DNA of 64,000 nucleotides from assembly GCA_003246265.1 (NCBI GenBank), contig QKAU01000005.1:1-64000 (forward strand), in the 5' to 3' direction. Shown here piece by piece: positions 1 through 64,000 of this stretch (positions are counted from its first letter, which is position 1; the number at the start of each line of letters is the position of its first letter). The position numbers and the translations under genes were made by a program. A model generated the notes under the pieces. That model made no database searches and was not told the origin of the DNA. It saw nothing but the letters and a program-made list of their open reading frames with translations. Source of the stretch: Kiritimatiellales bacterium. GTDB lineage: Bacteria > Verrucomicrobiota > Kiritimatiellia > Kiritimatiellales > Pontiellaceae.

Positions 1-1650
1 CTTCGACATCAATTCCTTGACCAACCAAAAATACTCGGAGTCCTCCAACGACTCCCGGGTCAGCTCCCAGCGCACCGAGTCGGTCGGCGGAGCAAAAACA
101 GGCCCTGTTGGAGGAGTCTTTGTGGGGGGATACACCAATGCACCATCACCATTGGCCTCATAAGGAAGAAATGTACGAGCTTCTTTCCACGGATCCCGCA
201 ACGCCCAGTAATTCACAGCCCAATACAGATCCCCAGTCAGTCCATACTTTTCTGCCGCCCAGAACCGGATGCGCTGATTGATGGCAGGGTGATCAATAAA
301 TATATTTGGAAATGGATATCGCGGACCGGTCGCCGCATACCACCAATTTTCTTCGCCAATCTTCTTTCGGTTCAGATATACGGGATCTGTCGCACCACTC
401 TCAACGGGAGACCACACATCCACCCTGCCGTAGAATCGCTGGTCCAGGTTCCATGGTGCTACGTTGAGCGTGGCCAATCGTCGGAGATCGGGAGCCGCCT
501 GTTGCAGCGCATCCATTCCCGAAAAATAATAGTCGTAAACCGAGGTGGGCGGTTCATCATACCAAAGGCAATAGGCTTTATCGCCCCAACCCTTTTCCCG
601 AAGATGGGCCATGATTTTGTCCATCAACTTGTTAAACAGAACCTGGTATTCAGGTGTGAATGCAGAGTATCCACCAAGCGTATATGGAAAGTCCGGCGAC
701 TTCCGTCCGAATAGATTGAACGAGGTAAAATCCAATTCGTCAAGATAACGGCTCATCGCCTCGTCGAACGACGAAAAGTCTACAACAAAGTCGCCATCCA
801 CCAGTTGCCATTTTATCGGTGAATATAGGTGTACCGAATAGGGACTTACACGGTGTTTCCGGTAATCTTGCAGATATATGTCATACATCAACCGCTTTTC
901 GGCCAGGGAAGGTTCGACATAACCATAATTCCATTTGAAATCGTGGATGTGGCCGTAATAAGCCGTTTCTGTATGAGTGACGTCAGACAGGGAAAAGTTG
1001 AATACGTGCAGTAGGATTCCAACATCGAAGGGCGTCATGCCAGCGGCCGAAAATGTTGCCGTTGCCTCGTAGTCGCCAGCCAGCGCATGCCTTGGAACAT
1101 GAACCGTGAACCAGAACGGTTGGTTGAGCGAGGCCTGGAGCGCAACGGGAACCGTCAAGGGAAGGATGGGATCGGGCCAATCGCCGGGACATCCAAGGAC
1201 GTCCGTCGGTTCAATGACCGGCACATATTCAACCACGCAGATTTCCACATTGGTGGAGCGGATGATCTCGGAGGGACTGCCTATCCGCACAAAATCGGAC
1301 ACCGACACGGTTGTATTGCTCAGGCCAACGCCTGGATTCAGCACAATCTGGAAGGGTTCGTATTCGTTGCGGGCGGCGCTGATCTGCACCCTTGAACCGG
1401 ATGCATTCGGCAGGGCGCGCTCGCGGCCCACCTTGTAGGTTGCCTCGCACCACCAGACCTCCACGCCGGCGGGGGATGGAAGCAGATAGCCGAACGAATC
1501 GTCCAGGATTTCCGGGATCTTCTGGCCGGGTGAGTGCATCGGCGACAGTACGGCCAACCCAAGAAGCAGCGTCGCCAGGACTGCCCCGCACCGTCGCGTG
1601 CCTTCCGGCCGCGTCCGACTGTGCTCAAAACTTTTCACGCCCCTATCCAT
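1..1650 (-). CDS. DUF4091 / GH123-like exported glycosidase, 3' end cut by window edge
   Basis: Reading the minus strand from an ATG at 1650 gives 550 uninterrupted codons running off the left edge. An N-terminal hydrophobic stretch (about residues 25-40) suggests export. The middle carries CLWYDEPPT, the acidic pair typical of GH123-like (N-acetyl-beta-galactosaminidase-related) barrels. The visible end, RWELTRESLEDSEYFWLV, is characteristic of the DUF4091 domain. The substrate cannot be read from sequence; relatives sit in polysaccharide-degradation or remodelling loci. It is last in the visible minus-strand island, 59 bp after the stress-protein gene, and visibly richer in AT than the island. 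The family call is good; activity is inferred. Confidence 0.8.
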   Translation of the reverse strand, partial: MDRGVKSFEHSRTRPEGTRRCGAVLATLLLGLAVLSPMHSPGQKIPEILDDSFGYLLPSPAGVEVWWCEATYKVGRERALPNASGSRVQISAARNEYEPFQIVLNPGVGLSNTTVSVSDFVRIGSPSEIIRSTNVEICVVEYVPVIEPTDVLGCPGDWPDPILPLTVPVALQASLNQPFWFTVHVPRHALAGDYEATATFSAAGMTPFDVGILLHVFNFSLSDVTHTETAYYGHIHDFKWNYGYVEPSLAEKRLMYDIYLQDYRKHRVSPYSVHLYSPIKWQLVDGDFVVDFSSFDEAMSRYLDELDFTSFNLFGRKSPDFPYTLGGYSAFTPEYQVLFNKLMDKIMAHLREKGWGDKAYCLWYDEPPTSVYDYYFSGMDALQQAAPDLRRLATLNVAPWNLDQRFYGRVDVWSPVESGATDPVYLNRKKIGEENWWYAATGPRYPFPNIFIDHPAINQRIRFWAAEKYGLTGDLYWAVNYWALRDPWKEARTFLPYEANGDGALVYPPTKTPPTGPVFAPPTDSVRWELTRESLEDSEYFWLVKELMSK

Positions 1651-1709
1651 ACCACAACCTGCTGCTCTTCACAATGTTCCGGATGCAGACAATACCTGGC
1701 ATCCGGAGA

Positions 1710-2144
1710 TCAGGCATCGATTGGCACCACCAGCACCGGGCACCGGGATTTGTGGAGGATGCCCCTGCTGTCGCTGCCCTGCAGCAGCTGGTGCAGTGAA
1801 AACCTCCCATGGGATCCGATCACAACCATGTCCACATCCAGCTTAAGGGCTTCGTGCACGATGGTTTCGGCCGTGGAGCCCTGCACCAGCAACGCGGTGG
1901 CATCAAGCCCCTCCCCACGCAGCTGCTCGGCGATCGCCTGGATCTGCCGGTGCTCGGCGTGGAAGCGGTCGGATGCGGAATCCCGCACGGCCTGGGGTCC
2001 GGCTTCGTAGCCCACGAAATCGGGATCCGGCGGAGCGACATGCAGAAGCCAGATTCCGGCCTTGGCGGCTGCCGCCAGGTTTTGCGCAACCTGCACCACC
2101 TTTTCACAGGATGCGGACAGATCCACTGCAACCAGTATCTTCAT
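1710..2144 (-). CDS. Universal stress protein, UspA family
   Basis: A 144-residue single Usp domain. It opens with MKILVAVDLS and ends with the nucleotide-binding signature GSHGRFSLHQLLQGSDS followed by CPVLVVPID, so it belongs to the ATP-binding type. The same frame is open further upstream, but the ATG at 2144 is preceded by GGAGG at proper spacing and matches the family N-terminus. Cytoplasmic. It follows the SGNH gene by 13 bp, so it is probably cotranscribed with the O-acetylation pair. Its role in an envelope polysaccharide operon is unknown; stress-linked regulation would be a guess. Confidence 0.9.
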   Translation of the reverse strand: MKILVAVDLSASCEKVVQVAQNLAAAAKAGIWLLHVAPPDPDFVGYEAGPQAVRDSASDRFHAEHRQIQAIAEQLRGEGLDATALLVQGSTAETIVHEALKLDVDMVVIGSHGRFSLHQLLQGSDSRGILHKSRCPVLVVPIDA

Positions 2145-2157
2145 GCCGTTCCTCCGA

Positions 2158-3135
2158 TCAGTTTCCGCTTCGCCGCTCGAGTTCGGTCCGGACCGCATCC
2201 GCCACGTTCCGGGAAAACGCCATGGCGGAACTCTTGTGCAGGTGGCCGCCATCGTAGCAGTGATAGCCCTCCGGATCCACCGCGATCCAGATGCCGCCGG
2301 CCTGCTCAAAGGCCTGACTGATCGCTGCTTCGTCGAAATCGAACCGCTGGTCTTCATACTGCCGCACCTCGGGCGCAGTAGGGATGCGTACGCCAAAAAC
2401 GAGTATGCCCTCCGATGCCCACTTGCGCACCTGCTCGAACAGCAGCGGCTTGAATGGCAGAGGCTCCCGCTCGCCAGGATCGCAACATTCCCCCGCCTTC
2501 GCGCGATAGGGTTTGAGATCACGCTCGAGGTCCTCGGGCTCCCAGTACGTCGCACTCCAGCCATCCGGATGATATTCGCGGTGATACTCCGGCTGACCCT
2601 TGGTCGGACCATTGAGCCATAACGATATTTTGTTCGTAACCTTGAAGGGTCGTATACTGGCGAACAGGCGAGCAATTCTTTCCGTGACGTCGTGCTGTGC
2701 CAGGAAAACCTTCTCGCCCGAGCGATGGAGTTCCACGACAAGACTCGCATCCGTGCTGGGCTGGAGCGTTCCCGGCTCGATCCCCAGCAGCACGACGGGG
2801 GTCGTTGCCCCGGGAGCGAGCTTGCTCTCGATCAACCCGTACATCCGGGGTGTCAGGCTGGCCCCGCGCATGCCAAGGTTGAGAATGGGGCGGCCCGGAA
2901 GTTTTTCGTTCATGACGACGGGCGACATGCCCTGCATCATGCGCGAATTGCCTCCCAGAACCATGTCATATGCGGCGGGCGCGTGCACCTTGCGGATGAG
3001 GAATGCGTTTTCCGACAAAGGGCTTTCCAAGTCGTCGAACAGCTGCCGATTGACGTAGGCCGAGGGCACAAGCAGAAGCGCCGCCGCAAGCAGGGCTACC
3101 GTGGTCCTATCGATTTTTTGTTCGGCTGGTTTCAT
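2158..3135 (-). CDS. SGNH/AlgJ-like membrane-anchored O-acetylation partner
   Basis: 325 residues with one N-terminal membrane segment (VALLAAALLLVPSAYV) and a periplasmic domain. The segment VLGGNSRMMQGMSP resembles an SGNH serine block, and YDGGHLHKSS near the C-terminus resembles the Asp-x-x-His block of AlgJ/AlgX-type proteins. The ATG at 3135 lies 2 bp after the stop of the MBOAT gene, so the two are translationally close and probably form an acetyl-transfer pair: the MBOAT passes acetyl across the membrane and this protein places it on the glycan. Overall similarity to AlgJ is weak, so the acetyl-acceptor role is inference from motifs and neighbour. Confidence 0.7.
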   Translation of the reverse strand: MKPAEQKIDRTTVALLAAALLLVPSAYVNRQLFDDLESPLSENAFLIRKVHAPAAYDMVLGGNSRMMQGMSPVVMNEKLPGRPILNLGMRGASLTPRMYGLIESKLAPGATTPVVLLGIEPGTLQPSTDASLVVELHRSGEKVFLAQHDVTERIARLFASIRPFKVTNKISLWLNGPTKGQPEYHREYHPDGWSATYWEPEDLERDLKPYRAKAGECCDPGEREPLPFKPLLFEQVRKWASEGILVFGVRIPTAPEVRQYEDQRFDFDEAAISQAFEQAGGIWIAVDPEGYHCYDGGHLHKSSAMAFSRNVADAVRTELERRSGN

Positions 3136-3137
3136 GA

Positions 3138-4550
3138 TCAGAACTGGAAGTAGATGAAGGCTTCGCCGGGACCGCGCAGGAAAATGCAGGCCAGGATCAT
3201 CCCGACCATCACGGGAATGTCCAGCCACGGACGGCTGCGGAGTTCCCGCACCTCCCGGAAGCGGCAGTAGACCTCGCGAAGCATCCCGATCGCCAGATAG
3301 ATGGCGGCGGTCAGCAGTCCGGCCTTCCGGAACGACATATCGAGATTGAAATCGAACATCTGGCGCACGATGCGCACCGCCTGCGAAAGCGAATCGGCCC
3401 GAAAGAAGACCCAGGCCACCCATACCTGGACGATCACGATGCCCGTGGCCATCCACGATCCCACCCTGGGTATGCGCCTGCACCACTGCGGCCATTTGAT
3501 TACGCGTTCAAGGCTCATGAACCCCGCATGCAGAGCTCCCCACACCACGAACGTCCATGACGCTCCATGCCACAGCCCGGAAACCAGCATGGTAATCCAC
3601 ATGTTGACGTGGGAGCGCATCCTGCTCACCCGCGATCCACCCAGCGGAATGTACACATAGTCGCGGAACCAGGTGGAGAGCGAAATATGCCACCTGCTCC
3701 AGAAACCCGATAGCGACGTGGCATTGTACGGATGGTTGAAATTGACCTCGAACCGGTATCCCATCCACTTGGCCAGGCCGCGGGCGATGTCGCTGTATCC
3801 GCTGAAGTCGCAGTAGATTTGGAAGGCAAAGGCGGTGATGATGAACCACCAGTAGACGGTGGACTCGCTGAACACCGGGAAGCCGAAGGCGGAATCGACG
3901 ACCGGTCCAAGATTGTCGGCAATCACCATTTTCTTGAAGAAGCCATGGGCGATGAGCTGCATCCCTTCCCACCGGCCACGTTCGTCCGTTGTCCCGGGAG
4001 AGCAGAGTTGGGGAAGGAAGTCCCGTGCCCTGACTATCGGTCCGGCTACCAGCTGGGGGAAGAGGCTCAGGTAGGCCATGAAATGGAGGATGTTGCGGGT
4101 AGGTTTAAGTTCGCCCCGGTAGACATCCAGCGTGTAGCTCATGGACTGGAACGTATAGAAGCTGATCCCAACGGGAAGGATCAGCATGAAGCCGGGAATG
4201 TTTGCCTGTAGCGAGGTATGCAGTCCGGCCATGGAAAACAGCTGGTCCAGGTTTTCAGCGATGAAGCCGCTGTACTTGAAGATGGCTAGCGATCCGATGT
4301 TGCCGAACAGCGAGAGGGCCATGAAGGCGCCCCTCGCGCGCGGATACGCGACCATGCCGAGACTCGCTGCATAGTCCAGCAGGCCGCTTCCGACGATCAG
4401 GAAGAGGAACCGCCAGTCCCACCAGCCGTAGAACAGGAAGGATGCAGCAGTCAGGTAGAACCAGCGCAGGTTGCTCTTCCTGCGGCACAGCGGCCACAGT
4501 AGGAAGAACAGACCCGCAAAGACAAGGAAGGTCAACGAGTTGAAAAGCAT
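3138..4550 (-). CDS. MBOAT family O-acyltransferase (AlgI-like)
   Basis: 470 residues, many membrane spans. It begins MLFNSLTFLVFAGLFFLLW, the usual AlgI/DltB start, and carries FYTFQSMSYTLDVYRGE, FPQLVAGPIVRARDFLPQL and the catalytic-histidine region SGLWHGASWTFVVWG. These place it in the membrane-bound O-acyltransferase family that O-acetylates alginate, teichoic acids and other exopolysaccharides. The start at 4550 was chosen over an in-frame upstream ATG because it matches the family. It lies 38 bp after wecC and directly before an SGNH-type partner, so it probably acetylates the polysaccharide made by this island. Confidence 0.92.
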   Translation of the reverse strand: MLFNSLTFLVFAGLFFLLWPLCRRKSNLRWFYLTAASFLFYGWWDWRFLFLIVGSGLLDYAASLGMVAYPRARGAFMALSLFGNIGSLAIFKYSGFIAENLDQLFSMAGLHTSLQANIPGFMLILPVGISFYTFQSMSYTLDVYRGELKPTRNILHFMAYLSLFPQLVAGPIVRARDFLPQLCSPGTTDERGRWEGMQLIAHGFFKKMVIADNLGPVVDSAFGFPVFSESTVYWWFIITAFAFQIYCDFSGYSDIARGLAKWMGYRFEVNFNHPYNATSLSGFWSRWHISLSTWFRDYVYIPLGGSRVSRMRSHVNMWITMLVSGLWHGASWTFVVWGALHAGFMSLERVIKWPQWCRRIPRVGSWMATGIVIVQVWVAWVFFRADSLSQAVRIVRQMFDFNLDMSFRKAGLLTAAIYLAIGMLREVYCRFREVRELRSRPWLDIPVMVGMILACIFLRGPGEAFIYFQF

Positions 4551-4588
4551 GGATGAACCAGGTTTGCAGGGATTCCGATGCCGCACCC

Positions 4589-5800
4589 CTAGGGCTGCAG
4601 CACCCCGCAGAAATCAAGTACCGGTGCGGATACCTGCATGCCCTTGAATATCTTGTGGCGGACCAGGTAGACGACGAGATCCGCCTGGCGAACCGCCTCG
4701 TCGGCAGGCGTAAGCGCAAACCGGACATGTTCCCGGAGGTTGGGTTCCACGAAGAGCAGTTCCAGCCGGTCGTCGTCCTTGAGCGTTTCCGCAATGTGGA
4801 CCGCGGGGGATTCGCGCAAATCGTCGATGTCCGGCTTGAAGGCCAGGCCCATCAGGGCAACGACCGGCTTCGCCTTTCCCAGCTTCGCGGCTTCATCCCT
4901 GATGCGGCCGATGACCCACTCGGTCTTGCCGAGGTTGATTTCGCGCGCTTTTCGGATCATCCGGGAGTTCTCCGGATCGCTGTCCACGATGAACCAGGGA
5001 TCGACCGCGATGCAGTGCCCGCCTACGCCTACGCCGGGCTGCAGGATGTTGATGCGCGGATGGCGGTTCGCCAGCCGGATCAACTCCCATACGTCGATTC
5101 CCATCCTGTCGCAGATCAGGGAAAGTTCATTCGCGAAGGCGATCTGTACGTCGCGGCATGAATTCTCCGTGAGCTTCGCCATCTCTGCGGTACGGGCATC
5201 GGTCTCCAGCACCTCGCCGGCGACGAACCGTCGATAGAATGCGGCGGTTGCCCGGGTGGCTTCGGGCGTCACGCCCCCGACCACGCGGTCGTTCTCGATC
5301 AGCTCGCGCATGATCTGCCCCGGAAGCACCCGTTCTGGACAGTGTGCCACGTGGACCCGGTCCGTGTCGATCCCTCCCGCCCTCAGGACCTTGGCAACTT
5401 GATCTGTCGTGCCCACGGGAGAGGTGGATTCGAGAATGACGATGTTACCTTCACGCACGTAGGGAACAATCGCCCGGGTAGCCTCGAGGACATAGTCGAT
5501 ATTGGGCCGCGGCGTATCGCCGCTGCCGTGATGAAAGGGTGTCGGCACGGCAAGCACGAAGACGTCGGCTTCCGCCGGCAACAACGAGGCCTTCAGGTTG
5601 CCCGATTCCACCGCCGCCCTGACAAACGTGTCCAGTTCAGGTTCGACGATATGGATCCTTCCCTGGCTGATGATGTCGACCGTCTTCGGATTCACATCCA
5701 CGCCGTGTACCTGGAATCCCCGGTTCGCCAGCAATGCCGAAGTCGGCAACCCGATATATCCCAGGCCCATTACGCAGATTCTGCTGATTTCGTTTTCCAT
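4589..5800 (-). CDS. wecC: UDP-N-acetyl-D-mannosamine dehydrogenase
   Basis: 403 residues. It oxidises UDP-ManNAc to UDP-ManNAcA with two NAD+. An N-terminal Rossmann fold (ICVMGLGYIGLPTSALLA), a central helical segment with LTENSCRDVQIAFANE, and the catalytic-cysteine block GVGVGGHCIAVDPWF are all intact, followed by GLAFKPDIDDLRESPA in the C-terminal UDP-binding domain. Length is typical. It follows wecB by 34 bp, completing UDP-GlcNAc to UDP-ManNAcA. UDP-glucose dehydrogenases are relatives, but the pairing with wecB and the overall pattern favour WecC. Confidence 0.93.
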   Translation of the reverse strand: MENEISRICVMGLGYIGLPTSALLANRGFQVHGVDVNPKTVDIISQGRIHIVEPELDTFVRAAVESGNLKASLLPAEADVFVLAVPTPFHHGSGDTPRPNIDYVLEATRAIVPYVREGNIVILESTSPVGTTDQVAKVLRAGGIDTDRVHVAHCPERVLPGQIMRELIENDRVVGGVTPEATRATAAFYRRFVAGEVLETDARTAEMAKLTENSCRDVQIAFANELSLICDRMGIDVWELIRLANRHPRINILQPGVGVGGHCIAVDPWFIVDSDPENSRMIRKAREINLGKTEWVIGRIRDEAAKLGKAKPVVALMGLAFKPDIDDLRESPAVHIAETLKDDDRLELLFVEPNLREHVRFALTPADEAVRQADLVVYLVRHKIFKGMQVSAPVLDFCGVLQP

Positions 5801-5834
5801 GTCCCGCCCCTTTATTCGCGCCTACTGCGCCATT

Positions 5835-7007
5835 TTATCGTTTAAAGTATTCTTCCAAAGCTATAACGTGCCGCTCCGTGGCCACTCCATCCCCGTACGG
5901 GTTGTGGGCGCGCGCCATGGCATCGTAGGCCCGTCGATCGTCCAGCAGGCGCGATACCTCCGCAACGATGGCCTCCCGGTCGGTACCCACCAGTTTGACA
6001 GTCCCGGCATCTACGGCTTCCGGGCGTTCCGTGGTGTCGCGCATCACGAGAACGGGCTTGCCTAGGCTGGGGGCCTCCTCCTGCACCCCGCCCGAATCCG
6101 TCAGGATGATGCTGGCGCGATTCATCATGGCGACAAATGGAAGGTATTGAAGGGGCTCGATCAAATGTACATTGCTGGCTGCCGATTGCCGATTGCCCCC
6201 CTCCGGCCTCAGGATTCTCATGACGGGCTCCCGCACATTCGGGTTGAGATGGACCGGATAGACAAAATGCACATCGGGATACCTGGAGGCCAGGTGGGCA
6301 ATGGCGTGGCAGATATTCTCGAATCCTCCGCCGAAGTTTTCCCGGCGATGGCCGGTGATGAGCACCATCCGCTTCAAGGCTTCACGTTGTGAATCCGCAG
6401 CGAGGGGTTGAAGAAAACCAGGCAGTCCCTCCACGTGCGGCGGCTGGTCCTTGATTTTTTCCAGTGCCAGGAAAAGGGCGTCGATAACGGTATTGCCGGT
6501 TACAACGATGCTTTCGGCGGATATGTGTTCCCGCAGCAGGTTCTGCCGACTGGTTGCGGTCGGGGCGAAATGCAGCACGGCCAATTGCGAGGTCAGGACC
6601 CGGTTGGCCTCCTCGGGCCAGGGCGACCTGAGGTTTCCCGTGCGCAGGCCAGCCTCGACGTGCCCGACCGGAATATGGTGGTAGAAGGCGGCGAGTGCGC
6701 CGCAGAACACGGTCGTGGTATCCCCCTGCACCAGCACCATGTCGGGCTTTTCGACGGCGAGGTACGCGTCGAGACCCGTTACCGCCCTCGCCGTCAAACC
6801 GGCAAGGCTCTGGTTCGGCTGCATCAGATTCAGGTCGGCATCGGGCACGATGCCGAAAATGCCCAGCACCTGGTCGAGCATTTCCCGATGCTGGGCCGTT
6901 ACGCATACATGGCAGTCGAATCCAGGATGCGCCTTGAGGGCCAAAATGATCGGTGCAAGCTTGATCGCTTCCGGACGTGTTCCAAAAATAACGGAAATTT
7001 TCTTCAT
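5835..7007 (-). CDS. wecB: UDP-N-acetylglucosamine 2-epimerase (non-hydrolysing)
   Basis: 390 residues. It interconverts UDP-GlcNAc and UDP-ManNAc. It starts [19 protein letters not shown] (ATG at 7007, GGAG upstream) and carries [55 protein letters not shown] and [16 protein letters not shown]. All conserved blocks are present. An insertion of about eight residues (GGNRQSAAS) splits the usual RIL...V-L-I-(E/D)-P segment, and it is encoded by heptanucleotide repeats at 6174-6197. The insertion keeps the frame. First of the wecBC pair, 79 bp after gmhA. Confidence 0.93.
6174..6197. repeat. Heptanucleotide repeat inside wecB
   Basis: On the coding strand the tract reads GGCAATC, GGCAATC, GGCAGCC, AGC: three and a half heptads. 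It encodes an in-frame insertion where WecB proteins are normally shorter. Similar heptad tracts occur inside galE and fcl of the same island. Confidence 0.7.
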
Positions 7008-7086
7008 GATCTCCAATCCAATGCGGTTGCCTTGCCCCCGTCCCGCAGCCGGGACGTTGAATGGGCGACAATGAACATGCACTTAG

Positions 7087-7671
7087 CTAGGAATTCAACC
7101 GGTCGGCGCAGCACTGCTCTTCGACGCACTCGCATATGCAGTGGTAGAGCAGGGTTCCGGCTTCCTGGATATGGGGGGTGAACGTCGAAGGAATCGTAAT
7201 CAGCACATCCGCATGTTCAGCGCACCTGCCGCCGCCCTGGCCGGTGATGGCCAGCGTCTTCATCCCGAGCAGGCGCGCCGTTTGCAGCGCGTTGACGACG
7301 TTCGCCGAATTGCCGGAGGTGCTTAATCCCCAGGCGATGTCGCCCGCCTTCCCGTTGGCTTCGAGCTGGCGGGCAAATACCTGGTCGTAGCCGTAGTCGT
7401 TGGCAAGGCTGGTCAGCGTAGCCATGTCGGAGACCAGCGATTGCGCCCTCAACCCGGGACGATCCTTCAGGTAGCGCCCGTTCAACTCCCCGACGATGTG
7501 CATGGCATCGGCCGCCGATCCGCCGTTGCCGAAGACGAAGACGCCGCCGCCATTGCGGTAGCATTCGACGATGGCTTGCACGGCTTCATCGATCGATTCA
7601 TCGCAGTCAGCCTGCACGGCATCAAGCAAGGCCTTCTGTTCGCCGATCCGCTTGCCAAGAAGATCATTCAT
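7087..7671 (-). CDS. gmhA: D-sedoheptulose 7-phosphate isomerase
   Basis: 194 residues, a single SIS domain. It converts sedoheptulose 7-phosphate to D-glycero-D-manno-heptose 7-phosphate, the first step of activated-heptose synthesis. Diagnostic segments are VFVFGNGGSAADAMHIVGE, SLVSDMATLTSLANDYGYD and WGLSTSGNSANVVNAL; zinc-ligand candidates lie in TPHIQEAGTLLYHCICE. The start overlaps the end of rfaE1 by 8 bp, indicating translational coupling. Length and motifs are normal. Confidence 0.95.
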   Translation of the reverse strand: MNDLLGKRIGEQKALLDAVQADCDESIDEAVQAIVECYRNGGGVFVFGNGGSAADAMHIVGELNGRYLKDRPGLRAQSLVSDMATLTSLANDYGYDQVFARQLEANGKAGDIAWGLSTSGNSANVVNALQTARLLGMKTLAITGQGGGRCAEHADVLITIPSTFTPHIQEAGTLLYHCICECVEEQCCADRLNS

Positions 7672-8638
7672 ATCGTTCCGCTCCGATCATCAGTTCCTTC
7701 GCTTCCAGCGCCGCCGTCCCGAGCTTCTGTACAACCAGCGATGCGGCATAATTGGCGAAGTCGGCCGCCGCGGCCAGCGACAGGCCGGACACGAGGCCAA
7801 GGGTCAGGCAGGCGCGGACCGTGTCGCCGCATCCGCATGGATCGACGGCCGGCACCGTGCGGCCGGGTATCCGCATGACCTTGACGCCGTCGTAGACGAC
7901 AAGCCCTTCGGCGCCCAGCGTAACCATGACGCTCTTCGCCTGGAGCAGCTTGCGCAAGGAAACCAGTCCCGCCGAGGGATCGGCCGGTGCAAAATGCGGT
8001 ACCAGCATGCGTGCTTCCGAGAGGTTTGGGGCCACCACATCCGCTTGGTGGAAATAGGCATGGTTCACCGGCTTGAAATCGACAATGACCGGAACCCCGC
8101 TCTCGCGACAATGCCGCACAAGAAACCGGCCGAGATCCGCTGTGAAGAAGCCCTTGTCGTAGTCGCTCAGGATAACGGCATCCACTCCGTCCATCCGTTC
8201 CAGGAACGAGGCGCGCACGGCGTCGGCCACGGCGGCATTGATCTCGTGGGTGTCTTCATCGTCCCGTCTCAGATGGTACTGGTCGTCGATGTACAACCGC
8301 GTCTTGACTGTTGTCAGGCGCGTCGTGTCCGGAACCAGCCGGTGGCGGATGCCGGCCTTGTCGCAGAGCTGCTGGACATCCACGCCGTTGCCATCGGTTC
8401 CGCAAAGACCGATGAGTGCGGTATCCACGCCGAGCGCGGCCAGATTGGCGGCCACGTTGCCCGCGCCGCCGAGCATCCGCTCGGCACGGTGCGCCGTATA
8501 GACCAAGGCGCCCTGCCTTTCCGGCGAAGGCCGGCTGTTGGCCGTATAGCAAAAGTCGTAGGCGTCGAGCATGACGTCGCCCAGCACCATGATCTTGGCG
8601 GAACGAGCGGCATCCAGGATCTTCCCGATATCAATCAT
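7664..8638 (-). CDS. rfaE1: D-glycero-beta-D-manno-heptose-7-phosphate kinase
   Basis: 324 residues, PfkB/ribokinase fold. It phosphorylates heptose 7-phosphate at C1. LGDVMLDAYDF at the N-terminus, GGAGNVAANLAALG, and the anion-hole/catalytic block DPCGCGDTVRA are all present. It corresponds to the N-terminal half of the bifunctional HldE; here the nucleotidyltransferase half is a separate gene. It overlaps rfaE2 by 8 bp and gmhA by 8 bp, so the heptose genes are tightly coupled. The family also includes sugar kinases of other specificity; the neighbours decide the assignment. Confidence 0.94.
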   Translation of the reverse strand: MIDIGKILDAARSAKIMVLGDVMLDAYDFCYTANSRPSPERQGALVYTAHRAERMLGGAGNVAANLAALGVDTALIGLCGTDGNGVDVQQLCDKAGIRHRLVPDTTRLTTVKTRLYIDDQYHLRRDDEDTHEINAAVADAVRASFLERMDGVDAVILSDYDKGFFTADLGRFLVRHCRESGVPVIVDFKPVNHAYFHQADVVAPNLSEARMLVPHFAPADPSAGLVSLRKLLQAKSVMVTLGAEGLVVYDGVKVMRIPGRTVPAVDPCGCGDTVRACLTLGLVSGLSLAAAADFANYAASLVVQKLGTAALEAKELMIGAERYE

Positions 8639-9116
8639 TGGAATTCTTCATCTTTTCCAGCAGCGAGGTAGTGGAGAGTCCCGCGACCAACTTGGCGAGA
8701 ACAACCCGGCCGCCGGCCGCCTCGACGGCTTCGCGACCGCTTACATAGTGCGCCCATTCCTCGCCCTTGACCAGCACATCGGGCAGCAGCGCTTCAATGA
8801 GTTCCCTGGGCTCATCCTCCCCGAACAGCACGACATAGTCGACGCACTCCAGGGCAGCCAGCACGAGGGCTCGGTCCGCCTCGCCGTTGACGGGCCGAGA
8901 ATCCCCCTTGTTCCTGCGCACCGATGCGTCCGAATTCAATCCGACGACAAGCGCATCGCCCTGGGCGCGGGCAAACTGGAGGTATTCGACGTGTCCGCGG
9001 TGCAGGATGTCGAAGCATCCATTGGTAAACACCACGCTCCGGCCCTTCTCCCGCATCCGCCGGCGCTCGGCCAGCAGGGCCGTGCGATCGATGATCTTGC
9101 CTTGGGCATCTCTCAT
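8631..9116 (-). CDS. rfaE2: D-glycero-beta-D-manno-heptose 1-phosphate adenylyltransferase
   Basis: 161 residues, cytidylyltransferase-like nucleotidyltransferase. It makes ADP-heptose from heptose 1-phosphate. TNGCFDILHRGHVEYLQFA carries the HxGH nucleotide-binding motif, and GLSTTSLLEKM at the C-terminus is the usual ISTTxxI/K element. The ATG at 9116 fits the family; upstream open frame is discarded. It corresponds to the C-terminal half of HldE. It lies 16 bp after gmhB and overlaps rfaE1. Confidence 0.93.
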   Translation of the reverse strand: MRDAQGKIIDRTALLAERRRMREKGRSVVFTNGCFDILHRGHVEYLQFARAQGDALVVGLNSDASVRRNKGDSRPVNGEADRALVLAALECVDYVVLFGEDEPRELIEALLPDVLVKGEEWAHYVSGREAVEAAGGRVVLAKLVAGLSTTSLLEKMKNSND

Positions 9117-9132
9117 GGTCTGCACTCCGCAT

Positions 9133-9639
9133 TCAGGGCACGATCGCCAAAACCTGCTCCCAATCCCCGGCGCGGTGGGTATGATGGGCGGATGGCGCAT
9201 CCCCAAGCAGGATCCGCACGGGAATGCCCGCCGCACAGGCGGCCTGCATGTCGGCGTCCTTGTCGCCCACCATGCAGGAAACCTCCAGATCGATGGCAAG
9301 CTTGCGGCCCGCTTCCAGAATCATGCCAGGCTCCGGTTTCCTGCACGAGCATCCCGCATCGGGCAGGTGCGGGCAATACCGAACTTCATCGATGGACACC
9401 CCTGCATCCTCAAGCCGTCCTGTCATCCACCTGTTCAGCGACAGGAAATCCGATTCGCTGAAAAGCCCCCGCCCTATCCCCGACTGGTTGGTCACAATGA
9501 CCAGGGCATAGCCGCGCCGCGATAGTTCCCGCATGCCCTCGACGGCACCGGCGATGAATTCGAACTCCCGGGGCATGCAGACATAGCCATGGTCGACGTT
9601 GACCACGCCATCCCTGTCCATGAAAATGGCTTTGCTCAT
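9133..9639 (-). CDS. gmhB: D-glycero-beta-D-manno-heptose-1,7-bisphosphate 7-phosphatase
   Basis: 168 residues, HAD superfamily. It removes the 7-phosphate from heptose 1,7-bisphosphate. FMDRDGVVNVDHGYV holds the nucleophilic Asp, VTNQSGIGRGLF is typical of the HisB-N/GmhB group, CPHLPDAGCSCRKPEPGM carries the His/Cys zinc site, and MVGDKDADMQAA is the last HAD motif. The ATG at 9639 was chosen because upstream residues are not family-like. It is the first gene of the heptose quartet, 38 bp after galE. Confidence 0.93.
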   Translation of the reverse strand: MSKAIFMDRDGVVNVDHGYVCMPREFEFIAGAVEGMRELSRRGYALVIVTNQSGIGRGLFSESDFLSLNRWMTGRLEDAGVSIDEVRYCPHLPDAGCSCRKPEPGMILEAGRKLAIDLEVSCMVGDKDADMQAACAAGIPVRILLGDAPSAHHTHRAGDWEQVLAIVP

Positions 9640-9677
9640 ATTGCGGTCAGCATGGCTGCAGCACAAAAAGCAGTGGC

Positions 9678-10739
9678 TTAGCAAGCAGACTGCAGGAGTG
9701 CGGCCAAGCCTTCGCGGAAAACGACGGCCGGGCTCCAGCCGAGGGCCTGCAAGGCCGCGCTGCTGGCGACGGAATGCCGGATATCGCCTGCGCGGGCCGG
9801 GGCGAACAGGCGCTCGACCGGCCGGCTGGAGACCGATTCCAGGGCGTCCAGCAGATCCAGCAGCGAGTGCGCCTGGCCAGTTGCCACGTTGAAGACGGCG
9901 AAGCGCGAAGCGCCTTCGCCGGGCAACGGATGTGAACCGTTCCCATTGGTCCCCATTTCCGTTCGAAAATTATCGGCCGCTTCGCTCGCGGGGGCGTTAG
10001 GCCTTGAAAGTGAAGTGGCTACGGGCTGCTGGCTGCTGGCCATTGGCTCGAGCGAAACGCGCATGGCGAGCAGATTGGCTTGAACCACGTCGGCGACGTT
10101 GACGAAGTCGCGGGTCTGCAGCCCGTCGCCGTAGAAGGTGACCGAAGCACCCCGCCCCACCCGTTGGGCAAAGATGGAAATGACGCCGGAATAGGGCGAC
10201 GAGGGATCCTGGCGCGGACCGTAGACGTTGAAGTAGCGCAGGGCCACGCACTCCAATCCATACAGTTCGGCATAGGTTCGAAGGTAGTATTCGCCGGTAA
10301 TCTTGGCCACGGCGTAGGGACTCATGGGCTCCGGCAACATCGATTCCGTCTTGGGCAGCTCGGGGTTGTTGCCGTAGATGGCCGCCGAGCTGGCGAACAG
10401 TATCCGCTTCACCCCGCACGCCCGCGCCGCTTCGAGCACATTGAGCGTTCCCGTGATGTTGATTTCGTGGTTGTCGCGCGGGCGCTCGACGGAGTCGGCC
10501 ACGGAGACCAGCGCGGCCTCGTGGAACACGCCGTCGCACCCCTTGGCGGCCGCCAGGCAGGCCGCTGGATCGCGGATATCCCCTTCGATGAAGATGATCC
10601 GGTCCATGACCCGGTCCAGGTTTTCAATGTGCCCGCTGGAGAGGTTGTCGAGCACGACCACGTCGTGGCCGTCGGCCACGAGCGCTTCGACGATATGGGA
10701 TCCGATGAAGCCGGATCCGCCGGTGACGAGATATTTCAT
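9678..10739 (-). CDS. galE: NAD-dependent sugar epimerase, UDP-glucose 4-epimerase type
   Basis: 353 residues, extended short-chain dehydrogenase. YLVTGGSGFIGSHIVEAL binds NAD, LFASSAAIYGNNPELPK and SPYAVAKITGEYY hold the catalytic Ser and YxxxK, and RYFNVYGPRQDPSSPYSGV is typical of GalE/WbpP-like epimerases. It probably interconverts UDP-Glc/UDP-Gal or the N-acetyl forms. An insertion of about 45 residues rich in Ser, Asn, Pro and Gly separates the ADVVQANLLAM segment from FNVATGQAHSLLDLL, which are adjacent in normal homologues; part is encoded by heptads at 10017-10041. The frame is kept. Exact substrate is uncertain. Confidence 0.87.
   Translation of the reverse strand: MKYLVTGGSGFIGSHIVEALVADGHDVVVLDNLSSGHIENLDRVMDRIIFIEGDIRDPAACLAAAKGCDGVFHEAALVSVADSVERPRDNHEINITGTLNVLEAARACGVKRILFASSAAIYGNNPELPKTESMLPEPMSPYAVAKITGEYYLRTYAELYGLECVALRYFNVYGPRQDPSSPYSGVISIFAQRVGRGASVTFYGDGLQTRDFVNVADVVQANLLAMRVSLEPMASSQQPVATSLSRPNAPASEAADNFRTEMGTNGNGSHPLPGEGASRFAVFNVATGQAHSLLDLLDALESVSSRPVERLFAPARAGDIRHSVASSAALQALGWSPAVVFREGLAALLQSAC
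9897..9920. repeat. Inverted repeat in the galE insertion
   Basis: GGCGAAG (9897-9903) and CTTCGCC (9914-9920) form a 7-bp stem with a 10-nt loop. It lies at the C-terminal side of the extra segment of galE, so the insertion combines a hairpin and heptads, as the fcl insertion does. Confidence 0.5.
10017..10041. repeat. Heptanucleotide repeat inside galE
   Basis: On the plus strand: GGCT, ACGGGCT, GCTGGCT, GCTGGCC, that is three heptads plus a partial one. The coding strand specifies a Ser/Gln-rich piece of the extra segment. The tract marks one end of the in-frame insertion in galE. Confidence 0.7.
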
Positions 10740-10788
10740 AAAATCACGATGTGGCAGGCAAATGCTTCCACCCGCCTTGCCCAAGAGT

Positions 10789-11421
10789 TTATCCCCCCAA
10801 CCGGGAGGTCCGCGCCCTGCCAAACCACCGGCGGGCGATCACCGCACCGAAACCCGACAGGCCGAGCAGCCCCAGCGCGGCCGGTTCGGGGATGACCGAT
10901 ATCTCCATGCCGTCCAGTCCGATGGTGCCGCCCGCGGCGTACAGGGCCATTGCCTTGTTCCTTCCAAGCACGATCGGTTGCGGGAAGTCGATCCAGTCGC
11001 TGGACTGGTTGGACAAGTCGCCAAACCCGATCGTCATGGGTTCCTGGCCATCGATCGCGAGCCCGAACGATTCCCCGCTGTCGAACAGGTTGAAGTCGAT
11101 GCGATCGATCCGTATATCCCGGTCGAAGGAGATCCAGAGCGTCTCGCCCGCATCGAAGGCGTCGGCCCGCTCCCCGGGCAGCGAGGAGTTGATTCCGAAG
11201 TAGCCGTTGTTGGCATTGATCAACTGGTCCACGCCGCCGGTTCGCGCCCGGATCTCCAGGCCCGGAATTTCCAGGACCGCGTTGGTGGCCCAGGCGCCCG
11301 AGATCCCCTCCAGCAGCTCCCCGGTCGTCGTCCCGGCCGCCGACCCCTCGAACACCAGCAGGTCGGATCGGGCCGAGGTGCAGGACAGCATGGCGGCGAG
11401 AAGGAACATCCGGGCGCTCAT
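10789..11421 (-). CDS. Exported PEP-CTERM anchor-domain protein
   Basis: 210 residues: short N-terminal signal, a beta-rich domain of about 170 residues, then VIPEPAALGLLGLSGFGAV and an Arg-rich tail (ARRWFGRAR). This is the PEP motif, membrane helix and basic cluster recognised by exosortases in EPS-producing Gram-negatives. The domain (LEGISGAWATNAVLEIPGLE ... IGLDGMEISV) is clearly related to that of the upstream gene. ATGA overlap with that gene shows translational coupling. It is probably a surface or matrix protein released by an exosortase encoded elsewhere. Function of the domain is unknown. Confidence 0.85.
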   Translation of the reverse strand: MSARMFLLAAMLSCTSARSDLLVFEGSAAGTTTGELLEGISGAWATNAVLEIPGLEIRARTGGVDQLINANNGYFGINSSLPGERADAFDAGETLWISFDRDIRIDRIDFNLFDSGESFGLAIDGQEPMTIGFGDLSNQSSDWIDFPQPIVLGRNKAMALYAAGGTIGLDGMEISVIPEPAALGLLGLSGFGAVIARRWFGRARTSRLGG

Positions 11422-12191
11422 GGCCCTTCCTCGACCGCCCGGAAGAAGCCTGTGGCGTCCGTGGCATCAACAACCCATTCGCCGTTGGTCGAGAAGGGCG
11501 CAGAGATCGCGATCCAGGTGTTGGATGCCAATGTTCCGCACTGCTGCAGGATGTAGTTGGTGCCGGGCGCCCCGTCGAAGGCCACCGCCACCCGGCCCGT
11601 CCCGTTGGTCCAGCCGAACGACAAGCCCGGGCGACCCGTACCGCCCACCACGGAGAGGTCGATGCCGTCGAGTCCCACCACGCTGCCGCCCTGCGTGTGG
11701 AAGAGCATCTCCGTATAAGCGGGGACCAGAACATCGGTATCGATGTAATCCTGCGATTTGTTGCCGAGGTGCGTCCAGGGAATGACAAGACCGGGCTGCC
11801 CTTCGATTTCGACCACGAAGGTCTCGTTGGATTCGAAGCCATTGAAGTCGATCCGGTTGATCCGCACCGCCTTGTCGAAGGAGAGCACCATGCCCTCCCC
11901 GTCATCGAAGGCGTCGGTATCGTCGCCGGCTCCATAGATCGTCACGCCCAGGCTGGTACTGGTGACATTGATCTTCTGGCCGGCGCCCCCGGACCGGGCC
12001 GTTACCGCCAGCCCCGCGATCTCCACCACGTTGGTCGTCGCACCTGCTTCGCCCACCTCGTCGAGCAGGTCCCCCGTCGTTGGGGTCGAGGCATCCACCC
12101 CTTCGAGCACGACCATTTCCGCCTTGGCGGACATGGCCGCCAACCCTGCAAGACACACTACCGAGCCAATCCATCCCTTCGCCGTCATCAT
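11418..12191 (-). CDS. Exported protein, paralogue of the PEP-CTERM protein
   Basis: 257 residues with a signal peptide (about 1-24, ending MSAKAE). Residues 25-180 align by eye with the downstream protein: TGDLLDEVGEAGATTNVVEIAG, ADDTDAFDDGE-like and LSFDKAVRINRIDFNGFES blocks match the corresponding blocks there, and VGLDGIDLSVV matches IGLDGMEISVI. Instead of a PEP-CTERM tail it has a C-terminal module of about 70 residues ending TGFFRAVEE, a type of ending common in secreted Verrucomicrobia-group proteins. First of a two-gene unit with its own AT-rich upstream region. Function unknown; a paired matrix component is a reasonable guess. Confidence 0.75.
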   Translation of the reverse strand: MMTAKGWIGSVVCLAGLAAMSAKAEMVVLEGVDASTPTTGDLLDEVGEAGATTNVVEIAGLAVTARSGGAGQKINVTSTSLGVTIYGAGDDTDAFDDGEGMVLSFDKAVRINRIDFNGFESNETFVVEIEGQPGLVIPWTHLGNKSQDYIDTDVLVPAYTEMLFHTQGGSVVGLDGIDLSVVGGTGRPGLSFGWTNGTGRVAVAFDGAPGTNYILQQCGTLASNTWIAISAPFSTNGEWVVDATDATGFFRAVEEGP

Positions 12192-12514
12192 GGGCCTCCC
12201 TTTCCTGGTGTGAATGAGTTAGGGCCTCATTCTCCAGACCAGGGGCCGGGCGGCCATGAAATTATTTGCCTGTTTTTGGCAAATATTACTATGTCATATT
12301 GTCTTAGTAAATATTACTAGAGCAATTCACCAATGTGATGCCGTAATGGGTGGGCGGTGTCTCCCCTCACCGCCGTGGACGGCTGGGGACAGCCGTCCCT
12401 AGCAATGCCTTTCATGGTGCGGGATCAATCGCTAAATTCCTTGGCGTCGCTTGGCCCCCGCAGCCGTGCACCATGATCGCGGTGCCGGATCGGGGCCAAC
12501 GGAGAGTTGCACCC
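12192..12514. other. 323-bp intergenic region with AT-rich repeats and a hairpin
   Basis: No gene is seen. The left half, upstream of the paralogue pair, is very AT-rich against a GC-rich background. It holds the inverted repeat TATTTGCC/GGCAAATA (12263-12285), the 11-nt direct repeat AAATATTACTA at 12281 and 12309, and the palindrome TAGTAA-ATA-TTACTA (12305-12319). This is a likely promoter and regulator-binding region for the two exported proteins. The right half holds the hairpin listed at 12377-12398, just downstream of fcl. Confidence 0.55.
12377..12398. repeat. GGACGGCT hairpin
   Basis: Perfect inverted repeat GGACGGCT (12377-12384), loop GGGGAC, AGCCGTCC (12391-12398). It lies between fcl and the exported-protein pair. 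There is no T-run on either side, so it is not a classical terminator; a REP-like element or mRNA 3'-end stabiliser is more likely. Confidence 0.6.
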
Positions 12515-13633
12515 TCAACGCCCATGGCGGGCGAGGAAGTCCTCGTAGGCGAGCGCTATCCCCTCGCGCAGTCCGACCCGTGGCTGCCAGCCCAGCGCCA
12601 TGAGACGCGAGGAGTCCATCAGCTTGCGCGGGGTTCCGTCGGGCTTGGAGGCATCCCATTCGATGCCGCCGCCATATCCGACGACCTCCTTGACCGTTTC
12701 GGCCAGCTCCCGGATGGTTACTTCCCTGCCGGAACCGACATTGATGTGCGACTGGACCGTGCCGGATGCGTCCTCGAACGCAAGATCGGCGTAGTCGGCG
12801 TTTTCGAGCAGGAAGACGCAGGCTTCCGCCAGATCGTCGCTGTAGAGGAATTCGCGAAGCGGCGAACCGGATCCCCAGCATGCAAGGCGTACGCCTTGCG
12901 AAGCAGGAAGCCCACGGCTTCCAGCCGACAGCATGATGCCGCTTTTTTCCAGCCAGGCCAGCAGGGTATCCTTGCCAGGCTGTTCGCTCCCCGCTGTCCG
13001 CTGTTCGCCCACATGCATGTGTTCAATGGCGTCCCAGTCGCCGGTTTCAAGGCACTTGGCGAGGTGCATCCGGCGGATGAAGGCGGGCAGGACGTGGGAA
13101 TTCTGCGGGTGGTAGTTGTCGCCGGGGCCGTACATGTTGGTGGGCATGGCGCAGATGAAGTTGGTGCCGTACTGCCGGTTGTAGGCGTCGCACAGGCGGA
13201 TGCCGGCGATCTTGGCGATGGCGTAGGGTTCGTTGGTCGGCTCCAGCGGGCCGGTGAGCAGATGCTCCTCCCTGAGCGGCTGCGGGGCCAGCTTGGGATA
13301 GATGCAGCTGGACCCGAGGAACAGCAGCTTCTTCACGCCGTGCTCCTTGGCGGCATGGATCACGTTCATCTCGATCATCATGTTTTCGTAGATGAACTGG
13401 CCGCGGTAGGTGTTGTTCGCCACGATGCCGCCGACCTTCGCTGCCACGAGCACGACATAGTCCGGCTTTTCCCTGGCGAAGAAGTCGTTCACAGCCTGCT
13501 GGTTGATCAGGTCGAGTTCATCGATCGACCGCCCAAGCAGGTTGGTGTAGCCGTGCCGCTGGAGCGCCCGCCAGATGCCGCCGCCCACAAGGCCGAGGTG
13601 GCCTGCCACATATATCCTGGAATTCTTTTCCAT
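12515..13633 (-). CDS. fcl: GDP-L-fucose synthase (GDP-4-keto-6-deoxymannose epimerase/reductase)
   Basis: 372 residues; about 320 is usual. It converts GDP-4-keto-6-deoxy-D-mannose to GDP-L-fucose with [23 protein letters not shown] binds the cofactor, [32 protein letters not shown] and [20 protein letters not shown] are diagnostic. Between [15 protein letters not shown] and [19 protein letters not shown] there is an extra segment of about 48 residues, encoded by heptads (12978-13008), a hairpin and an 18-bp palindrome. All catalytic blocks remain in frame. Works with gmd nearby; whether the enlarged protein is active is not known. Confidence 0.92.
12882..12899. repeat. Perfect 18-bp palindrome inside fcl
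   Basis: GCAAGGCGT followed by its exact reverse complement ACGCCTTGC. It lies within the extra segment of fcl; a second inverted repeat, GAAGCC-CAC-GGCTTC (12907-12921), follows 7 bp on. Together with the heptads this looks like an inserted repeat element that has been accommodated in frame. Confidence 0.75.
12978..13008. repeat. Heptanucleotide repeat inside fcl
   Basis: Plus strand: GGC, TGTTCGC, TCCCCGC, TGTCCGC, TGTTCGC. Four heptads with a shared CGC end. The coding strand reads as GCGAACA-type heptads and encodes the start of the extra segment of fcl. Confidence 0.75.
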
Positions 13634-13696
13634 ATTGCAAATCCAATGTCATTGCCCGCGCAGAGACGCAGTGTGCGCGGAGTTCTACTCGGGCGG

Positions 13697-14083
13697 CTAC
13701 TGCAGATTATTAACCGCGCGTTTTATGCCTGATTTCATGGGCACTTCTCCAAAGTTAAGCAGGTAACCTAATCGCAATCCGGTAAGCCGCAAATATGTTT
13801 GGATCTGCTTCATATGGACGGTAGTGACGCGTTCAACCGACTTGAGTTCCAACATCACTTTCCCCTCAACCATGATGTCCGCACGAAAGCCCTCTTCGAA
13901 TTCTACATCTTCGCAGCGAATTGGAATTGGCACCTCGCACTGCGCACAGAGCCCACGTTGCTTCAACTCGTACGACAAAGCCCTTTGATATACTGATTCA
14001 AGCAATCCTGGCCCCATGAGTTGATGTACCTTAAGGCACGCGCCTATGACAATTGTACCAACCTCGTTCTCTGTCATAACCAA
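13697..14083 (-). CDS. GxxExxY family protein
   Basis: 128 residues. GPGLLESVYQRALSYEL is the family-defining GxxExxY block, and FRADIMVEGKVMLELKSVE followed by HMKQIQTYLRLTGLRLGYLLNFG is the rest of the domain, with a D...ExK pattern reminiscent of PD-(D/E)XK nuclease folds. Biochemical function is not established for the family. It splits gmd and fcl, which are normally adjacent, and is visibly lower in GC than its neighbours, so it looks like a later insertion. The start could also be the second Met, two codons on. Confidence 0.85.
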   Translation of the reverse strand: MVMTENEVGTIVIGACLKVHQLMGPGLLESVYQRALSYELKQRGLCAQCEVPIPIRCEDVEFEEGFRADIMVEGKVMLELKSVERVTTVHMKQIQTYLRLTGLRLGYLLNFGEVPMKSGIKRAVNNLQ

Positions 14084-14141
14084 CGATATTTGGAACTTCC
14101 TGTCTTATCCCAGCGACCTCCACGCCACTGCGCGAGATAAA

Positions 14142-15194
14142 CTAGAATCCGACTTCATAGGTTGGATCATCAAGAAGCCTCAAATCGCCGTCGGTCATGA
14201 TCTTGACGAGCTCTTCGAACTTGACCTTCGGTTCCCAGCCGAGCTGGCGCTTGGCCTTGGCGGGATTGCCCAGCAGCTGGTCGACCTCGCACGGGCGGTA
14301 GTAGCGCTTGTCCATGCGCACGACGACCTCGCCCGTCGCCCCGTTCCTGCCGACCTCGTCGACCCCCTCGCCCTCCCACGCGATGGCCATTCCGACGTGG
14401 CCGAACGACATCTCGATGAACTCGCGCACGGTGTGCATTTCGTTCGTGGCGACCACGTAGTCGTCGGGCGCATCCTGCTGGAGCATCATCCACATCATCT
14501 CCACGTAGTCGGGGGCATAGCCCCAGTCGCGCAGGGCGTTGATGTTGCCCATGTAGAGGCACTGCTGCAGGCCGCGGGAGATGCGGGCAACGGCCATGGT
14601 GATCTTGCGGGTGACGAAGGTTTCGCCGCGGCGGGGGGATTCGTGGTTGAAGAGGATACCGTTGCTCGCATGCAGGTTGTAGGATTCGCGGTAGTTCTTG
14701 ACGATCCAGAAGCCGTACAGCTTGGCGACGGCATAGGGCGAGCGCGGATAGAAGGGCGTGGTCTCGGTCTGCGGCACTTCCATCACCTTGCCGTAGAGCT
14801 CGGAGGTGGAGGCCTGGTAGAACCGGGCGGGAACCCCGGTCTCGCGGATGGCATCGAGCAGGCGCAACGTCCCGGTGGCGTCGACCTCCGCCGTATATTC
14901 CGGCACCTCGAACGACACCTGCACGTGCGACTGCGCTGCCAGGTTGTAGATCTCCGTCGGCCCGATCCGCTCGATCAGCCGGTTGAGGTTGCTCGAATCG
15001 GTGAGGTCGCCGTAGTGCAGGAACATCTTGACGCCCGTTTCGTGCCGGTCCTTGTAGAGGTGGTCGATACGGTGCGTGTTGAAGGTGCTCGCGCGCCGGA
15101 TAATGCCATGCACCTCGTAGCCCTTGGCCAGCAGCAGCTCGGTCAGATAGGAGCCGTCCTGCCCCGTGATCCCCGTTATCAATGCCTTTTTCAT
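14142..15194 (-). CDS. gmd: GDP-mannose 4,6-dehydratase
   Basis: 350 residues. It converts GDP-D-mannose to GDP-4-keto-6-deoxy-D-mannose, the first step to GDP-L-fucose. [17 protein letters not shown] binds [42 protein letters not shown] and [17 protein letters not shown] hold the catalytic Thr/Ser, Glu, Tyr and Lys, and [17 protein letters not shown] is diagnostic of Gmd. Length is normal. 58 bp separate it from the GxxExxY gene; fcl follows after that. A 134-bp spacer lies between it and cysNC. Confidence 0.96.
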
Positions 15195-15328
15195 GCGTTG
15201 GTTCCCTGTTCCTGGTTGATCGGAAATTTATACGAATATCCCATGGCCGCGACGGACCGCAAGACCTCGGGAAAACAAACCGCCTGCGGCGGCGTCACCG
15301 GGCCGCCCCGGGAAGTGGATAGCGTTGC

Positions 15329-17317
15329 CTAGCCGATGAGGCCGCGCGCCTTGAGATCGTCGATGATCATTGCGGCGGCCTCCTCCGGCACCAGCTCCTC
15401 GGTCGGGATGGCGAGTTCGGCCTCCTCCGGCGCCTCGTAGGGATCGCTGATGCCGGTGAACTGCGGAATCTCCCCCGCCCGCGCCTTCTTGTAGAGCCCC
15501 TTCGGATCGCGTTCCTCGCATACCTCGATCGGCGTATCGATGAACACTTCGATGAACGATTCGTCACCGATCACCTCTCGGGCGTCCGCCCGGTCGGAGA
15601 TGTAGGGCGAGATGAAGGAGGTGATGACGATCACGCCCGCGTCGTTCATCAGGGCCGCCACCTCCGCCACGCGGCGGATGTTCTCCTTGCGGTCCTCCAT
15701 AGAGAACCCGAGGTCGCGGTTAAGCCCGTGGCGCACATTGTCGCCATCGAGGATGTAGCAGAGGTGGCCCAGATCCATCAGCTGCTTCTCCAGCTGCCGG
15801 GCAACGGTCGACTTCCCGGAGCCGCTCAGCCCCGTCAGCCAGATGGTCGCCCCCTTCTGTCCCAGCAGCTCCTCGCGGTCGGAGGCGCTCACGAGACTTT
15901 CGCTGCGCACGATGTGCTGGCTGACCGGCTCCCTCCGGTGGCCCGGCTTCGAGACGATGCGGTCGATGATCATGCCCGCGCCCACCGTGATGTTGGTCAG
16001 GCGGTCGACGATGATGAATGCGCCGGTCGCTCGGTTGCGCTCGTAGGCGTCGAAAGCGATGGGCCGGTGCAAGGTCAGGTGGCAGCGGCCGATCTCGTTC
16101 AGCTGGAGCTCGGCCTCGTCGCCCTGCCCGTCGGCCGGTTCGGCTTCCGCGATCGCATCGCCCTGGCGGCGCATGGTGTTCACATCCACCTTGTAGCGGA
16201 TGCTGGAAAGGACGCCCGGAACCATGTTCGAAGTGTGCTTGACCAGGTAGCTCTTGCCGGCCTTCGCGGCCTCTTCGTGCATCCAGACCACCATCGCCTC
16301 GAACTCGTTGCCGATATGCGGCAGGTTCCGCACCGGCACGAGCATGTTCCCGCGCGACACATCGATCTCGTCCTCGAGCGTGACGGTAATGGCCATCGGG
16401 GCGAACGCCTCCGGAACCTCGCCGTCGGGACCGTGGATCGCCTTGACCCGCGACTCCCGGCGCGACGGGAGACTGGCCACGGCATCGCCCTTGCGCAGGA
16501 CGCCCGACGCCAGCGTTCCGCTGAAGCCGCGAAAATCGAGGTTGGGGCGCAGGACATACTGCACCGGGAAGCGCATGTCGATCAGGTTGCGGTCGGTGGC
16601 GATGTTGACGCTTTCGAGATGGTGCAGGAAGGTCGGCCCGTCGTACCAGCCGAGGTGGGCACTGTGTGCAACGACGTTGTCGCCCTTGAGCGCCGACATC
16701 GGGATGAAGTGGATGTCGGCAAAGTTCAGGCGGGCAACGAAGCCGTTGTAGTCGGCGCAAATCCTGTTGAAGACCTCCTCGGACCAGTCGACCAGGTCCA
16801 TCTTGTTGACGGCCACGATGACGTGCTTGATGCCCAGCAGCGAGCAGATGAAGCTGTGCCGCTTGGTCTGGGTGATGACGCCGTATCGCGCGTCGATCAG
16901 GATGACCGCGAGGTTGCAGGTGGAGGCGCCGGTGGCCATGTTGCGGGTGTACTGCTCGTGGCCGGGGCAGTCGGCGATGATGAACTTGCGCTTGTCCGTG
17001 GAGAAGTAGCGGTAGGCTACATCGATGGTGATTCCCTGCTCGCGCTCCGCCTTCAGGCCGTCGGTCAGCAGCGCCGGATCGAAATCCTCGCCGGTGGTGC
17101 CGTAGATCTTCGAGTCCTTCGCCACCTTCTCGAGCTGGTCCTCGTAGATCATGTGGCTGTCGTAGAGCAGCCTGCCGATCAGCGTCGACTTCCCGTCGTC
17201 CACCGACCCGCAGGTAAGGAGGCGAAGCAGGTCCTTCGTCTCGTGCCGGTTGAGATACTCGGCGATGTCGCTGCGGATCAGCTCTTCTTCCTGGATCTTG
17301 TAGGTCGAATCAGCCAT
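15329..17317 (-). CDS. cysNC: Sulfate adenylyltransferase large subunit fused to APS kinase
   Basis: 662 residues. Residues about 1-450 are CysN, a GTPase with [35 protein letters not shown] and NKMDLVDW; with CysD it makes APS from ATP and sulfate. Residues about 465-662 are CysC, with the P-loop [15 protein letters not shown] and [16 protein letters not shown], which phosphorylates APS to PAPS. The start codon overlaps the cysD stop by one base (TAATG). No APS/PAPS or sulfite reductase gene is in the window, so the product pool could serve sulfotransfer; this is inference. Confidence 0.96.
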
Positions 17318-18219
17318 TAGAAATATCCGTCCTTCTTCTTGTCCTCCATGGACGAGGTGTCGGCATCGATCACGCGGCCCTGGCGCTCCGAGGTGGTGGT
17401 GAGGAGCATCTCCTGCACGATCTCCTCAAGCGTTTCGGCGTTCGACTCCACCGCACCGGTCAGTGGATAGCATCCGAGCGTGCGGAAGCGGACCTTCTTC
17501 AGCACGGGTGTTTCGCCGGCCTTCAGCGGCATGCGCTCGTCGTCGACCATGATCAGCACGCCGTCGCGCGCCACCACGGGACGCTCCGCGGCGTAGTAGA
17601 GGGGCACGATCGGGATGTCTTCGCGCAGGAGGTAGAGCCAGATGTCGAGCTCCGTCCAGTTCGAAAGCGGGAAGACGCGGATCGATTCGCCCTTGTTGAT
17701 CTTGGCGTTGTAGAGGTTCCACAGCTCGGGGCGCTGGTTCTTCGGATCCCACTGGTGGAATTCGTTCCGGAAGCTGTAGACGCGCTCCTTGGCCCGGCTC
17801 TTCTCCTCGTCGCGGCGCGCCCCGCCGAACGCGGCATCGAACTTGTAGTGGTTCAGCGCCTGCTTCAGGGCATCGGTCTTCATGATCTGGGTGTGCTTTT
17901 CGGACCCGTGGGTGAAAGGGCTTACCTGGTCCCGGCCGTCGGGATTGATCCAGACCTTGATATCGACCTTGTACTTCTCGGCCATCAGCGTCCGGAACCG
18001 GTACATCTCCTTGAACTTCCACTGCGTATCGACATGCATCAGCGGAAACGGAATCCGTCCGGGAGCAAAGGCCTTGTGCGCCAGGTGCAGCATGACGGAG
18101 GAGTCCTTCCCGATCGAATAGAGCATGACCGGATTGCCGAATTCCGCCGCCACTTCGCGGATGATGTGGATGCTTTCCGCCTCCAACTGCTTCAGGTGCG
18201 ATAGGTTGTATCCACTCAT
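17317..18219 (-). CDS. cysD: Sulfate adenylyltransferase small subunit
   Basis: 300 residues, PAPS-reductase-like ATP-pyrophosphatase fold. [18 protein letters not shown] is the PP-loop; [35 protein letters not shown] and [15 protein letters not shown] are typical. The ATG at 18219 (GGAG upstream) gives the usual start [19 protein letters not shown]; an upstream in-frame ATG was rejected. It is coupled to cysNC. A loose -35/-10 pair (TTGTAG, 18 nt, TATAGG) lies in the 84-bp gap before the gene, so a secondary promoter is possible. Confidence 0.96.
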
Positions 18220-18303
18220 TTTGTGCTCCAAAACCGCCAAAAACCGCAATACGAGACAATTCCTATAATCATTCAGGAGTTATGTCTACAACATATGCGC
18301 GTT

Positions 18304-19167
<864 letters not shown>

Positions 19168-19182
19168 GGGCTTCTCCTTTAA

Positions 19183-20976
19183 TCAGAACGGCCAGAGCAG
19201 CGGGGCCAGCAGGACGGCGATGGCCCCGAACAGCAGGTTGAGCGGCAGGCCGATGCGCAGGTAGTCGCCGAAGCGGTAGCCGCCGGGACCGTAGACCATC
19301 AGGTTGGTCTGGTAGCCGATCGGGGTGGCGAAACTGGCGGAAGCGGCGATCATGATGCACATCACGAACGGCAGGGGGTTCACGCCCAACCGATCCGCCA
19401 GCCCCATGGCGATGGGGAAGACCAGCGCCGCGGCCGCGTTGTTGGTGATGATTTCGGTGAACAGCGTGGTCACCAGGTAGACCATTGCCAGCGCCGCAAA
19501 GGGATGTTCCCCGACCAGCCCGAGCAGGAGCGCGGAAATGGCGGGAGCCGCGCCACTCTTCTCGAGGGCCAACCCCATCCCGAGGGCGGCGGCAATCACG
19601 ACGAGCACATTCCACTCCACGCTCTTGCGGGCCTGCGATATCGTGCAGCAGCGCAGCGCCAGCATCGCCCCCGCGGCCAGCAGCCCAGCCTGCAGCATGC
19701 CCAGCCAGCCAGCCGCCACGGCGACCACCATGGCCGCCAGCACTCCGAACGCCAGCGGTGCCCGCTCGAAGCGGCGCAACCCCGCGTTTTCGACTTCGCT
19801 GACCAGGTAGAAATCCCTCGAATCCTTCTGGCGCGGAATGAATCCCGCATGGGATTCGATCAGCAGCAGGTCGCCGGCGCGCAGGCGGATGTCGCCCAGC
19901 TTCCCGCTCAACCGCTCGCCATTGCGCGCCACGGCGATGACCACGGCGTTGTAGACGTTGCGGAAACGCCCCTCGCGGATCGTTTTTCCGACCAGGGGGC
20001 AGGAATCCGACACCACCGCCTCGACCAGGCAGCGCTGGTGTCGCGGGGTGTCCAGCTTGAACAGCTGGTCGGGCGCAGGCACCAGCCCCTGCTGCGCGTA
20101 GAGCGTACGCATCGATTCGATGTTGCCCACGAAGACGAGGCGGTCCCCCTTCCGCAGGATCTCCGAGGGCGAAACCGCCGACATGATCCGTCCGTCGCGG
20201 ATCAGCTCGGCCAGGAACGCCCCGGGCAGCTGGCGCAGGCCCGACTTTTCGATCGAGTTCCCTTCCAGCACGCTACTGGCGCCGATCTCCATCTCCAGGG
20301 TGTATTCCCGCGGATTGTCGAACATTTCGTCCATCGTCTTGCGGTCCGGCAGCAGGCGATGGCTGAACAGGACCAGGTAGGCGACGCCAAACGCGGCGCA
20401 GGGAAGCCCCAGCTTCGTGATTTCGAACATGCCGAGGCCGTCGTTCGCATAGCGGGTCTGGTAGAGCGCGTTCACCACCAGGTTGGTGCTGGTTCCGATC
20501 AGGGTGCAGACGCCGCCGAAGATGGAGGCGTAGCTGAGCGGAATCAGCATGTGGGAGGGGGAGATGCGCAGCCGGCGACACCATTCCGCAACCACGGGAA
20601 TGAACATGGCGACCACCGGCGTGTTGTTCAGGAACGCGCTGAGCGAAACGACCGGCAACAACATCCGCAGCCGGGCCCGGTGGGCCCCTTTCGGGTAGCC
20701 GAGGACATGGTGCGATATCCACGCCAGGCCGCCGGTCTCCTGCAAGCCGGCGACCACCACGTAGAGCACGCCCACCGTGACCATCCCCGGAGAACTGAAT
20801 CCGGCCAGCGCCTCTTGCGCATCCACGACGCCGCCGATCAGCAGGACCGTCAAGCCCCCCACGAAGACGGCGTCCGCCGGCAGCTGGGTCGCCACCAGCA
20901 GCACCAGCACCGCCACGACGGTGCCCAGGGCCAGCCAGGCATCCCATCCCAGTTCAAGCAGTCCCGAATCAAGCAT
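19183..20976 (-). CDS. SLC13/DASS-type permease with two TrkA-C domains, probable sulfate transporter
   Basis: 597 residues with about 11-12 membrane segments. The N-terminal half (PADAVFVGGLTVLLIGGVV, NTPVVAMFIPVVAEW) and C-terminal half (EIITNNAAAALVFPIAMGLA) show the paired DASS repeats, and two RCK_C/TrkA-C domains (about residues 215-290 and 310-385) sit between them. This architecture is that of SAC1-like sodium:sulfate or related anion permeases. It directly precedes cysQ-cysD-cysNC, which supports sulfate as substrate; dicarboxylate or phosphate cannot be excluded from sequence. Confidence 0.87.
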   Translation of the reverse strand: MLDSGLLELGWDAWLALGTVVAVLVLLVATQLPADAVFVGGLTVLLIGGVVDAQEALAGFSSPGMVTVGVLYVVVAGLQETGGLAWISHHVLGYPKGAHRARLRMLLPVVSLSAFLNNTPVVAMFIPVVAEWCRRLRISPSHMLIPLSYASIFGGVCTLIGTSTNLVVNALYQTRYANDGLGMFEITKLGLPCAAFGVAYLVLFSHRLLPDRKTMDEMFDNPREYTLEMEIGASSVLEGNSIEKSGLRQLPGAFLAELIRDGRIMSAVSPSEILRKGDRLVFVGNIESMRTLYAQQGLVPAPDQLFKLDTPRHQRCLVEAVVSDSCPLVGKTIREGRFRNVYNAVVIAVARNGERLSGKLGDIRLRAGDLLLIESHAGFIPRQKDSRDFYLVSEVENAGLRRFERAPLAFGVLAAMVVAVAAGWLGMLQAGLLAAGAMLALRCCTISQARKSVEWNVLVVIAAALGMGLALEKSGAAPAISALLLGLVGEHPFAALAMVYLVTTLFTEIITNNAAAALVFPIAMGLADRLGVNPLPFVMCIMIAASASFATPIGYQTNLMVYGPGGYRFGDYLRIGLPLNLLFGAIAVLLAPLLWPF

Positions 20977-21006
20977 TCGACAGGTTCCTATGCCGCGCCA
21001 GCAACC

Positions 21007-22845
<1,839 letters not shown>

Positions 22846-22862
22846 GATGCCACCTCGTTGTT

Positions 22863-22875
22863 GCAGGCTGCCGCC
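22863..22875 (-). promoter_or_regulatory. Possible ops-like antitermination element
   Basis: On the coding strand GGCGGCAGCCTGC matches 11 of 13 bases of the E. coli ops element GGCGGTAGCGTGC. It sits in the gap between the NusG-like gene and glmS, the right place for an element loading an RfaH-like factor onto RNA polymerase entering the rest of the island. The genome is GC-rich and two positions differ, so a chance match is quite possible. Confidence 0.3.
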
Positions 22876-22963
22876 CCCGGTCGCTCGACCCCGTTGGCCG
22901 AAACCTTCCTTGCACCCTCAAAATGTAGCGAATACCCGACCATCGGATATCCGTTCGATCCGA

Positions 22964-23512
22964 CTACTCCCTATCGACACGGTGCTTGGCGCGATGCTCC
23001 AGCGCGTCCGTCGGGAACTCCGCCTCCACCAGCGTACCGAGCATCTCGAGCAGCACCGCCACCCGGTCCTGGGCCGGCATCACCTTGATGACCTTCACCT
23101 TCAGGCCCCGCATCGAACCTTCCAAAATCGTCGTCTCGTCGCCGGCCTCCAGCGGAACGGCCGCATCGGCCACGTCGTTTTCATCCAGATCCTCGTGGAG
23201 CGCGGCGATGACCGCATCCGGAATGGGCACGTGGCGCTCGTTGAACACCGGCAGGTTCAGCACCCCGGGAGCGAAGGCGACGATGCGCTTCATCTCCGTC
23301 ATGTCGAACCGGGCGAAGAGATAGCCGGGGAAGAGCGCCTCCTGGAACCAGACGGCCCCGCGGACCGTCTTTCGGCGGAAGCGGATCTGGGGGCAGAAGA
23401 CCTCGAGGCCAAAGGTCGACGCCAGGTTCGACGCCGCCATCCGCTCCTTCTTGGGCTTCGAGCGCACGCAGTACCAGTGCTTGCCCTTCAAGAAATGGGG
23501 GGACTGGACCAT
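22964..23512 (-). CDS. NusG/RfaH-like transcription elongation (antitermination) factor
   Basis: 182 residues. An NGN domain (about 10-110: HWYCVRSKPKKERMAASNL, FQEALFPGYLFARFD) is followed by a KOW-containing C-terminus (GDETTILEGSMRGLKVKVIKV). It is a specialised NusG paralogue of the RfaH/UpxY kind that binds RNA polymerase and lets it read through long polysaccharide operons. It follows the GbsR-type regulator by 5 bp and heads the 23-kb island, as UpxY proteins do in capsule loci. That it acts on this island is inference from position. Confidence 0.88.
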   Translation of the reverse strand: MVQSPHFLKGKHWYCVRSKPKKERMAASNLASTFGLEVFCPQIRFRRKTVRGAVWFQEALFPGYLFARFDMTEMKRIVAFAPGVLNLPVFNERHVPIPDAVIAALHEDLDENDVADAAVPLEAGDETTILEGSMRGLKVKVIKVMPAQDRVAVLLEMLGTLVEAEFPTDALEHRAKHRVDRE

Positions 23513-23517
23513 GGAAA

Positions 23518-24015
23518 TCAGCCGCCGATCAGCTTGAGCACCAGCGGGAGGACCTTGCCGGCGCGGCTTTGCCAGTTTTCGAGCAGATCGACCTTCTCCT
23601 CCAGCTGAACCCGTTCGTCCGCGTCGTGGAGCTCCAGCAGATCGCGTATTCTCGCCATGCGGTCGACCCCGCTGGCTAGATGCGGCTGGATCTGCTCCGT
23701 GGCGAAGCCGGCCGCAATCTTCCGCAGCGAGGTTTCGGCCACATAGTAGTCCTTGCGGTCTCCAGGCACGTATACGGTGCGGATGGCCCCGAACGACCGC
23801 AGGATCTTCAGCCCCTGGCTGGTCGACCCCTTGCTGATATTGAGCCGGATCCGGCAGTCGTCCAGGCAGAGCGGCTCGGTCGCGATGAACAGGATGCCGT
23901 AGATCTCGCCCACGGAACGGGGCAGGTTTAGCACATCGGCCATGCGGACGAAGAGGGCGATGACCTCCTGCTCGATGGCGGTCAGCACGCCACTTTGATC
24001 CGTCGAAGCATTCAT
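23518..24015 (-). CDS. GbsR/MarR-type transcriptional regulator
   Basis: 165 residues. A winged-helix DNA-binding domain covers about 20-100 (PRSVGEIYGILFIATEPLC, RLNISKGSTSQGLKILRSFG, then VYVPGDRKDYYV as the wing), with a helical C-terminal dimerisation part. GbsR-family proteins are repressors of osmoprotectant or polysaccharide genes. It is the first gene of the island and is 5 bp from the NusG-like gene. A perfect palindrome lies directly upstream, so it probably represses its own operon. The inducing signal is not evident. Confidence 0.87.
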   Translation of the reverse strand: MNASTDQSGVLTAIEQEVIALFVRMADVLNLPRSVGEIYGILFIATEPLCLDDCRIRLNISKGSTSQGLKILRSFGAIRTVYVPGDRKDYYVAETSLRKIAAGFATEQIQPHLASGVDRMARIRDLLELHDADERVQLEEKVDLLENWQSRAGKVLPLVLKLIGG

Positions 24016-24018
24016 GAT

Positions 24019-24036
24019 GTTCAGTTTATACTGAAC
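24019..24036. promoter_or_regulatory. Palindromic operator before the GbsR-type gene
   Basis: GTTCAGT, TTAT, ACTGAAC: 7-bp perfect arms with a 4-bp centre, only 3 bp upstream of the ATG at 24015. A dimeric winged-helix protein would fit such a site, and its position over the putative -10 makes autorepression the simplest reading. Confidence 0.6.
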
Positions 24037-24053
24037 AAACCGGCCGCGCGCAA
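24025..24053 (-). promoter_or_regulatory. Putative promoter of the island, nearly leaderless
   Basis: On the minus strand TTGCGC (24053-24048), a 17-nt spacer, then TATAAA (24030-24025), which lies within the palindrome. The expected start of transcription falls within a few bases of the ATG at 24015, and no Shine-Dalgarno sequence is seen, so the mRNA may be leaderless. The -35 is a poor match. Confidence 0.45.
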
Positions 24054-24087
24054 GCCCTCATTACCCCGGTTTCGGCTGCGGATGGGC

Positions 24088-24117
24088 GTAAAAAAAGCCG
24101 GTGCCCGGCACCGGCTT
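24088..24117 (-). terminator. Rho-independent terminator of tRNA-Asn
   Basis: GCCGGTGC/GCACCGGC stem (24097-24115) with a 3-nt loop, followed on the minus strand by a run of seven T. It is just downstream of the tRNA, so the tRNA and the polysaccharide island are separate transcripts. Confidence 0.88.
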
Positions 24118-24125
24118 CTTGAAAG

Positions 24126-24200
24126 TGGCTCCTGCGGTTGGATTCGAACCAACAACCAAGTGGTTAACAGCCACCTACTCTACCATTGAGCTACGCAGGA
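24126..24200 (-). tRNA. tRNA-Asn (anticodon GTT)
   Basis: The minus strand folds as a cloverleaf. Acceptor TCCTGCG pairs with CGCAGGA, the anticodon stem GTGG/CCAC closes the loop CTGTTAA with anticodon GTT, and the T-loop reads GGTTCGAATCC. The discriminator is G and the 3' CCA is encoded in the DNA (24126-24128). Confidence 0.96.
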
Positions 24201-24303
24201 ATGGTTAAAAGAGGCGCATAAGCTACACGAATCGCGGTCCATGTCAACACCCCGACCGCCATTTTTTGCGCGCGAAACCCCCTTCCCGCGGCGTGGCTCC
24301 CCA

Positions 24304-24906
24304 CTACATGGATTGGCGCCCCCGGAGGGCGCGCGCAAGCGTCGCGGCGTCGGAATATTCGATGGCGCTACCCGCCGGCAAACCGAAGGCGATTCGAGAC
24401 ACCGTGACCGGCCGATTGGCCAGGAGTTCGCGGACGTAGCTGGCGGTCGCATCGCTTTCCGCATCCGTTCCAAGGGCCAGGACGACCTCTTCGAACCCCT
24501 CGTCCGCAATGCGCTCCAGCAGGCGGTCCATGCGCAGATCGGCCACGCCGGTCCCATGCATGGGCGAGATCCTTCCCATCAGGGCATGGTATCGCCCATG
24601 GAATCCTCCCGATTCCTCGATCTTCAGGATATCGCCAGGCGATTCCACGATGCAGAGGATGCGGGCCTCCTTGCGCGGCCGGGTACACAGCTCGCACGGG
24701 TTCCGCGTGGAGAGGGTCACGCTTCCGCACCGCTCGCAGCAGGCCAGGCCATCGTCGGCCTCGAGCAGCGCATTGGCCAGGATGCGCATCAATCCCTTGC
24801 GATCCTGGACCAAGGCCATGGCCAGGCGCTCCGCCGTTCTCCGGCCAATGCCGGGAAGGCGGCTGAGCGCCGCCACGAGATTGTCAAGGGGAGCCAAGTG
24901 GTCCAT
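24304..24906 (-). CDS. recR: Recombination mediator RecR
   Basis: 200 residues. With RecF/RecO it helps load RecA on gapped DNA. The helix-hairpin-helix LSRLPGIGRRTAERLAM, the four-cysteine zinc motif (CERCGSVTLSTRNPCELC) and the Toprim part (CIVESPGDILKIEESGGF, LALGTDAESDATASYV) are in the standard order, and length is normal. It lies downstream of dnaX and the YbaB gene, the usual bacterial dnaX-ybaB-recR order. Confidence 0.96.
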   Translation of the reverse strand: MDHLAPLDNLVAALSRLPGIGRRTAERLAMALVQDRKGLMRILANALLEADDGLACCERCGSVTLSTRNPCELCTRPRKEARILCIVESPGDILKIEESGGFHGRYHALMGRISPMHGTGVADLRMDRLLERIADEGFEEVVLALGTDAESDATASYVRELLANRPVTVSRIAFGLPAGSAIEYSDAATLARALRGRQSM

Positions 24907-24945
24907 CGGAAGATCCCATGATCGATCTGTACGCTTCTTCGGCGG

Positions 24946-25266
24946 CTAGATGGGCAGGTCCATGCCCGCAGGCAGCCCCATGCCCTGGGTCAGCTTGCCC
25001 ATCTCCTTCGCCATGGTCTCCTGCGCGGCGTTGAGCGCGCCGTCCACCGCGGCCAGGACCAGGTCCTCGAGCATCTCCACGTCGTCGCGATCCACCGCGT
25101 CCGGGTTGATCCGGATGCTTTTGACCTTCATGTCGCAGGTGGCGACCGCGGTCACCATCCCGCCGCCAGCCGTGAACTGCACCTCGGTTTTGGCCAGCTC
25201 CGCCTGCTTCTTCTTCATGTTCTTCTGCAGGTCGGCCGCCTGCTTCATCATCTTCATCATGTTCAT
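24946..25266 (-). CDS. YbaB/EbfC nucleoid-associated protein
   Basis: 106 residues. MNMMKMMKQAADLQKNMKK starts a coiled helix, followed by TAGGGMVTAVATCDMKVKSIRINPDAV and a helical end with a Met/Gly-rich tail. Small DNA-binding dimer of the YbaB family. The ATG at 25266 matches the family; the open frame before it was rejected. 17 bp after dnaX and 39 bp before recR. Confidence 0.93.
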   Translation of the reverse strand: MNMMKMMKQAADLQKNMKKKQAELAKTEVQFTAGGGMVTAVATCDMKVKSIRINPDAVDRDDVEMLEDLVLAAVDGALNAAQETMAKEMGKLTQGMGLPAGMDLPI

Positions 25267-25283
25267 TGCGCGGTGTCCTTTCC

Positions 25284-26912
25284 TTATTCGCGTATATCGG
25301 TGATTTCCCCGTTGAAGGTTTCGACCACGCTCTTCACCACGGGATTGGCGTACCACTTCATGACACCGCCCAGCTCCTGCGTATCATCGGCCGCCGCGTC
25401 GGAAACCGCGCGGTCCGCAGGCAGCGGACGCTGATCGCCCGGCTTGAGCGGTTCGAAGGAGATGGAGAGCAGGCGCCCCAGCTGTCGATCGACCGCCCGG
25501 GCAAGCGCCAGCTTCGCGCGGTCGTCGCCGAAGCGTTCCATGTCCTCCTTGAACTCGGGATCGTAGCCCACCACCAGGTGGGACTCGCCCACGCGCAGGG
25601 GGGCGGTATCGAGGAAATAGCGGCGCGACAGCGCATCGGCGCGTCCAACATGGTCGATGATCCCGTGCCACTGCGCCATCAGGAGCTCGAGCTCGTCGGA
25701 TTCATCCTTTTTTTTTACGCCGGGGACGGGAGGTGATTCCCCGCTCTCCTTCAGCGCACCGGATCTAGCTTTTTTTTTTAGCTCGGCAACCTGCTTGAGC
25801 AGCTCGTTGAGCGAGACCGTCGCGGCCGCCCGCGAGCAGCGGATCAGTCCGGTTTCCAGCAGCGTCTTCTTCGACAGGGCGTAGCGCATGCGCCCGTCGG
25901 TCTCGACCAGCTGGTCGATGATGCGCAGCACGCGGCCGGCTTCGGTGGACCGGGCCATCGTCTCGTAGCAGGCCAGCTGGGCCTCGGGCAGCTCCAGCGA
26001 GGCGGCCCCCTCCTTGCCGGCATAGAGGAAGACCAGCAGGTTCCGGAAGTTCTCTAGCAGTTCCATGACGACCCGCTGGAGATCCTTGCCACCCCGGTCC
26101 ATGGCGGAAACAATGTCGATGATGGCCGGCACGTCGGATTTGAGGATGGCCGCCGTCAACGCCTCGAGCACATGGCGGGAGACGAGACCGAAAACGGCCA
26201 GCACATCCTCCTCGTCGATCTTCTTGCCGCGAAAGGCAATCAGCTGGTCGAGCGCCGATTCTGCATCGCGCAGCCCCCCTTCGGCGCCGCGCGCGATCGC
26301 CAGCAGGGCGTCCTCGGAAATCTCGATCCCCTCCTCCACCGACCCCTTCCGCAGGCGGTCGACGATATCCTGCACGGAGATCCGGCGGAGGTCGAAACGC
26401 TGGCAGCGCGAAAGGATGGTGGGCAGCACCTTGTGGACATCGGTGGTGGCAAAAAGGAACTTCACGTGCGCCGGCGGCTCTTCGAGCGTTTTCAGCAGGG
26501 CGTTGAACGCCGCCGTGGAGAGCATGTGCACTTCGTCGATGATGTAGATCTTGAAGGGGCCGCGCGCAGGGGCGTAACGGGCGTTGTCGCGCAGGTCGCG
26601 CACCTGGTCCACGCCGTTGTTCGATGCGCCATCGATCTCGATGACGTCCAGGTTGGTGCCCGCCATGATCTCCCGGCAGGAGTCGCAGGCATCGCAGGGG
26701 GTTGGGGTCGGTCCCTTCCGGCAGTTCAGCGCCTTGGCCAGGATGCGCGCCGAGGTGGTCTTTCCCGTACCGCGCGAGCCTACGAAGATATAGGCATGGG
26801 CCACGCGGCCGGTCTCGATGGCGTTGGTCAGCGTGCGCGTCACATGCCCCTGCCCCACCACATCGGCAAACTGCTGGGGCCGCCATTTCCGAGCTAGAAC
26901 CTGATACGCCAT
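25284..26912 (-). CDS. dnaX: DNA polymerase III tau (and probably gamma) subunit
   Basis: 542 residues. The AAA+ clamp-loader part (about 1-360) has YQVLARKWRPQQFADVVGQ, GSRGTGKTTSARILAKALNC, a four-Cys zinc site (CRKGPTPTPCDACDSC), DEVHMLSTAAFNALLKTLEE and ATTDVHKVLPTILSRCQRFD. A domain of about 160 residues after a Lys-rich linker would be the tau-specific part. The linker is encoded by an A10 and an A9 run; one extra A or a -1 shift at either gives an immediate stop, so a shorter gamma form of about 382-403 residues is expected. The start MAYQVLARK at 26912 is the family start. Confidence 0.96.
   Translation of the reverse strand: MAYQVLARKWRPQQFADVVGQGHVTRTLTNAIETGRVAHAYIFVGSRGTGKTTSARILAKALNCRKGPTPTPCDACDSCREIMAGTNLDVIEIDGASNNGVDQVRDLRDNARYAPARGPFKIYIIDEVHMLSTAAFNALLKTLEEPPAHVKFLFATTDVHKVLPTILSRCQRFDLRRISVQDIVDRLRKGSVEEGIEISEDALLAIARGAEGGLRDAESALDQLIAFRGKKIDEEDVLAVFGLVSRHVLEALTAAILKSDVPAIIDIVSAMDRGGKDLQRVVMELLENFRNLLVFLYAGKEGAASLELPEAQLACYETMARSTEAGRVLRIIDQLVETDGRMRYALSKKTLLETGLIRCSRAAATVSLNELLKQVAELKKKARSGALKESGESPPVPGVKKKDESDELELLMAQWHGIIDHVGRADALSRRYFLDTAPLRVGESHLVVGYDPEFKEDMERFGDDRAKLALARAVDRQLGRLLSISFEPLKPGDQRPLPADRAVSDAAADDTQELGGVMKWYANPVVKSVVETFNGEITDIRE
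25708..25716 (-). promoter_or_regulatory. A9 slippery tract in dnaX (second)
   Basis: On the coding strand nine A encode the KKK of VKKKDE (codons 400-402). One added A, or a -1 shift, gives GGA TGA: a stop after one residue. Loss of one A gives a stop after eleven more codons. Confidence 0.6.
25721..25743 (-). promoter_or_regulatory. Possible hairpin between the dnaX A-tracts
   Basis: CGGGGA (coding strand, ending at 25738) and TCCCCG (ending at 25721) could form a 6-bp GC-rich stem with an 11-nt loop, 26 nt downstream of the A10 tract. Downstream structure often stimulates frameshifting, though the spacing is longer than the usual 5-9 nt. Confidence 0.3.
25770..25779 (-). promoter_or_regulatory. 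A10 slippery tract in dnaX (first)
   Basis: On the coding strand ten A encode the end of a Leu codon and KKK (379-381). One extra A, or a -1 ribosomal shift, reads AGC TAG, stopping one residue later (about 382 residues). Loss of one A reads five further codons, then TGA. The position, just past the clamp-loader domains, suits a gamma subunit. Confidence 0.7.
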
Positions 26913-26949
26913 AGACCGATCCAATCTGTTCGGAGAGCCGGCGAAAGGG

Positions 26950-27063
26950 TCCCCGGCCCGGACTCGGGCCTTCGTACCGGGCACCCGAAAAGCATGGTTT
27001 ACCGCTGCTGCCTTCCGGCCCTGACGGGGTTCCCCCGTTTTCGTCGCCCGGGCGCCGGCCTTC
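26950..27063 (-). ncRNA. ffs: Signal recognition particle RNA (small, 4.5S type)
   Basis: The minus strand holds GTCAGGGCCGGAAGGCAGCA, the SRP domain-IV signature with the GGAA-type loop and the asymmetric internal loop, flanked by CCGGGC/GCCCGG and outer GGCCGG/CCGGGCC pairing. Ends are estimated from the outer stem and may be off by 10 nt. It sits just upstream of dnaX on the same strand, a frequent arrangement. Confidence 0.9.
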
Positions 27064-27214
27064 AACACCCGTGCCGGGAACCGTCTCGCCGCCCTTCCGC
27101 CAATGGGAAGAGTGGGCAAGATACAGGGGTCGCATGGGCAACGCAAGCCCGGTGGCGGCGGAAACGTTCCATCGCGGCCCCGGGTTCGGCAAGGATAGCG
27201 TGCGGCCCGGCCTA

Positions 27215-27246
27215 CCATTCTCACACTTCATGAAGTGTGAGAATGG
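27215..27246. repeat. Perfect 32-bp palindrome
   Basis: CCATTCTCACACTTCA (27215-27230) is followed with no spacer by its exact reverse complement (27231-27246). It lies between the lptF/G-type gene and the SRP RNA, both on the minus strand. There is no loop and no T-run, so it is not an ordinary terminator; a protein-binding site or a repeat element is possible. Confidence 0.85.
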
Positions 27247-27316
27247 GTTTGTTCCCCCAGGAAAGGGATGGGGCATGTTTCATCGGCAAAAAGGCGCTTA
27301 TGGAAAGACGATGGCG

Positions 27317-28498
27317 TCAGTTGGCCCGGCGCAGGAGCCAGAGCCCCCCGGCCTGCCCCGCCAGGATGGGAATCCATGGAATCAGCCAAGGGTAGGCTTG
27401 CGGATGCTTGTCCAGGGTATCGGCGACGATGATGAACAGGTAGTAGACGAACATGACGCCGAGGCTGAGCAGCATGCCCGCGGAAGATTCCTTCCGGTGC
27501 GAGGTGATCCCGAGAGGAACGGCAATCAGGACAAACATCAGCGGCGCAAGCGCCAGGCAGACGCGCTCGTTGAGTTCCACCAGGTCGCGCGAAACCTCGA
27601 CGCGGCGTTCGGTGGGCGCCATCCAGCCGAACTCCTTCTCCGGATTGCGGATGCGCCACGCAAGCTCGGGCAAGGTCATGTGCTTGCGCTTCTTGAAGAC
27701 GTTGGTTTTCCGGGTCAGCTCGTTGAGGTTGAGGCGCACCGGATATTGCCGGGCATTGACATAGCGGGTCTTGGAACTGTCTTCGGGATGCGCGGGATCG
27801 GGGATTTCCATGCGTACGTCGGAGAGGTCGATCTTGAGCAATGCGTTTTCCTTGTCGGCCGACATGACGCCGCTGTCGGCCCGGACCGTAGCGGTGACCT
27901 TTCCGCTCTTGCGGTCCACTTCGTAGACGACAAGGTCGCGGACGCGGTTGCGGTTCTTCTTTCCGACGTAGATCATGTAGCCGGGAAACTCGCGGATGAA
28001 CCGGCCCTCTTCCAGCAGCTTGATCGGGTCATCGACCCCCATTTCGTGGACCAGCCTGCGGTTGGCGTAGGTCGATTGGGGATAGACGACGCAGTTGTTG
28101 TAGAGGCAGGCCAGTGAAAGCAGCACCGAAAACAGGATGATCGGCGAAGCGATTTGCCACAAGCTGAGCCCCCCGCTCCGCAGGGCGTTGAGCTCGCTGT
28201 CGGACGAGAGGCGCCCGAAAAGCAGCAAGGTGGAGAAGAGGGCGCTGATCGGAATCGTGTAGGCGACGGAATAGGGCAGGTTGTAGAGGAAGAAGCGCCC
28301 CACGATGCCCACCGGAAGGCCCTTGGCCATGATGTCGATCGCCTTGTAGATGGCGCCGATGCTGAAGGCAAAGGTAACGAGCAGCATGGCCACGGCGAAG
28401 ACCGTGAGGAAGTCACCCATCAGATATCGGCTCAGTTTGCGCAAGCGGTCCTCCGCGAAGGAAAGCGGCAATGTATCGTTGATCGTGCCAAGGCTCAA
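27317..28498 (-). CDS. LptF/LptG family permease of the LPS export system
   Basis: 393 residues: three N-terminal membrane segments, a periplasmic beta-jellyroll of about 200 residues and three C-terminal segments. RYLMGDFLTVFAVAMLLVT starts the transmembrane part, SDSELNALRSGGLSLWQIA is the typical coupling region and VPLGITSHRKESSAGMLLSL the second one. It would work with LptB and LptC in moving LPS to the outer membrane. Only one of the usual LptF/LptG pair is here, and which one it is cannot be decided. Divergent from the LpxL-like gene. Confidence 0.87.
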   Translation of the reverse strand: MSLGTINDTLPLSFAEDRLRKLSRYLMGDFLTVFAVAMLLVTFAFSIGAIYKAIDIMAKGLPVGIVGRFFLYNLPYSVAYTIPISALFSTLLLFGRLSSDSELNALRSGGLSLWQIASPIILFSVLLSLACLYNNCVVYPQSTYANRRLVHEMGVDDPIKLLEEGRFIREFPGYMIYVGKKNRNRVRDLVVYEVDRKSGKVTATVRADSGVMSADKENALLKIDLSDVRMEIPDPAHPEDSSKTRYVNARQYPVRLNLNELTRKTNVFKKRKHMTLPELAWRIRNPEKEFGWMAPTERRVEVSRDLVELNERVCLALAPLMFVLIAVPLGITSHRKESSAGMLLSLGVMFVYYLFIIVADTLDKHPQAYPWLIPWIPILAGQAGGLWLLRRAN

Positions 28499-28573
28499 GT
28501 TTCAAGGCTATCCGGTTGCAGAGCGCCAGCCATAGGGGGTACATTCCGCCCTTCGAAGCACCGGGATGGAAAC

Positions 28574-29482
28574 ATGGCCCTGCGACACCAGATTGAATAC
28601 GCCGCCGCCGCCGCGTTGCTCGGCATGGCCCGGTTCCTGCCCGAACGGGGAGTCCACGGCCTGTTCCAGGGCATCGCCCGCATGGCCTACCTGGCCATGG
28701 GCCAGCGACGCGAACTCGCCCTGCGCAACCTCGCGATCGTCTTCCCCGACATGAGCCCGCGCGAACGTCGCCGTATTGCCGTTCGCTCCTACCAGAACAT
28801 CGGCGACGCGCTTGCGCTGAACGCCCTGGTCATGGCCAACCGGATCACGGACGAACGGCTGCTGGGCATGATCGAGACCGACGGGTGGGAGGATTTCCTG
28901 CGCCGGAAGGCGGGCTACAAGGAAGGGGTCCTGGCCGTTACGGGACATCTCGGCAACTGGGAACTCCTGCCGCACTACGCCGGGCTGGCCCTCGACGGGC
29001 AGCTGCACGCGATCGCGCGGCAATCCGACAACCCGATCATCGAGCGCAAGCTGGTCATGCCGCTCCGGGAGCGTTTTGGCACGAAGGTGTTCTACAAGAA
29101 GCACGCGCTCTTGCATGTCGTCAAGGCGGTCCGCCGCGGTGCCGTATGCGCCCTGCTGCTCGACCAGAAGCTGAACCCTCCCGAAGGATTCTACATCGAT
29201 TTCTGCGGGCGCAGGGCCCCGACGGGCGGCACCCCTGCCCTGCTCCAGATTCGCTTTGGCATTCCCGTGCAGCCTGTTTTCATGGTCCGGACCGGCCACC
29301 AGAAGTACCGTCTAATCCTGCCCGAACCCATCCCGTGGGAAGAGCACGGGGATCCGGTCGAGGAACAGGTCCGGGCCCTGACCATCCTCCACCAGAACCT
29401 CATGGAGCAGATGATCCGCCGGTATCCGGAGCAATGGTTCTGGATGCACAACCGCTGGGGCCTCAAAAAGGACGAACCATGA
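28574..29482 (+). CDS. LpxL/HtrB-like lauroyl/myristoyl acyltransferase
   Basis: 302 residues. Late acyltransferase of lipid A synthesis. An N-terminal hydrophobic segment anchors it; VTGHLGNWELLPHYAG holds the catalytic His and Glu of the HX4(D/E) motif, LLDQKLNPPEGFYIDFCG and TPALLQIRFGIPVQPVFM are typical, and it ends WFWMHNRWGLKKDEP like LpxL proteins. The ATG at 28574 fits the family. It overlaps the next gene by ATGA, and both may act in lipid A or envelope glycolipid assembly. Confidence 0.9.
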   Translation: MALRHQIEYAAAAALLGMARFLPERGVHGLFQGIARMAYLAMGQRRELALRNLAIVFPDMSPRERRRIAVRSYQNIGDALALNALVMANRITDERLLGMIETDGWEDFLRRKAGYKEGVLAVTGHLGNWELLPHYAGLALDGQLHAIARQSDNPIIERKLVMPLRERFGTKVFYKKHALLHVVKAVRRGAVCALLLDQKLNPPEGFYIDFCGRRAPTGGTPALLQIRFGIPVQPVFMVRTGHQKYRLILPEPIPWEEHGDPVEEQVRALTILHQNLMEQMIRRYPEQWFWMHNRWGLKKDEP

Positions 29483-30426
29483 ACCGCGCCCTGATCCTCA
29501 GCGACGGCAAGCCCGGCCACTTCAACCAGTCCATCGCCCTCTGCAGGCATCTTGGCCTCGAACATGCGGTGCTCGAGGTCGCCTACCGTTCACGGGCCTG
29601 CAAGGGGCTCTCCTATCTGCTGGATCGGATCGGGATCCATACGGATGCCCTCTTCACCCAACGCCTGGCGCCTCGCGGTCCAAACCCTTCCTGGATCGTC
29701 TCCACCGGATCCACCACCTACTACGCCAACAAGCTCCTTGCCCGCCGGCTGCACCTCCCCAACATCGCCATCCTCCACCCCAAGGGATACCGGCTCGACT
29801 TCTCGCACATCTTCTGCCCGGCCTACGACCATCCACCCAAACGCGGCAACATCACCGAGCTGCCCTTGAACCTCTGCGCGGCCGATCCGTCGTTCTTCGA
29901 GGCGAAGGCCGAAGAATTCCGGCAGCGGCATCCCTCGGAAAAACCGGCCATCGGCATCATCATCGGTGGACCCAACGCCGTCTCCGACATCGATCCCGCG
30001 GCGATGGAGCAGCAGATGGAACGAATCTTCGAGGCCACCGAAGGCTGCGAGCGATGGGTCACCACCTCCCGCCGCACCCCGAAAGCCATCGAAGCGCTGG
30101 TCGATGGATTCCGGTTCGACTACAAGCTCATCAATTCGCGCGACCCCTACAACCCCATTCCCGCCTTCATCAAGCTCTGCGACCGCATGTTCGTCACCTC
30201 CGACTCCGCCTCGATGGTCAGCGAATGCGCCAGTTTCGGCACCGCCAAGGTCGAAATCCTCATGAACCGCCAGCTCAAAAGCCCCAACAAGTTCGAAGAA
30301 CTCATCCATGGGTTGCAGGAGCTCGGTGCCGTACACATCTTCGACGGCACGCTCGGCCAGGCCGCGAAAAAGATCGACCTTGGTCCCCTGCTGAAGAAAG
30401 CCGTCGGGATCGCTCCATCCATGTGA
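29479..30426 (+). CDS. ELM1/GtrOC1-like family protein (DUF1022)
   Basis: 315 residues. LILSDGKPGHFNQSIALC is the family N-terminus and MFVTSDSASMVSECASFGT the conserved C-terminal part, both resembling nucleotide-sugar-binding pieces of GT-B glycosyltransferases. Homologues include plant ELM1 and bacterial proteins in LPS loci; the bacterial activity is not established. The start overlaps the acyltransferase stop by 4 bp, so the two are coupled. A lipid-linked glycosyl-transfer role is a guess from context. Confidence 0.8.
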   Translation: MNRALILSDGKPGHFNQSIALCRHLGLEHAVLEVAYRSRACKGLSYLLDRIGIHTDALFTQRLAPRGPNPSWIVSTGSTTYYANKLLARRLHLPNIAILHPKGYRLDFSHIFCPAYDHPPKRGNITELPLNLCAADPSFFEAKAEEFRQRHPSEKPAIGIIIGGPNAVSDIDPAAMEQQMERIFEATEGCERWVTTSRRTPKAIEALVDGFRFDYKLINSRDPYNPIPAFIKLCDRMFVTSDSASMVSECASFGTAKVEILMNRQLKSPNKFEELIHGLQELGAVHIFDGTLGQAAKKIDLGPLLKKAVGIAPSM

Positions 30427-30432
30427 AGCCCG

Positions 30433-30461
30433 AAAAAAGGCCCGCCCCGTGCGAGGCGGAC
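30433..30461 (-). terminator. Rho-independent terminator of yebC
   Basis: Minus-strand stem GTCCGCC/GGGCGGGC (one G-U pair) with a 7-nt loop, followed by C and six T. It lies 26 bp beyond the yebC stop and 7 bp beyond the convergent ELM1-like gene. Confidence 0.75.
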
Positions 30462-30486
30462 CGTTGCACCCATCCCTGCTTCGGGG

Positions 30487-31242
30487 CTACCCCTCTGCAA
30501 GCTGCTCGGCGACGGCGTCGGAAATATCGAAGTTCGAATAGACCGCCTGCACGTCGTCGAGATCCTCGAGCGCCTCGACGAACTTCAGGACCGAACGGGC
30601 CCTTTCGACATCGGCCACCTCGACCATGAGGCTCGGGATCATGGTAATTTCCGACTCCTCGTCCAGCGGGATGCCGGCCTGGGTCAGCGCCTCCGACACG
30701 ACGGCGAAATCCTTGGGATCGGTGATGATCTCGTACTGGTCGCCATCGGTCTTCATATCCTCGGCCCCGGCATCGAGCGCCAGTTCCATCAGGGTTTCCT
30801 CGCCAGCCTTGTCCTTGTCCACGAAGATCTGCCCCTTGCGCTGGAACATCCGGCTGACGGCCCCCTGCTCGGCGAGGTTGGCCCCGGCCTTGGAGAAGGC
30901 AAAGCGCACCTCGGAAGCCGAGCGGTTCTTGTTGTCGGTCAAGACCTTCACCACCACGGCGATGCCGCCGGGAGCGTAGCCTTCGTAGGACCCTTCTTCA
31001 AGCTGCCCGCCTTCGAGCTCCCCGGTACCCTTCTTGATGGCCCGATCGATGTTGTCGTTGGGCATGTTCGCGGCCTTGGCCTTCTGGATCAGCGCACGCA
31101 GCGTGATGTTGTCGTCGGGGTTGCCCCCCGAGCGCGCCGCCACCATGATGTCCTTGGCGATCTTGCTGAAAACCTTCCCCTTCGCCGCATCGGCCTTGCC
31201 TTTCCGGTGCTTGATATTCGCCCATTTACTATGTCCGGCCAT
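30487..31242 (-). CDS. yebC: YebC/PmpR family protein
   Basis: 251 residues. MAGHSKWANIKHRKGKADA is the invariant start of the family; LEEGSYEGYAPGGIAVVVKV and LDDVQAVYSNFDIS follow as expected. YebC proteins act as transcription regulators or, as shown more recently for some, as ribosome-associated factors easing polyproline translation. Complete, normal length, single-gene unit with its own terminator. Confidence 0.95.
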   Translation of the reverse strand: MAGHSKWANIKHRKGKADAAKGKVFSKIAKDIMVAARSGGNPDDNITLRALIQKAKAANMPNDNIDRAIKKGTGELEGGQLEEGSYEGYAPGGIAVVVKVLTDNKNRSASEVRFAFSKAGANLAEQGAVSRMFQRKGQIFVDKDKAGEETLMELALDAGAEDMKTDGDQYEIITDPKDFAVVSEALTQAGIPLDEESEITMIPSLMVEVADVERARSVLKFVEALEDLDDVQAVYSNFDISDAVAEQLAEG

Positions 31243-31319
31243 TGCCCAATCTCCGTGTTGTTACCGCGAGGCGTGGAAAGCGAGGCGGCACCCCGCCCCC
31301 TCGAACCACGGCTCCGTCG

Positions 31320-32528
31320 TCACTTTCCAATAATCAGTTTGGCGAAGCCGCGCTTTCCGGAACGGATGATCATCCCCTCTTCGGGAACGATCTGCGCGCG
31401 CTCGTCGTCGATCTTCGCTTCGTTGATCCTTACCGCCCCCTGCTGGACCAGGCGCCGGGCCTCGCCGTTGCTCTTGGCCAGCCCGGCCTTCACCATGAGG
31501 GTGAGCAGGCCGATCTCCCCGAAGGGCACGGCCACCTCCGGAATCTCGTCCGGAAGCTCCTTCTGCGCAAAGATGCGCGTAAATTCCTCGGAAGCCGCCG
31601 TGGCCTCATCTTCGCCGATGAAGCGGGCAACCACCTCCCGGCCGAGCCGGTCCTTGACATCGCGCGGGTGCAGTGCGCCGGAGGCGACCTTGGCATGGGT
31701 ATCGCGGACCTGGTCCCTGGGCCAGCAGAGGATGTATTCGAAATATTTCCACATCAGGTCGTCGGGCACGCTCATGAGCTTGCCGTACATCTCGCGCGCG
31801 GGTTCGTTGACGCCGACGTAGTTGTTGAGGCTCTTGCTCATCTTGTGGACGCCGTCGAGCCCTTCGATCAGCGGGAGCGTCATGACGCACTGCGGCTCCT
31901 GCCCCATCACCTTCTGCAGCTCGCGGCCGAGCAGGAGGTTGAAGAGCTGGTCGGTACCCCCAAGCTCCACGTCGGCCTCGAGCATGACGGAGTCGTAGGC
32001 CTGCACCAGCGGGTAGAGGAATTCGACCAGCGAAATCGGCTGGTTCGCGGCATAGCGCTTGGAAAAATCGTCGCGCGCCAGCATCTGCGCCACGGTGACG
32101 TGGGCGGAAAGGCGGATGACATCCTCGAATCCCATCCGGCCGCACCATTCGGAATTGAAGCGCACCTCGGTTCGCGCCGGATCGAGGATCTTGAATACTT
32201 GCTCCTTGTAGGACTGCGCATTGACCTCGACCTGCTCGCGAGTCAGCGGCTTGCGGGTCTGCGAACGCCCGGAGGGATCGCCGATCATGCCGGTGAAGTC
32301 GCCGATAAGGAAGACGACCGTATGGCCGGCATCCTGGAATTCGCGCAGCTTGTTGAGTCCGACGACATGGCCCAGATGGATGTCCGGCGCGGAGGGGTCG
32401 GCACCATACTTGATGCGCAGGCCGCGCCCTTCGGCCGCCGCCTTCTCGAGCTTCTTCTTCAGCTCCTCGCGCGAAACGAAATCGACCGACCGCGCCAGGA
32501 GGAAATCGAGTTGTTCTTCCATGTTCAT
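31320..32528 (-). CDS. tyrS: Tyrosyl-tRNA synthetase
   Basis: 402 residues, class I synthetase. [20 protein letters not shown] holds the HLGH-type HIGH motif, [18 protein letters not shown] and [18 protein letters not shown] bind tyrosine and ATP, and [14 protein letters not shown] holds KMSKS. A C-terminal S4 RNA-binding domain (about 340-402) is present. Length and motif style are of the TyrZ-like bacterial group. The start is [11 protein letters not shown] at 32528; the Met at 32522 is also possible. Confidence 0.95.
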
Positions 32529-32652
32529 ATCCAAGCCTACCAATCGTCCGCCCCTCGTTCTCGAAGCCGAGGACGAGGGACAGGACCGGGAGAATGTGTT
32601 CCAGTCCCAAGCGGGAAAGCGCGCATTCAGCCACATTCTGCCCGGGAAGTCA

Positions 32653-32684
32653 CAAAAAAACCCGCCCGGATATCGGGCAGGTTT
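32653..32684 (-). terminator. Rho-independent terminator of rpsA
   Basis: Minus strand CCTGCCCG, ATAT, CCGGGCGGG followed by seven T: an 8-bp GC-rich stem. It is about 20 bp past the rpsA stop and separates rpsA from tyrS. Confidence 0.9.
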
Positions 32685-32703
32685 TCTTGTTTGCGGAACC
32701 GGG

Positions 32704-34449
32704 CTATTCGCCTTCTTCCGCCTTCTTGCGCGAGTCGCCGGGATGCCACTCTTCGAGCTGGTCGCCAAACGCGCTTTCGAACGCGCCGGCCAGGTTGACC
32801 AGTTCGGTGCCGGGCTGCAACCCTTCGAGCATGTCCTCGCGGACTTCGAACTCGTCGTCGCCGACGGCCGCCGCCTTGATGCTCAGGCCGATGCGGTGCT
32901 CGACCGGATCCACCTTGACGACGCGGGCCTCGATGGTGTCGCCCACCTTGAGGACATCCTTGACGCGCTCGACATGCTCGTTGGAGATCTGGCTGATGTG
33001 GACCAGGCCATCGATCCCCTCCTCGATTTCGACGAACGCGCCGAAGGAGGAGATCTTGGTGACCACGCCGCCGACCTTGGTACCGACCGGGTAGCGGTCG
33101 ACGATGCCGACCCACGGATCATCCTGCGCCTGCTTGAGGCCGAGGCTGATGCGCTGGTTGGAGGAGTCGATCTCGAGCACGACGGTCTGCACCTCGTCGC
33201 CCTTCTTGAGGATTTCGGACGGGTGGTTGACCTTGCGGGTCCACGACATGTCGGAGACGTGGATCATGCCATCGACGCCCTCTTCGAGCTCGACGAACGC
33301 GCCGTAGGAGGTGAAGTTGCGCACCTTGCCGGTGACGAGCGAGCCGATCGGGTACTTGCCGGCCACGACTTCCCAGGGATTCTCCTCGGTCTGGCGCATG
33401 CCCAGCGAGATCTTCTTGTCGTCGGTACTGACCGCGAGCACGACCGCATCGACCTCCTGGCCGACGGAAAGGACGTCCGCGGCGCGCTGGATGCGCTTGG
33501 TCCAGGACATTTCGGATACGTGCACGAGACCTTCGACGCCCTCTTCGAGCTCGACGAACGCGCCGTACGGGGCGAGGTTGACCACCTTGCCGTGCACGCG
33601 GGCGCCGATCGGATAGCGGGATTCGATCTCCTGCCACGGGTTTTCCATGGTCTGCTTGAGGCCGAGGCTGATGCGCTCCTTCTCGAGGTCGACTTCGAGG
33701 ATCATCACTTCGAGCTGGTCGCCCACCTTGAGCATTTCGGACGGATGGTTGATGCGGCCCCATGTCATGTCGGTGACGTGCAGCAGGCCGTCGATGCCGT
33801 CGAGATCGACGAATGCGCCGAAATCGGTGATGTTCTTGACCACGCCCTTGCGGAGCTGGCCGACCTGGATCTCGGCGAGCACCTTGCGGCGCGATTCGCG
33901 GCGCGATTCCTCGATCAGTTCGCGGCGGGAGACCACGATGTTCTTGCGGTCGAGATTGATCTTGAGAATGCGGAACTGGTAGGTCTTGCCGAGGTGGTCC
34001 TCGGGATTGCGGACCGGCGTGACGTCCAGCTGCGAGCCGGGCAGGAACGCGTCCACGCCGACGTCGACGATGAAGCCGCCCTTGACGATGTTCTTGATGG
34101 AACCCTCGACGACGCTGCCTTCGGAGCATTCGTTGACGACATAGTCCCAGGCGCGCTGCTGTTCGGCGCGGCGTTTGCTGATGACGATCATGCCGTGGTC
34201 GTCTTCGAGGCGTTCGAGGAAGACTTCGACTTCCATGCCGATCGGATCTTCTGGAAGATCCTTGAATTCGGAGGCGTCGATCAAGCCTTCGGACTTGTAT
34301 CCGATATCGATGAGCACATCGCCATCGTGGATACTGATGATCTTGCCGGTGACGATGGACCCTTCGGAGAAGTTCTTGAGGGTTTCGTCGTACATTGCTT
34401 CCATGGCTGCGCTGTCCACACCCATGTTGTTATTGGTTGTTGATTCCAT
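32704..34449 (-). CDS. rpsA: 30S ribosomal protein S1
   Basis: 581 residues with six S1/OB-fold repeats. The first begins [20 protein letters not shown]; the last four carry the repeated pattern [20 protein letters not shown] and relatives. It binds mRNA and brings it to the ribosome. C-terminal tail is acidic and Lys-rich. Length is slightly above the E. coli protein. Single-gene unit ending in a strong terminator; the 275-bp region upstream has no gene and presumably holds its promoter. Confidence 0.96.
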
Positions 34450-34724
34450 GTCTTAAAGCGGGAGCACGCGCCCCCTGGCCTTCTTGGTTTGCAGTGTCTT
34501 CTGGAAAGAGCGCCCGGCCACTCGCCGGATACACGCCCCCCTGAATGAGCGCGCCATGATAGGGGCTATCGCCTCCCATGCAAGCTGTAAATCGTTAATT
34601 TGCAAAGGTCCACCCCTCGCGCCCCGGGCCGCCGCGAAGGGGTGTGCGCGGAAAAACGCCAAATGTCGCTTCCAAAACCCGCCGCATCCGCTATTCCATT
34701 GGCTGACCCGACGGAAAGGAAACG

Positions 34725-35681
34725 ATGAACTACGCATTGCAGGTCCTCTTCATTCTCGCGCTCATGGCGATCGGGTACGTGGCCCGGCGCCGCGGCCTCG
34801 TCAGCGACGCCGGCACCGGCGAAATGGTCCGGGTCATGATCGCCATCCTCTACCCCTGCCTCATTTTCACGTCGGTCACCCGGCTCGACGCCCGGGCGCT
34901 CGCCGCCAACTGGACCCTCCCTGCCCTGGCGATGGCGATCGCCGGCACGGGCCTCGCGCTCGGGCTGCTGGCGCTCCGCTTCATGAAGGGGGTCGACCGC
35001 CAGCGGGCCAGCGCCTTCCTCTTCCAGAGCACCATCAACAACTACCTCTTCCTGCCCCTGCCGCTGGTGATGCTGGTGTGGGGAACCGAGGGGGTCGCCC
35101 TGCTGGTCTTCGCCTCGATGGGGTTCGAGCTGGTGGTCTGGACGCTGGGCGTCTTCCTCTTCAACCGCTCCGGCAACCTGGCCGAAGGCATCCGTCTGAT
35201 GTTCGGACCGCCGCTCGTCACCCTGCTCTTCTCGATCGGCTGGGTCTGCCTGCGCGACGTCGCCCATCTCCACCTGCCGGCCTCCGGACCGGCGGCCGAC
35301 CTTGCCCGGAGGGTGCTAGAGCTGTTCTACTTCGGCACCGAAACGGTCGGCAGGGCCACGGTCGCCATTTCGATGATTGTATCAGGCAGCCGGATCGCCG
35401 CGCTCAACGTGCGTACCGCGATCGACTGGCACGTCTGGCTGCTGGCCGGGCTGCGGCTGGTCGCCATTCCCGTCCTCTTCATCCTCGTCCTGCGGCGGAT
35501 CCCGATGCCGGAGATGGCCTACGGCATCCTCTGCACCGTGGCCGTCATGCCGGCAGCCGTCACCAGCCTGGTCTTCAGCGAACGGTTCGGCGGAGACTCC
35601 GACTTCATTGCCACCACCCTGCTGGCCACCCACGTGGTCGCCGTGGCGACCATCCCGCTGCTGCTTGCCTGGGCGCTATAG
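34725..35681 (+). CDS. AEC family transporter
   Basis: 318 residues with ten hydrophobic segments in two halves, starting MNYALQVLFILALMAIGYVA. LFQSTINNYLFLPLPLVMLVWG and MPAAVTSLVFSERFGGDSDF are typical of the auxin-efflux-carrier (bile/arsenite/riboflavin-fold) family. Members export or take up small organic anions; the substrate cannot be told. Single gene, divergent from rpsA. Confidence 0.85.
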   Translation: MNYALQVLFILALMAIGYVARRRGLVSDAGTGEMVRVMIAILYPCLIFTSVTRLDARALAANWTLPALAMAIAGTGLALGLLALRFMKGVDRQRASAFLFQSTINNYLFLPLPLVMLVWGTEGVALLVFASMGFELVVWTLGVFLFNRSGNLAEGIRLMFGPPLVTLLFSIGWVCLRDVAHLHLPASGPAADLARRVLELFYFGTETVGRATVAISMIVSGSRIAALNVRTAIDWHVWLLAGLRLVAIPVLFILVLRRIPMPEMAYGILCTVAVMPAAVTSLVFSERFGGDSDFIATTLLATHVVAVATIPLLLAWAL

Positions 35682-35782
35682 TCCATCCGCGCCACCGGCG
35701 CAGTTGGAGAAAAGGGTTCCATCTGCTCCGGAACGCATGGGCGCCAGGCCGCAGACACCGAGAAGAAGGGCCCGCCTCGGCC

Positions 35783-36697
35783 CTAGAAATGATGTACGAG
35801 GCGCACGTTGTAGCGTTGGCCCTCGGGGCGGTATTCGGCACCGGATTCGAGGTAGGCGTTCAGGAAGAGGTGCGTGTCCTTGGAAAAGCTGACCAGCGCA
35901 CCGGGGCCGATGGCGAAGACCTGCTCCTTGCCACCCACCGTGTTTCCATCCACCTCCGAGTCGGTAATCTGTTTCAGGGCATATCCGTTGATGCCCAGGC
36001 GCAGCATCTTTGGAACCACCTCGTAGCTCGCGGCCAGATTGGCATGGAAGGCCTGCCCGGCCTGGGTGTCGCCGTTGGCGAACGGATGGTTCGGATCGTT
36101 GTTCTTCGCGTTCCAGAGATAGTGAATGCGCGTCGAGACCGTCAGCTTCGGCATGATGAAAAACGTGCCCGCCCAGTAGGGGTTGAAGGAGACGAAGTTG
36201 CTTCCGGGATTCAGGGCCTTGTTCGAAGAATATTCGCCGGTGGGCAGGATGACGGACAGCTCGATGCGGTGCAGGAGGATCGGCCCCTTGTCGCCCATGA
36301 CGGGATCCCATTGCAGGAATGGCCCCACAAGCAGGTCGCCGAAGCCGCCTCCATTGTCGGGGATCTGGGGCACGTTGCTATCCATCGCCACCACGGGAAG
36401 GATGAAATTCAGCCCCCACTTCCCGCCGGCCAGCAGGGCCTGGTCGGACTGGTAGATCAGTTGGTTCAGGCTCGCCCAGACGTTGATTTCGGGGTTGGCC
36501 AGAGGGAACGGGAGATCGGGCAAGGTGTCGGCCGTGTAGTACTGCACGTATTCCTGGAAATAGACGCCCGGTCCGGAGGGAGGGGCCCCATCCATGAAGC
36601 TGGTCGCGCCAAGGTTGACAGAGGGCTGGTCGTAGGCCGAGGCAACAGAGGCGGAAAGAACGAATATGATGAAACATCCGATCGCAGTGCTCTTCAT
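35783..36697 (-). CDS. SphA/MetA-pathway type outer-membrane protein
   Basis: 304 residues with a clear signal peptide (MKSTAIGCFIIFVLSASVASA). The rest is a beta-barrel pattern ending in Phe. AYDQPSVNLGATSFMDGAPP at the mature start and FNPYWAGTFFIMPKLTVSTR with YLWNAKNNDPNHP are typical of the SphA/phenol-degradation outer-membrane family, thought to pass hydrophobic or aromatic compounds. It is downstream of the cytochrome genes on the same strand but 158 bp away, so cotranscription is uncertain. Confidence 0.77.
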   Translation of the reverse strand: MKSTAIGCFIIFVLSASVASAYDQPSVNLGATSFMDGAPPSGPGVYFQEYVQYYTADTLPDLPFPLANPEINVWASLNQLIYQSDQALLAGGKWGLNFILPVVAMDSNVPQIPDNGGGFGDLLVGPFLQWDPVMGDKGPILLHRIELSVILPTGEYSSNKALNPGSNFVSFNPYWAGTFFIMPKLTVSTRIHYLWNAKNNDPNHPFANGDTQAGQAFHANLAASYEVVPKMLRLGINGYALKQITDSEVDGNTVGGKEQVFAIGPGALVSFSKDTHLFLNAYLESGAEYRPEGQRYNVRLVHHF

Positions 36698-36855
36698 GGT
36701 ATCTCCCGGGTTATGGCGCTACTTGCACGCGAGACGATCCCAAACAAGGCCTTCGCTTGTCAAGTCCCCTGGCAACGCCACCGATGCCCCCCAGAACCGG
36801 GCCAGGCCGGCATGATTGGGGGGGGCTTTCTCCCCGCCCCGTTTCCGGCCTGTGG

Positions 36856-38262
36856 CTATTTGCGTTTCAGCAATGCGGCCAGCGGATCCTCGTCGTATCC
36901 CAGCCCCTTCCATGGCATGCGCCCGGCCACGCCGTGGCATTCCAGGCAGTCGAGCGCATTCGCCGCGGGTTCAACGCCGTGGAAAATGCCCATGTAGCGG
37001 ATGGTATCGTTCCACACGTATTTCGGATCGGAGACCTGGTACATCTCTTTGGCGGCATTCCTAACCGCCTTGTCGATGTCCCCGTCGGCGAAGAATTCTT
37101 CGACGACGATCGGAATGATCCAGTCCTTTTCAGCAAGCACAGGCAAACGACCCCTGTGGACCTTGAAAGCGTGTATCTTTGACGCCGGATCGAGCCTGTT
37201 GCCTAGCGGAACCATCATCTCCACCTGTCCATCCTGGTTCCGCTGCGCGGGACTGCCCGGCAACTGGGCCCGCGTTATCCCGTTGAACCATGCGTAGGTG
37301 GGCACCTGGTTGGATGCCAGAACAATGGTGGCCTCGTACTTTTCCAGTTCGTCACTGTAATGTGGCTTCGACCAATCCCGGAACATGTCGGTTGGATCGA
37401 CCTTGGCAAACCGTGGTACATGGCAGACGGTGCAATCGACTTTCTTTGCATGCGAGTTCAGGATCGGTTCGCCATGCGGGTTTGGGCCATGGCAGTCTGC
37501 CGTGGCGCAGCTCAAATGCACTCCCGGCATGTCGTTTGCCGCCAGGTCCACTCCGCGGCCCCGCACCCGGTGGTCCTCCCCGGCATGGCAGTCGACGCAT
37601 TGCATCCCCGCCCCATCCGCGGCCATGTGCACATCATGATCGCGGTCGCATTCCGAGAGCACGTACTCAATATCGCCGCGCTTCCAGTTCGGTCCGCCGC
37701 CCGACGCGGAATGGCACCGCAGGCACATGGCGTTTTTCGGCAACGAAATTCGCTTTGCGACGGAATCGAGCCCCTCCTGGTTTTTCCAGAGGATGGGTTT
37801 CCGTGCCAGCTGGCCGTTCTCATCCTCGAACAGGCTCCGCCTGTAGCCGGAAGCATGGCAGATCAGGCAGTCGATGTTCTCCAGCTGTTCATCGGTCATC
37901 GTCTCTTCGGGCAGCAGTCCGAAACCGGCGTGGCACTTGGAGCATCCTTCCGACAGCACCTTGCCCGAGGGGCTGGTAGAAACGCCTATCCAGTTGGCCC
38001 GGGGCGATGTGCAGAAGTCGTTGATCGTATTCATCTTCCCCAGCTTCTTCCCGTCGGCGTTGACGATGCTGGGCGATTCACCCCGCCACTGGTAATGCTG
38101 CGAGTGGAAGAAGGTTTTCGCTTCCTCCTCATGACATTCCAGGCAGGTTTTCGTGCCTTCGTAATGTTCGAAGTACTCCTGGTGGGCATACTCTACAGCC
38201 TGGGTCGGTATCGCACAGAGCATCAGGCAGCCTAAAGCGGTGGAAATGTGGTTGGTCCTCAT
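36856..38262 (-). CDS. Multihaem (octahaem-type) c cytochrome
   Basis: 468 residues with a signal peptide (about 1-22). Haem-binding motifs in order: CLECH, CSKCH, CLICH, CLRCH, CVDCH, CATADCH (unusual CX4CH), CTVCH and CLECH; eight in all. Size and motif number resemble the octahaem tetrathionate-reductase family of periplasmic cytochromes, which reduce tetrathionate, nitrite or hydroxylamine in vitro. Whether the catalytic Lys ligand exists cannot be judged by eye. It lies in one strand-unit with a DUF3373-type barrel and a monohaem cytochrome, suggesting extracytoplasmic electron transfer. Confidence 0.85.
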   Translation of the reverse strand: MRTNHISTALGCLMLCAIPTQAVEYAHQEYFEHYEGTKTCLECHEEEAKTFFHSQHYQWRGESPSIVNADGKKLGKMNTINDFCTSPRANWIGVSTSPSGKVLSEGCSKCHAGFGLLPEETMTDEQLENIDCLICHASGYRRSLFEDENGQLARKPILWKNQEGLDSVAKRISLPKNAMCLRCHSASGGGPNWKRGDIEYVLSECDRDHDVHMAADGAGMQCVDCHAGEDHRVRGRGVDLAANDMPGVHLSCATADCHGPNPHGEPILNSHAKKVDCTVCHVPRFAKVDPTDMFRDWSKPHYSDELEKYEATIVLASNQVPTYAWFNGITRAQLPGSPAQRNQDGQVEMMVPLGNRLDPASKIHAFKVHRGRLPVLAEKDWIIPIVVEEFFADGDIDKAVRNAAKEMYQVSDPKYVWNDTIRYMGIFHGVEPAANALDCLECHGVAGRMPWKGLGYDEDPLAALLKRK

Positions 38263-38283
38263 TGGATTGGTCCTCGTTCAAAC

Positions 38284-38313
38284 CGAAAGAGGCAGGTTCG
38301 CCTGCCTCTTTCG
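38284..38313. terminator. Strong hairpin between the barrel and octahaem genes
   Basis: A 13-bp perfect stem (CGAAAGAGGCAGG and its complement) with a 4-nt loop, TTCG on the plus strand. It lies downstream of the barrel gene stop (38326) and upstream of the cytochrome start (38262). Only three T follow on the minus strand, so it may be a partial terminator, attenuator or mRNA-processing stabiliser setting the ratio of the two products. Confidence 0.6.
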
Positions 38314-38325
38314 CGCGCAGATGTT

Positions 38326-39948
38326 CTAGAAGCGGGCCGACAGACTCAAGGTAAGCATGGACGCCTCGTCGTAGGTCTGGGCCCCCAGCACCGGCGTGCT
38401 GTCGAGATCCTTGGGCGCACCCATGTGCCAACCCGTGCCGGAAAACTCGAAGTCGTAGAAGATATAGCCCAGTTTTGCCACAAAGTTGTTGTGGATGCGG
38501 TGGGTCACGTAGAGTTCGATCACATCCCCGCGGGTGCTGGTCTTCGGCGCAATGATATCATCCTCGGCCGCGGCGAAATTGAACCAGTACTCGGAACCAT
38601 GGTTGTATTCCAACCCTATCTTCGTCTTCTCTTCGTTGAATTTAAACCGCGTTCCGACGTAGATCATGTAGGCGTCCTGCGACTCAGGCACTTCGAACGG
38701 ATCGCAGAACAATCCGCCGAAGGGCGTGGTTACGTTGTTGGGATCGGAGTGCATGTAGTTGGCGCTTACGAACCAGTCGAAAAGGCCTTCATCGCGCAAG
38801 AGGACAATGCTGGCAAGATCGATGTTGCCCAGATCGGCCGACGGCGTGTAGCGCATGATCAGCGGCGCACCGATTTCCGCCCCGGTCAGAGGATCGTTCT
38901 GCATGACAACCGTCCCGTTGAATCCGTCCGTCACGTTGAATGCACGGGCCACCGTGGTCTGGATGAAGGTCTTCTCGGTATTGTACACGTCCCAGTTGAT
39001 GCCAAGGAAGGATGCATCGTTCAGGTCGTTGTGCGGGGAGTCCAGCGGCTGGCCATTGCCGAAGCCCGACTCATAGCCGACGCCGTAGCAGAGGCGCATG
39101 GTCGACACATCCGTAATTTTGTAGCCCGCAGTGATGCCATCGAACTGGTAGTTGATCAGCGATCCCATCGGCGTGCCGCCACGCAGTTCGTCATCCCGCA
39201 AGTTGAGCGGAATGCCGCCCGTCGAGGGACGCCGGCCAATCGAAAGATAAGTGGGCGATCCCGCGATGTCTTTCCAGGTGAAGTAGGCGCGTTCAACGCG
39301 GAGGATGTCGGAATTGGGTACCCCAACCGTGGTGCCGTCCACACCGATCGATGTGGGCTGGCCGTTGAAAACCTGCACGGCGGTGGAGTCGCCCCATACC
39401 TTGTACATACCCAGACGACCGTCAAAGGTCACGTTTTCCGCCACGTCGGCACCCAGGTTCAGCCGGAGCCGGCTCGTGTACATGATATCGTTGTCCGCAT
39501 CCCCACCGGGCTTGTAGGCAGCGCCATATGCCGCAGCCAGCGCGGCATCGATGGCATCCTTCTGGGGATCTCCCGGAGGAAGCCCGTTGTAAAAAGCCAT
39601 AAACGCGTTGAAATCCTGCTTGAGCTGATCGAAGGTCAGGTCGGGCGGTATGCTGCCGCCATAAAGCAGGTTGACGATGCTGTTCTGCAACTCCATCCCA
39701 TCGTAATACGCAGGGACGTGCGCATCGATGCTGTGCGCCTCGAAGCGGAAGTCGCCGGAGAAGGAAACCTTGTCCAAGGCGCTTGAGCGCTCCACCTTCA
39801 TCAGCCGGTCTTCCAGCTCGTCGATGTTTTCCTGCATTCCGCTGATGACCTCGTTGACGTCCTCGTAACTCTCCGCCGCCTGCACCGAAGGCGCCAGCGC
39901 CACAAGCAACCCCACCAGTCCGATGTTCCCCTTGATCTTCCCGAACAT
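38326..39948 (-). CDS. DUF3373-like outer-membrane porin
   Basis: 540 residues: signal peptide (to VQAAES), a short coiled-coil (EVISGMQENIDELEDRLMKV), then a long barrel domain beginning VSFSGDFRFEAHSIDAH and ending LSLSARF with a C-terminal Phe. The coil plus barrel architecture and the neighbouring c cytochromes match DUF3373-type proteins, which in metal-reducing bacteria often go with multihaem cytochromes. It is 49 bp after the monohaem cytochrome gene. Barrel assignment is solid from pattern; family name is from memory of its motifs. Confidence 0.75.
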   Translation of the reverse strand: MFGKIKGNIGLVGLLVALAPSVQAAESYEDVNEVISGMQENIDELEDRLMKVERSSALDKVSFSGDFRFEAHSIDAHVPAYYDGMELQNSIVNLLYGGSIPPDLTFDQLKQDFNAFMAFYNGLPPGDPQKDAIDAALAAAYGAAYKPGGDADNDIMYTSRLRLNLGADVAENVTFDGRLGMYKVWGDSTAVQVFNGQPTSIGVDGTTVGVPNSDILRVERAYFTWKDIAGSPTYLSIGRRPSTGGIPLNLRDDELRGGTPMGSLINYQFDGITAGYKITDVSTMRLCYGVGYESGFGNGQPLDSPHNDLNDASFLGINWDVYNTEKTFIQTTVARAFNVTDGFNGTVVMQNDPLTGAEIGAPLIMRYTPSADLGNIDLASIVLLRDEGLFDWFVSANYMHSDPNNVTTPFGGLFCDPFEVPESQDAYMIYVGTRFKFNEEKTKIGLEYNHGSEYWFNFAAAEDDIIAPKTSTRGDVIELYVTHRIHNNFVAKLGYIFYDFEFSGTGWHMGAPKDLDSTPVLGAQTYDEASMLTLSLSARF

Positions 39949-39997
39949 GTTGTCCCCCTTGCCTCTTGGTTTTAACCGCTATGCCACGTGCTCCCGC

Positions 39998-40369
39998 CTA
40001 CCCGCAGGTCATCGGATGTTCCGAGTCCGCTGCATGCTTGATGGCGAAATCCTTGATCGCCTGCAGGATTTCCGGCGTGATCGCCTCCGTTACGCCCTGG
40101 CCTTCGCTTTCCGAACCGGCCGGCATCTTGAGCCCTTCGTGCGCCTTCAGGTACTTTTTGTCGAAGAAGCGCTCCCACTGGTCGCTGATGAGGGTCATGG
40201 GCGTGTACTCGCCCGACGCGGATCCCTTGTCGTGGCAGATTTTGCAGTTGGCCTTGAACATCTCCTTCCCATCGATCTTGGCCTTCTTTGCCGCCATGGC
40301 ATCCAGCGCCATGACGGAAACGAGCGCCCCGACCGCGCAGGCTAACGACAGTTCCTTCGTTCCCATCAT
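39998..40369 (-). CDS. Small monohaem c-type cytochrome
   Basis: 123 residues with a signal peptide (about 1-26, ending AMAA) and one haem motif, FKANCKICHDKG. Probable axial Met lies in GLKMPAG or TPMTL. It is a class I-like shuttle cytochrome of the periplasm. The start at 40369 has GGAG seven bases upstream. First gene of the cytochrome-porin unit. Confidence 0.87.
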   Translation of the reverse strand: MMGTKELSLACAVGALVSVMALDAMAAKKAKIDGKEMFKANCKICHDKGSASGEYTPMTLISDQWERFFDKKYLKAHEGLKMPAGSESEGQGVTEAITPEILQAIKDFAIKHAADSEHPMTCG

Positions 40370-40740
40370 ATTTACTCTCCTTTATATCTTTATTATTTCA
40401 TGTTTGGATATGTTTACAGTCGTCCCGTGTTTTGACAAGCAACAATGCCCCCGCGGCGTTTCTTTAGACCTTGTACCATTTGGCAGAAGCGAAAAGGTCA
40501 TATCGCAAGGTGCGGGGGCGCCGATGGTTCAGGCAAGGGGTTGCCCTTCCCGGCACAGCTGCAATTCCGAACGACTACCCCGCCATGGGGTTCGTCATGG
40601 GCAACCCGAAGTTTGCCCCCTCATGGCTTTTTGTTTAGGAATCGCTGTGCCCGGCGCAATCCTCGTTCTTTTGCGTCCAGATCGACCTCGGCATATGCGC
40701 TTTCGGCTGCGCCCGTCGGCTGTTGAACCTTGCCGCGGGG
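40370..40740. other. 371-bp intergenic region
   Basis: No gene is supported here. The left 70 bp are AT-rich and hold the cytochrome promoter candidate listed separately. The rest is of average composition, with only short GC-rich inverted patches (GCCCCCGCGGCG near 40445 and GCGGGGGCGCCG near 40511) that could pair as a long-range structure. Confidence 0.4.
40411..40438 (-). promoter_or_regulatory. Putative promoter of the cytochrome-porin unit
   Basis: Minus strand TTGTCA (40438-40433), 16-nt spacer, TAAACA (40416-40411), inside an AT-rich stretch 42 bp upstream of the cytochrome ATG, with a good AAGGAG ribosome site between. Confidence 0.35.
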
Positions 40741-41256
40741 CTATTCCGGAATGAAGAGCTTCTGGCCGACGTAGATGGTATCGGACTTGAGGTTGTTGGC
40801 CTTCTTGATGGCGTCGACCGTGACGCCACATTTGGCAGCGATGGCGGAAAGCGTATAGCCGGCTTCGACGACGACTTCCCGTCCGGCCCCTCGGCTGGAC
40901 GTCGGCGCGGGCCGTGCCGCCAGCGCCTTGCCAATCAGCGCCTCGACCTTGCTGATCAGTTCCTGCATCTCGCGGGCCTGCTTGGCTTCAAGCGACCGCA
41001 TGGAGCTGTTGAGCTGGGCGATCTGGCTGCCGTAGGACTGCATTTCTCCCCGGGCCTGCTGGAGTTCCTGCATGAGCCGGGCGTTATCGCTCTGCACCTC
41101 CTGGAGCTGCGCCTGAAGCTTCACGATGCGCTCCTCCATGTAGCGGGTGGCGAGCTGCTGCTGCGAGGCGGACTGCCGCTGCTGCGGCATCTGGAGGGTT
41201 TCGCAGCCGGCCAGCAGGGCCGGTAGCGCCAGGATGGCAAGGTTTTTCAAATGCAT
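40741..41256 (-). CDS. LysM-domain lipoprotein
   Basis: 171 residues. Signal with lipobox LLAGC (Cys19), a Gln-rich coiled-coil (about 45-115), a short Pro/Ser/Gly linker, and a C-terminal LysM domain (VVVEAGYTLSAIAAKCGVT ... IYVGQKLFIPE) that binds peptidoglycan. Anchored in a membrane leaflet and spanning to the cell wall. The ATG at 41256 was chosen over one 27 bp upstream because it begins the signal and has GGAG before it. Overlaps the region of the SppA gene end (41271) with only 14 bp between. Confidence 0.88.
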   Translation of the reverse strand: MHLKNLAILALPALLAGCETLQMPQQRQSASQQQLATRYMEERIVKLQAQLQEVQSDNARLMQELQQARGEMQSYGSQIAQLNSSMRSLEAKQAREMQELISKVEALIGKALAARPAPTSSRGAGREVVVEAGYTLSAIAAKCGVTVDAIKKANNLKSDTIYVGQKLFIPE

Positions 41257-41270
41257 GGCATTCTCCGGGA

Positions 41271-42254
41271 TCAGGGTTTCCAAAGATAGAGCAGGCGGGG
41301 CGACTGTGCCAGGGCCAGGTCGGGAAGATTGGGCAGCCGCGCCTGGAAGAGGGCATCGAAGAAGCTCTGCTTCACCTGGTAGCGGATGATGTAGAGATCA
41401 TCCACGCCGAGCATCTCCTCCATTTGGGCGACCGCGTCGTCCCAATAGCCGATGTCGTCGATGAACTTGTTCTCCAGGGCCATCTCGGCATCGAAGACCC
41501 GACCATCGAGCAGTTCGCGGCTTTCGAGCCCGCGCGATTCGACCACGATGGAGGCGAAGCGGTCCTGCATGCCGTCGACCAGCTCCTGCAGGAGCGCGAC
41601 ATGCTTCGGATCGACCTCCTCGAACGGGTTGAGCATGTCCTTGTTGGCGCCCGAGGCGATGGTCACAGACTTAAGGCCGACCTTGTCGCCCAGCCCCTTC
41701 ATGTTGAGGGTCTGCATGATGACCCCCACCGAACCGACAATGGCCGTGGGTTCGGCCATGATGTAGTCGCCGGCCATGGCGGCGTAGTAGGCGCCCGACG
41801 CCCCGAGGTCGCGCACGAACACCAGGACCACGCGGCCCTCCTGCCCGGCCTTGAACGCCTTGAGCGCGGCGTGGATCTCGTCGCTCGGCGTCACTTCCCC
41901 GCCCGGCGAATCGACCTCCAGGATGATGGCGCGCACCTCGGAATCGATGGTGGCCGCGCGGATCTGGGAGAGGATCGACTCGACCATGTCCGGATCGTAG
42001 CCGAAGAGGCGCTCGCGCTGGCCCCGCAGGATGACGCCGGTCAGGCCGATGCGCACGACCTTCGCGTCGCCGTATCCGGCCGACCACATCTCTTCGAAGA
42101 GCGGCTCGGCGTCGACCGGGTAGTCGTCCTCGGCCTCGGGCCCCGCAAAAAGGGCCGCCACCAGCCCGATGTTGGTCAGAAAGCTGCCGAACAGCATCAA
42201 CGCCAGGACGGTGATGGCGATCCAGTAGCCGATTTTCGATCCATTGCTTCCCAT
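41271..42254 (-). CDS. sppA: Signal peptide peptidase SppA-like serine protease
   Basis: 327 residues, short SppA form. One N-terminal membrane segment (WIAITVLALMLFGSFL), then the ClpP-fold: LEVDSPGGEVTPSDEIHAAL, GASGAYYAAMAGDYIMAEP with the nucleophilic Ser, GSVGVIMQ, and SGANKDMLNPFEE with the catalytic Lys region. It degrades signal peptides or membrane-protein remnants after secretion. The ATG at 42254 gives the family-like N-terminus. Confidence 0.92.
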   Translation of the reverse strand: MGSNGSKIGYWIAITVLALMLFGSFLTNIGLVAALFAGPEAEDDYPVDAEPLFEEMWSAGYGDAKVVRIGLTGVILRGQRERLFGYDPDMVESILSQIRAATIDSEVRAIILEVDSPGGEVTPSDEIHAALKAFKAGQEGRVVLVFVRDLGASGAYYAAMAGDYIMAEPTAIVGSVGVIMQTLNMKGLGDKVGLKSVTIASGANKDMLNPFEEVDPKHVALLQELVDGMQDRFASIVVESRGLESRELLDGRVFDAEMALENKFIDDIGYWDDAVAQMEEMLGVDDLYIIRYQVKQSFFDALFQARLPNLPDLALAQSPRLLYLWKP

Positions 42255-42381
42255 GCTCAGCGCTCCCGTGTTCAAGTGGAAGGGGAACATACGGCTTTCG
42301 CCGCTTTATTTGAATAAAAAATTCCACTGCCCTCGCGAAATCGGCTAATTTGCCCGCCAACTACCAACCCGGGAGCCCCCC

Positions 42382-43353
42382 TTGGACTACCTTGAACGCG
42401 CTAGGGAAGTATTCGATATCGAGATCGCCGGCATCCGCAAGGTGATGCAAAGCCTTGATGGCGGCTTCACGGCGGCCGTCGACGCCATGCTCTCCGCCAT
42501 TGCGGGGGGCGGCAAGGTCGTCGTGGCCGGCGTTGGCAAGAACTGGCACATCGGCAACAAGATGGCCGCCACCTTCACCAGTACCGGGACGCCGGCCGTC
42601 GCCCTCCACCCCATCGAGGCGATGCACGGCGACTTCGGCATCCTCGGCGACCGCGACATCCTGCTGGCCCTGAGCTATTCCGGCGCCTCCGACGAACTCA
42701 TCGCCCTGCTCCAGCCCGTCAAGCGCAAGGGCGTGCCGATCATCGCCCTCACCGGCGCGTTGGACAGTCCGCTCGCCCAGCACGCCGACATCATCGTATC
42801 CGTCAAGGTCGACCAGGAAGCCTGCCCCTTCAACATGGCCCCCACCGCCAGCACCACCGCGACCCTCGCCCTCGGTGACGCCCTCGCCATGGTCCTGCTC
42901 GATGCCCGCGGCTTCCGGATCGAGGACTATGCCAAGCTCCACCCTGGCGGGGCGATCGGCCGCACGCTCCTGCTGCGCGTCGAGGACGTCATGCGCACCG
43001 GCGAGCGCTCCGCCATCGTTGCTTCGGGCTCGACGGTGCGCGACGCCCTCATTGCCATGACCCGCGCCCGCGCCGGCTGCGTCGCGATCGTCGAGGACGA
43101 CAGCACCCTGGCCGGCATCATGACCGATGGCGACCTGCGCCGCCACCTGATTGCCACCCCCAACCTCGTCGACCGGCCGGTCGAGGAAGTGATGACGCGC
43201 AATCCCATTACCCTCACCAGGGATCAGCTGGCGTTGGAAATCCTGAATATCTACGAAAAGCACAATATCGACGACCTGATCGTCGTCGACGCCCAGAACC
43301 GCGTCATCGGCGCCGTCGACATCCAGGACATGCCCAAGCTCAAGATCCTCTAG
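42382..43353 (+). CDS. kdsD: D-arabinose-5-phosphate isomerase
   Basis: 323 residues. It interconverts ribulose 5-phosphate and arabinose 5-phosphate, the first step of Kdo synthesis for LPS. An SIS domain (GKVVVAGVGKNWHIGNKMAA, LALSYSGASDELIALL) is followed by LKLHPGGAIGRTLLL-like AKLHPGGAIGRTLLL and two CBS domains. The start codon is TTG at 42382 with GGAG seven bases before it; no ATG gives a full-length protein. Divergent from sppA. KpsF-type capsule paralogues are the alternative. Confidence 0.92.
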   Translation: MDYLERAREVFDIEIAGIRKVMQSLDGGFTAAVDAMLSAIAGGGKVVVAGVGKNWHIGNKMAATFTSTGTPAVALHPIEAMHGDFGILGDRDILLALSYSGASDELIALLQPVKRKGVPIIALTGALDSPLAQHADIIVSVKVDQEACPFNMAPTASTTATLALGDALAMVLLDARGFRIEDYAKLHPGGAIGRTLLLRVEDVMRTGERSAIVASGSTVRDALIAMTRARAGCVAIVEDDSTLAGIMTDGDLRRHLIATPNLVDRPVEEVMTRNPITLTRDQLALEILNIYEKHNIDDLIVVDAQNRVIGAVDIQDMPKLKIL

Positions 43354-43421
43354 CGGGCTCCGCAGGGTGGATTTGGGGCTTCCGGAACAGGGTCGGTTCC
43401 GCTAGGATCCAAGCGTTCACC

Positions 43422-44237
43422 ATGAAGAGCCACGCAGCCAGCATCCTGTTGGGTATCGCGGCGCTGGGCGCCGCCGTTCTGCACTATGCACGGCAGACCC
43501 CGACATCTATCCAAGATACGGCAGCAGTCGGCACGGAGAGCACCCCGACCGCCGAAGTGGTCGCGCCTGTTCCAGAGCGGACCGAACTACCTCCTCCGGA
43601 ACCCGCGCCAAAACCCGAATCCATCCCGCAGCACCCCGTATCCGAACGTGCAAAACCCATCCCCGCTCCGGCCGCGAAGCTCGTCCCGGTCGCCGCGCGC
43701 AACCCCATGGATGCCGCGCTCTACTGGCGGGAAATGGCCGCGACATTCGACCGGGAGCGGGACCGGCTGGAGCGCGAACAGGATCCTGCCGCGCGCCAAA
43801 ACCTGATCCGAAGCATGGCCGGCTTCGTCCGCATCGACACACCTCGAGCAATCGGATGGGCAATGGGCCTCGACAATCCGGACGAACGGCGGACGGCGCT
43901 CGAAGCCATCAACCAGCTGGCCCTTTCCGGCATCGGCGCCCGCATCGAGGTGGACGGAACGGGATTGCCGAAGATCAAGGGGACCACGGTACTCAGCGCC
44001 GTCGACGCGACGGGGCTGGTCCAGCCGGGCGACTACATTTCCGGCATGGTGGACGGCAACGGAAGCGTCATCGGTTTCCAAGGACGCGACGTGCGGCAGA
44101 TCGTGCAGCTGCTGCGCGGCAAGCCCGGAACCGAAATGACGCTGCAGATGGAGCGCGTACCGGACGACGGCAGCCCACCCTATTCGTTCGACGTTCCCGT
44201 CCAGCGCTCCCTGATCGTCGTCCAGCCACCCGACTGA
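43422..44237 (+). CDS. Exported or membrane-anchored PDZ-domain protein
   Basis: 271 residues: N-terminal hydrophobic segment (ILLGIAALGAAVLHYA), a Pro/Glu-rich linker (about 30-85), a helical part with DRERDRLEREQDPAARQ, and a C-terminal PDZ-like domain (VSAVDATGLVQPGD-like ATGLVQPGDYISGMVDGNG, RQIVQLLRGKPGTEMTLQM). No protease domain. It probably scaffolds or senses a C-terminal peptide in the periplasm. 68 bp after kdsD; function unknown. Confidence 0.75.
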   Translation: MKSHAASILLGIAALGAAVLHYARQTPTSIQDTAAVGTESTPTAEVVAPVPERTELPPPEPAPKPESIPQHPVSERAKPIPAPAAKLVPVAARNPMDAALYWREMAATFDRERDRLEREQDPAARQNLIRSMAGFVRIDTPRAIGWAMGLDNPDERRTALEAINQLALSGIGARIEVDGTGLPKIKGTTVLSAVDATGLVQPGDYISGMVDGNGSVIGFQGRDVRQIVQLLRGKPGTEMTLQMERVPDDGSPPYSFDVPVQRSLIVVQPPD

Positions 44238-44384
44238 AGCCCTAGGCCTGCGCACATTCTTGGATGATGGATGACAAATGCCACATGTTCAGGTTCACCT
44301 TTTTCCCGGGCTAACCCTTTTTCTCCTTTCCCAAAAAAATGATTGGAATATGTTCATACTCAACGAAAAGAAGGGAGCGCCAAG

Positions 44385-44828
44385 ATGAAAAGAAACATGC
44401 TTCTACTTTCAGCCCTATGCCTAGGCACGATCTGTCTTTTTGCGCAGGAGGCGGGGGAAGCCAAGGTATCCAGCAAAGGGAAATACATCCGCCTTCGGGT
44501 TGGGGTGCGCATATTCCCTGCGGGACATGTTGCCTTCCACCAAGTTCCCGAGGAGTTCGAAGGTTATATGATCATGTTGCGCGAAAATGGCTCGCAGAGC
44601 CCTATCGAATTCACAGTCAAGGAGGCTGGCATTGTAACACTTGCAGCAGAAATCCAGGTTGCCAAAGAATTGATGGCGCAAGGCTGGGTGCAAGTGAATA
44701 CACTAAGTGTAAAAGCGCAGAATTCCTCGCCCTACGAATGTCCGATTCTACAAAAGAAACTCGATGCCGGAGTGTATTCGATTCCATGCAACGGCGACAG
44801 GCTTGGGGTTCGCCTGTTGAAACGATAG
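44385..44828 (+). CDS. Small exported protein of unknown function
   Basis: 147 residues with a signal peptide (MKRNMLLLSALCLGTICLFA). The mature part is beta-rich, with two Cys near the end (YECPILQKKLDAGVYSIPCNG) that could form a disulfide. I do not recognise it. The ATG at 44385 was chosen because the signal begins there; a GGGAG lies upstream. Base composition is near 50% GC by eye, against well over 60% in its neighbours, suggesting recent acquisition. Confidence 0.6.
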   Translation: MKRNMLLLSALCLGTICLFAQEAGEAKVSSKGKYIRLRVGVRIFPAGHVAFHQVPEEFEGYMIMLRENGSQSPIEFTVKEAGIVTLAAEIQVAKELMAQGWVQVNTLSVKAQNSSPYECPILQKKLDAGVYSIPCNGDRLGVRLLKR

Positions 44829-44926
44829 CAGCGGATCAACGGCATTGACATGAAACATGCGGATATAAGCCGCCCATCCTAGGTCCTTCTGCACGGGAAC
44901 TTCGTGTCACTGCTCCTGTTTGCATG

Positions 44927-44949
44927 GCGTTGCAGGCGCTAGGCAACGC
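44927..44949. repeat. Inverted repeat upstream of the first sulfatase
   Basis: GCGTTGC (44927-44933), 9-nt loop, GCAACGC (44943-44949). It lies in the 277-bp gap between the small exported protein and the sulfatase gene. No T-run follows; it may be a 5'-UTR structure or the remains of a repeat. Confidence 0.45.
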
Positions 44950-45105
44950 ATCGCGTCCACTTCGACATACCCCTTTCCTGCGGTTGATCAGGCGGCGCAT
45001 CTTGCCGCAGGGCCGCCTGAGCTTTCCGGGGAGTCCCGAATATCGGACTGGATCAGGGTTGCGATTCCCGCTATGGTGCGGTTTCAAAGGAAAGGAAGCG
45101 CTTTC

Positions 45106-46740
45106 ATGAACGTCCCATCCCTGTTCCCCCTGCTGTTCACGGTTTTCTGCCTTGCCGTGCAGGGCGCTGGCCGCCCCAACCTGCTGCTCATCATGATGGA
45201 CGACCTCGGATGCGGACAGTGCCAGTTCAACAGTGGCGAATTAACGGTCGACCAGTTCGATCCCTATTTCAAGGCGTTGGTCGCACAGCGCCAGGACTAC
45301 TCGCCGGAGCAGGCCCTTGAGTTTTCCCGGCGGGCGATGCCTACCCTCTCCCGGCTGGCCGACGACGGCGTAGTCTTCAAGCGCGCCTACGCGGCGAGCA
45401 GCCTTTGCGCGCCATCGCGCCTGGCGGTTGCAACCGGCCGGATTCCACCCGACAACGGCGTCTATACCAACATGGATGTGGAGAACGGCGGCCTCCGGCC
45501 CGGCACCCATCTTGCAGCCATCCTGCACGATGCGGGCTACGCCACGGCCCATATCGGAAAATGGCACATCGGGCGGCGCGACGAGCAGGTGATCCGCGAT
45601 GTGCTCGCGCGCCATGGCATCCAGGAGACCCTCGGCTTCGGCGCGCTGCGCACCCAATACCCGGACCTCTACAACGAGGCCTGGGAGGCCGGATACTACG
45701 GCTCGGTGGTCAGGGAGCAGAACCCGCTCAGCAACGGATTCGACTACTACTACGGCTACAACAACTGGGCGAGCCAGTTCTACGACTCCACCCTGGTGTG
45801 GGAAGGGTTCGACCATGCCGGTCGGCAGAGTGGCTACAACACCGAGATCTTCACCGACAAGGCGCTGGCCTTCATCGGGAAGCAGGTGGAAGGCGGCAAG
45901 CCGTTCTACGTGCAGCTCCACTACCACGCCGTGCACGACTACCTCGAACCCAACGCTCCGGACCGCTACTGGAACGGATTCCGCTCCGAATCCTACGAAC
46001 TCTCCAACTTCTACGCGCACATCAATGCCGTCGACCAGAACATCGGGCGCATCCTGGACTACCTGGAGGCCAAGGGGGTGCTGGAAGACACCATGGTCGC
46101 CTTCACCTCCGACAACGGAGCCATGGCCGGGGGCCCCAACGTGCTGCCGGGCAATGCGCCCTTCTCCGGGCACAAGGGCATGCTCAACCAGGGTGGGGTC
46201 CGCGTGCCGCTATTCTTCCACTGGCCCAAGGGAATCAAGGCGCACGGGCGGCTCGATGCGATGGTCTCCAGCATGGACATCCTCCCAACGTTCATCGAGG
46301 CCGCGGGTCTGCAACAGCCCGAAGGCCTCGACGCCAGAAGCCTGATGGGCCTGCTTGCCGGCGATCCGACTCCGGTCCACGACGAGCTGGTCTGGGCCGG
46401 AATCCATGCGCGGGCGTGGGGGTTCCTGCACACCACCTCGCCGCTGACGAAGAACCAGGAGCGTGAAAAGGCGCCGGGCGGCTGGGCCGTCGCGAAGGGC
46501 GACTTCGTGCTGCGCTTCACCGGCACGATCGCGCCGGGGATCTACAACGAGCTTCCCAACGGCGCACCCGCCCGGCTTCAGTTGTTCAACGTCGCCCAGG
46601 ATCCCGCCGAAACCACGGACCTGATGGACCAGAACCCGGAACTGGCCGAAGGCATGCGGCAGGACTACCTGAAACGGTCGCGGTCCTTCACCCCGCCCGT
46701 CGCATGGGACGAGGAGCGGTGGCGGGAGCTCGTCCCCTGA
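45106..46740 (+). CDS. Formylglycine-type sulfatase (1)
   Basis: 544 residues, signal peptide (about 1-20), then the alkaline-phosphatase-like sulfatase fold. LLLIMMDDLG holds metal-binding Asp residues; LCAPSRLAVATGR (Cys101) is the C-x-P-S-R motif converted to formylglycine; HIGKWHIG and FTSDNGAM follow. It removes sulfate ester groups from a glycan in the periplasm or outside. A region of about 35 residues between DDLG and the Cys motif is longer than usual. The gene ends exactly where the converging sulfatase 2 ends. Substrate position unknown. Confidence 0.93.
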   Translation: MNVPSLFPLLFTVFCLAVQGAGRPNLLLIMMDDLGCGQCQFNSGELTVDQFDPYFKALVAQRQDYSPEQALEFSRRAMPTLSRLADDGVVFKRAYAASSLCAPSRLAVATGRIPPDNGVYTNMDVENGGLRPGTHLAAILHDAGYATAHIGKWHIGRRDEQVIRDVLARHGIQETLGFGALRTQYPDLYNEAWEAGYYGSVVREQNPLSNGFDYYYGYNNWASQFYDSTLVWEGFDHAGRQSGYNTEIFTDKALAFIGKQVEGGKPFYVQLHYHAVHDYLEPNAPDRYWNGFRSESYELSNFYAHINAVDQNIGRILDYLEAKGVLEDTMVAFTSDNGAMAGGPNVLPGNAPFSGHKGMLNQGGVRVPLFFHWPKGIKAHGRLDAMVSSMDILPTFIEAAGLQQPEGLDARSLMGLLAGDPTPVHDELVWAGIHARAWGFLHTTSPLTKNQEREKAPGGWAVAKGDFVLRFTGTIAPGIYNELPNGAPARLQLFNVAQDPAETTDLMDQNPELAEGMRQDYLKRSRSFTPPVAWDEERWRELVP

Positions 46741-48342
46741 TCAATCGTTCCAGTGTTCGTCAATGATCTTCTGGATGTGGGGATAGTCCTTGTCGGTCTC
46801 GCCCAGCCCCTCGCGCAGATCCTTCAGCTGGACCTTCAACTTCTTGACCACTTCGGCGTATTCGGGATTGGCGTAGATATTGTTCATCTCATGGGGATCG
46901 GTCTTGAGGTCGTACAACTCCCACCCCGGCGGCGTACGCCACTCGGAACGGGTTCCCCACCCCGTGCGGCCATCGGGATAGACGTCGCACCCGTAGTAGA
47001 AGATCAGCTTGTAGCGCTGGGTGCGGATGGCAAAGTGAGCGGGATTGGCATGGGCGTGCGCCATGTGCATCCAGTAGCGGTAGTAGGTGGCGGTGCGCCA
47101 ATCGTCCGGCACGACCCCCGTCTCGGCCATCGATTTGACCGGGCGCCCCTGCATGTACGCCGGCGTCTTCACGCCGGCGTAGGCCAGCATGGTCGGCGCA
47201 AAGTCGGTGTTGTTGACGAGCGCATCGCACACCGTGCCGGGCTTGATCGATTGCGGGTAGTGCATGATCAGGGGCATGCGCATCCCCTCTTCGTAACCCC
47301 AGCGCTTGTCGATGTAGTCATGCTCGCCCAGGTAGAAGCCCTGGTCGCCGCTGTAGAGGATCACCGTGTTCTCCCAGAGCCCCTCCTTTTTCAGGTAGTC
47401 GAACAACCGGCCAAGGTTGTCGTCGACCCCCTTGACGCAGCGGAGATAGCGCTTGAGGTAGGCCTGGTAGGCCTGGTGCGTGTATTCCCGGTCCGGCAGC
47501 GACGGATCGATCCCCATGTGCTGCCCCATGTTGCGGGTCGGGTCGCGCTTGGAGACGGAGGATCCGATGTCGTGGATCAGCGCATCCTTTTCGCCACGCG
47601 TGGCCACGGAGCCGTGGTTGCCCGTCTCGTAGAGGCTTTCCGGCTCGGGAATTTCGACATCCGCGAGGTAGTCGTCGTAGCGGGGCGCGTTTTCGAACAT
47701 GTCGTGGGGCGCCTTGTAGTGGTGCATCAGGAAGAACGGTCTGTTCTTGTCGCGTCCCTCCGCCAGCCACTTGAGCGTCAGGTCGGTGATGACGTCGGTG
47801 CTGTGCCCCTTGTACTGCTTCGTCTTGATGCCCGTAGCGCCGTGCCGGCCGAATTTCATGCCCGTTTCTATGAACTCGGGATCGAAGTAGGTCCCCTGCT
47901 GTCCGGCCGCGACCAGCACATTGTAGTAGTCGAACGCGGCCGGTTCGGCCTTGAGGTGCCACTTGCCGATGATGGCGGTCTGGTAGCCGGCCTTCTTCAT
48001 TTCGATCGCCAGGTACTGCCGGTCCGGCGGCAGCTCGCCGTCCAGGTCGAGCACGCCGTTCTTCTGCGGATACTGCCCGGTCATGATCGTTGCGCGGCTC
48101 GGCGTGCAGATGGCGTTGACGCAGAAGACGCGGTCGAACCGCGCCCCGTCGTTGGCCAGGGCATCCAGGTTCGGTGTCGGATTGAGCCCGGACAGCCGCG
48201 ACCCGTAGCAGCCGAACGCCTGGGTGGTATGGTCGTCCGAGAGGATGAAGAGGATGTTGGGCCGTTTGTCCGCCGGCTTCCCCACGACGACGCCGGAGGC
48301 CAACGCCACCAGCACCCCGACCAAACACGCTGCCTTGCCCAT
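46741..48342 (-). CDS. Formylglycine-type sulfatase (2)
   Basis: 533 residues, signal peptide (about 1-21). [33 protein letters not shown] (Cys79), IIGKWHLKAEP and LYSGDQGFYLGEHDYIDKRW are the sulfatase blocks. The C-terminal part (YRYWMHMAHAHANPAHFAIR, GWELYDLKTDPHEMNNIY) is of the kind seen in many marine PUL sulfatases. It is the only enzyme of this locus on the minus strand and diverges from the symporter gene, sharing an AT-rich region. Confidence 0.94.
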   Translation of the reverse strand: MGKAACLVGVLVALASGVVVGKPADKRPNILFILSDDHTTQAFGCYGSRLSGLNPTPNLDALANDGARFDRVFCVNAICTPSRATIMTGQYPQKNGVLDLDGELPPDRQYLAIEMKKAGYQTAIIGKWHLKAEPAAFDYYNVLVAAGQQGTYFDPEFIETGMKFGRHGATGIKTKQYKGHSTDVITDLTLKWLAEGRDKNRPFFLMHHYKAPHDMFENAPRYDDYLADVEIPEPESLYETGNHGSVATRGEKDALIHDIGSSVSKRDPTRNMGQHMGIDPSLPDREYTHQAYQAYLKRYLRCVKGVDDNLGRLFDYLKKEGLWENTVILYSGDQGFYLGEHDYIDKRWGYEEGMRMPLIMHYPQSIKPGTVCDALVNNTDFAPTMLAYAGVKTPAYMQGRPVKSMAETGVVPDDWRTATYYRYWMHMAHAHANPAHFAIRTQRYKLIFYYGCDVYPDGRTGWGTRSEWRTPPGWELYDLKTDPHEMNNIYANPEYAEVVKKLKVQLKDLREGLGETDKDYPHIQKIIDEHWND

Positions 48343-48489
48343 GGTGCACCGCCTTTCCGATTCCCTTATCAGACTGCCAATTCGATGTGACCGTAAACAT
48401 TTATATTTGACTTTCCCGGCCTGAAACAAGACATATTATGGTTTTAGCGTCATAACCCGCCGAAGTGGCGATATAAAGGGGATTCTGAC
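48343..48489. promoter_or_regulatory. Divergent promoter region, sulfatase 2 / symporter
   Basis: 147 bp, AT-rich at 48385-48450. The minus strand offers TTGTTT, 18 nt, TATAAA for the sulfatase; the plus strand has TTGACT followed by AT-rich CATATTAT for the symporter, though the spacing there is long. A shared regulator site for both directions is likely but no clear palindrome is seen. Confidence 0.4.
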
Positions 48490-50541
48490 ATGACCGGATT
48501 GGACTGGGGAATCGTTGCGCTCTTCGTGGCCTTGCTCGTCGGCATATCCATCGTGACCAACAGGATGACGAAATCGGTGGCGGGCTTCCTCTCCTCCGAG
48601 CGCCTGGCGGGACGCTACCTGCTGACGGTTGCGCAAAGCATGGCCTTCCTGTCGGCCATCGGGACCATCGGCCAGTTCGAAAGCTTCTACCGCAACGGCA
48701 TCGGCGGACAGTGGTGGGGCATGCTGATGATGCCGGTGGGGATCATCGTCGCCCTCTCCGGCTGGGTCGTCTACCGCTACCGCCAGACCCGCGCGATGAC
48801 TATGGCCCAGTTTCTCGAACAACGCTACAGCCGCCGCTTCCGCGTTTTCGCCGGCATCACGGCCTTCTTCTCGGGAGTGCTGAACTGCGCCGTCTTCCCG
48901 ATGGTCACCGCCAACTTCATGATCTACTTCCTCGGCCTGCCGCCGCAGTACTACCACCTCGTCATGTTCATCATGGTGGCCTCGGCCGTCATCCTCGCCA
49001 TCTCCGGTGGCCAGAACACGATCATGGTCACCAGCTTCTTCCAGGGCATCGTCACCAGCGCCGCCTGCGTGGCCGGCGTCTGGTTCGTCGTCGTCCATTT
49101 CGGCTGGGACGGAATCATGGATACCCTGTTCAACTCGGAGAGCATCAAGGCGGGCGGCGCTGCCGGTCCGCAATGGTTCAGGGAGCTGGCGGCCCAGGCG
49201 ATGCCCGATCCCGGGAAGTATCCCGACCTGATCGAAGGCATGTACCGCCGCGAGGGCGTCTCCATGATGAATCCCTTCAAGCAGGGGGGCTTGCCCGACT
49301 TCGGCGTCCCCTACTTTGTCATGCTCACGATCCTGATGGTGGTCAAGACCGGCGTATGGCAGGGCGGCGCCGGCTTCATGACGGCCGCCAAGACCCCGCA
49401 TGAGGCGAAGATGGGCAACATCCTGAGCAGCTGGCGCTGGCTGATGATCACCGTCGGCACCGTCGGCTTCTCCATCGCCGCCTACGTGCTGGTCTGGAAT
49501 CCGGCCTACGCCGCGGTGCAGGCACAGATCCAGTCCACCGTCTCCTCCATCGGCGACGCCAATCTCCAGTCGCAGATGTTCGTACCGATCGTCATCCGCC
49601 ACATGTTCCCGCCGGGCCTGCTTGGCCTCTTCGCCATCTTCATGATCGGCGCGGCGGTCTCGACCGACGACTCGGCCTACCACTCATGGGGCTCGATCTT
49701 CCTGCAGGACGTCATCATGCCCTTCCGCAAGAAGCCCTTCACCACCGAAGAACACCTGAAGTACCTGCGCTGGTCGATCGTGCTGATCGGCGCAATCTCC
49801 TTCACCTTCAGCTCCCTCTGGACCATGAAGGAGTTCATCAACATGTGGTTCGAAATCACTGGCGCGATCTACGTCGGCGGCGCCTCCTGCGCGATCATCG
49901 GCGGCCTCTACTGGAAGCGAGGGACCACGTCGGCGGCGTGGACCGGCCTCATCTCCGGCAGCGTCATTTCGCTGGCCGGCATCTTCATCAAGCAGCAGTG
50001 GCCCGACCTGACCTTCCCGGGGAGCGACGTCACGATCAACGGCATGCACTGGGCCATCGTGGCCGTGGCGGTTTCGTTCACCCTCTACGTCGTCGTCTCG
50101 CTCGCCACCTGCCGCAAGCCGCACAACATGGACAAGCTGCTGCACCGCGGGGCGTACGCCGTCGAGGAGGCGCAGAAGGAGAAGGAGGCCAAGCTGGCGC
50201 AGGCCGGGCAGATGCCGTGGATCTACCGCATCCTTGGCATCACCCGCGAATTCTCGGCCTTCGACAAGGCCATCTACATCACCATGATCCTCTGGACCGC
50301 CGGATGGTGCCTGACCTTCGTCCTCGGCACCGCCTACAACCTGGCCAACCCCATCAGCTCCGAGCGGTGGCGCTTCTGGTGGACCGTGATGCTCGGCATC
50401 CAGGGTTTCGTCTCGGTCGCCAGCGCCATCTGGTTCACCATCGGCGGGGCCGGCGACACCATCTTCCTCTTCCGCAAGCTGGCCACCATCGAGGTCGACG
50501 AGTCCGACGACGGCACGGTGCGGCACGACGTGGACGTTTGA
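48490..50541 (+). CDS. Sodium:solute symporter (SSS family)
   Basis: 683 residues with about 14 membrane segments. LDWGIVALFVALLVGISIVT starts the protein; VAGFLSSERLAGRYLLTVAQ and GLLGLFAIFMIGAAVSTDDS are typical of SSS (SLC5-like) carriers. It is longer than usual because of a cytoplasmic stretch after the transporter core (DKLLHRGAYAVEEAQKEKEA) and extra C-terminal segments. Located at the head of the plus-strand run of sulfatases and glycosidases, it probably imports a sugar released by them. Confidence 0.92.
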   Translation: MTGLDWGIVALFVALLVGISIVTNRMTKSVAGFLSSERLAGRYLLTVAQSMAFLSAIGTIGQFESFYRNGIGGQWWGMLMMPVGIIVALSGWVVYRYRQTRAMTMAQFLEQRYSRRFRVFAGITAFFSGVLNCAVFPMVTANFMIYFLGLPPQYYHLVMFIMVASAVILAISGGQNTIMVTSFFQGIVTSAACVAGVWFVVVHFGWDGIMDTLFNSESIKAGGAAGPQWFRELAAQAMPDPGKYPDLIEGMYRREGVSMMNPFKQGGLPDFGVPYFVMLTILMVVKTGVWQGGAGFMTAAKTPHEAKMGNILSSWRWLMITVGTVGFSIAAYVLVWNPAYAAVQAQIQSTVSSIGDANLQSQMFVPIVIRHMFPPGLLGLFAIFMIGAAVSTDDSAYHSWGSIFLQDVIMPFRKKPFTTEEHLKYLRWSIVLIGAISFTFSSLWTMKEFINMWFEITGAIYVGGASCAIIGGLYWKRGTTSAAWTGLISGSVISLAGIFIKQQWPDLTFPGSDVTINGMHWAIVAVAVSFTLYVVVSLATCRKPHNMDKLLHRGAYAVEEAQKEKEAKLAQAGQMPWIYRILGITREFSAFDKAIYITMILWTAGWCLTFVLGTAYNLANPISSERWRFWWTVMLGIQGFVSVASAIWFTIGGAGDTIFLFRKLATIEVDESDDGTVRHDVDV

Positions 50542-50620
50542 GGCCGCCGACTGTCCTAATGGCCAGTACCTCCCGGCGACGGCGCACTCTACCATGGTTG
50601 CTTTTGAAAGGAGCCGATCC

Positions 50621-52276
50621 ATGAACAACCTGCCCGCCCGCCTGCTGGCGCTCGCGCTGCTCGCCGCCGGCGCCCGCGCCGCCGAATCCACCCGCCCCAA
50701 CATCATCTTCATCCTGACCGACGACCAGCGCTGGGACTCCGTCGGCTTCATGGGCGAAACGATTGGCAAGACGCCCAACCTCGACAAGCTGGCGAGCGAC
50801 GGCGTCGTCTTCGACAATGCCTTCGTCACCTCCGCCATCTGCACGCCGAGCCGCGCCTGCTACATGCTCGGCCAGTTCGAGCGCCGCCACGGGGTCAACT
50901 TCAACTCCGGCACCTCCATGGCGCCCGAGGCGTGGGCCAAATCCTATCCGGTCGTGCTGCGCGAAAACGGATACTTCACCGGCTACATCGGGAAGAACCA
51001 CCTGCCGGTCGGCGACAAGGGCTACTTCACCGGCCTCATGGAAAAGAGCTTCGACTACTGGTATGCCGGCCACCACCACATCGGCTTCTATCCAAAGGAG
51101 CTCCATGAAATCTTCGACAACTCCTCGCAGGACACGCAGCCGGAAGTCCTGGCCGAAAGCGCGCTCGCCTTCCTCGATCCCGCATCCAACGAAACCTTCC
51201 TGAAAGGGGCCGTCAACTTCCTCGAACACCGCCCCGACGGCAAACCCTTCTGCCTCTCGATCTGCATGAACCTGCCGCACGGCTTCAGCATCGAGCGCAT
51301 GAAGATGAAGCCAACCGACGACGCACTCTACCGTACCGCCTACCGCGAGTGGCAGGAGACCCTCCCCCTCCCCCCCTTCTACGTCGCCAGGAAAGACATC
51401 CGGCAGCCCAAGATCCCCGCCGACGTGCTCCTCGCCGACCTGCGGCAGAACGGCTACGACTGGGTCGACACCCCGGCCGACGACCGGGAATACAGGATCA
51501 AGGTCATGCAGGCCGTGACGGGCATCGACCGGATGGTCGGCCACTTGCGCGAGAAGCTGCTCGAAAAGGGGTTGGCCGACAACACCGTCATCATCTTTAG
51601 TTCGGACCATGGACTCTTCAACGGCGAGTTCGGCCTGGGTGGCAAGGCCCTCTGCTATGAAACCACCATGAAGGTGCCCTTCGTCATCTACGATCCGCGC
51701 GAAAAGGGGGGGCGGCGCCTCAAGCAGCTGGTGCAGTCGATCGACGTCGCCCCCACCATCCTCTCCCTGGCCGGCGTTCCGGCTCCGGAGACCATGCAAG
51801 GCGCCGACATCACCCCCTTGCTCCGCGGCCAGGATGGGCCGTGGCGCGACGCCGCCTTCGGCGAAAACCTCTGGTCGAACATCTTCGGAAACCCGCGCTG
51901 CGAAACGGTCCGCACCGCCGAATACCGCTACATCCGCTACTTCCGGAACGACAACCGCAAGAAGCGCGAACGAACCCCCAAGGACCAGATGTACATCGTA
52001 ACCGATGAGATGGCCGAAGACTACCGCATCCACCTCACCTCGACCATCAAGGGCGAGAAGGTGGTCTACGAGGAGCTCTTCCACACCGCCACCGATCCCT
52101 ACGAGGCCACCAACCTCGTCCACGACGTCCAATACAAGAGGGTCCTCGACGACCTGCGCGCAAAATGCTCGCGGATGGTCGCGGCCGCCAAGGGCGATGT
52201 GAAAACCCCACCAGCCACCATCCCCATCGACTACAAGTGGGAACGCACCAACTACCGGAAAACCAAGCAGGACTGA
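50621..52276 (+). CDS. Formylglycine-type sulfatase (3)
   Basis: 551 residues, signal peptide (about 1-20). [38 protein letters not shown] (Cys74), [13 protein letters not shown] and [18 protein letters not shown] are the conserved blocks. The start has GGAG nine bases upstream. It is 79 bp after the symporter gene and 25 bp before sulfatase 4, so an operon is likely. Confidence 0.94.
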
Positions 52277-52301
52277 CCAACACATCCAACGGAGCCGCCG
52301 C

Positions 52302-54101
52302 GTGACAAGATCCACCACGATAACCATTTCGTTCTTCATCGCCTGGAGTGGTTGCCAGGCCGCATCGAAGCAACCGAACATCCTATGGATCCTGACCGAC
52401 GACCACCGCGCCGACTCGCTCCAATGCTTCAACAAGGCGGCCTCCGGGTCGCCCTACAGCCGCCTCGGCTACGTCTCCTCGCCGCGCGCCGACAGGCTGG
52501 CCGACGAGGGCGTGCTCTTTACCCGCGCCTACTGCAACTCGCCCGCCTGCGCCCCGTCGCGCGGGTCGATGCATACCGGGCGCTACCCCTTCCGCAACGG
52601 CATCTACGGCTTCAAGCCTGTCCACGAACGGGCGGATTTCTGCAAGCCGACCTTCCCCGTCCTGCTGCGCGATGCGGGCTACGACACCGCCGTGGTCGGC
52701 AAGTCCGGCTACTACATCTTCGGCGACCGGACCTGGTGGACGGCCAACCTCTATAATACCGAAATCGACATGAAGAACGACCTGGGTGCCGTCGGCCTCA
52801 CCGACTTCTTCAAGACCAAGGATCCCGACACCGACAACTTCTACCGGCCCGACGGCACGGTCCTGACCCTTTCCGAAGGCATGCCCGCGAAGGACCGCGA
52901 AGCCATCGAGGCGGAAACCGACCTGCTCCTCAGCTATTGCCGGCAGGGGCAGGAGATCATCGGCGGCGTCAGCCTGCAGCCCGCCGAAGGAACGCTGGAC
53001 GGGCAGATCGAGGCGGCCTTCGAACAGTGGCTGGCGCAGGCGGGCCGGACCTACGCCATCCCCTCCAAGGACAAGACCGCCAGGAACGGGCAGAAGACGA
53101 TCCACGGCCCCGATCCGGACAAGCCCGTCTTCGTCCACATCGGCTTCTCGGTGCCCCACACCCCCGTCCTGCCGCCCAAGGCATTCCGCGACGCCTTCAT
53201 CGCCAAGGAAAAGGAGTTGCCCTACCGGATCCCCGCATTCTCCGAAGAGGAGCTTGAAAAGCTGCCCAGGCAGCTGGTCGACCTGCACACGAAGATGAAC
53301 TTTTCCAGCATGAAGCAGGAGGACAAGCTCCAGGCGATCCGCGACTACTACGCCTTCTGCGCCTTCGGCGACGAAATGGTCGGCCGCGCCGTCGACGCCT
53401 TCAAGGCCTACAGCAAAAAATCGGGCCGCGACTGGCTGGTCGTCTACGCCATCGGCGACCACGGATGGCACCTCGGCGAGCAGGGCATCGAGGCCAAGTT
53501 CGCCCCCTACGACCGCTCCAACCACGGGGCCGTCATCGTCGCCTCCTCCAACAAGCAGTGGGTGCCCGCCGGCAAGGTGTTCGACGACTTCGTCGAATAC
53601 GTCGACTTCGCCCCTACCTTCTGCCAGGCCGCCGGAATCCGATCCCCGGACTACTTCGACGGCTACAGCCTGGTCGATACGCTGCGCGGCAAGGCACCGG
53701 CGCGCGCCTACGTGCTTGCGGAGATGGACCATGTCTACGGTCCGCGCGCCTACCTGCGCACCCGGCAGTTCGCCTTTTCGATGCGAACCCGCAACACCGG
53801 CAAGCCGGGCAAGGAGGTGAAATGGGCGCTCGACGCCCCGCTCGCGGAGGTCGAGCCCGCGCTCTACGACCTGCGCACCGATCCCGACGAGCGGTGGAAC
53901 GTCGCCCTCGATCCAGAATACGCTAAACTCTGCGAATGGTTCCGCACCAAGCTTGGCAGCATCGTCCTCGGCGACCGCCGCATCGAGTGCGACTGGACGA
54001 AGGACAACGTCTACTCCCTGAGCGATTTCGCCGGCGGCGCCGACGACAAGAAGGCCGACATCCCGCCAGGGCTCATCCCCCCGAAAGAGGTTCGTCCATG
54101 A
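52302..54101 (+). CDS. Formylglycine-type sulfatase (4), GTG start
   Basis: 599 residues, start GTG at 52302. The N-terminus ([17 protein letters not shown]) is either a signal peptide or a weak lipobox with Cys18. [32 protein letters not shown] (Cys83), [11 protein letters not shown] and [18 protein letters not shown] are the sulfatase blocks. A long insertion between about residues 150 and 270 is unlike sulfatases 2, 3 and 5. Its stop overlaps the start of the beta-helix gene by ATGA. Confidence 0.93.
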
Positions 54102-55438
54102 AACCGCTACCTATTTTGCTGGCTTCACTTGCGTTAGGATTGGAAGCGCATGCGGCCGTGAAGGATATCCGCGACTTCGGCGCGATCGGCGATGGAAAAA
54201 TGCTTTGCACTGCGGCGGTGCAAAAAGCGATCGACGACTGTTCGACCAGTGGCGGCGGCACGGTGCTGGTCGCGCAGGGCGATTTCGTGGTCGGCACCAT
54301 CTACCTGAAGGACAACGTCACCTTGCATGTGGCCGGCGGCGCGCGCCTGCTGGGCAGCCCGGACATCGGCGACTACGCCACCGACACCCACAAGAACATG
54401 TACAAGAACGAACCGCACATGGACCGGTGCCTTATCTTCGCACGCGGGGCGCGCAACATCGGCATCGAAGGCAACGGCGAGATCGACGGCAACGGCCAAT
54501 GGAAGAACTTCACCCAAAAAACCGGCCGGCCCATGCTCATCCGGCTCATCGATTGCGCCCGCATCCGCATGCGTGACATTACGCTCAAGAACCCGGCGGC
54601 GTGGACCTCGGCGTGGCTCTATTGCAACGACATCGTTGTCGACGGCATCACCATCCAGAGCCGCGCCAACAACAACGGCGACGGCCTGGACTTCGACGGA
54701 TGCGAGCAGGTGCGCGTCTCCAACTGCGCCTTCGACACCTCCGACGACTCCATCTGCCTGCAAACGTCGCGCAAGGACAAGCCCTGCCGCGACGTGGTGA
54801 TCAACAACTGCATCTTCGCCAGCAAGTGGGCCGGCATCCGCATCGGCCTGCTCTCCCTTGGCGACTTTGAGAACGTGGCGGTGGACAACTGCGTCTTCCG
54901 CGATATCGACGACTCCGGCCTGAAGATCCAGATGTGCGAGGGAGGGACCATGAGGAACATGGTGTTCTCCAATCTCGTCATGGACCATGTCCCGCGCCCC
55001 ATCTTCATGACGCTCTGCCGCCAGCGCTGCTGCAACGAAATCCCCGAGGGGGAGCTCCCGCCCATGGGTCGCATGCAGGGCTTCGTCTTCAGCAACATCC
55101 AGATCGACTCGTCGGCCTGCGGAAAGGATTCGGCCATCGTCATCACGGGCATGCCCGGCCACCCCATCGAGGACGTCGTGCTGGCAAACATCATGATGAC
55201 CACCGGCGGCGGGGGCACACGGGAGGATGCCGAAACCATACCCAGGGAGTTCACGCCCGAGACGCTGGAAGGGTGGTGGCCGGAATACGCCAAGCTCGGC
55301 GGCACGGTGCCCAGCTGCGGCATCTACGCCCGCCATGTGGACGGGCTGGCGTTGAACAATGCAAGAATCAAGACCGCAACGCCCGATGCCCGTCCGGCTA
55401 CCGTGTTCGAGGATGTTACCCGCCTGACCGGGAAATGA
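54098..55438 (+). CDS. GH28-like right-handed beta-helix glycosidase
   Basis: 446 residues with a signal peptide (about 1-19). [13 protein letters not shown] is the usual start of pectate-lyase-fold GH28 proteins; [12 protein letters not shown] and [11 protein letters not shown] carry the conserved Asp residues. The canonical GHG and RIK motifs are not found at the expected places ([10 protein letters not shown] and SGLKIQM instead), so polygalacturonase activity should not be assumed. Translationally coupled to sulfatase 4. In this context it may act on a sulfated galactan side chain or another algal glycan. Confidence 0.8.
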
Positions 55439-55442
55439 CCCG

Positions 55443-57569
55443 ATGAAAGCATGCCTGATCATTGCCTGTGCCCTTGCCACGTTCGCCCCGAACGGCAAGA
55501 CGGCGGGCAACGATGCCTGCCTGTTTGATGTGACCGACCGGGCGAACCTGCCCGGGTACCTTCCCACCGACTGCCAGGCAACGATCGTTCGGTCGGAAGC
55601 CGGCCAGGAAACGCTGCAGGTGCGCTTTGGTTGCCATTCGTCCTGGCCGGGCCTTCAGTTCCGCCCCGACCAACTCGAATACACGGCAGACTGGTCGGAG
55701 TACGCGCTGCTCGGCCTCACCGTCAGCAATCCGTCGGACGTACCGGTACGGATCGGTTTGCGAGTCGACTCGGCGCTCGACGCCGCAAAGGGTTGGCAGG
55801 GCATCACGGTGATTGCTCCCGGACAGACGGTCCGGATGCTGCTGCCCTTGGAGCGGCACGAACCCATCATCGGAATGCGCGGACAGCCCCCAATGAATTA
55901 CAGTCGGCGGGATTTCGACGTGCTGCTGCCCTGCTCCGGCTCCGCGCTCGACCTGAAGCAGATCACCCGCTTCCTGCTCTTCGTGGGCCAGCCCCGGCAG
56001 GAACACACCATCCTTCTCCATCGCGTCGAACTGATCCGGAGCATACAGCGCGAGCAGTCCGCGTTCGTCGACCGCTTTGGACAATACAACGGGGACAACT
56101 GGCCGGGAAAACTGCTGGATGAGGGTCAGCTGGCGGCGCGAAGACGTGCAGAAAACGCGTACTTCGCAGCAAACCCGCCACTGCCCGATCGCGACCGCTA
56201 CGGAGGCTGGAAGGATGGGCCCCGGCTCGACGCCACCGGACGGTTTCGCATCCAGAAGCATGAAGGCAGGTGGTGGCTGGTCGATCCCGACGGAAGCCTC
56301 TTCTGGTCGAGCGGCATCACCTGTGCCAGGCTCAACGGCGAAACGGTGGTTGCCGGCCGCGAAGGTTGCTTCGAGTGGCTGCCCGAACAGGGCGATCCGC
56401 TGGCCCGCTTCTATGCCGGGGAGCAGCAGAGCCGAACGTTCGATTTCAGCAAGGCGAACGCTTACCGGAAATATGGCGGCAACTTCACTGGGGAATACTA
56501 CGACATCACCTTGAAGCGCTTCCAGTCGTGGGGCATCAACACCATCGGCAACTGGAGTGCACCGGAAACGTGGCGGCTGAAACGCGTACCCTACACCCTT
56601 CCGGTCCATCCCGCGCGCGCGCCGGCGTTCGTGGCAACCAGTCGCGCCAAAGCCGGCATGGAGATGAAAAAGTGGTTCCCGGATCCTTTCGATCCCCGCT
56701 TCCGCCAGGAGCTCCGCAAGCAGCTGGCTTCCCATGCCGAGCTCAAGGATGATCCATGGCTGCTGGGCGTTTTCATCGACAACGAGCTGCCCTGGACCAT
56801 GGGAGAGGCCTGGCGCCAGCCCGATCATGCACCGACCGGCATTGCGGCCCTCTGCCTGCAGAAAAACGACGGCACCTTCCCCGCAAAGCGCGCGCTGGTC
56901 GACTGGTTGCAAAGGAAGTACAGCTCCATCCACCTCCTCAACCGCGCATGGGGAACCGGGTTCAACGACTGGGAAACCTTCGGCGCCCCCTTCGAACTAA
57001 CTGAACCGCAACGCCTGGGCGGCCTGTCCGACCTGACCGAACTCGACAAGCTCATCGCGCACCAGTATTTCCGAATCTGTCGCGAGGAGATGAACCAGAA
57101 CCTTCCCGGGGTGCTTTATCTCGGTTGCCGATTCAGCGGCATGTATGACCGGCACATCGTTGACGTCGCACGGGCGTATTGCGATGTGGTATCGTTCAAC
57201 ATCTATGCCGACCGCCCCTCCGACCGGACAGCCGACGAGCTGGCCGAGGAGTTCGACTTTCCCGTACTGATCGGCGAATTCCATTTCGGAGCGCTGGACC
57301 GCGGCATGTTCGATCCAGGCCTGTGCCAGGCCAGGGACCAGGACGACCGCGCCTCCAGGTATGCGGCGTATGTTCGCGAAGCGGCCGCGGCGCCCTGGTG
57401 CGTAGGAGCCCATTGGTTCCAGTATCTGGACCAGGCGCTCACCGGGCGTCCCGACGGCGAGAACTACAACATCGGCTTCGTGGATGCGACGGACGAACCC
57501 TACCCCGAAATGCGCGAAGCCGCACGGAAGGTGCATGCGCAACTCTATCAGATCCGGACGGTCCACTGA
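55443..57569 (+). CDS. GH50-like beta-agarase
   Basis: 708 residues: signal peptide, an N-terminal CBM-like beta-sandwich (about 25-210), and a C-terminal (beta/alpha)8 barrel. GGWKDGPRLDATGRFRIQK leads into the catalytic part, WWLVDPDGSLFWSSGITC is typical, VFIDNELPW holds the presumed acid/base Glu448 and LIGEFHFGALDRGMF the presumed nucleophile Glu612. GH50 enzymes cleave beta-1,4 bonds of agarose, giving neoagarobiose or tetraose. 4 bp after the GH28-like gene. The GH117-like gene downstream would act next. Confidence 0.87.
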   Translation: MKACLIIACALATFAPNGKTAGNDACLFDVTDRANLPGYLPTDCQATIVRSEAGQETLQVRFGCHSSWPGLQFRPDQLEYTADWSEYALLGLTVSNPSDVPVRIGLRVDSALDAAKGWQGITVIAPGQTVRMLLPLERHEPIIGMRGQPPMNYSRRDFDVLLPCSGSALDLKQITRFLLFVGQPRQEHTILLHRVELIRSIQREQSAFVDRFGQYNGDNWPGKLLDEGQLAARRRAENAYFAANPPLPDRDRYGGWKDGPRLDATGRFRIQKHEGRWWLVDPDGSLFWSSGITCARLNGETVVAGREGCFEWLPEQGDPLARFYAGEQQSRTFDFSKANAYRKYGGNFTGEYYDITLKRFQSWGINTIGNWSAPETWRLKRVPYTLPVHPARAPAFVATSRAKAGMEMKKWFPDPFDPRFRQELRKQLASHAELKDDPWLLGVFIDNELPWTMGEAWRQPDHAPTGIAALCLQKNDGTFPAKRALVDWLQRKYSSIHLLNRAWGTGFNDWETFGAPFELTEPQRLGGLSDLTELDKLIAHQYFRICREEMNQNLPGVLYLGCRFSGMYDRHIVDVARAYCDVVSFNIYADRPSDRTADELAEEFDFPVLIGEFHFGALDRGMFDPGLCQARDQDDRASRYAAYVREAAAAPWCVGAHWFQYLDQALTGRPDGENYNIGFVDATDEPYPEMREAARKVHAQLYQIRTVH

Positions 57570-57734
57570 ACGAGGAAGGGAAGACGCCGCCCATCGCGCT
57601 CCCCGCCACGGGGCCTTCTTCCGCTCGACTCCGCACCGCAACTGGACAATCGTCCAGCTGGCCATGGGAGAGCTTCCTGTGCCAGTCTCGTCGGATTGTG
57701 GGAGAGGGCTCCCGACGCCATCGGAGGGAATGGA

Positions 57735-59120
57735 ATGGTTGCACGACAGATGCTGGTATTTTGCCTGCTGGCCGGAACGGCGTTTTCGGTGCCGGCCACG
57801 CGGCCGCCCAACATCGTGCTGCTCTTCTCGGACGATGCGGGCTATGCCGACTTCGGCTTCCACGGCAGCCGCCACTTCAAGACGCCGAACCTCGATGCGC
57901 TGGCCGAAGCGGGCGTGCGCTGCTCGCAGTTCTACGTCACCGCCGCCGTGTGCGGCCCCTCGCGCGCCGGCCTGCTGACCGGGCGCTACCAGCAGCGCTT
58001 CGGGTTCGAGGAGAACAATGTGCCCGGCTACATGAGCCTCAACGGGGCGACGGGCGACGACATGGGGCTTCCGCTCGACCAGAAGACCATCGCCGACCAC
58101 CTGAAGGCCCTGGGCTACCGGACCGCCATCTTCGGGAAATGGCATCAGGGAAGTGCCGACCGCTTCCACCCCCTGAAACGCGGCTTCGACGAGTTTGCCG
58201 GTTTCCGCGGCGGCGCCCGAAGCTACTTTGCCTACGAGGAAGACGAAGGCCCCACGGAAAACAGGATGGAATACGGTTTCGGCGACTACCGGGAAACGGA
58301 CCGCTACGTGACCGACCTGCTGGCCGACGAGGCATGCGCCTTCATCGAACGGAACAAGGATCGGCCCTTCTTCGCCTATGTGGCCTTCAATGCCGTCCAC
58401 ACCCCGATGGAACCCGATCCCGCCGACAAGGAGCTCTTTTCGGAACTTGCCGGCCAGCGCCGCCAACTGGCACAGATGACCCTTTCGCTTGACCGCGCCT
58501 GCGGGAAGATCGTCGACACCCTTGCGAAGCTCGGCCTGGCGGAAAGCACGCTGGTCGTCTTCACCAACGACAACGGCGGCCCCACCGATGCCAGTTCGTC
58601 GAGCAACTGGCCCCTGAGCGGCACCAAGGCCAACCACCTCGAAGGCGGCATCCGCGTGCCGGGCCTCTTCGTCTGGCCCGGCAGGCTGGCAGCCGGCACG
58701 GTCTACGACTTCCCCGCGAGCACGCTCGATCTCCTGCCCACCTTCGTCAGGGCGGCCGGCGGCGACCCGTTGGCCACCGAGGGTCTCGACGGCGTCGACC
58801 TGATGCCCTATCTCGAAGGGAAGAACACCGGACGTCCGCACCAGACGCTCTACTGGAAGAAGGAGAACCGCGGCGCGATCCGCGATGGCGACTGGAAGTT
58901 GTTGCGCTTTCCCGACCGCCCGGCGGAGCTCTACAATCTCGCCGACGATCCCTCCGAGGAGAACAACCTCGCCGATGCGCATCCGGAGCGGGTCCGCTCG
59001 CTCTACAAGAAACTGTTCAGCTGGGAGCTTGAACTGGAGCGCCCGATGTTCATGCTGAAGCGCTACTATGAAGGCAAGGCGATGGAGCGGATGGACCAGT
59101 ACCGCAAGCAACACCCCTGA
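57735..59120 (+). CDS. Formylglycine-type sulfatase (5)
   Basis: 461 residues, signal peptide (about 1-19). [40 protein letters not shown] (Cys73), [20 protein letters not shown] and [19 protein letters not shown] are classic; this is the most standard arylsulfatase-A-like member in the window. The start has GGAGG upstream; a longer open frame before it was rejected. It lies between the GH50-like and GH117-like genes, 165 bp after the former. Confidence 0.94.
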
Positions 59121-59144
59121 ACCACCCTTCGGAGAACCAAACCT

Positions 59145-60218
59145 ATGGGAACAAAGACCAGTGCGGCAACGAAGCGGGCGATGGAGCGGAACTACTTCCA
59201 GGGACCCGGGTGGTATTGCGAAATCGTCAGCAAGCCGATCACCGGCGACCTGGCCGAGGAGCGCGACGGCATGGTGCGGCGCGACCCCAGCGCCGTGATC
59301 GAGGCCGGCGGCCTCTTCCACACATGGTACAGCCGCTCCACCGGAAAAAGCCATGGATTCGGCAGCGGCGACCACGGCAACAAGACCTTCCCGTGGGACC
59401 AGTGCGACATCTGGCATGCCACCAGCAAGGACGGCTGGCACTGGGAGGAGAAAGGCCTGGCGATCGCGCGCGGCGAGCCCGGGGCCTACGACGACCGCAG
59501 CGTATTCACGCCCGAAGTGCTCGCCCACGAAGGCCGCTTCTACCTGGTCTACCAGGTCGTCAAGGCCCCCTATCTCAGGCGCTCGTTCGAAAGTGTGGCG
59601 ATCGCCTCGGCCGACTCCCCATTCGGGCCATGGGCCAAGTCGCCCGCCCCCATCCTCGAACCCACGGGCGACGGCATCTGGGACGGCGAGGAGGACAACC
59701 GGTTCAAGGTATTGAAGAAAGGCGGCTTCGACAGCCTGAAGACCCACGACCCGACCCTGATGTTCTTCAACGGGAAGTTCCATCTCTACTACAAGGGCGA
59801 GGCCATGGGCGAAGAGATGTACATGGGCGGCCGCGAAACCAGATGGGGCGTCGCCATCGCCGACCGCGCCGAGGGGCCGTACGTGCGCAGCGAATACAAC
59901 CCGATCACCAATTCGGGCCATGAGATCTGCGTCTGGCACTACAACGGCGGCATCGCCGCGATGCTGACCACCGACGGCCCCGAACGCAACACGCTCCAGT
60001 GGGCGCCCGACGGCATCAACTTCGAGATCAAGGCCTACATCAAGGGGGCGCCGGAGGCCAACGGACTCTTCCGCACGCCCGGCCACGGGCAGCACCCCCT
60101 TGAAGGGCTGCGCTGGGGCCTTTGCCACGAGGTCACCGGCCAGTCGGGCCATATGCGCCGCTTCGAGGTCGACGAGTCGCTGAAGAACCATTTCATCCGC
60201 CGCGAAAACTACGAGTAG
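59145..60218 (+). CDS. GH117-like alpha-1,3-(3,6-anhydro)-L-galactosidase
   Basis: 357 residues, no signal peptide, five-bladed beta-propeller pattern. [58 protein letters not shown] and [19 protein letters not shown] match GH117 enzymes, which remove 3,6-anhydro-L-galactose from neoagaro-oligosaccharides. Cytoplasmic or periplasmic location is unclear without a signal, but uptake by the symporter followed by cleavage inside fits. Together with the GH50-like gene this points to agar or porphyran as the substrate. Confidence 0.87.
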
Positions 60219-60248
60219 CCCGGGCAGATCCCGAACAACAGGTCCAGC

Positions 60249-62390
60249 ATGAACAAGATCCGCACCCTCCTGAGCCTCGCCGCAGCAGGCATGCTGTTGC
60301 TGCCCGCCATGCCGGCGGCGGGCCAGGCGGCGGACGACGCGGCGGTGCAGATCCCGACGAACACCCTGCGCAACATCGGCGAGATCAAGCAACTCTCCAT
60401 GGGGGAGGCCGGCAGGGCCTATCATGCCTTGGTGGAAGGACAGGTGCTTTACATCGACCGGGGCGACACGCCATTCATGTTCATCCACGACGGCCAGGTC
60501 GGCATGTACATCCAGCTGACCGTTTGGAGCGAGCTGCCCGAGATCCATGTCGGCGACTGGGTCCGGGTCGAGGGCTATACGCAAGCCGGAGGCTTTTCCC
60601 CCATCATCATGGAGCACTACGTGACGGTCACGGGCTGGGCGCCGCTACCCAAGCCCAAGCCGTACGACCGCACGATGCAGCAGTCGCCCTCCATCGACGT
60701 GGAATGGGTGGCGATCTACGGCCGGCCCATCGCCATGGAGCTGGCCGGCGATTACGGCTACGTGGTCGTCACCATGGAAGTCATGGATACCCAATCCGAC
60801 CTTTTCGTTCCCTATGGCGAACAGGTGTTCGATCGCCTGGCACCCTTCATGTTCCGGGAGGTGTACGTGCAGGCCATCATGGGCACCACGGCCAACGCAC
60901 ACCTCCAGATGACGGGGCGCATCTTCTACGTCGACGGCCCCGATGCGTTCATGCTGCTCGATTCCGTGGCCGAGCACCCCGCCACCCCCGTTCCCATCCA
61001 TGAACTGCTCAGCTACGGCAAGGATCTGGAAGGACTGATCCGGATAGAGGGAACCGTGCTGCACACGGCCCCCGGCACCCTCTATGTGCGGGGCGAGCAG
61101 AACAGCCTCAAGGCCCTCCTCGCCGGAGACAGCCACTGCAAACCGGGCGATGTCGTCGAATTGACCGGCTACGCCAAGGCCCAGCCCATCAGCCCCTCCT
61201 TCTGGACCGTTTCCCTGAAAAAGATCGCCTCGGGACCTCCTCCGGCCCCCACCCCCATCCTCATCGACGGGATCGAGCTGATGGATCCCGACTGGAACAA
61301 CGATTTCGTCAGCCTCGAGGCCGACTATGTCTACACCGGCAAGGCCTTCATCCCGAGCAGCATGGACAGTGCCGATGGCCTTCACCCCAAATCCGCCCAG
61401 GAGACGCTCTGGTGCCAGGCCGGAAACCAGCTGATCGAGGCCCGCCTGCCCGATGGCGTCCTACCGAAGCCCAACCTGCGGCCGGGCAGCCGCGTCCGCC
61501 TCCAGGGCATCTGCCAACTGACCAAGAGCAAGGATCCACGGCTGGAGCGGATGATCGAATCCCTCTGGATCGAGCTGGCCGATGGCGACGCGGTCACCAT
61601 CATCGATCTGGCATCGTGGTGGACGACCCGCCGGCTGCTTTGGGGGCTGGGCATCGCCCTGTTCGCCTGCTCCCTTTCGCTGGCGTGGATCGGGGCGTTG
61701 CACCGCACGGTTGAACGGCAGACGGATACCATCGGGCAGCAGATCAAGCGCGAGACCACCCTGAACGAGCGGCAGCGCATTGCTCGGGAACTGCACGACA
61801 CCCTGGAGCAGGGGCTCACCGCCCTATCGATCCAGCTGAGACGGATCGGCCGGAAGGTCCAGAGCGATCCGGTGGCCACCCTCGACACCATCGAGATGGC
61901 GGAAAGCATGCTGCGCGTCTGCCGCGAGGAGTCGCGCGCCTCCATCCAGGACCTGCGCGGCGGCATCCTGGAGAAGATGGACCTGCCCAACGCCATCGAG
62001 CACCTGCTGGCCCCGCGGATGACCGAGTCTCCCGCCCACCTCAAGCTGGAGGTGGAAGGGGTGCGTCGGCGCCTCACCCTCTTTGCGGAGCACCAGTTGC
62101 TCCGACTGGTCACCGAGGCGGCCAGCAACGCCATGCAGCATGCGGCACCCAGCCACATCTGGATCAACCTGACCTACCTCCCCGACCGGCTCCTGATCAG
62201 GATCCGGGACGACGGATGCGGATTCGAGCCTTCGGAAGTCGAGCGCATGGGACATTTCGGCGTGCGGGGGATGTATGAACGCGCCAACCGCCTCAACGGC
62301 ACCCTGCAGCTCGAAAGCAGGCTTGGCGAGGGCACGACGATCGTGCTGTCCATGCCCTACGATGGATTCCTTGAGGAGGGTTCCCTATGA
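60249..62390 (+). CDS. Sensor histidine kinase, HisKA_3 type with OB-fold-like ectodomain
   Basis: 713 residues. Signal peptide (about 1-27); an extracytoplasmic region of about 430 residues made of repeated OB-fold-like units (GQVLYIDRGDTPFMFIHDGQ; GTVLHTAPGTLYVRGEQ; GSRVRLQGICQLTKSKDP); one membrane helix at about 463-483; then the kinase: RQRIARELHDTLEQG with His516, TEAASNAMQHA (N box), RDDGCGF and HFGVRGMYERANRLNG. It is 30 bp after the GH117-like gene and overlaps the response regulator by ATGA. The ligand is unknown; an agar-derived oligosaccharide is an attractive guess. Confidence 0.92.
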   Translation: MNKIRTLLSLAAAGMLLLPAMPAAGQAADDAAVQIPTNTLRNIGEIKQLSMGEAGRAYHALVEGQVLYIDRGDTPFMFIHDGQVGMYIQLTVWSELPEIHVGDWVRVEGYTQAGGFSPIIMEHYVTVTGWAPLPKPKPYDRTMQQSPSIDVEWVAIYGRPIAMELAGDYGYVVVTMEVMDTQSDLFVPYGEQVFDRLAPFMFREVYVQAIMGTTANAHLQMTGRIFYVDGPDAFMLLDSVAEHPATPVPIHELLSYGKDLEGLIRIEGTVLHTAPGTLYVRGEQNSLKALLAGDSHCKPGDVVELTGYAKAQPISPSFWTVSLKKIASGPPPAPTPILIDGIELMDPDWNNDFVSLEADYVYTGKAFIPSSMDSADGLHPKSAQETLWCQAGNQLIEARLPDGVLPKPNLRPGSRVRLQGICQLTKSKDPRLERMIESLWIELADGDAVTIIDLASWWTTRRLLWGLGIALFACSLSLAWIGALHRTVERQTDTIGQQIKRETTLNERQRIARELHDTLEQGLTALSIQLRRIGRKVQSDPVATLDTIEMAESMLRVCREESRASIQDLRGGILEKMDLPNAIEHLLAPRMTESPAHLKLEVEGVRRRLTLFAEHQLLRLVTEAASNAMQHAAPSHIWINLTYLPDRLLIRIRDDGCGFEPSEVERMGHFGVRGMYERANRLNGTLQLESRLGEGTTIVLSMPYDGFLEEGSL

Positions 62391-63016
62391 AGGACAAGAA
62401 GATTGGCGTGCTGGTGGTCGACGACAATGCGCTCCTGCGGGTGGGTCTGCGAGACACCATCGCCGACGAACCCGACATGGTGCCTGCGGGCGAGGCCCAG
62501 AACGGCGTGGAAGCGCTCGAGATGTACCGCAGGCTACGGCCCGACGTGGTCACCATGGACTACCGCATGCCGAACGAGGATGGCCTCGAGGCCTCCCGCA
62601 AGATCCTCGAGGAATTCCCCGATGCGCGCATCGTCTTTCTGTCCATCTGCGAAGGCGAGGAGGATATCTGGAATGCCTGGCAGGCGGGCGTGCGGGGATA
62701 CCTTTCCAAGACCGAGGCAGCCGAAAACGTCATCGACGCCATCCGGTGCGTCGCCGCGGGCGGCACCTATTTCCCGCCCCAGATCACCGACAAGCTCGAG
62801 GCCCGCAAAGGGCAGAAATCCCTGACGCCCCGCGAAATCGAAGTCCTTCGGCTGATCGTCGACGGCTGCAGCAACAAGGAGATCATGACCACGCTGCACC
62901 TCTCGGCCAGCACGGTGCGGGTCCATGTGTCGAACGTCCTTGAGAAGCTGGACGTGCTCGACCGCACCCAGGCCGCCATCGCCGCCATCAAGCGCGGCAT
63001 CGTCCACCTCGACTAG
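62387..63016 (+). CDS. LuxR/NarL-type response regulator
   Basis: 209 residues. Receiver domain (about 1-120) with VLVVDDNALLRVGLRDTI, the phosphorylated Asp58 in TMDYRMPNEDG, and LSICEGEEDIWNAWQAG with the switch residues; C-terminal LuxR helix-turn-helix (LTPREIEVLRLIVDGCSNKE, LHLSASTVRVHVSNVLEKLD). The start overlaps the kinase stop by 4 bp, so they form a pair. It probably controls the galactan-degradation locus or the secreted proteins downstream. Confidence 0.95.
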   Translation: MKDKKIGVLVVDDNALLRVGLRDTIADEPDMVPAGEAQNGVEALEMYRRLRPDVVTMDYRMPNEDGLEASRKILEEFPDARIVFLSICEGEEDIWNAWQAGVRGYLSKTEAAENVIDAIRCVAAGGTYFPPQITDKLEARKGQKSLTPREIEVLRLIVDGCSNKEIMTTLHLSASTVRVHVSNVLEKLDVLDRTQAAIAAIKRGIVHLD

Positions 63017-63393
63017 GCCGGGCGTCGTCGTGGAAGGGCGGAACGCCGGTCAACGGCTATGCGCTCAAGGCGGCCTATGGCGCGGATGCCGATCCAGGTA
63101 CCTTCACCATGAAGATGGGCGGCGTGGCCAGGGACTTCACCGTGACCTCGATCGCCATCGGCGCCAACAGCGCATCCGGCCAGTTCACGCCCTCCGTTAA
63201 AGGCTATCTGGACGGCGCCCTGGCATGGACCATCCTGCCCCCCAGCAGCGGGTTCGCCACCTGCACCGCGGCGACCTCCGGCAACATGGCGCTGCCGATC
63301 GACCAGGTTGTCTGGAACACGGGGGTCGCCTCCGATCCGAACAACAGGTTCGGCAACAACATCGACAACCTGGCCGTGCGGATCGAGTTGTAA
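63017..63393 (+). pseudogene. 5'-truncated remnant of a secreted-protein gene
   Basis: Directly after the response-regulator stop, a frame without a proper start reads SWKGGTPVNGYALKAAYG, DPGTFTMKMGGVARDFTVTS, then GQFTPSVKGYLDGALAWTIL and ends GNNIDNLAVRIEL with TAA at 63391-63393. This is the beta-sandwich C-terminus of a secreted protein with no N-terminus, signal or ribosome site. The following gene at 63707 starts a secreted protein of similar style, so partial duplication and decay is the simplest explanation. An internal ATG at 63109 without a signal could give 94 residues, which I think is not a real gene. Confidence 0.6.
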
Positions 63394-63706
63394 TCGACAT
63401 CCGCACCCCTGCGAAGCGCACAGAAAAACCCCTTTTCAAAGGTTTGAGGGAGATGGAAACAGCACCGGTGAGGCCGATAGGGGTGGCCCGGAATACCATC
63501 CAAGCTTTTGCAGGCAAACAGGATCGTACATTTGTCCAACTACCCATTTTGCTCGCGGTGCCTATAGTGGGTGCGAGCATGAAGTAGGAGAAGGTGCAGC
63601 CAACCTCTGCATGGCCGCCGGGGCCGGGAGACCGGACCCGCAATCTGCGGCGATAACCAGAACGGAATGCACGATGCGTGCATTCAAACTAGAAAAAGGA
63701 GTGAGA
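63394..63706. other. 313-bp intergenic region with two inverted repeats
   Basis: No gene. It holds TGCTCGC (63550-63556) and GCGAGCA (63573-63579) with a 16-nt centre, and the stronger repeat listed at 63665-63685. No convincing -35/-10 pair was found, although transcription of the last gene should start here. Confidence 0.45.
63665..63685. promoter_or_regulatory. Inverted repeat upstream of the right-edge gene
   Basis: GAATGCACG, ATG, CGTGCATTC: 9-bp perfect arms with a 3-bp centre, 21 bp before the start codon at 63707. It could be an operator or a 5'-UTR hairpin controlling access to the AAAGGAG ribosome site that follows. Confidence 0.55.
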
Positions 63707-64000
63707 ATGATGAACCACAGGCAGTTAATCTTTGCCGCGGCATGTGCGGCGGCCTTGATCGCCCCGCAAGCCAAGGCGGCCGGCCCAGTCCTGTTCTACG
63801 ATTTCGAAGACCAGCCCCTGTTCGACTCGTCGTGGGACAGCAGTTTCAGCTCCGATGTTTCCGGATATCGCCTGAAGGGATCGGGCCAGGGCGATGCCAT
63901 GAAGCGTCCCGCAACCAATCCCGCGGCATGGCAGGGCGGCTTCGTCTTCACCTACGGGAACGGGGCAACGGATGCCATCAGCATGACCCTCTCCAACACG
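63707..64000 (+). CDS. Exported protein, 3' end cut by window edge
   Basis: 98 codons visible. ATG at 63707 (a second ATG follows at once) with AAAGGAG upstream. A signal peptide (NHRQLIFAAACAAALIAPQA, cleaved near AKAAG) is followed by VLFYDFEDQPLFDSSWDSSF, typical of secreted Verrucomicrobia-group proteins that often end in a PEP-CTERM-like tail. The visible part has no enzymatic motif. The remnant upstream resembles the C-terminus such a protein could have. Confidence 0.7.
   Translation, partial: MMNHRQLIFAAACAAALIAPQAKAAGPVLFYDFEDQPLFDSSWDSSFSSDVSGYRLKGSGQGDAMKRPATNPAAWQGGFVFTYGNGATDAISMTLSNT

Follow-up and report, generated by a model that had tools for sequence, protein, structure and literature searches.

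Results

Four genes on the minus strand make up the locus in the window, by which we mean the whole stretch of 64,000 nucleotides that was analysed (Table 1). They had been pointed out in an earlier interpretation made from the letters alone (hereafter the sequence-only reading) as a monohaem cytochrome, a DUF3373-like barrel, an eight-motif cytochrome and a further barrel, and all of them were found at or next to the places it had given. The further barrel had been taken as "SphA-type"; a barrel is present, and its family is PF13557. All four genes have a good coding signal in a codon-usage-based gene call. In a scan of the window, DNA coding for CXXCH was matched 9 times against 3.4 expected, of which 7 belong to the octahaem gene and 1 to the monohaem gene.

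Table 1. Features of the locus, in window positions. OTR, octahaem tetrathionate reductase
Feature	Position	Strand	Remarks
AEC transporter gene, one flank of the insert	34725-35681	+	
Inserted segment	35682..40740	.	Between the AEC transporter gene and the LysM gene
Outer-membrane barrel, PF13557 (Phenol_MetA_deg)	35783..36697	-	E 3e-56
Octahaem c-type cytochrome, OTR fold, 468 aa	36856..38262	-	TIGR04315, 1sp3 match, model
CATADCH, CX4CH haem motif	37489..37509	-	The characterised enzyme has CX2CH here
Codon of Lys194, aligned with Lys153 of 1sp3	37681..37683	-	Lys in 78/78 rows covering the site (OTR loci, best 80 of 509)
CSKCH, haem 2 attachment site (OTR catalytic haem)	37930..37944	-	Invariant in 80/80 OTR loci (best 80 of 509)
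DUF3373 outer-membrane porin, 540 aa	38326..39948	-	PF11853 match and AlphaFold2 model
Monohaem class-I c-type cytochrome, 123 aa	39998..40369	-	Signal-like N-terminus, one CKICH motif
Codon of invariant C-terminal Cys122, monohaem cytochrome	40004..40006	-	
LysM gene, other flank of the insert	40741-41256	-	

The four genes form a segment that was inserted into the host chromosome. At this site, which is empty or otherwise filled in congeners, all four are lacking from the 12 same-genus regions, and the AEC gene directly adjoins the LysM gene in six of the 12. Both flanks, yebC-tyrS-rpsA-AEC and LysM-SppA-KpsF, show synteny within the genus, at 52-88% identity, and the three cytochrome and porin genes lie inside the contig, away from its end. 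These genes were absent from every other member of the genus searched. Among 387 sampled genomes of the phylum, DUF3373 was found in one, and OTR of the window type likewise in one. A plasmid origin was rejected: relatives occur in only five plasmid records, in each case with less than 60% identity, and four of these records are Paracoccus.

The octahaem protein has the eight haem motifs that the sequence-only reading had counted, seven CXXCH and one CX4CH (residues 252-258). It matches TIGR04315 with an E-value of 1.7e-85 over model positions 10-440 of 440. Since its score, 287.7 bits, falls short of the NCBI curated naming cut-off of 375 bits, we call it an OTR-type relative, not OTR. The OTR of Shewanella oneidensis (SO4144, PDB 1sp3) was matched by phmmer with an E-value of 4e-51. 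The model of the octahaem protein (pLDDT 90.3, pTM 0.87) aligned with 1sp3 over 397 residues (VIA Z 35.4, rmsd 2.6, 31% identity), and 1sp3 was its only strong PDB match (Foldseek E 2e-35); VIA matches to NrfA (1fs7, Z 2.9) and to the HAO-like 6h5l (Z 3.2) were weak and too low to use. The protein is modelled as the OTR core; haem motifs that fail to pack into an octahaem core would have spoken against the sequence-only reading. No C-terminal membrane helix was found in it.

The second haem of OTR is catalytic and ligated by lysine (PMC11024163), and whether such a haem exists here had been raised as a question. When residues are counted along the chain in the phmmer alignment to 1sp3, the OTR residues Asn61, Cys64 and Lys153 have Asn81, Cys84 and Lys194 as their counterparts. 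On the basis of this alignment, Lys194 is predicted to be the distal ligand of the catalytic haem 2. For comparison we used the best 80 of 509 OTR loci confirmed by scan, which come from several phyla and are not a random sample; genes in them were called with a codon-usage caller and as stop-to-stop frames. The equivalents of Asn81 and Cys84 are kept in 80/80 of these best loci. Wherever rows of the OTR set cover the haem motif positions that were checked, these positions are invariant, and the spacing at the CX4CH site varies (CX2-4CH) only among cassette-bearing rows. All 45 rows of the structure alignment A3 (44 of the 77 fuller OTR rows plus the window) match TIGR04315 at an E-value of 1e-20 or better.

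The loop at Lys194 reads GGGPNWKRGD, and the same loop in 1sp3 reads GGGGDAVKHGD; this loop differs through most of the cassette clade. The position of OTR Asp150 is occupied by Pro191. Because of this replacement and the altered lysine loop, the substrate may differ from that of OTR. From sequence and model, the octahaem protein appears to be a divergent relative of OTR. The two share a near full-length fold, eight haem motifs, the haem-2 lysine and the Asn61 and Cys64 equivalents, whereas the window protein differs in its score below the cut-off, Pro191, the lysine loop and CX4CH at one haem, and its gene belongs to a cassette that also encodes a dedicated porin and monohaem cytochrome. Another multihaem relative of OTR is MmcA of Methanosarcina, an electron conduit whose family, TIGR04314, weakly matches the octahaem protein (E 6.5e-15). 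Haem 2 and its lysine are absent in MmcA (PMC11024163) but present in the window protein.

The DUF3373 protein covers the full PF11853 model (2-409 of 409) with an E-value of 6e-105 and 352 bits against a gathering cut-off of 26.1. Its AlphaFold2 model (mean pLDDT 80.5, pTM 0.78) comprises an N-terminal helix or coiled coil (residues 28-59), a helical insert (84-144) and 16 barrel strands. The long N-terminal helix is predicted and is compatible with the coiled-coil of the sequence-only reading. The model matches PorB, OmpM1 and Omp32 with VIA Z of about 22, and also OprP. The MtrB barrel has 26 strands. With 16 strands counted, the DUF3373 model is not a wide MtrB-like barrel sheathing a multihaem wire, and the protein is best described, as modelled, as a 16-strand general porin. 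The putative porins of DUF3373 / TCDB 1.B.62 are listed with 18 strands, as against the 16 of our model, and without a function in a TCDB-based table (PMC4827864); here they are linked to an OTR-type enzyme. Besides the window, the structure alignment A2 comprised 43 of the 55 longer DUF3373 rows.

The profile of 39 relatives of the monohaem cytochrome aligns to cytochrome c6 (1ls9) with an E-value of 1.2e-5. Unlike class-I c6-type cytochromes, the family does not conserve a Met where c6 has its ligand, so Met was rejected as the distal haem ligand, and its members end in an invariant Cys motif. This Cys, which lies in AADSEHPMTCG here, is present in 55/55 aligned rows and in every row of the 39-row alignment A4. 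In 54/54 rows a His was found near residue 77 within a loose window of 14 residues; L034 was omitted, as a cut in its frame precedes the haem motif.

The monohaem cytochrome, DUF3373 and OTR genes constitute a conserved cassette. Among the best 80 of 509 OTR loci, DUF3373 lies beside OTR in 62 and the monohaem gene is present in 54. In four of the 18 loci without DUF3373 (L086, L088, L090, L091), the sequence upstream of the OTR frame is no longer than about 0.4-2.2 kb. Eight DUF3373 loci have no monohaem match; seven of them are cut inside DUF3373 by a contig end, and in the eighth (L023) the DUF3373 match is itself no more than a short one. The order monohaem-DUF3373-OTR and the strand are fixed across loci, and because both are kept in dozens of unrelated genomes, the cluster is not due to chance. 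Cassettes occur in Acidobacteriota, Krumholzibacteriota, Gammaproteobacteria, Kiritimatiellae and Desulfuromonadales. With eleven cut or short loci set aside (L073, L089, L091, L057, L059, L060, L044, L024, L050, L023, L034), the three proteins have correlated pairwise distances (r 0.86 and 0.72, 52 rows). The OTR tree, made by a quick method with no bootstrap after L073, L089 and L091 were dropped as partial OTR, did not single out an exact donor lineage of the cassette (54-row clade). The PF13557 barrel was rejected as a conserved member, with a phmmer match in 0/80 of the best 80 of 509 OTR loci, and it probably came along as a passenger or serves as an extra channel. Like the cassette, it is missing from the relatives' site. 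Further neighbour families across phyla were sought and discarded, as the largest clusters looked lineage-specific or like shadow frames.

The sequence-only reading had pointed to cytochrome c maturation genes and CymA/NrfH-like quinol oxidases as genes to look for, and both are encoded in the host genome. Adjacent CcsB-like (586 aa) and ResB (472 aa) genes represent System II cytochrome c maturation, and NrfHA and a CymA-like protein are present. A separate multihaem cluster on contig C10 of the same genome suits an extracellular electron outlet far better than the window cluster. No molybdopterin oxidoreductase (PF00384) was found in the genome, the control being positive in 11/14. Absences from the host genome are provisional, because its assembly is a draft in 81 contigs with 96% completeness.

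Discussion

The OTR fold and the kept lysine of the catalytic haem support the terminal reductase that the sequence-only reading had proposed. The cassette most likely serves to respire a small dissolved compound rather than to export electrons from the cell. We consider it rather probable that the three core genes were gained by horizontal transfer as a cassette for respiring a small dissolved oxidised compound, of which tetrathionate or a similar sulfur oxyanion is the likeliest. The DUF3373 porin would pass the substrate across the outer membrane, and the OTR-type octahaem cytochrome, presumably periplasmic, would reduce it at the lysine-ligated haem. Electrons would flow to this enzyme from the monohaem cytochrome, the NrfH or CymA-like quinol oxidases of the host, or both.

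The substrate is most likely a small sulfur or nitrogen oxyanion, with tetrathionate first. Substrates described for OTR are tetrathionate, nitrite and hydroxylamine (PMC11024163), and a purified relative reduces both tetrathionate and nitrite (PMC6449678). The otr gene of a Thermoanaerobaculia MAG rose 36-fold with tetrathionate (PMC8528874). The otr primers given in that paper best fit three cassette-type OTR genes of this lineage (L036, L027, L025), all at one spacing of 193 bases with 7-8 mismatches in 36; the next best fit had 9 mismatches at another spacing, and the best of 60 shuffled pairs had 10. Another genome of the host's class (G588) carries a canonical OTR, fused to a b561-type module, with Sulf_transp and rhodanese genes next to it. 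No sulfur-pointing genes were found within the window itself. Nitrite or hydroxylamine is a possible substrate; nitrite use would be redundant because NrfA is encoded elsewhere in the genome.

The kept partner set, an own porin and a Cys-tailed monohaem cytochrome, offers a testable context and a sequence signature for this OTR-type subfamily, and DUF3373 gains a working hypothesis as a porin associated with an OTR-type enzyme. In SoxA, TsdA or SoxY, a Cys ligates haem or carries a sulfur intermediate. By analogy, the cassette might be a respiratory module that is self-contained and transferable, with a monohaem cytochrome that is more than a plain carrier: its invariant Cys would act as a haem ligand or as the carrier of a sulfur intermediate, and sulfur species or electrons would pass to the OTR-type enzyme, fed by its own anion porin. 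We regard this extension as doubtful; if it were true, molybdenum-free sulfur-oxyanion respiration would have spread across uncultured phyla. The host genome is inferred to fall in the same class as a Kiritimatiellae MAG, and one survey designated its Kiritimatiellae genomes fermentative (PMC10504345), which fits the remark on fermentative relatives in the sequence-only reading. By insertion, a bacterium from a class commonly described as fermentative would have acquired a terminal reductase.

The absence of the cassette from the other genus members searched might mean that the contig is a contaminant or a binning error and the cassette foreign to the genome. The syntenic flanks and the position of the cassette inside the contig led us to reject this, and we give it hardly any credence. 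The confinement of the gene to the host genome within the genus could also suit detoxification, that is, the removal of nitrite, hydroxylamine or another reactive oxidant, and OTR reduces the first two (PMC11024163) and its relative nitrite (PMC6449678). However, NrfHA is already encoded and a dedicated porin would be unexpected, and we think this function unlikely. The cassette might instead run in the oxidising direction and draw electrons from a reduced sulfur or nitrogen compound. Haem enzymes of the wider class, such as TsdA and HAO, can run both ways. The known activities of OTR are nevertheless reductive (PMC11024163, PMC6449678) and otr was induced by an oxidised substrate (PMC8528874), which makes oxidation rather improbable.

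Respiration of a dissolved compound also has to be weighed against the porin-cytochrome conduit or electron outlet that the sequence-only reading had favoured. The octahaem protein would then be seated in the DUF3373 barrel as MtrA is in MtrB and pass electrons across the outer membrane. As in MtrAB and other PCC conduits including GSU2203-GSU2204, a barrel gene adjoins a multihaem gene, but the barrel family and strand number differ, and the window cluster has only monohaem and OTR-type octahaem genes, with no decahaem or longer wire and no surface cytochrome. Because the DUF3373 barrel is modelled as a 16-strand general porin, with ordinary porins as its nearest folds, a conduit is not supported; strand number and the compact enzyme core with its catalytic lysine led us to reject it for the window cluster, and we hold it to be very improbable. 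A GSU2203-type decahaem gene lies downstream in seven cassette loci. Six of them, of Thermoanaerobaculia/Holophagae type, also have a GSU2204-type barrel, and the seventh is cut after the decahaem gene. Where such MtrAB-like genes are present, they would themselves be the conduit; in view of these seven loci, a link to outward electron flow may exist in those organisms. In L085, from the cultured Desulfuromusa kysingii, the GSU2203/GSU2204-type genes are on the other strand. What looked like a novel selenoprotein MtrB next to some cassettes proved to belong to the known NF041027 family.

Results

The monohaem cytochrome, DUF3373 barrel, octahaem cytochrome and further barrel named in the sequence-only reading are all present, as judged from family matches and a motif scan. 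In the window, 9 CXXCH-coding motifs were observed, above the 3.4 expected by chance, and 8 of them lie within the monohaem and octahaem genes. The first three genes, here called the cassette, are separated by 49 and 63 bases, which is compatible with an operon.

Coordinates of the features discussed
Feature	Location	Strand	Remark
Monohaem c-type cytochrome	window 40369-39998	minus	
DUF3373 barrel	window 39948-38326	minus	
Octahaem cytochrome	window 38262-36856	minus	
PF13557 barrel	window 36697-35783	minus	
Inserted segment	window 35682-40740		~5 kb
Sulfatase-like stretch	window 45106-54101		
Large multihaem cluster	G000 (window's genome) contig C10 1-14400 (L006)		beside System II maturation genes
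NrfA-type gene	L005:9883-11373		
OTR fusion of G588	L144:9834-13133		same class
TGA-split barrel frames	L055:10796-12931, L058:10779-12848, L036:7988-10135		also L025, L057, L059

The window corresponds to contig C70 in a 3.0-Mb draft genome that is 96% complete. Its protein of the octahaem tetrathionate reductase (OTR) type and, above cut-off, DUF3373 were each found in 1 of 387 sampled genomes of the phylum. A profile search found OTR-type proteins in 3 of 345 genomes of the class, one of which (G590) shares its coordinates with locus L016 and is, we infer, the Kiritimatiellae MAG of that locus; the window's genome would then belong to this class. The neighbouring gene SppA occurs in 22 of the 28 genomes of the genus, at 60-73% in the other 21. 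None of the four genes was present in any of the 12 same-genus regions fetched: AEC immediately adjoins LysM in six, two (L112, L113) carry between them an unrelated gene of 855-880 aa that has a pair of CXXCH motifs, rpsA adjoins LysM in one, other genes occupy the site in two, and one region was too short. Since the four genes are absent from this site in relatives and its contents vary, the segment carrying them is an insertion at a variable AEC-LysM site.

The octahaem protein matched nearly the full OTR family model TIGR04315 (E 1.7e-85) with 287.7 bits, below the NCBI cut-off of 375 bits, and its sole clear PDB relative is Shewanella OTR (1sp3, E 4e-51). Its AlphaFold2 model (45 sequences, mean pLDDT 90.3, pTM 0.87) had 1sp3 as the single strong structural match (Foldseek E 2e-35; VIA Z 35.4, rmsd 2.6, 397 residues), consistent with a packed octahaem core. 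By the 1sp3 chain count, Lys153, Asn61 and Cys64, which we take to be the active-site residues of OTR, align with Lys194, Asn81 and Cys84 of the window protein; the alignment thus points to a lysine for the catalytic haem. Asp150 of OTR, in contrast, is replaced by Pro191. Haem 2 of OTR is described as catalytic and Lys-ligated (PMC11024163). The window protein has no membrane helix after the last haem, unlike two aligned plasmid relatives, whose tails resemble such helices.

OTR loci were collected by a scan of GTDB species genomes, from which the best 80 of 509 confirmed loci were taken. Among these best 80, haem motifs 1-3, Asn81 and Cys84 are conserved in all 80 and Lys194 in all 78 rows reaching that site. 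In 62 of them, OTR is immediately preceded by DUF3373 on the same strand, and in 54 the monohaem gene in turn lies upstream of DUF3373; seven of the eight loci with DUF3373 alone end inside it at a contig edge. DUF3373 was present in 58 of the 59 loci with at least 44% identity to the window protein but in 4 of the 21 below 44%. Cassette holders include Acidobacteriota, Krumholzibacteriota, Gammaproteobacteria, Desulfuromonadales, the L016 MAG, and a 'Fibrobacter' and a 'Gemmatimonas' MAG (L026 and L032, in that order). The OTR proteins of the last two are near-identical, and they may be one lineage, or one may carry a wrong label or be a mixed bin.

On the OTR tree the DUF3373 label needs at least 3 changes over 78 rows. 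The window protein sits in a 54-row clade that is supported as a whole (SH-aLRT 99). The loop around the lysine reads GGG[P/Q/A]N[FYW]KRGD in most members of the main cassette clade, whereas OTRs without the cassette mostly have GGG[D/N/E].VKHGD. Mantel tests (999 permutations) gave r 0.86 for OTR against DUF3373 and 0.72 against the monohaem protein over 52 rows, and 0.74 and 0.63 in a 44-row core, as expected if the three proteins travel together. No description of the cassette was found in searches of the PMC open-licence literature.

The DUF3373 model (44 sequences, pLDDT 80.5, pTM 0.78) begins with a long helix (28-59) and one strand; a helical insert (84-144) separates this strand from 15 more long ones, giving a predicted barrel of 16. 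Its nearest folds by Foldseek and VIA (Z about 21-23) are PorB, OmpM1, Omp32, VhChiP and OprP/OprO, which are general and anion-selective porins. The passages of two papers that name DUF3373 give no function for it.

The monohaem protein is a class-I cytochrome with a profile relationship to c6, but the Met of c6 is not conserved across the family. Its C-terminal tail, A-x-D-S-x-x-P-x-T-C, is nearly fixed among 55 aligned sequences; Ala113, Asp115, Pro119, Thr121 and Cys122 occur in all 55 rows and were also checked in a 39-row alignment. The C-terminal Cys would be of interest if it is a haem ligand or sulfur carrier.

Discussion

The cassette likely encodes a terminal reductase of OTR type together with a dedicated porin and a cytochrome partner, and likely reached this genome by horizontal insertion. 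The predicted OTR fold and the aligned Lys194 support the terminal reductase proposed earlier. The other proposal, a trans-outer-membrane conduit built from the window genes, is unlikely: the predicted 16-strand barrel resembles ordinary porins and is more simply read as a channel for solutes than as a sheath like MtrB, and the candidate for extracellular electron transfer is instead the C10 cluster. Anion selectivity of the porin is a guess from its structural neighbours.

The C10 cluster encodes 12-haem lipoprotein-like, 9-haem TSP3, C554-type tetrahaem and NapC/CymA-type heptahaem proteins, two multihaem-b561 fusions (19 and 11 CXXCH motifs), and a 446 aa barrel-like protein that matched nothing in Pfam or NCBIfam. 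Of the 387 phylum genomes, 32 encode the CymA-type protein; within the genus it is also in G157, which shares much of the cluster. The start of C10 overlaps the end of the maturation-gene contig (C21, L007), where a CcsB-like gene (PF01578 above cut-off; TIGR03144 124 bits vs a cut-off of 187.6) adjoins a ResB gene (PF05140 above cut-off). The genome thus has the cytochrome-c maturation genes sought, as System II. Quinol oxidases were likewise found, namely the CymA-type protein and NrfH (166.7 vs a cut-off of 134.2). The NrfA-type gene that follows NrfH (PF02335 E 2e-122; under NCBI cut-offs) has five haem motifs, all CXXCH, and lacks the CXXCK of many NrfA. PF00384 molybdopterin oxidoreductases were not found in the 96%-complete genome (control positive 11/14), so Ttr, Psr, Phs, Nap and Nar are not expected, the missing 4% aside.

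Tetrathionate, nitrite and hydroxylamine are described as OTR substrates (PMC11024163); for a purified relative, reduction of both tetrathionate and nitrite is reported (PMC6449678). In Svalbard sediment, tetrathionate was followed by a 36-fold rise in the otr of a Thermoanaerobaculia MAG (PMC8528874). The primers for this otr best fit the cassette-type loci L036, L027 and L025 (7, 8 and 8 mismatches of 36), all at 193-base spacing; the best other gene had 9 at a different spacing and the best of 60 shuffled pairs 10. From this fit, the inducible gene probably belongs to the cassette clade, by a small margin. G588 encodes a canonical OTR (585 bits) joined in one protein to a b561-type module, whose NCBI match is thiosulfate reductase cytochrome b, under cut-off. 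This 1099 aa protein contains a second multihaem stretch, and its gene adjoins split Sulf_transp, rhodanese and ArsR-type regulator genes. The Svalbard induction and this gene context favour sulfur oxyanions as substrate. Given the altered loop around Lys194, the substrate may differ from that of OTR.

In Thermoanaerobaculia/Holophagae-type loci, the cassette is followed downstream by a decahaem gene of GSU2203 type and by a barrel. The reading frame of this barrel is interrupted by an in-frame TGA at a single conserved position (..FDG-TGA-AG..); the codon was read in three loci, and the other three show the same split by alignment. The L055 barrel matches the known selenoprotein family NF041027.

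Elsewhere in the window, four sulfatase-like genes and a transporter-like gene, judged by a look at the sequence, appear typical of polysaccharide degraders.
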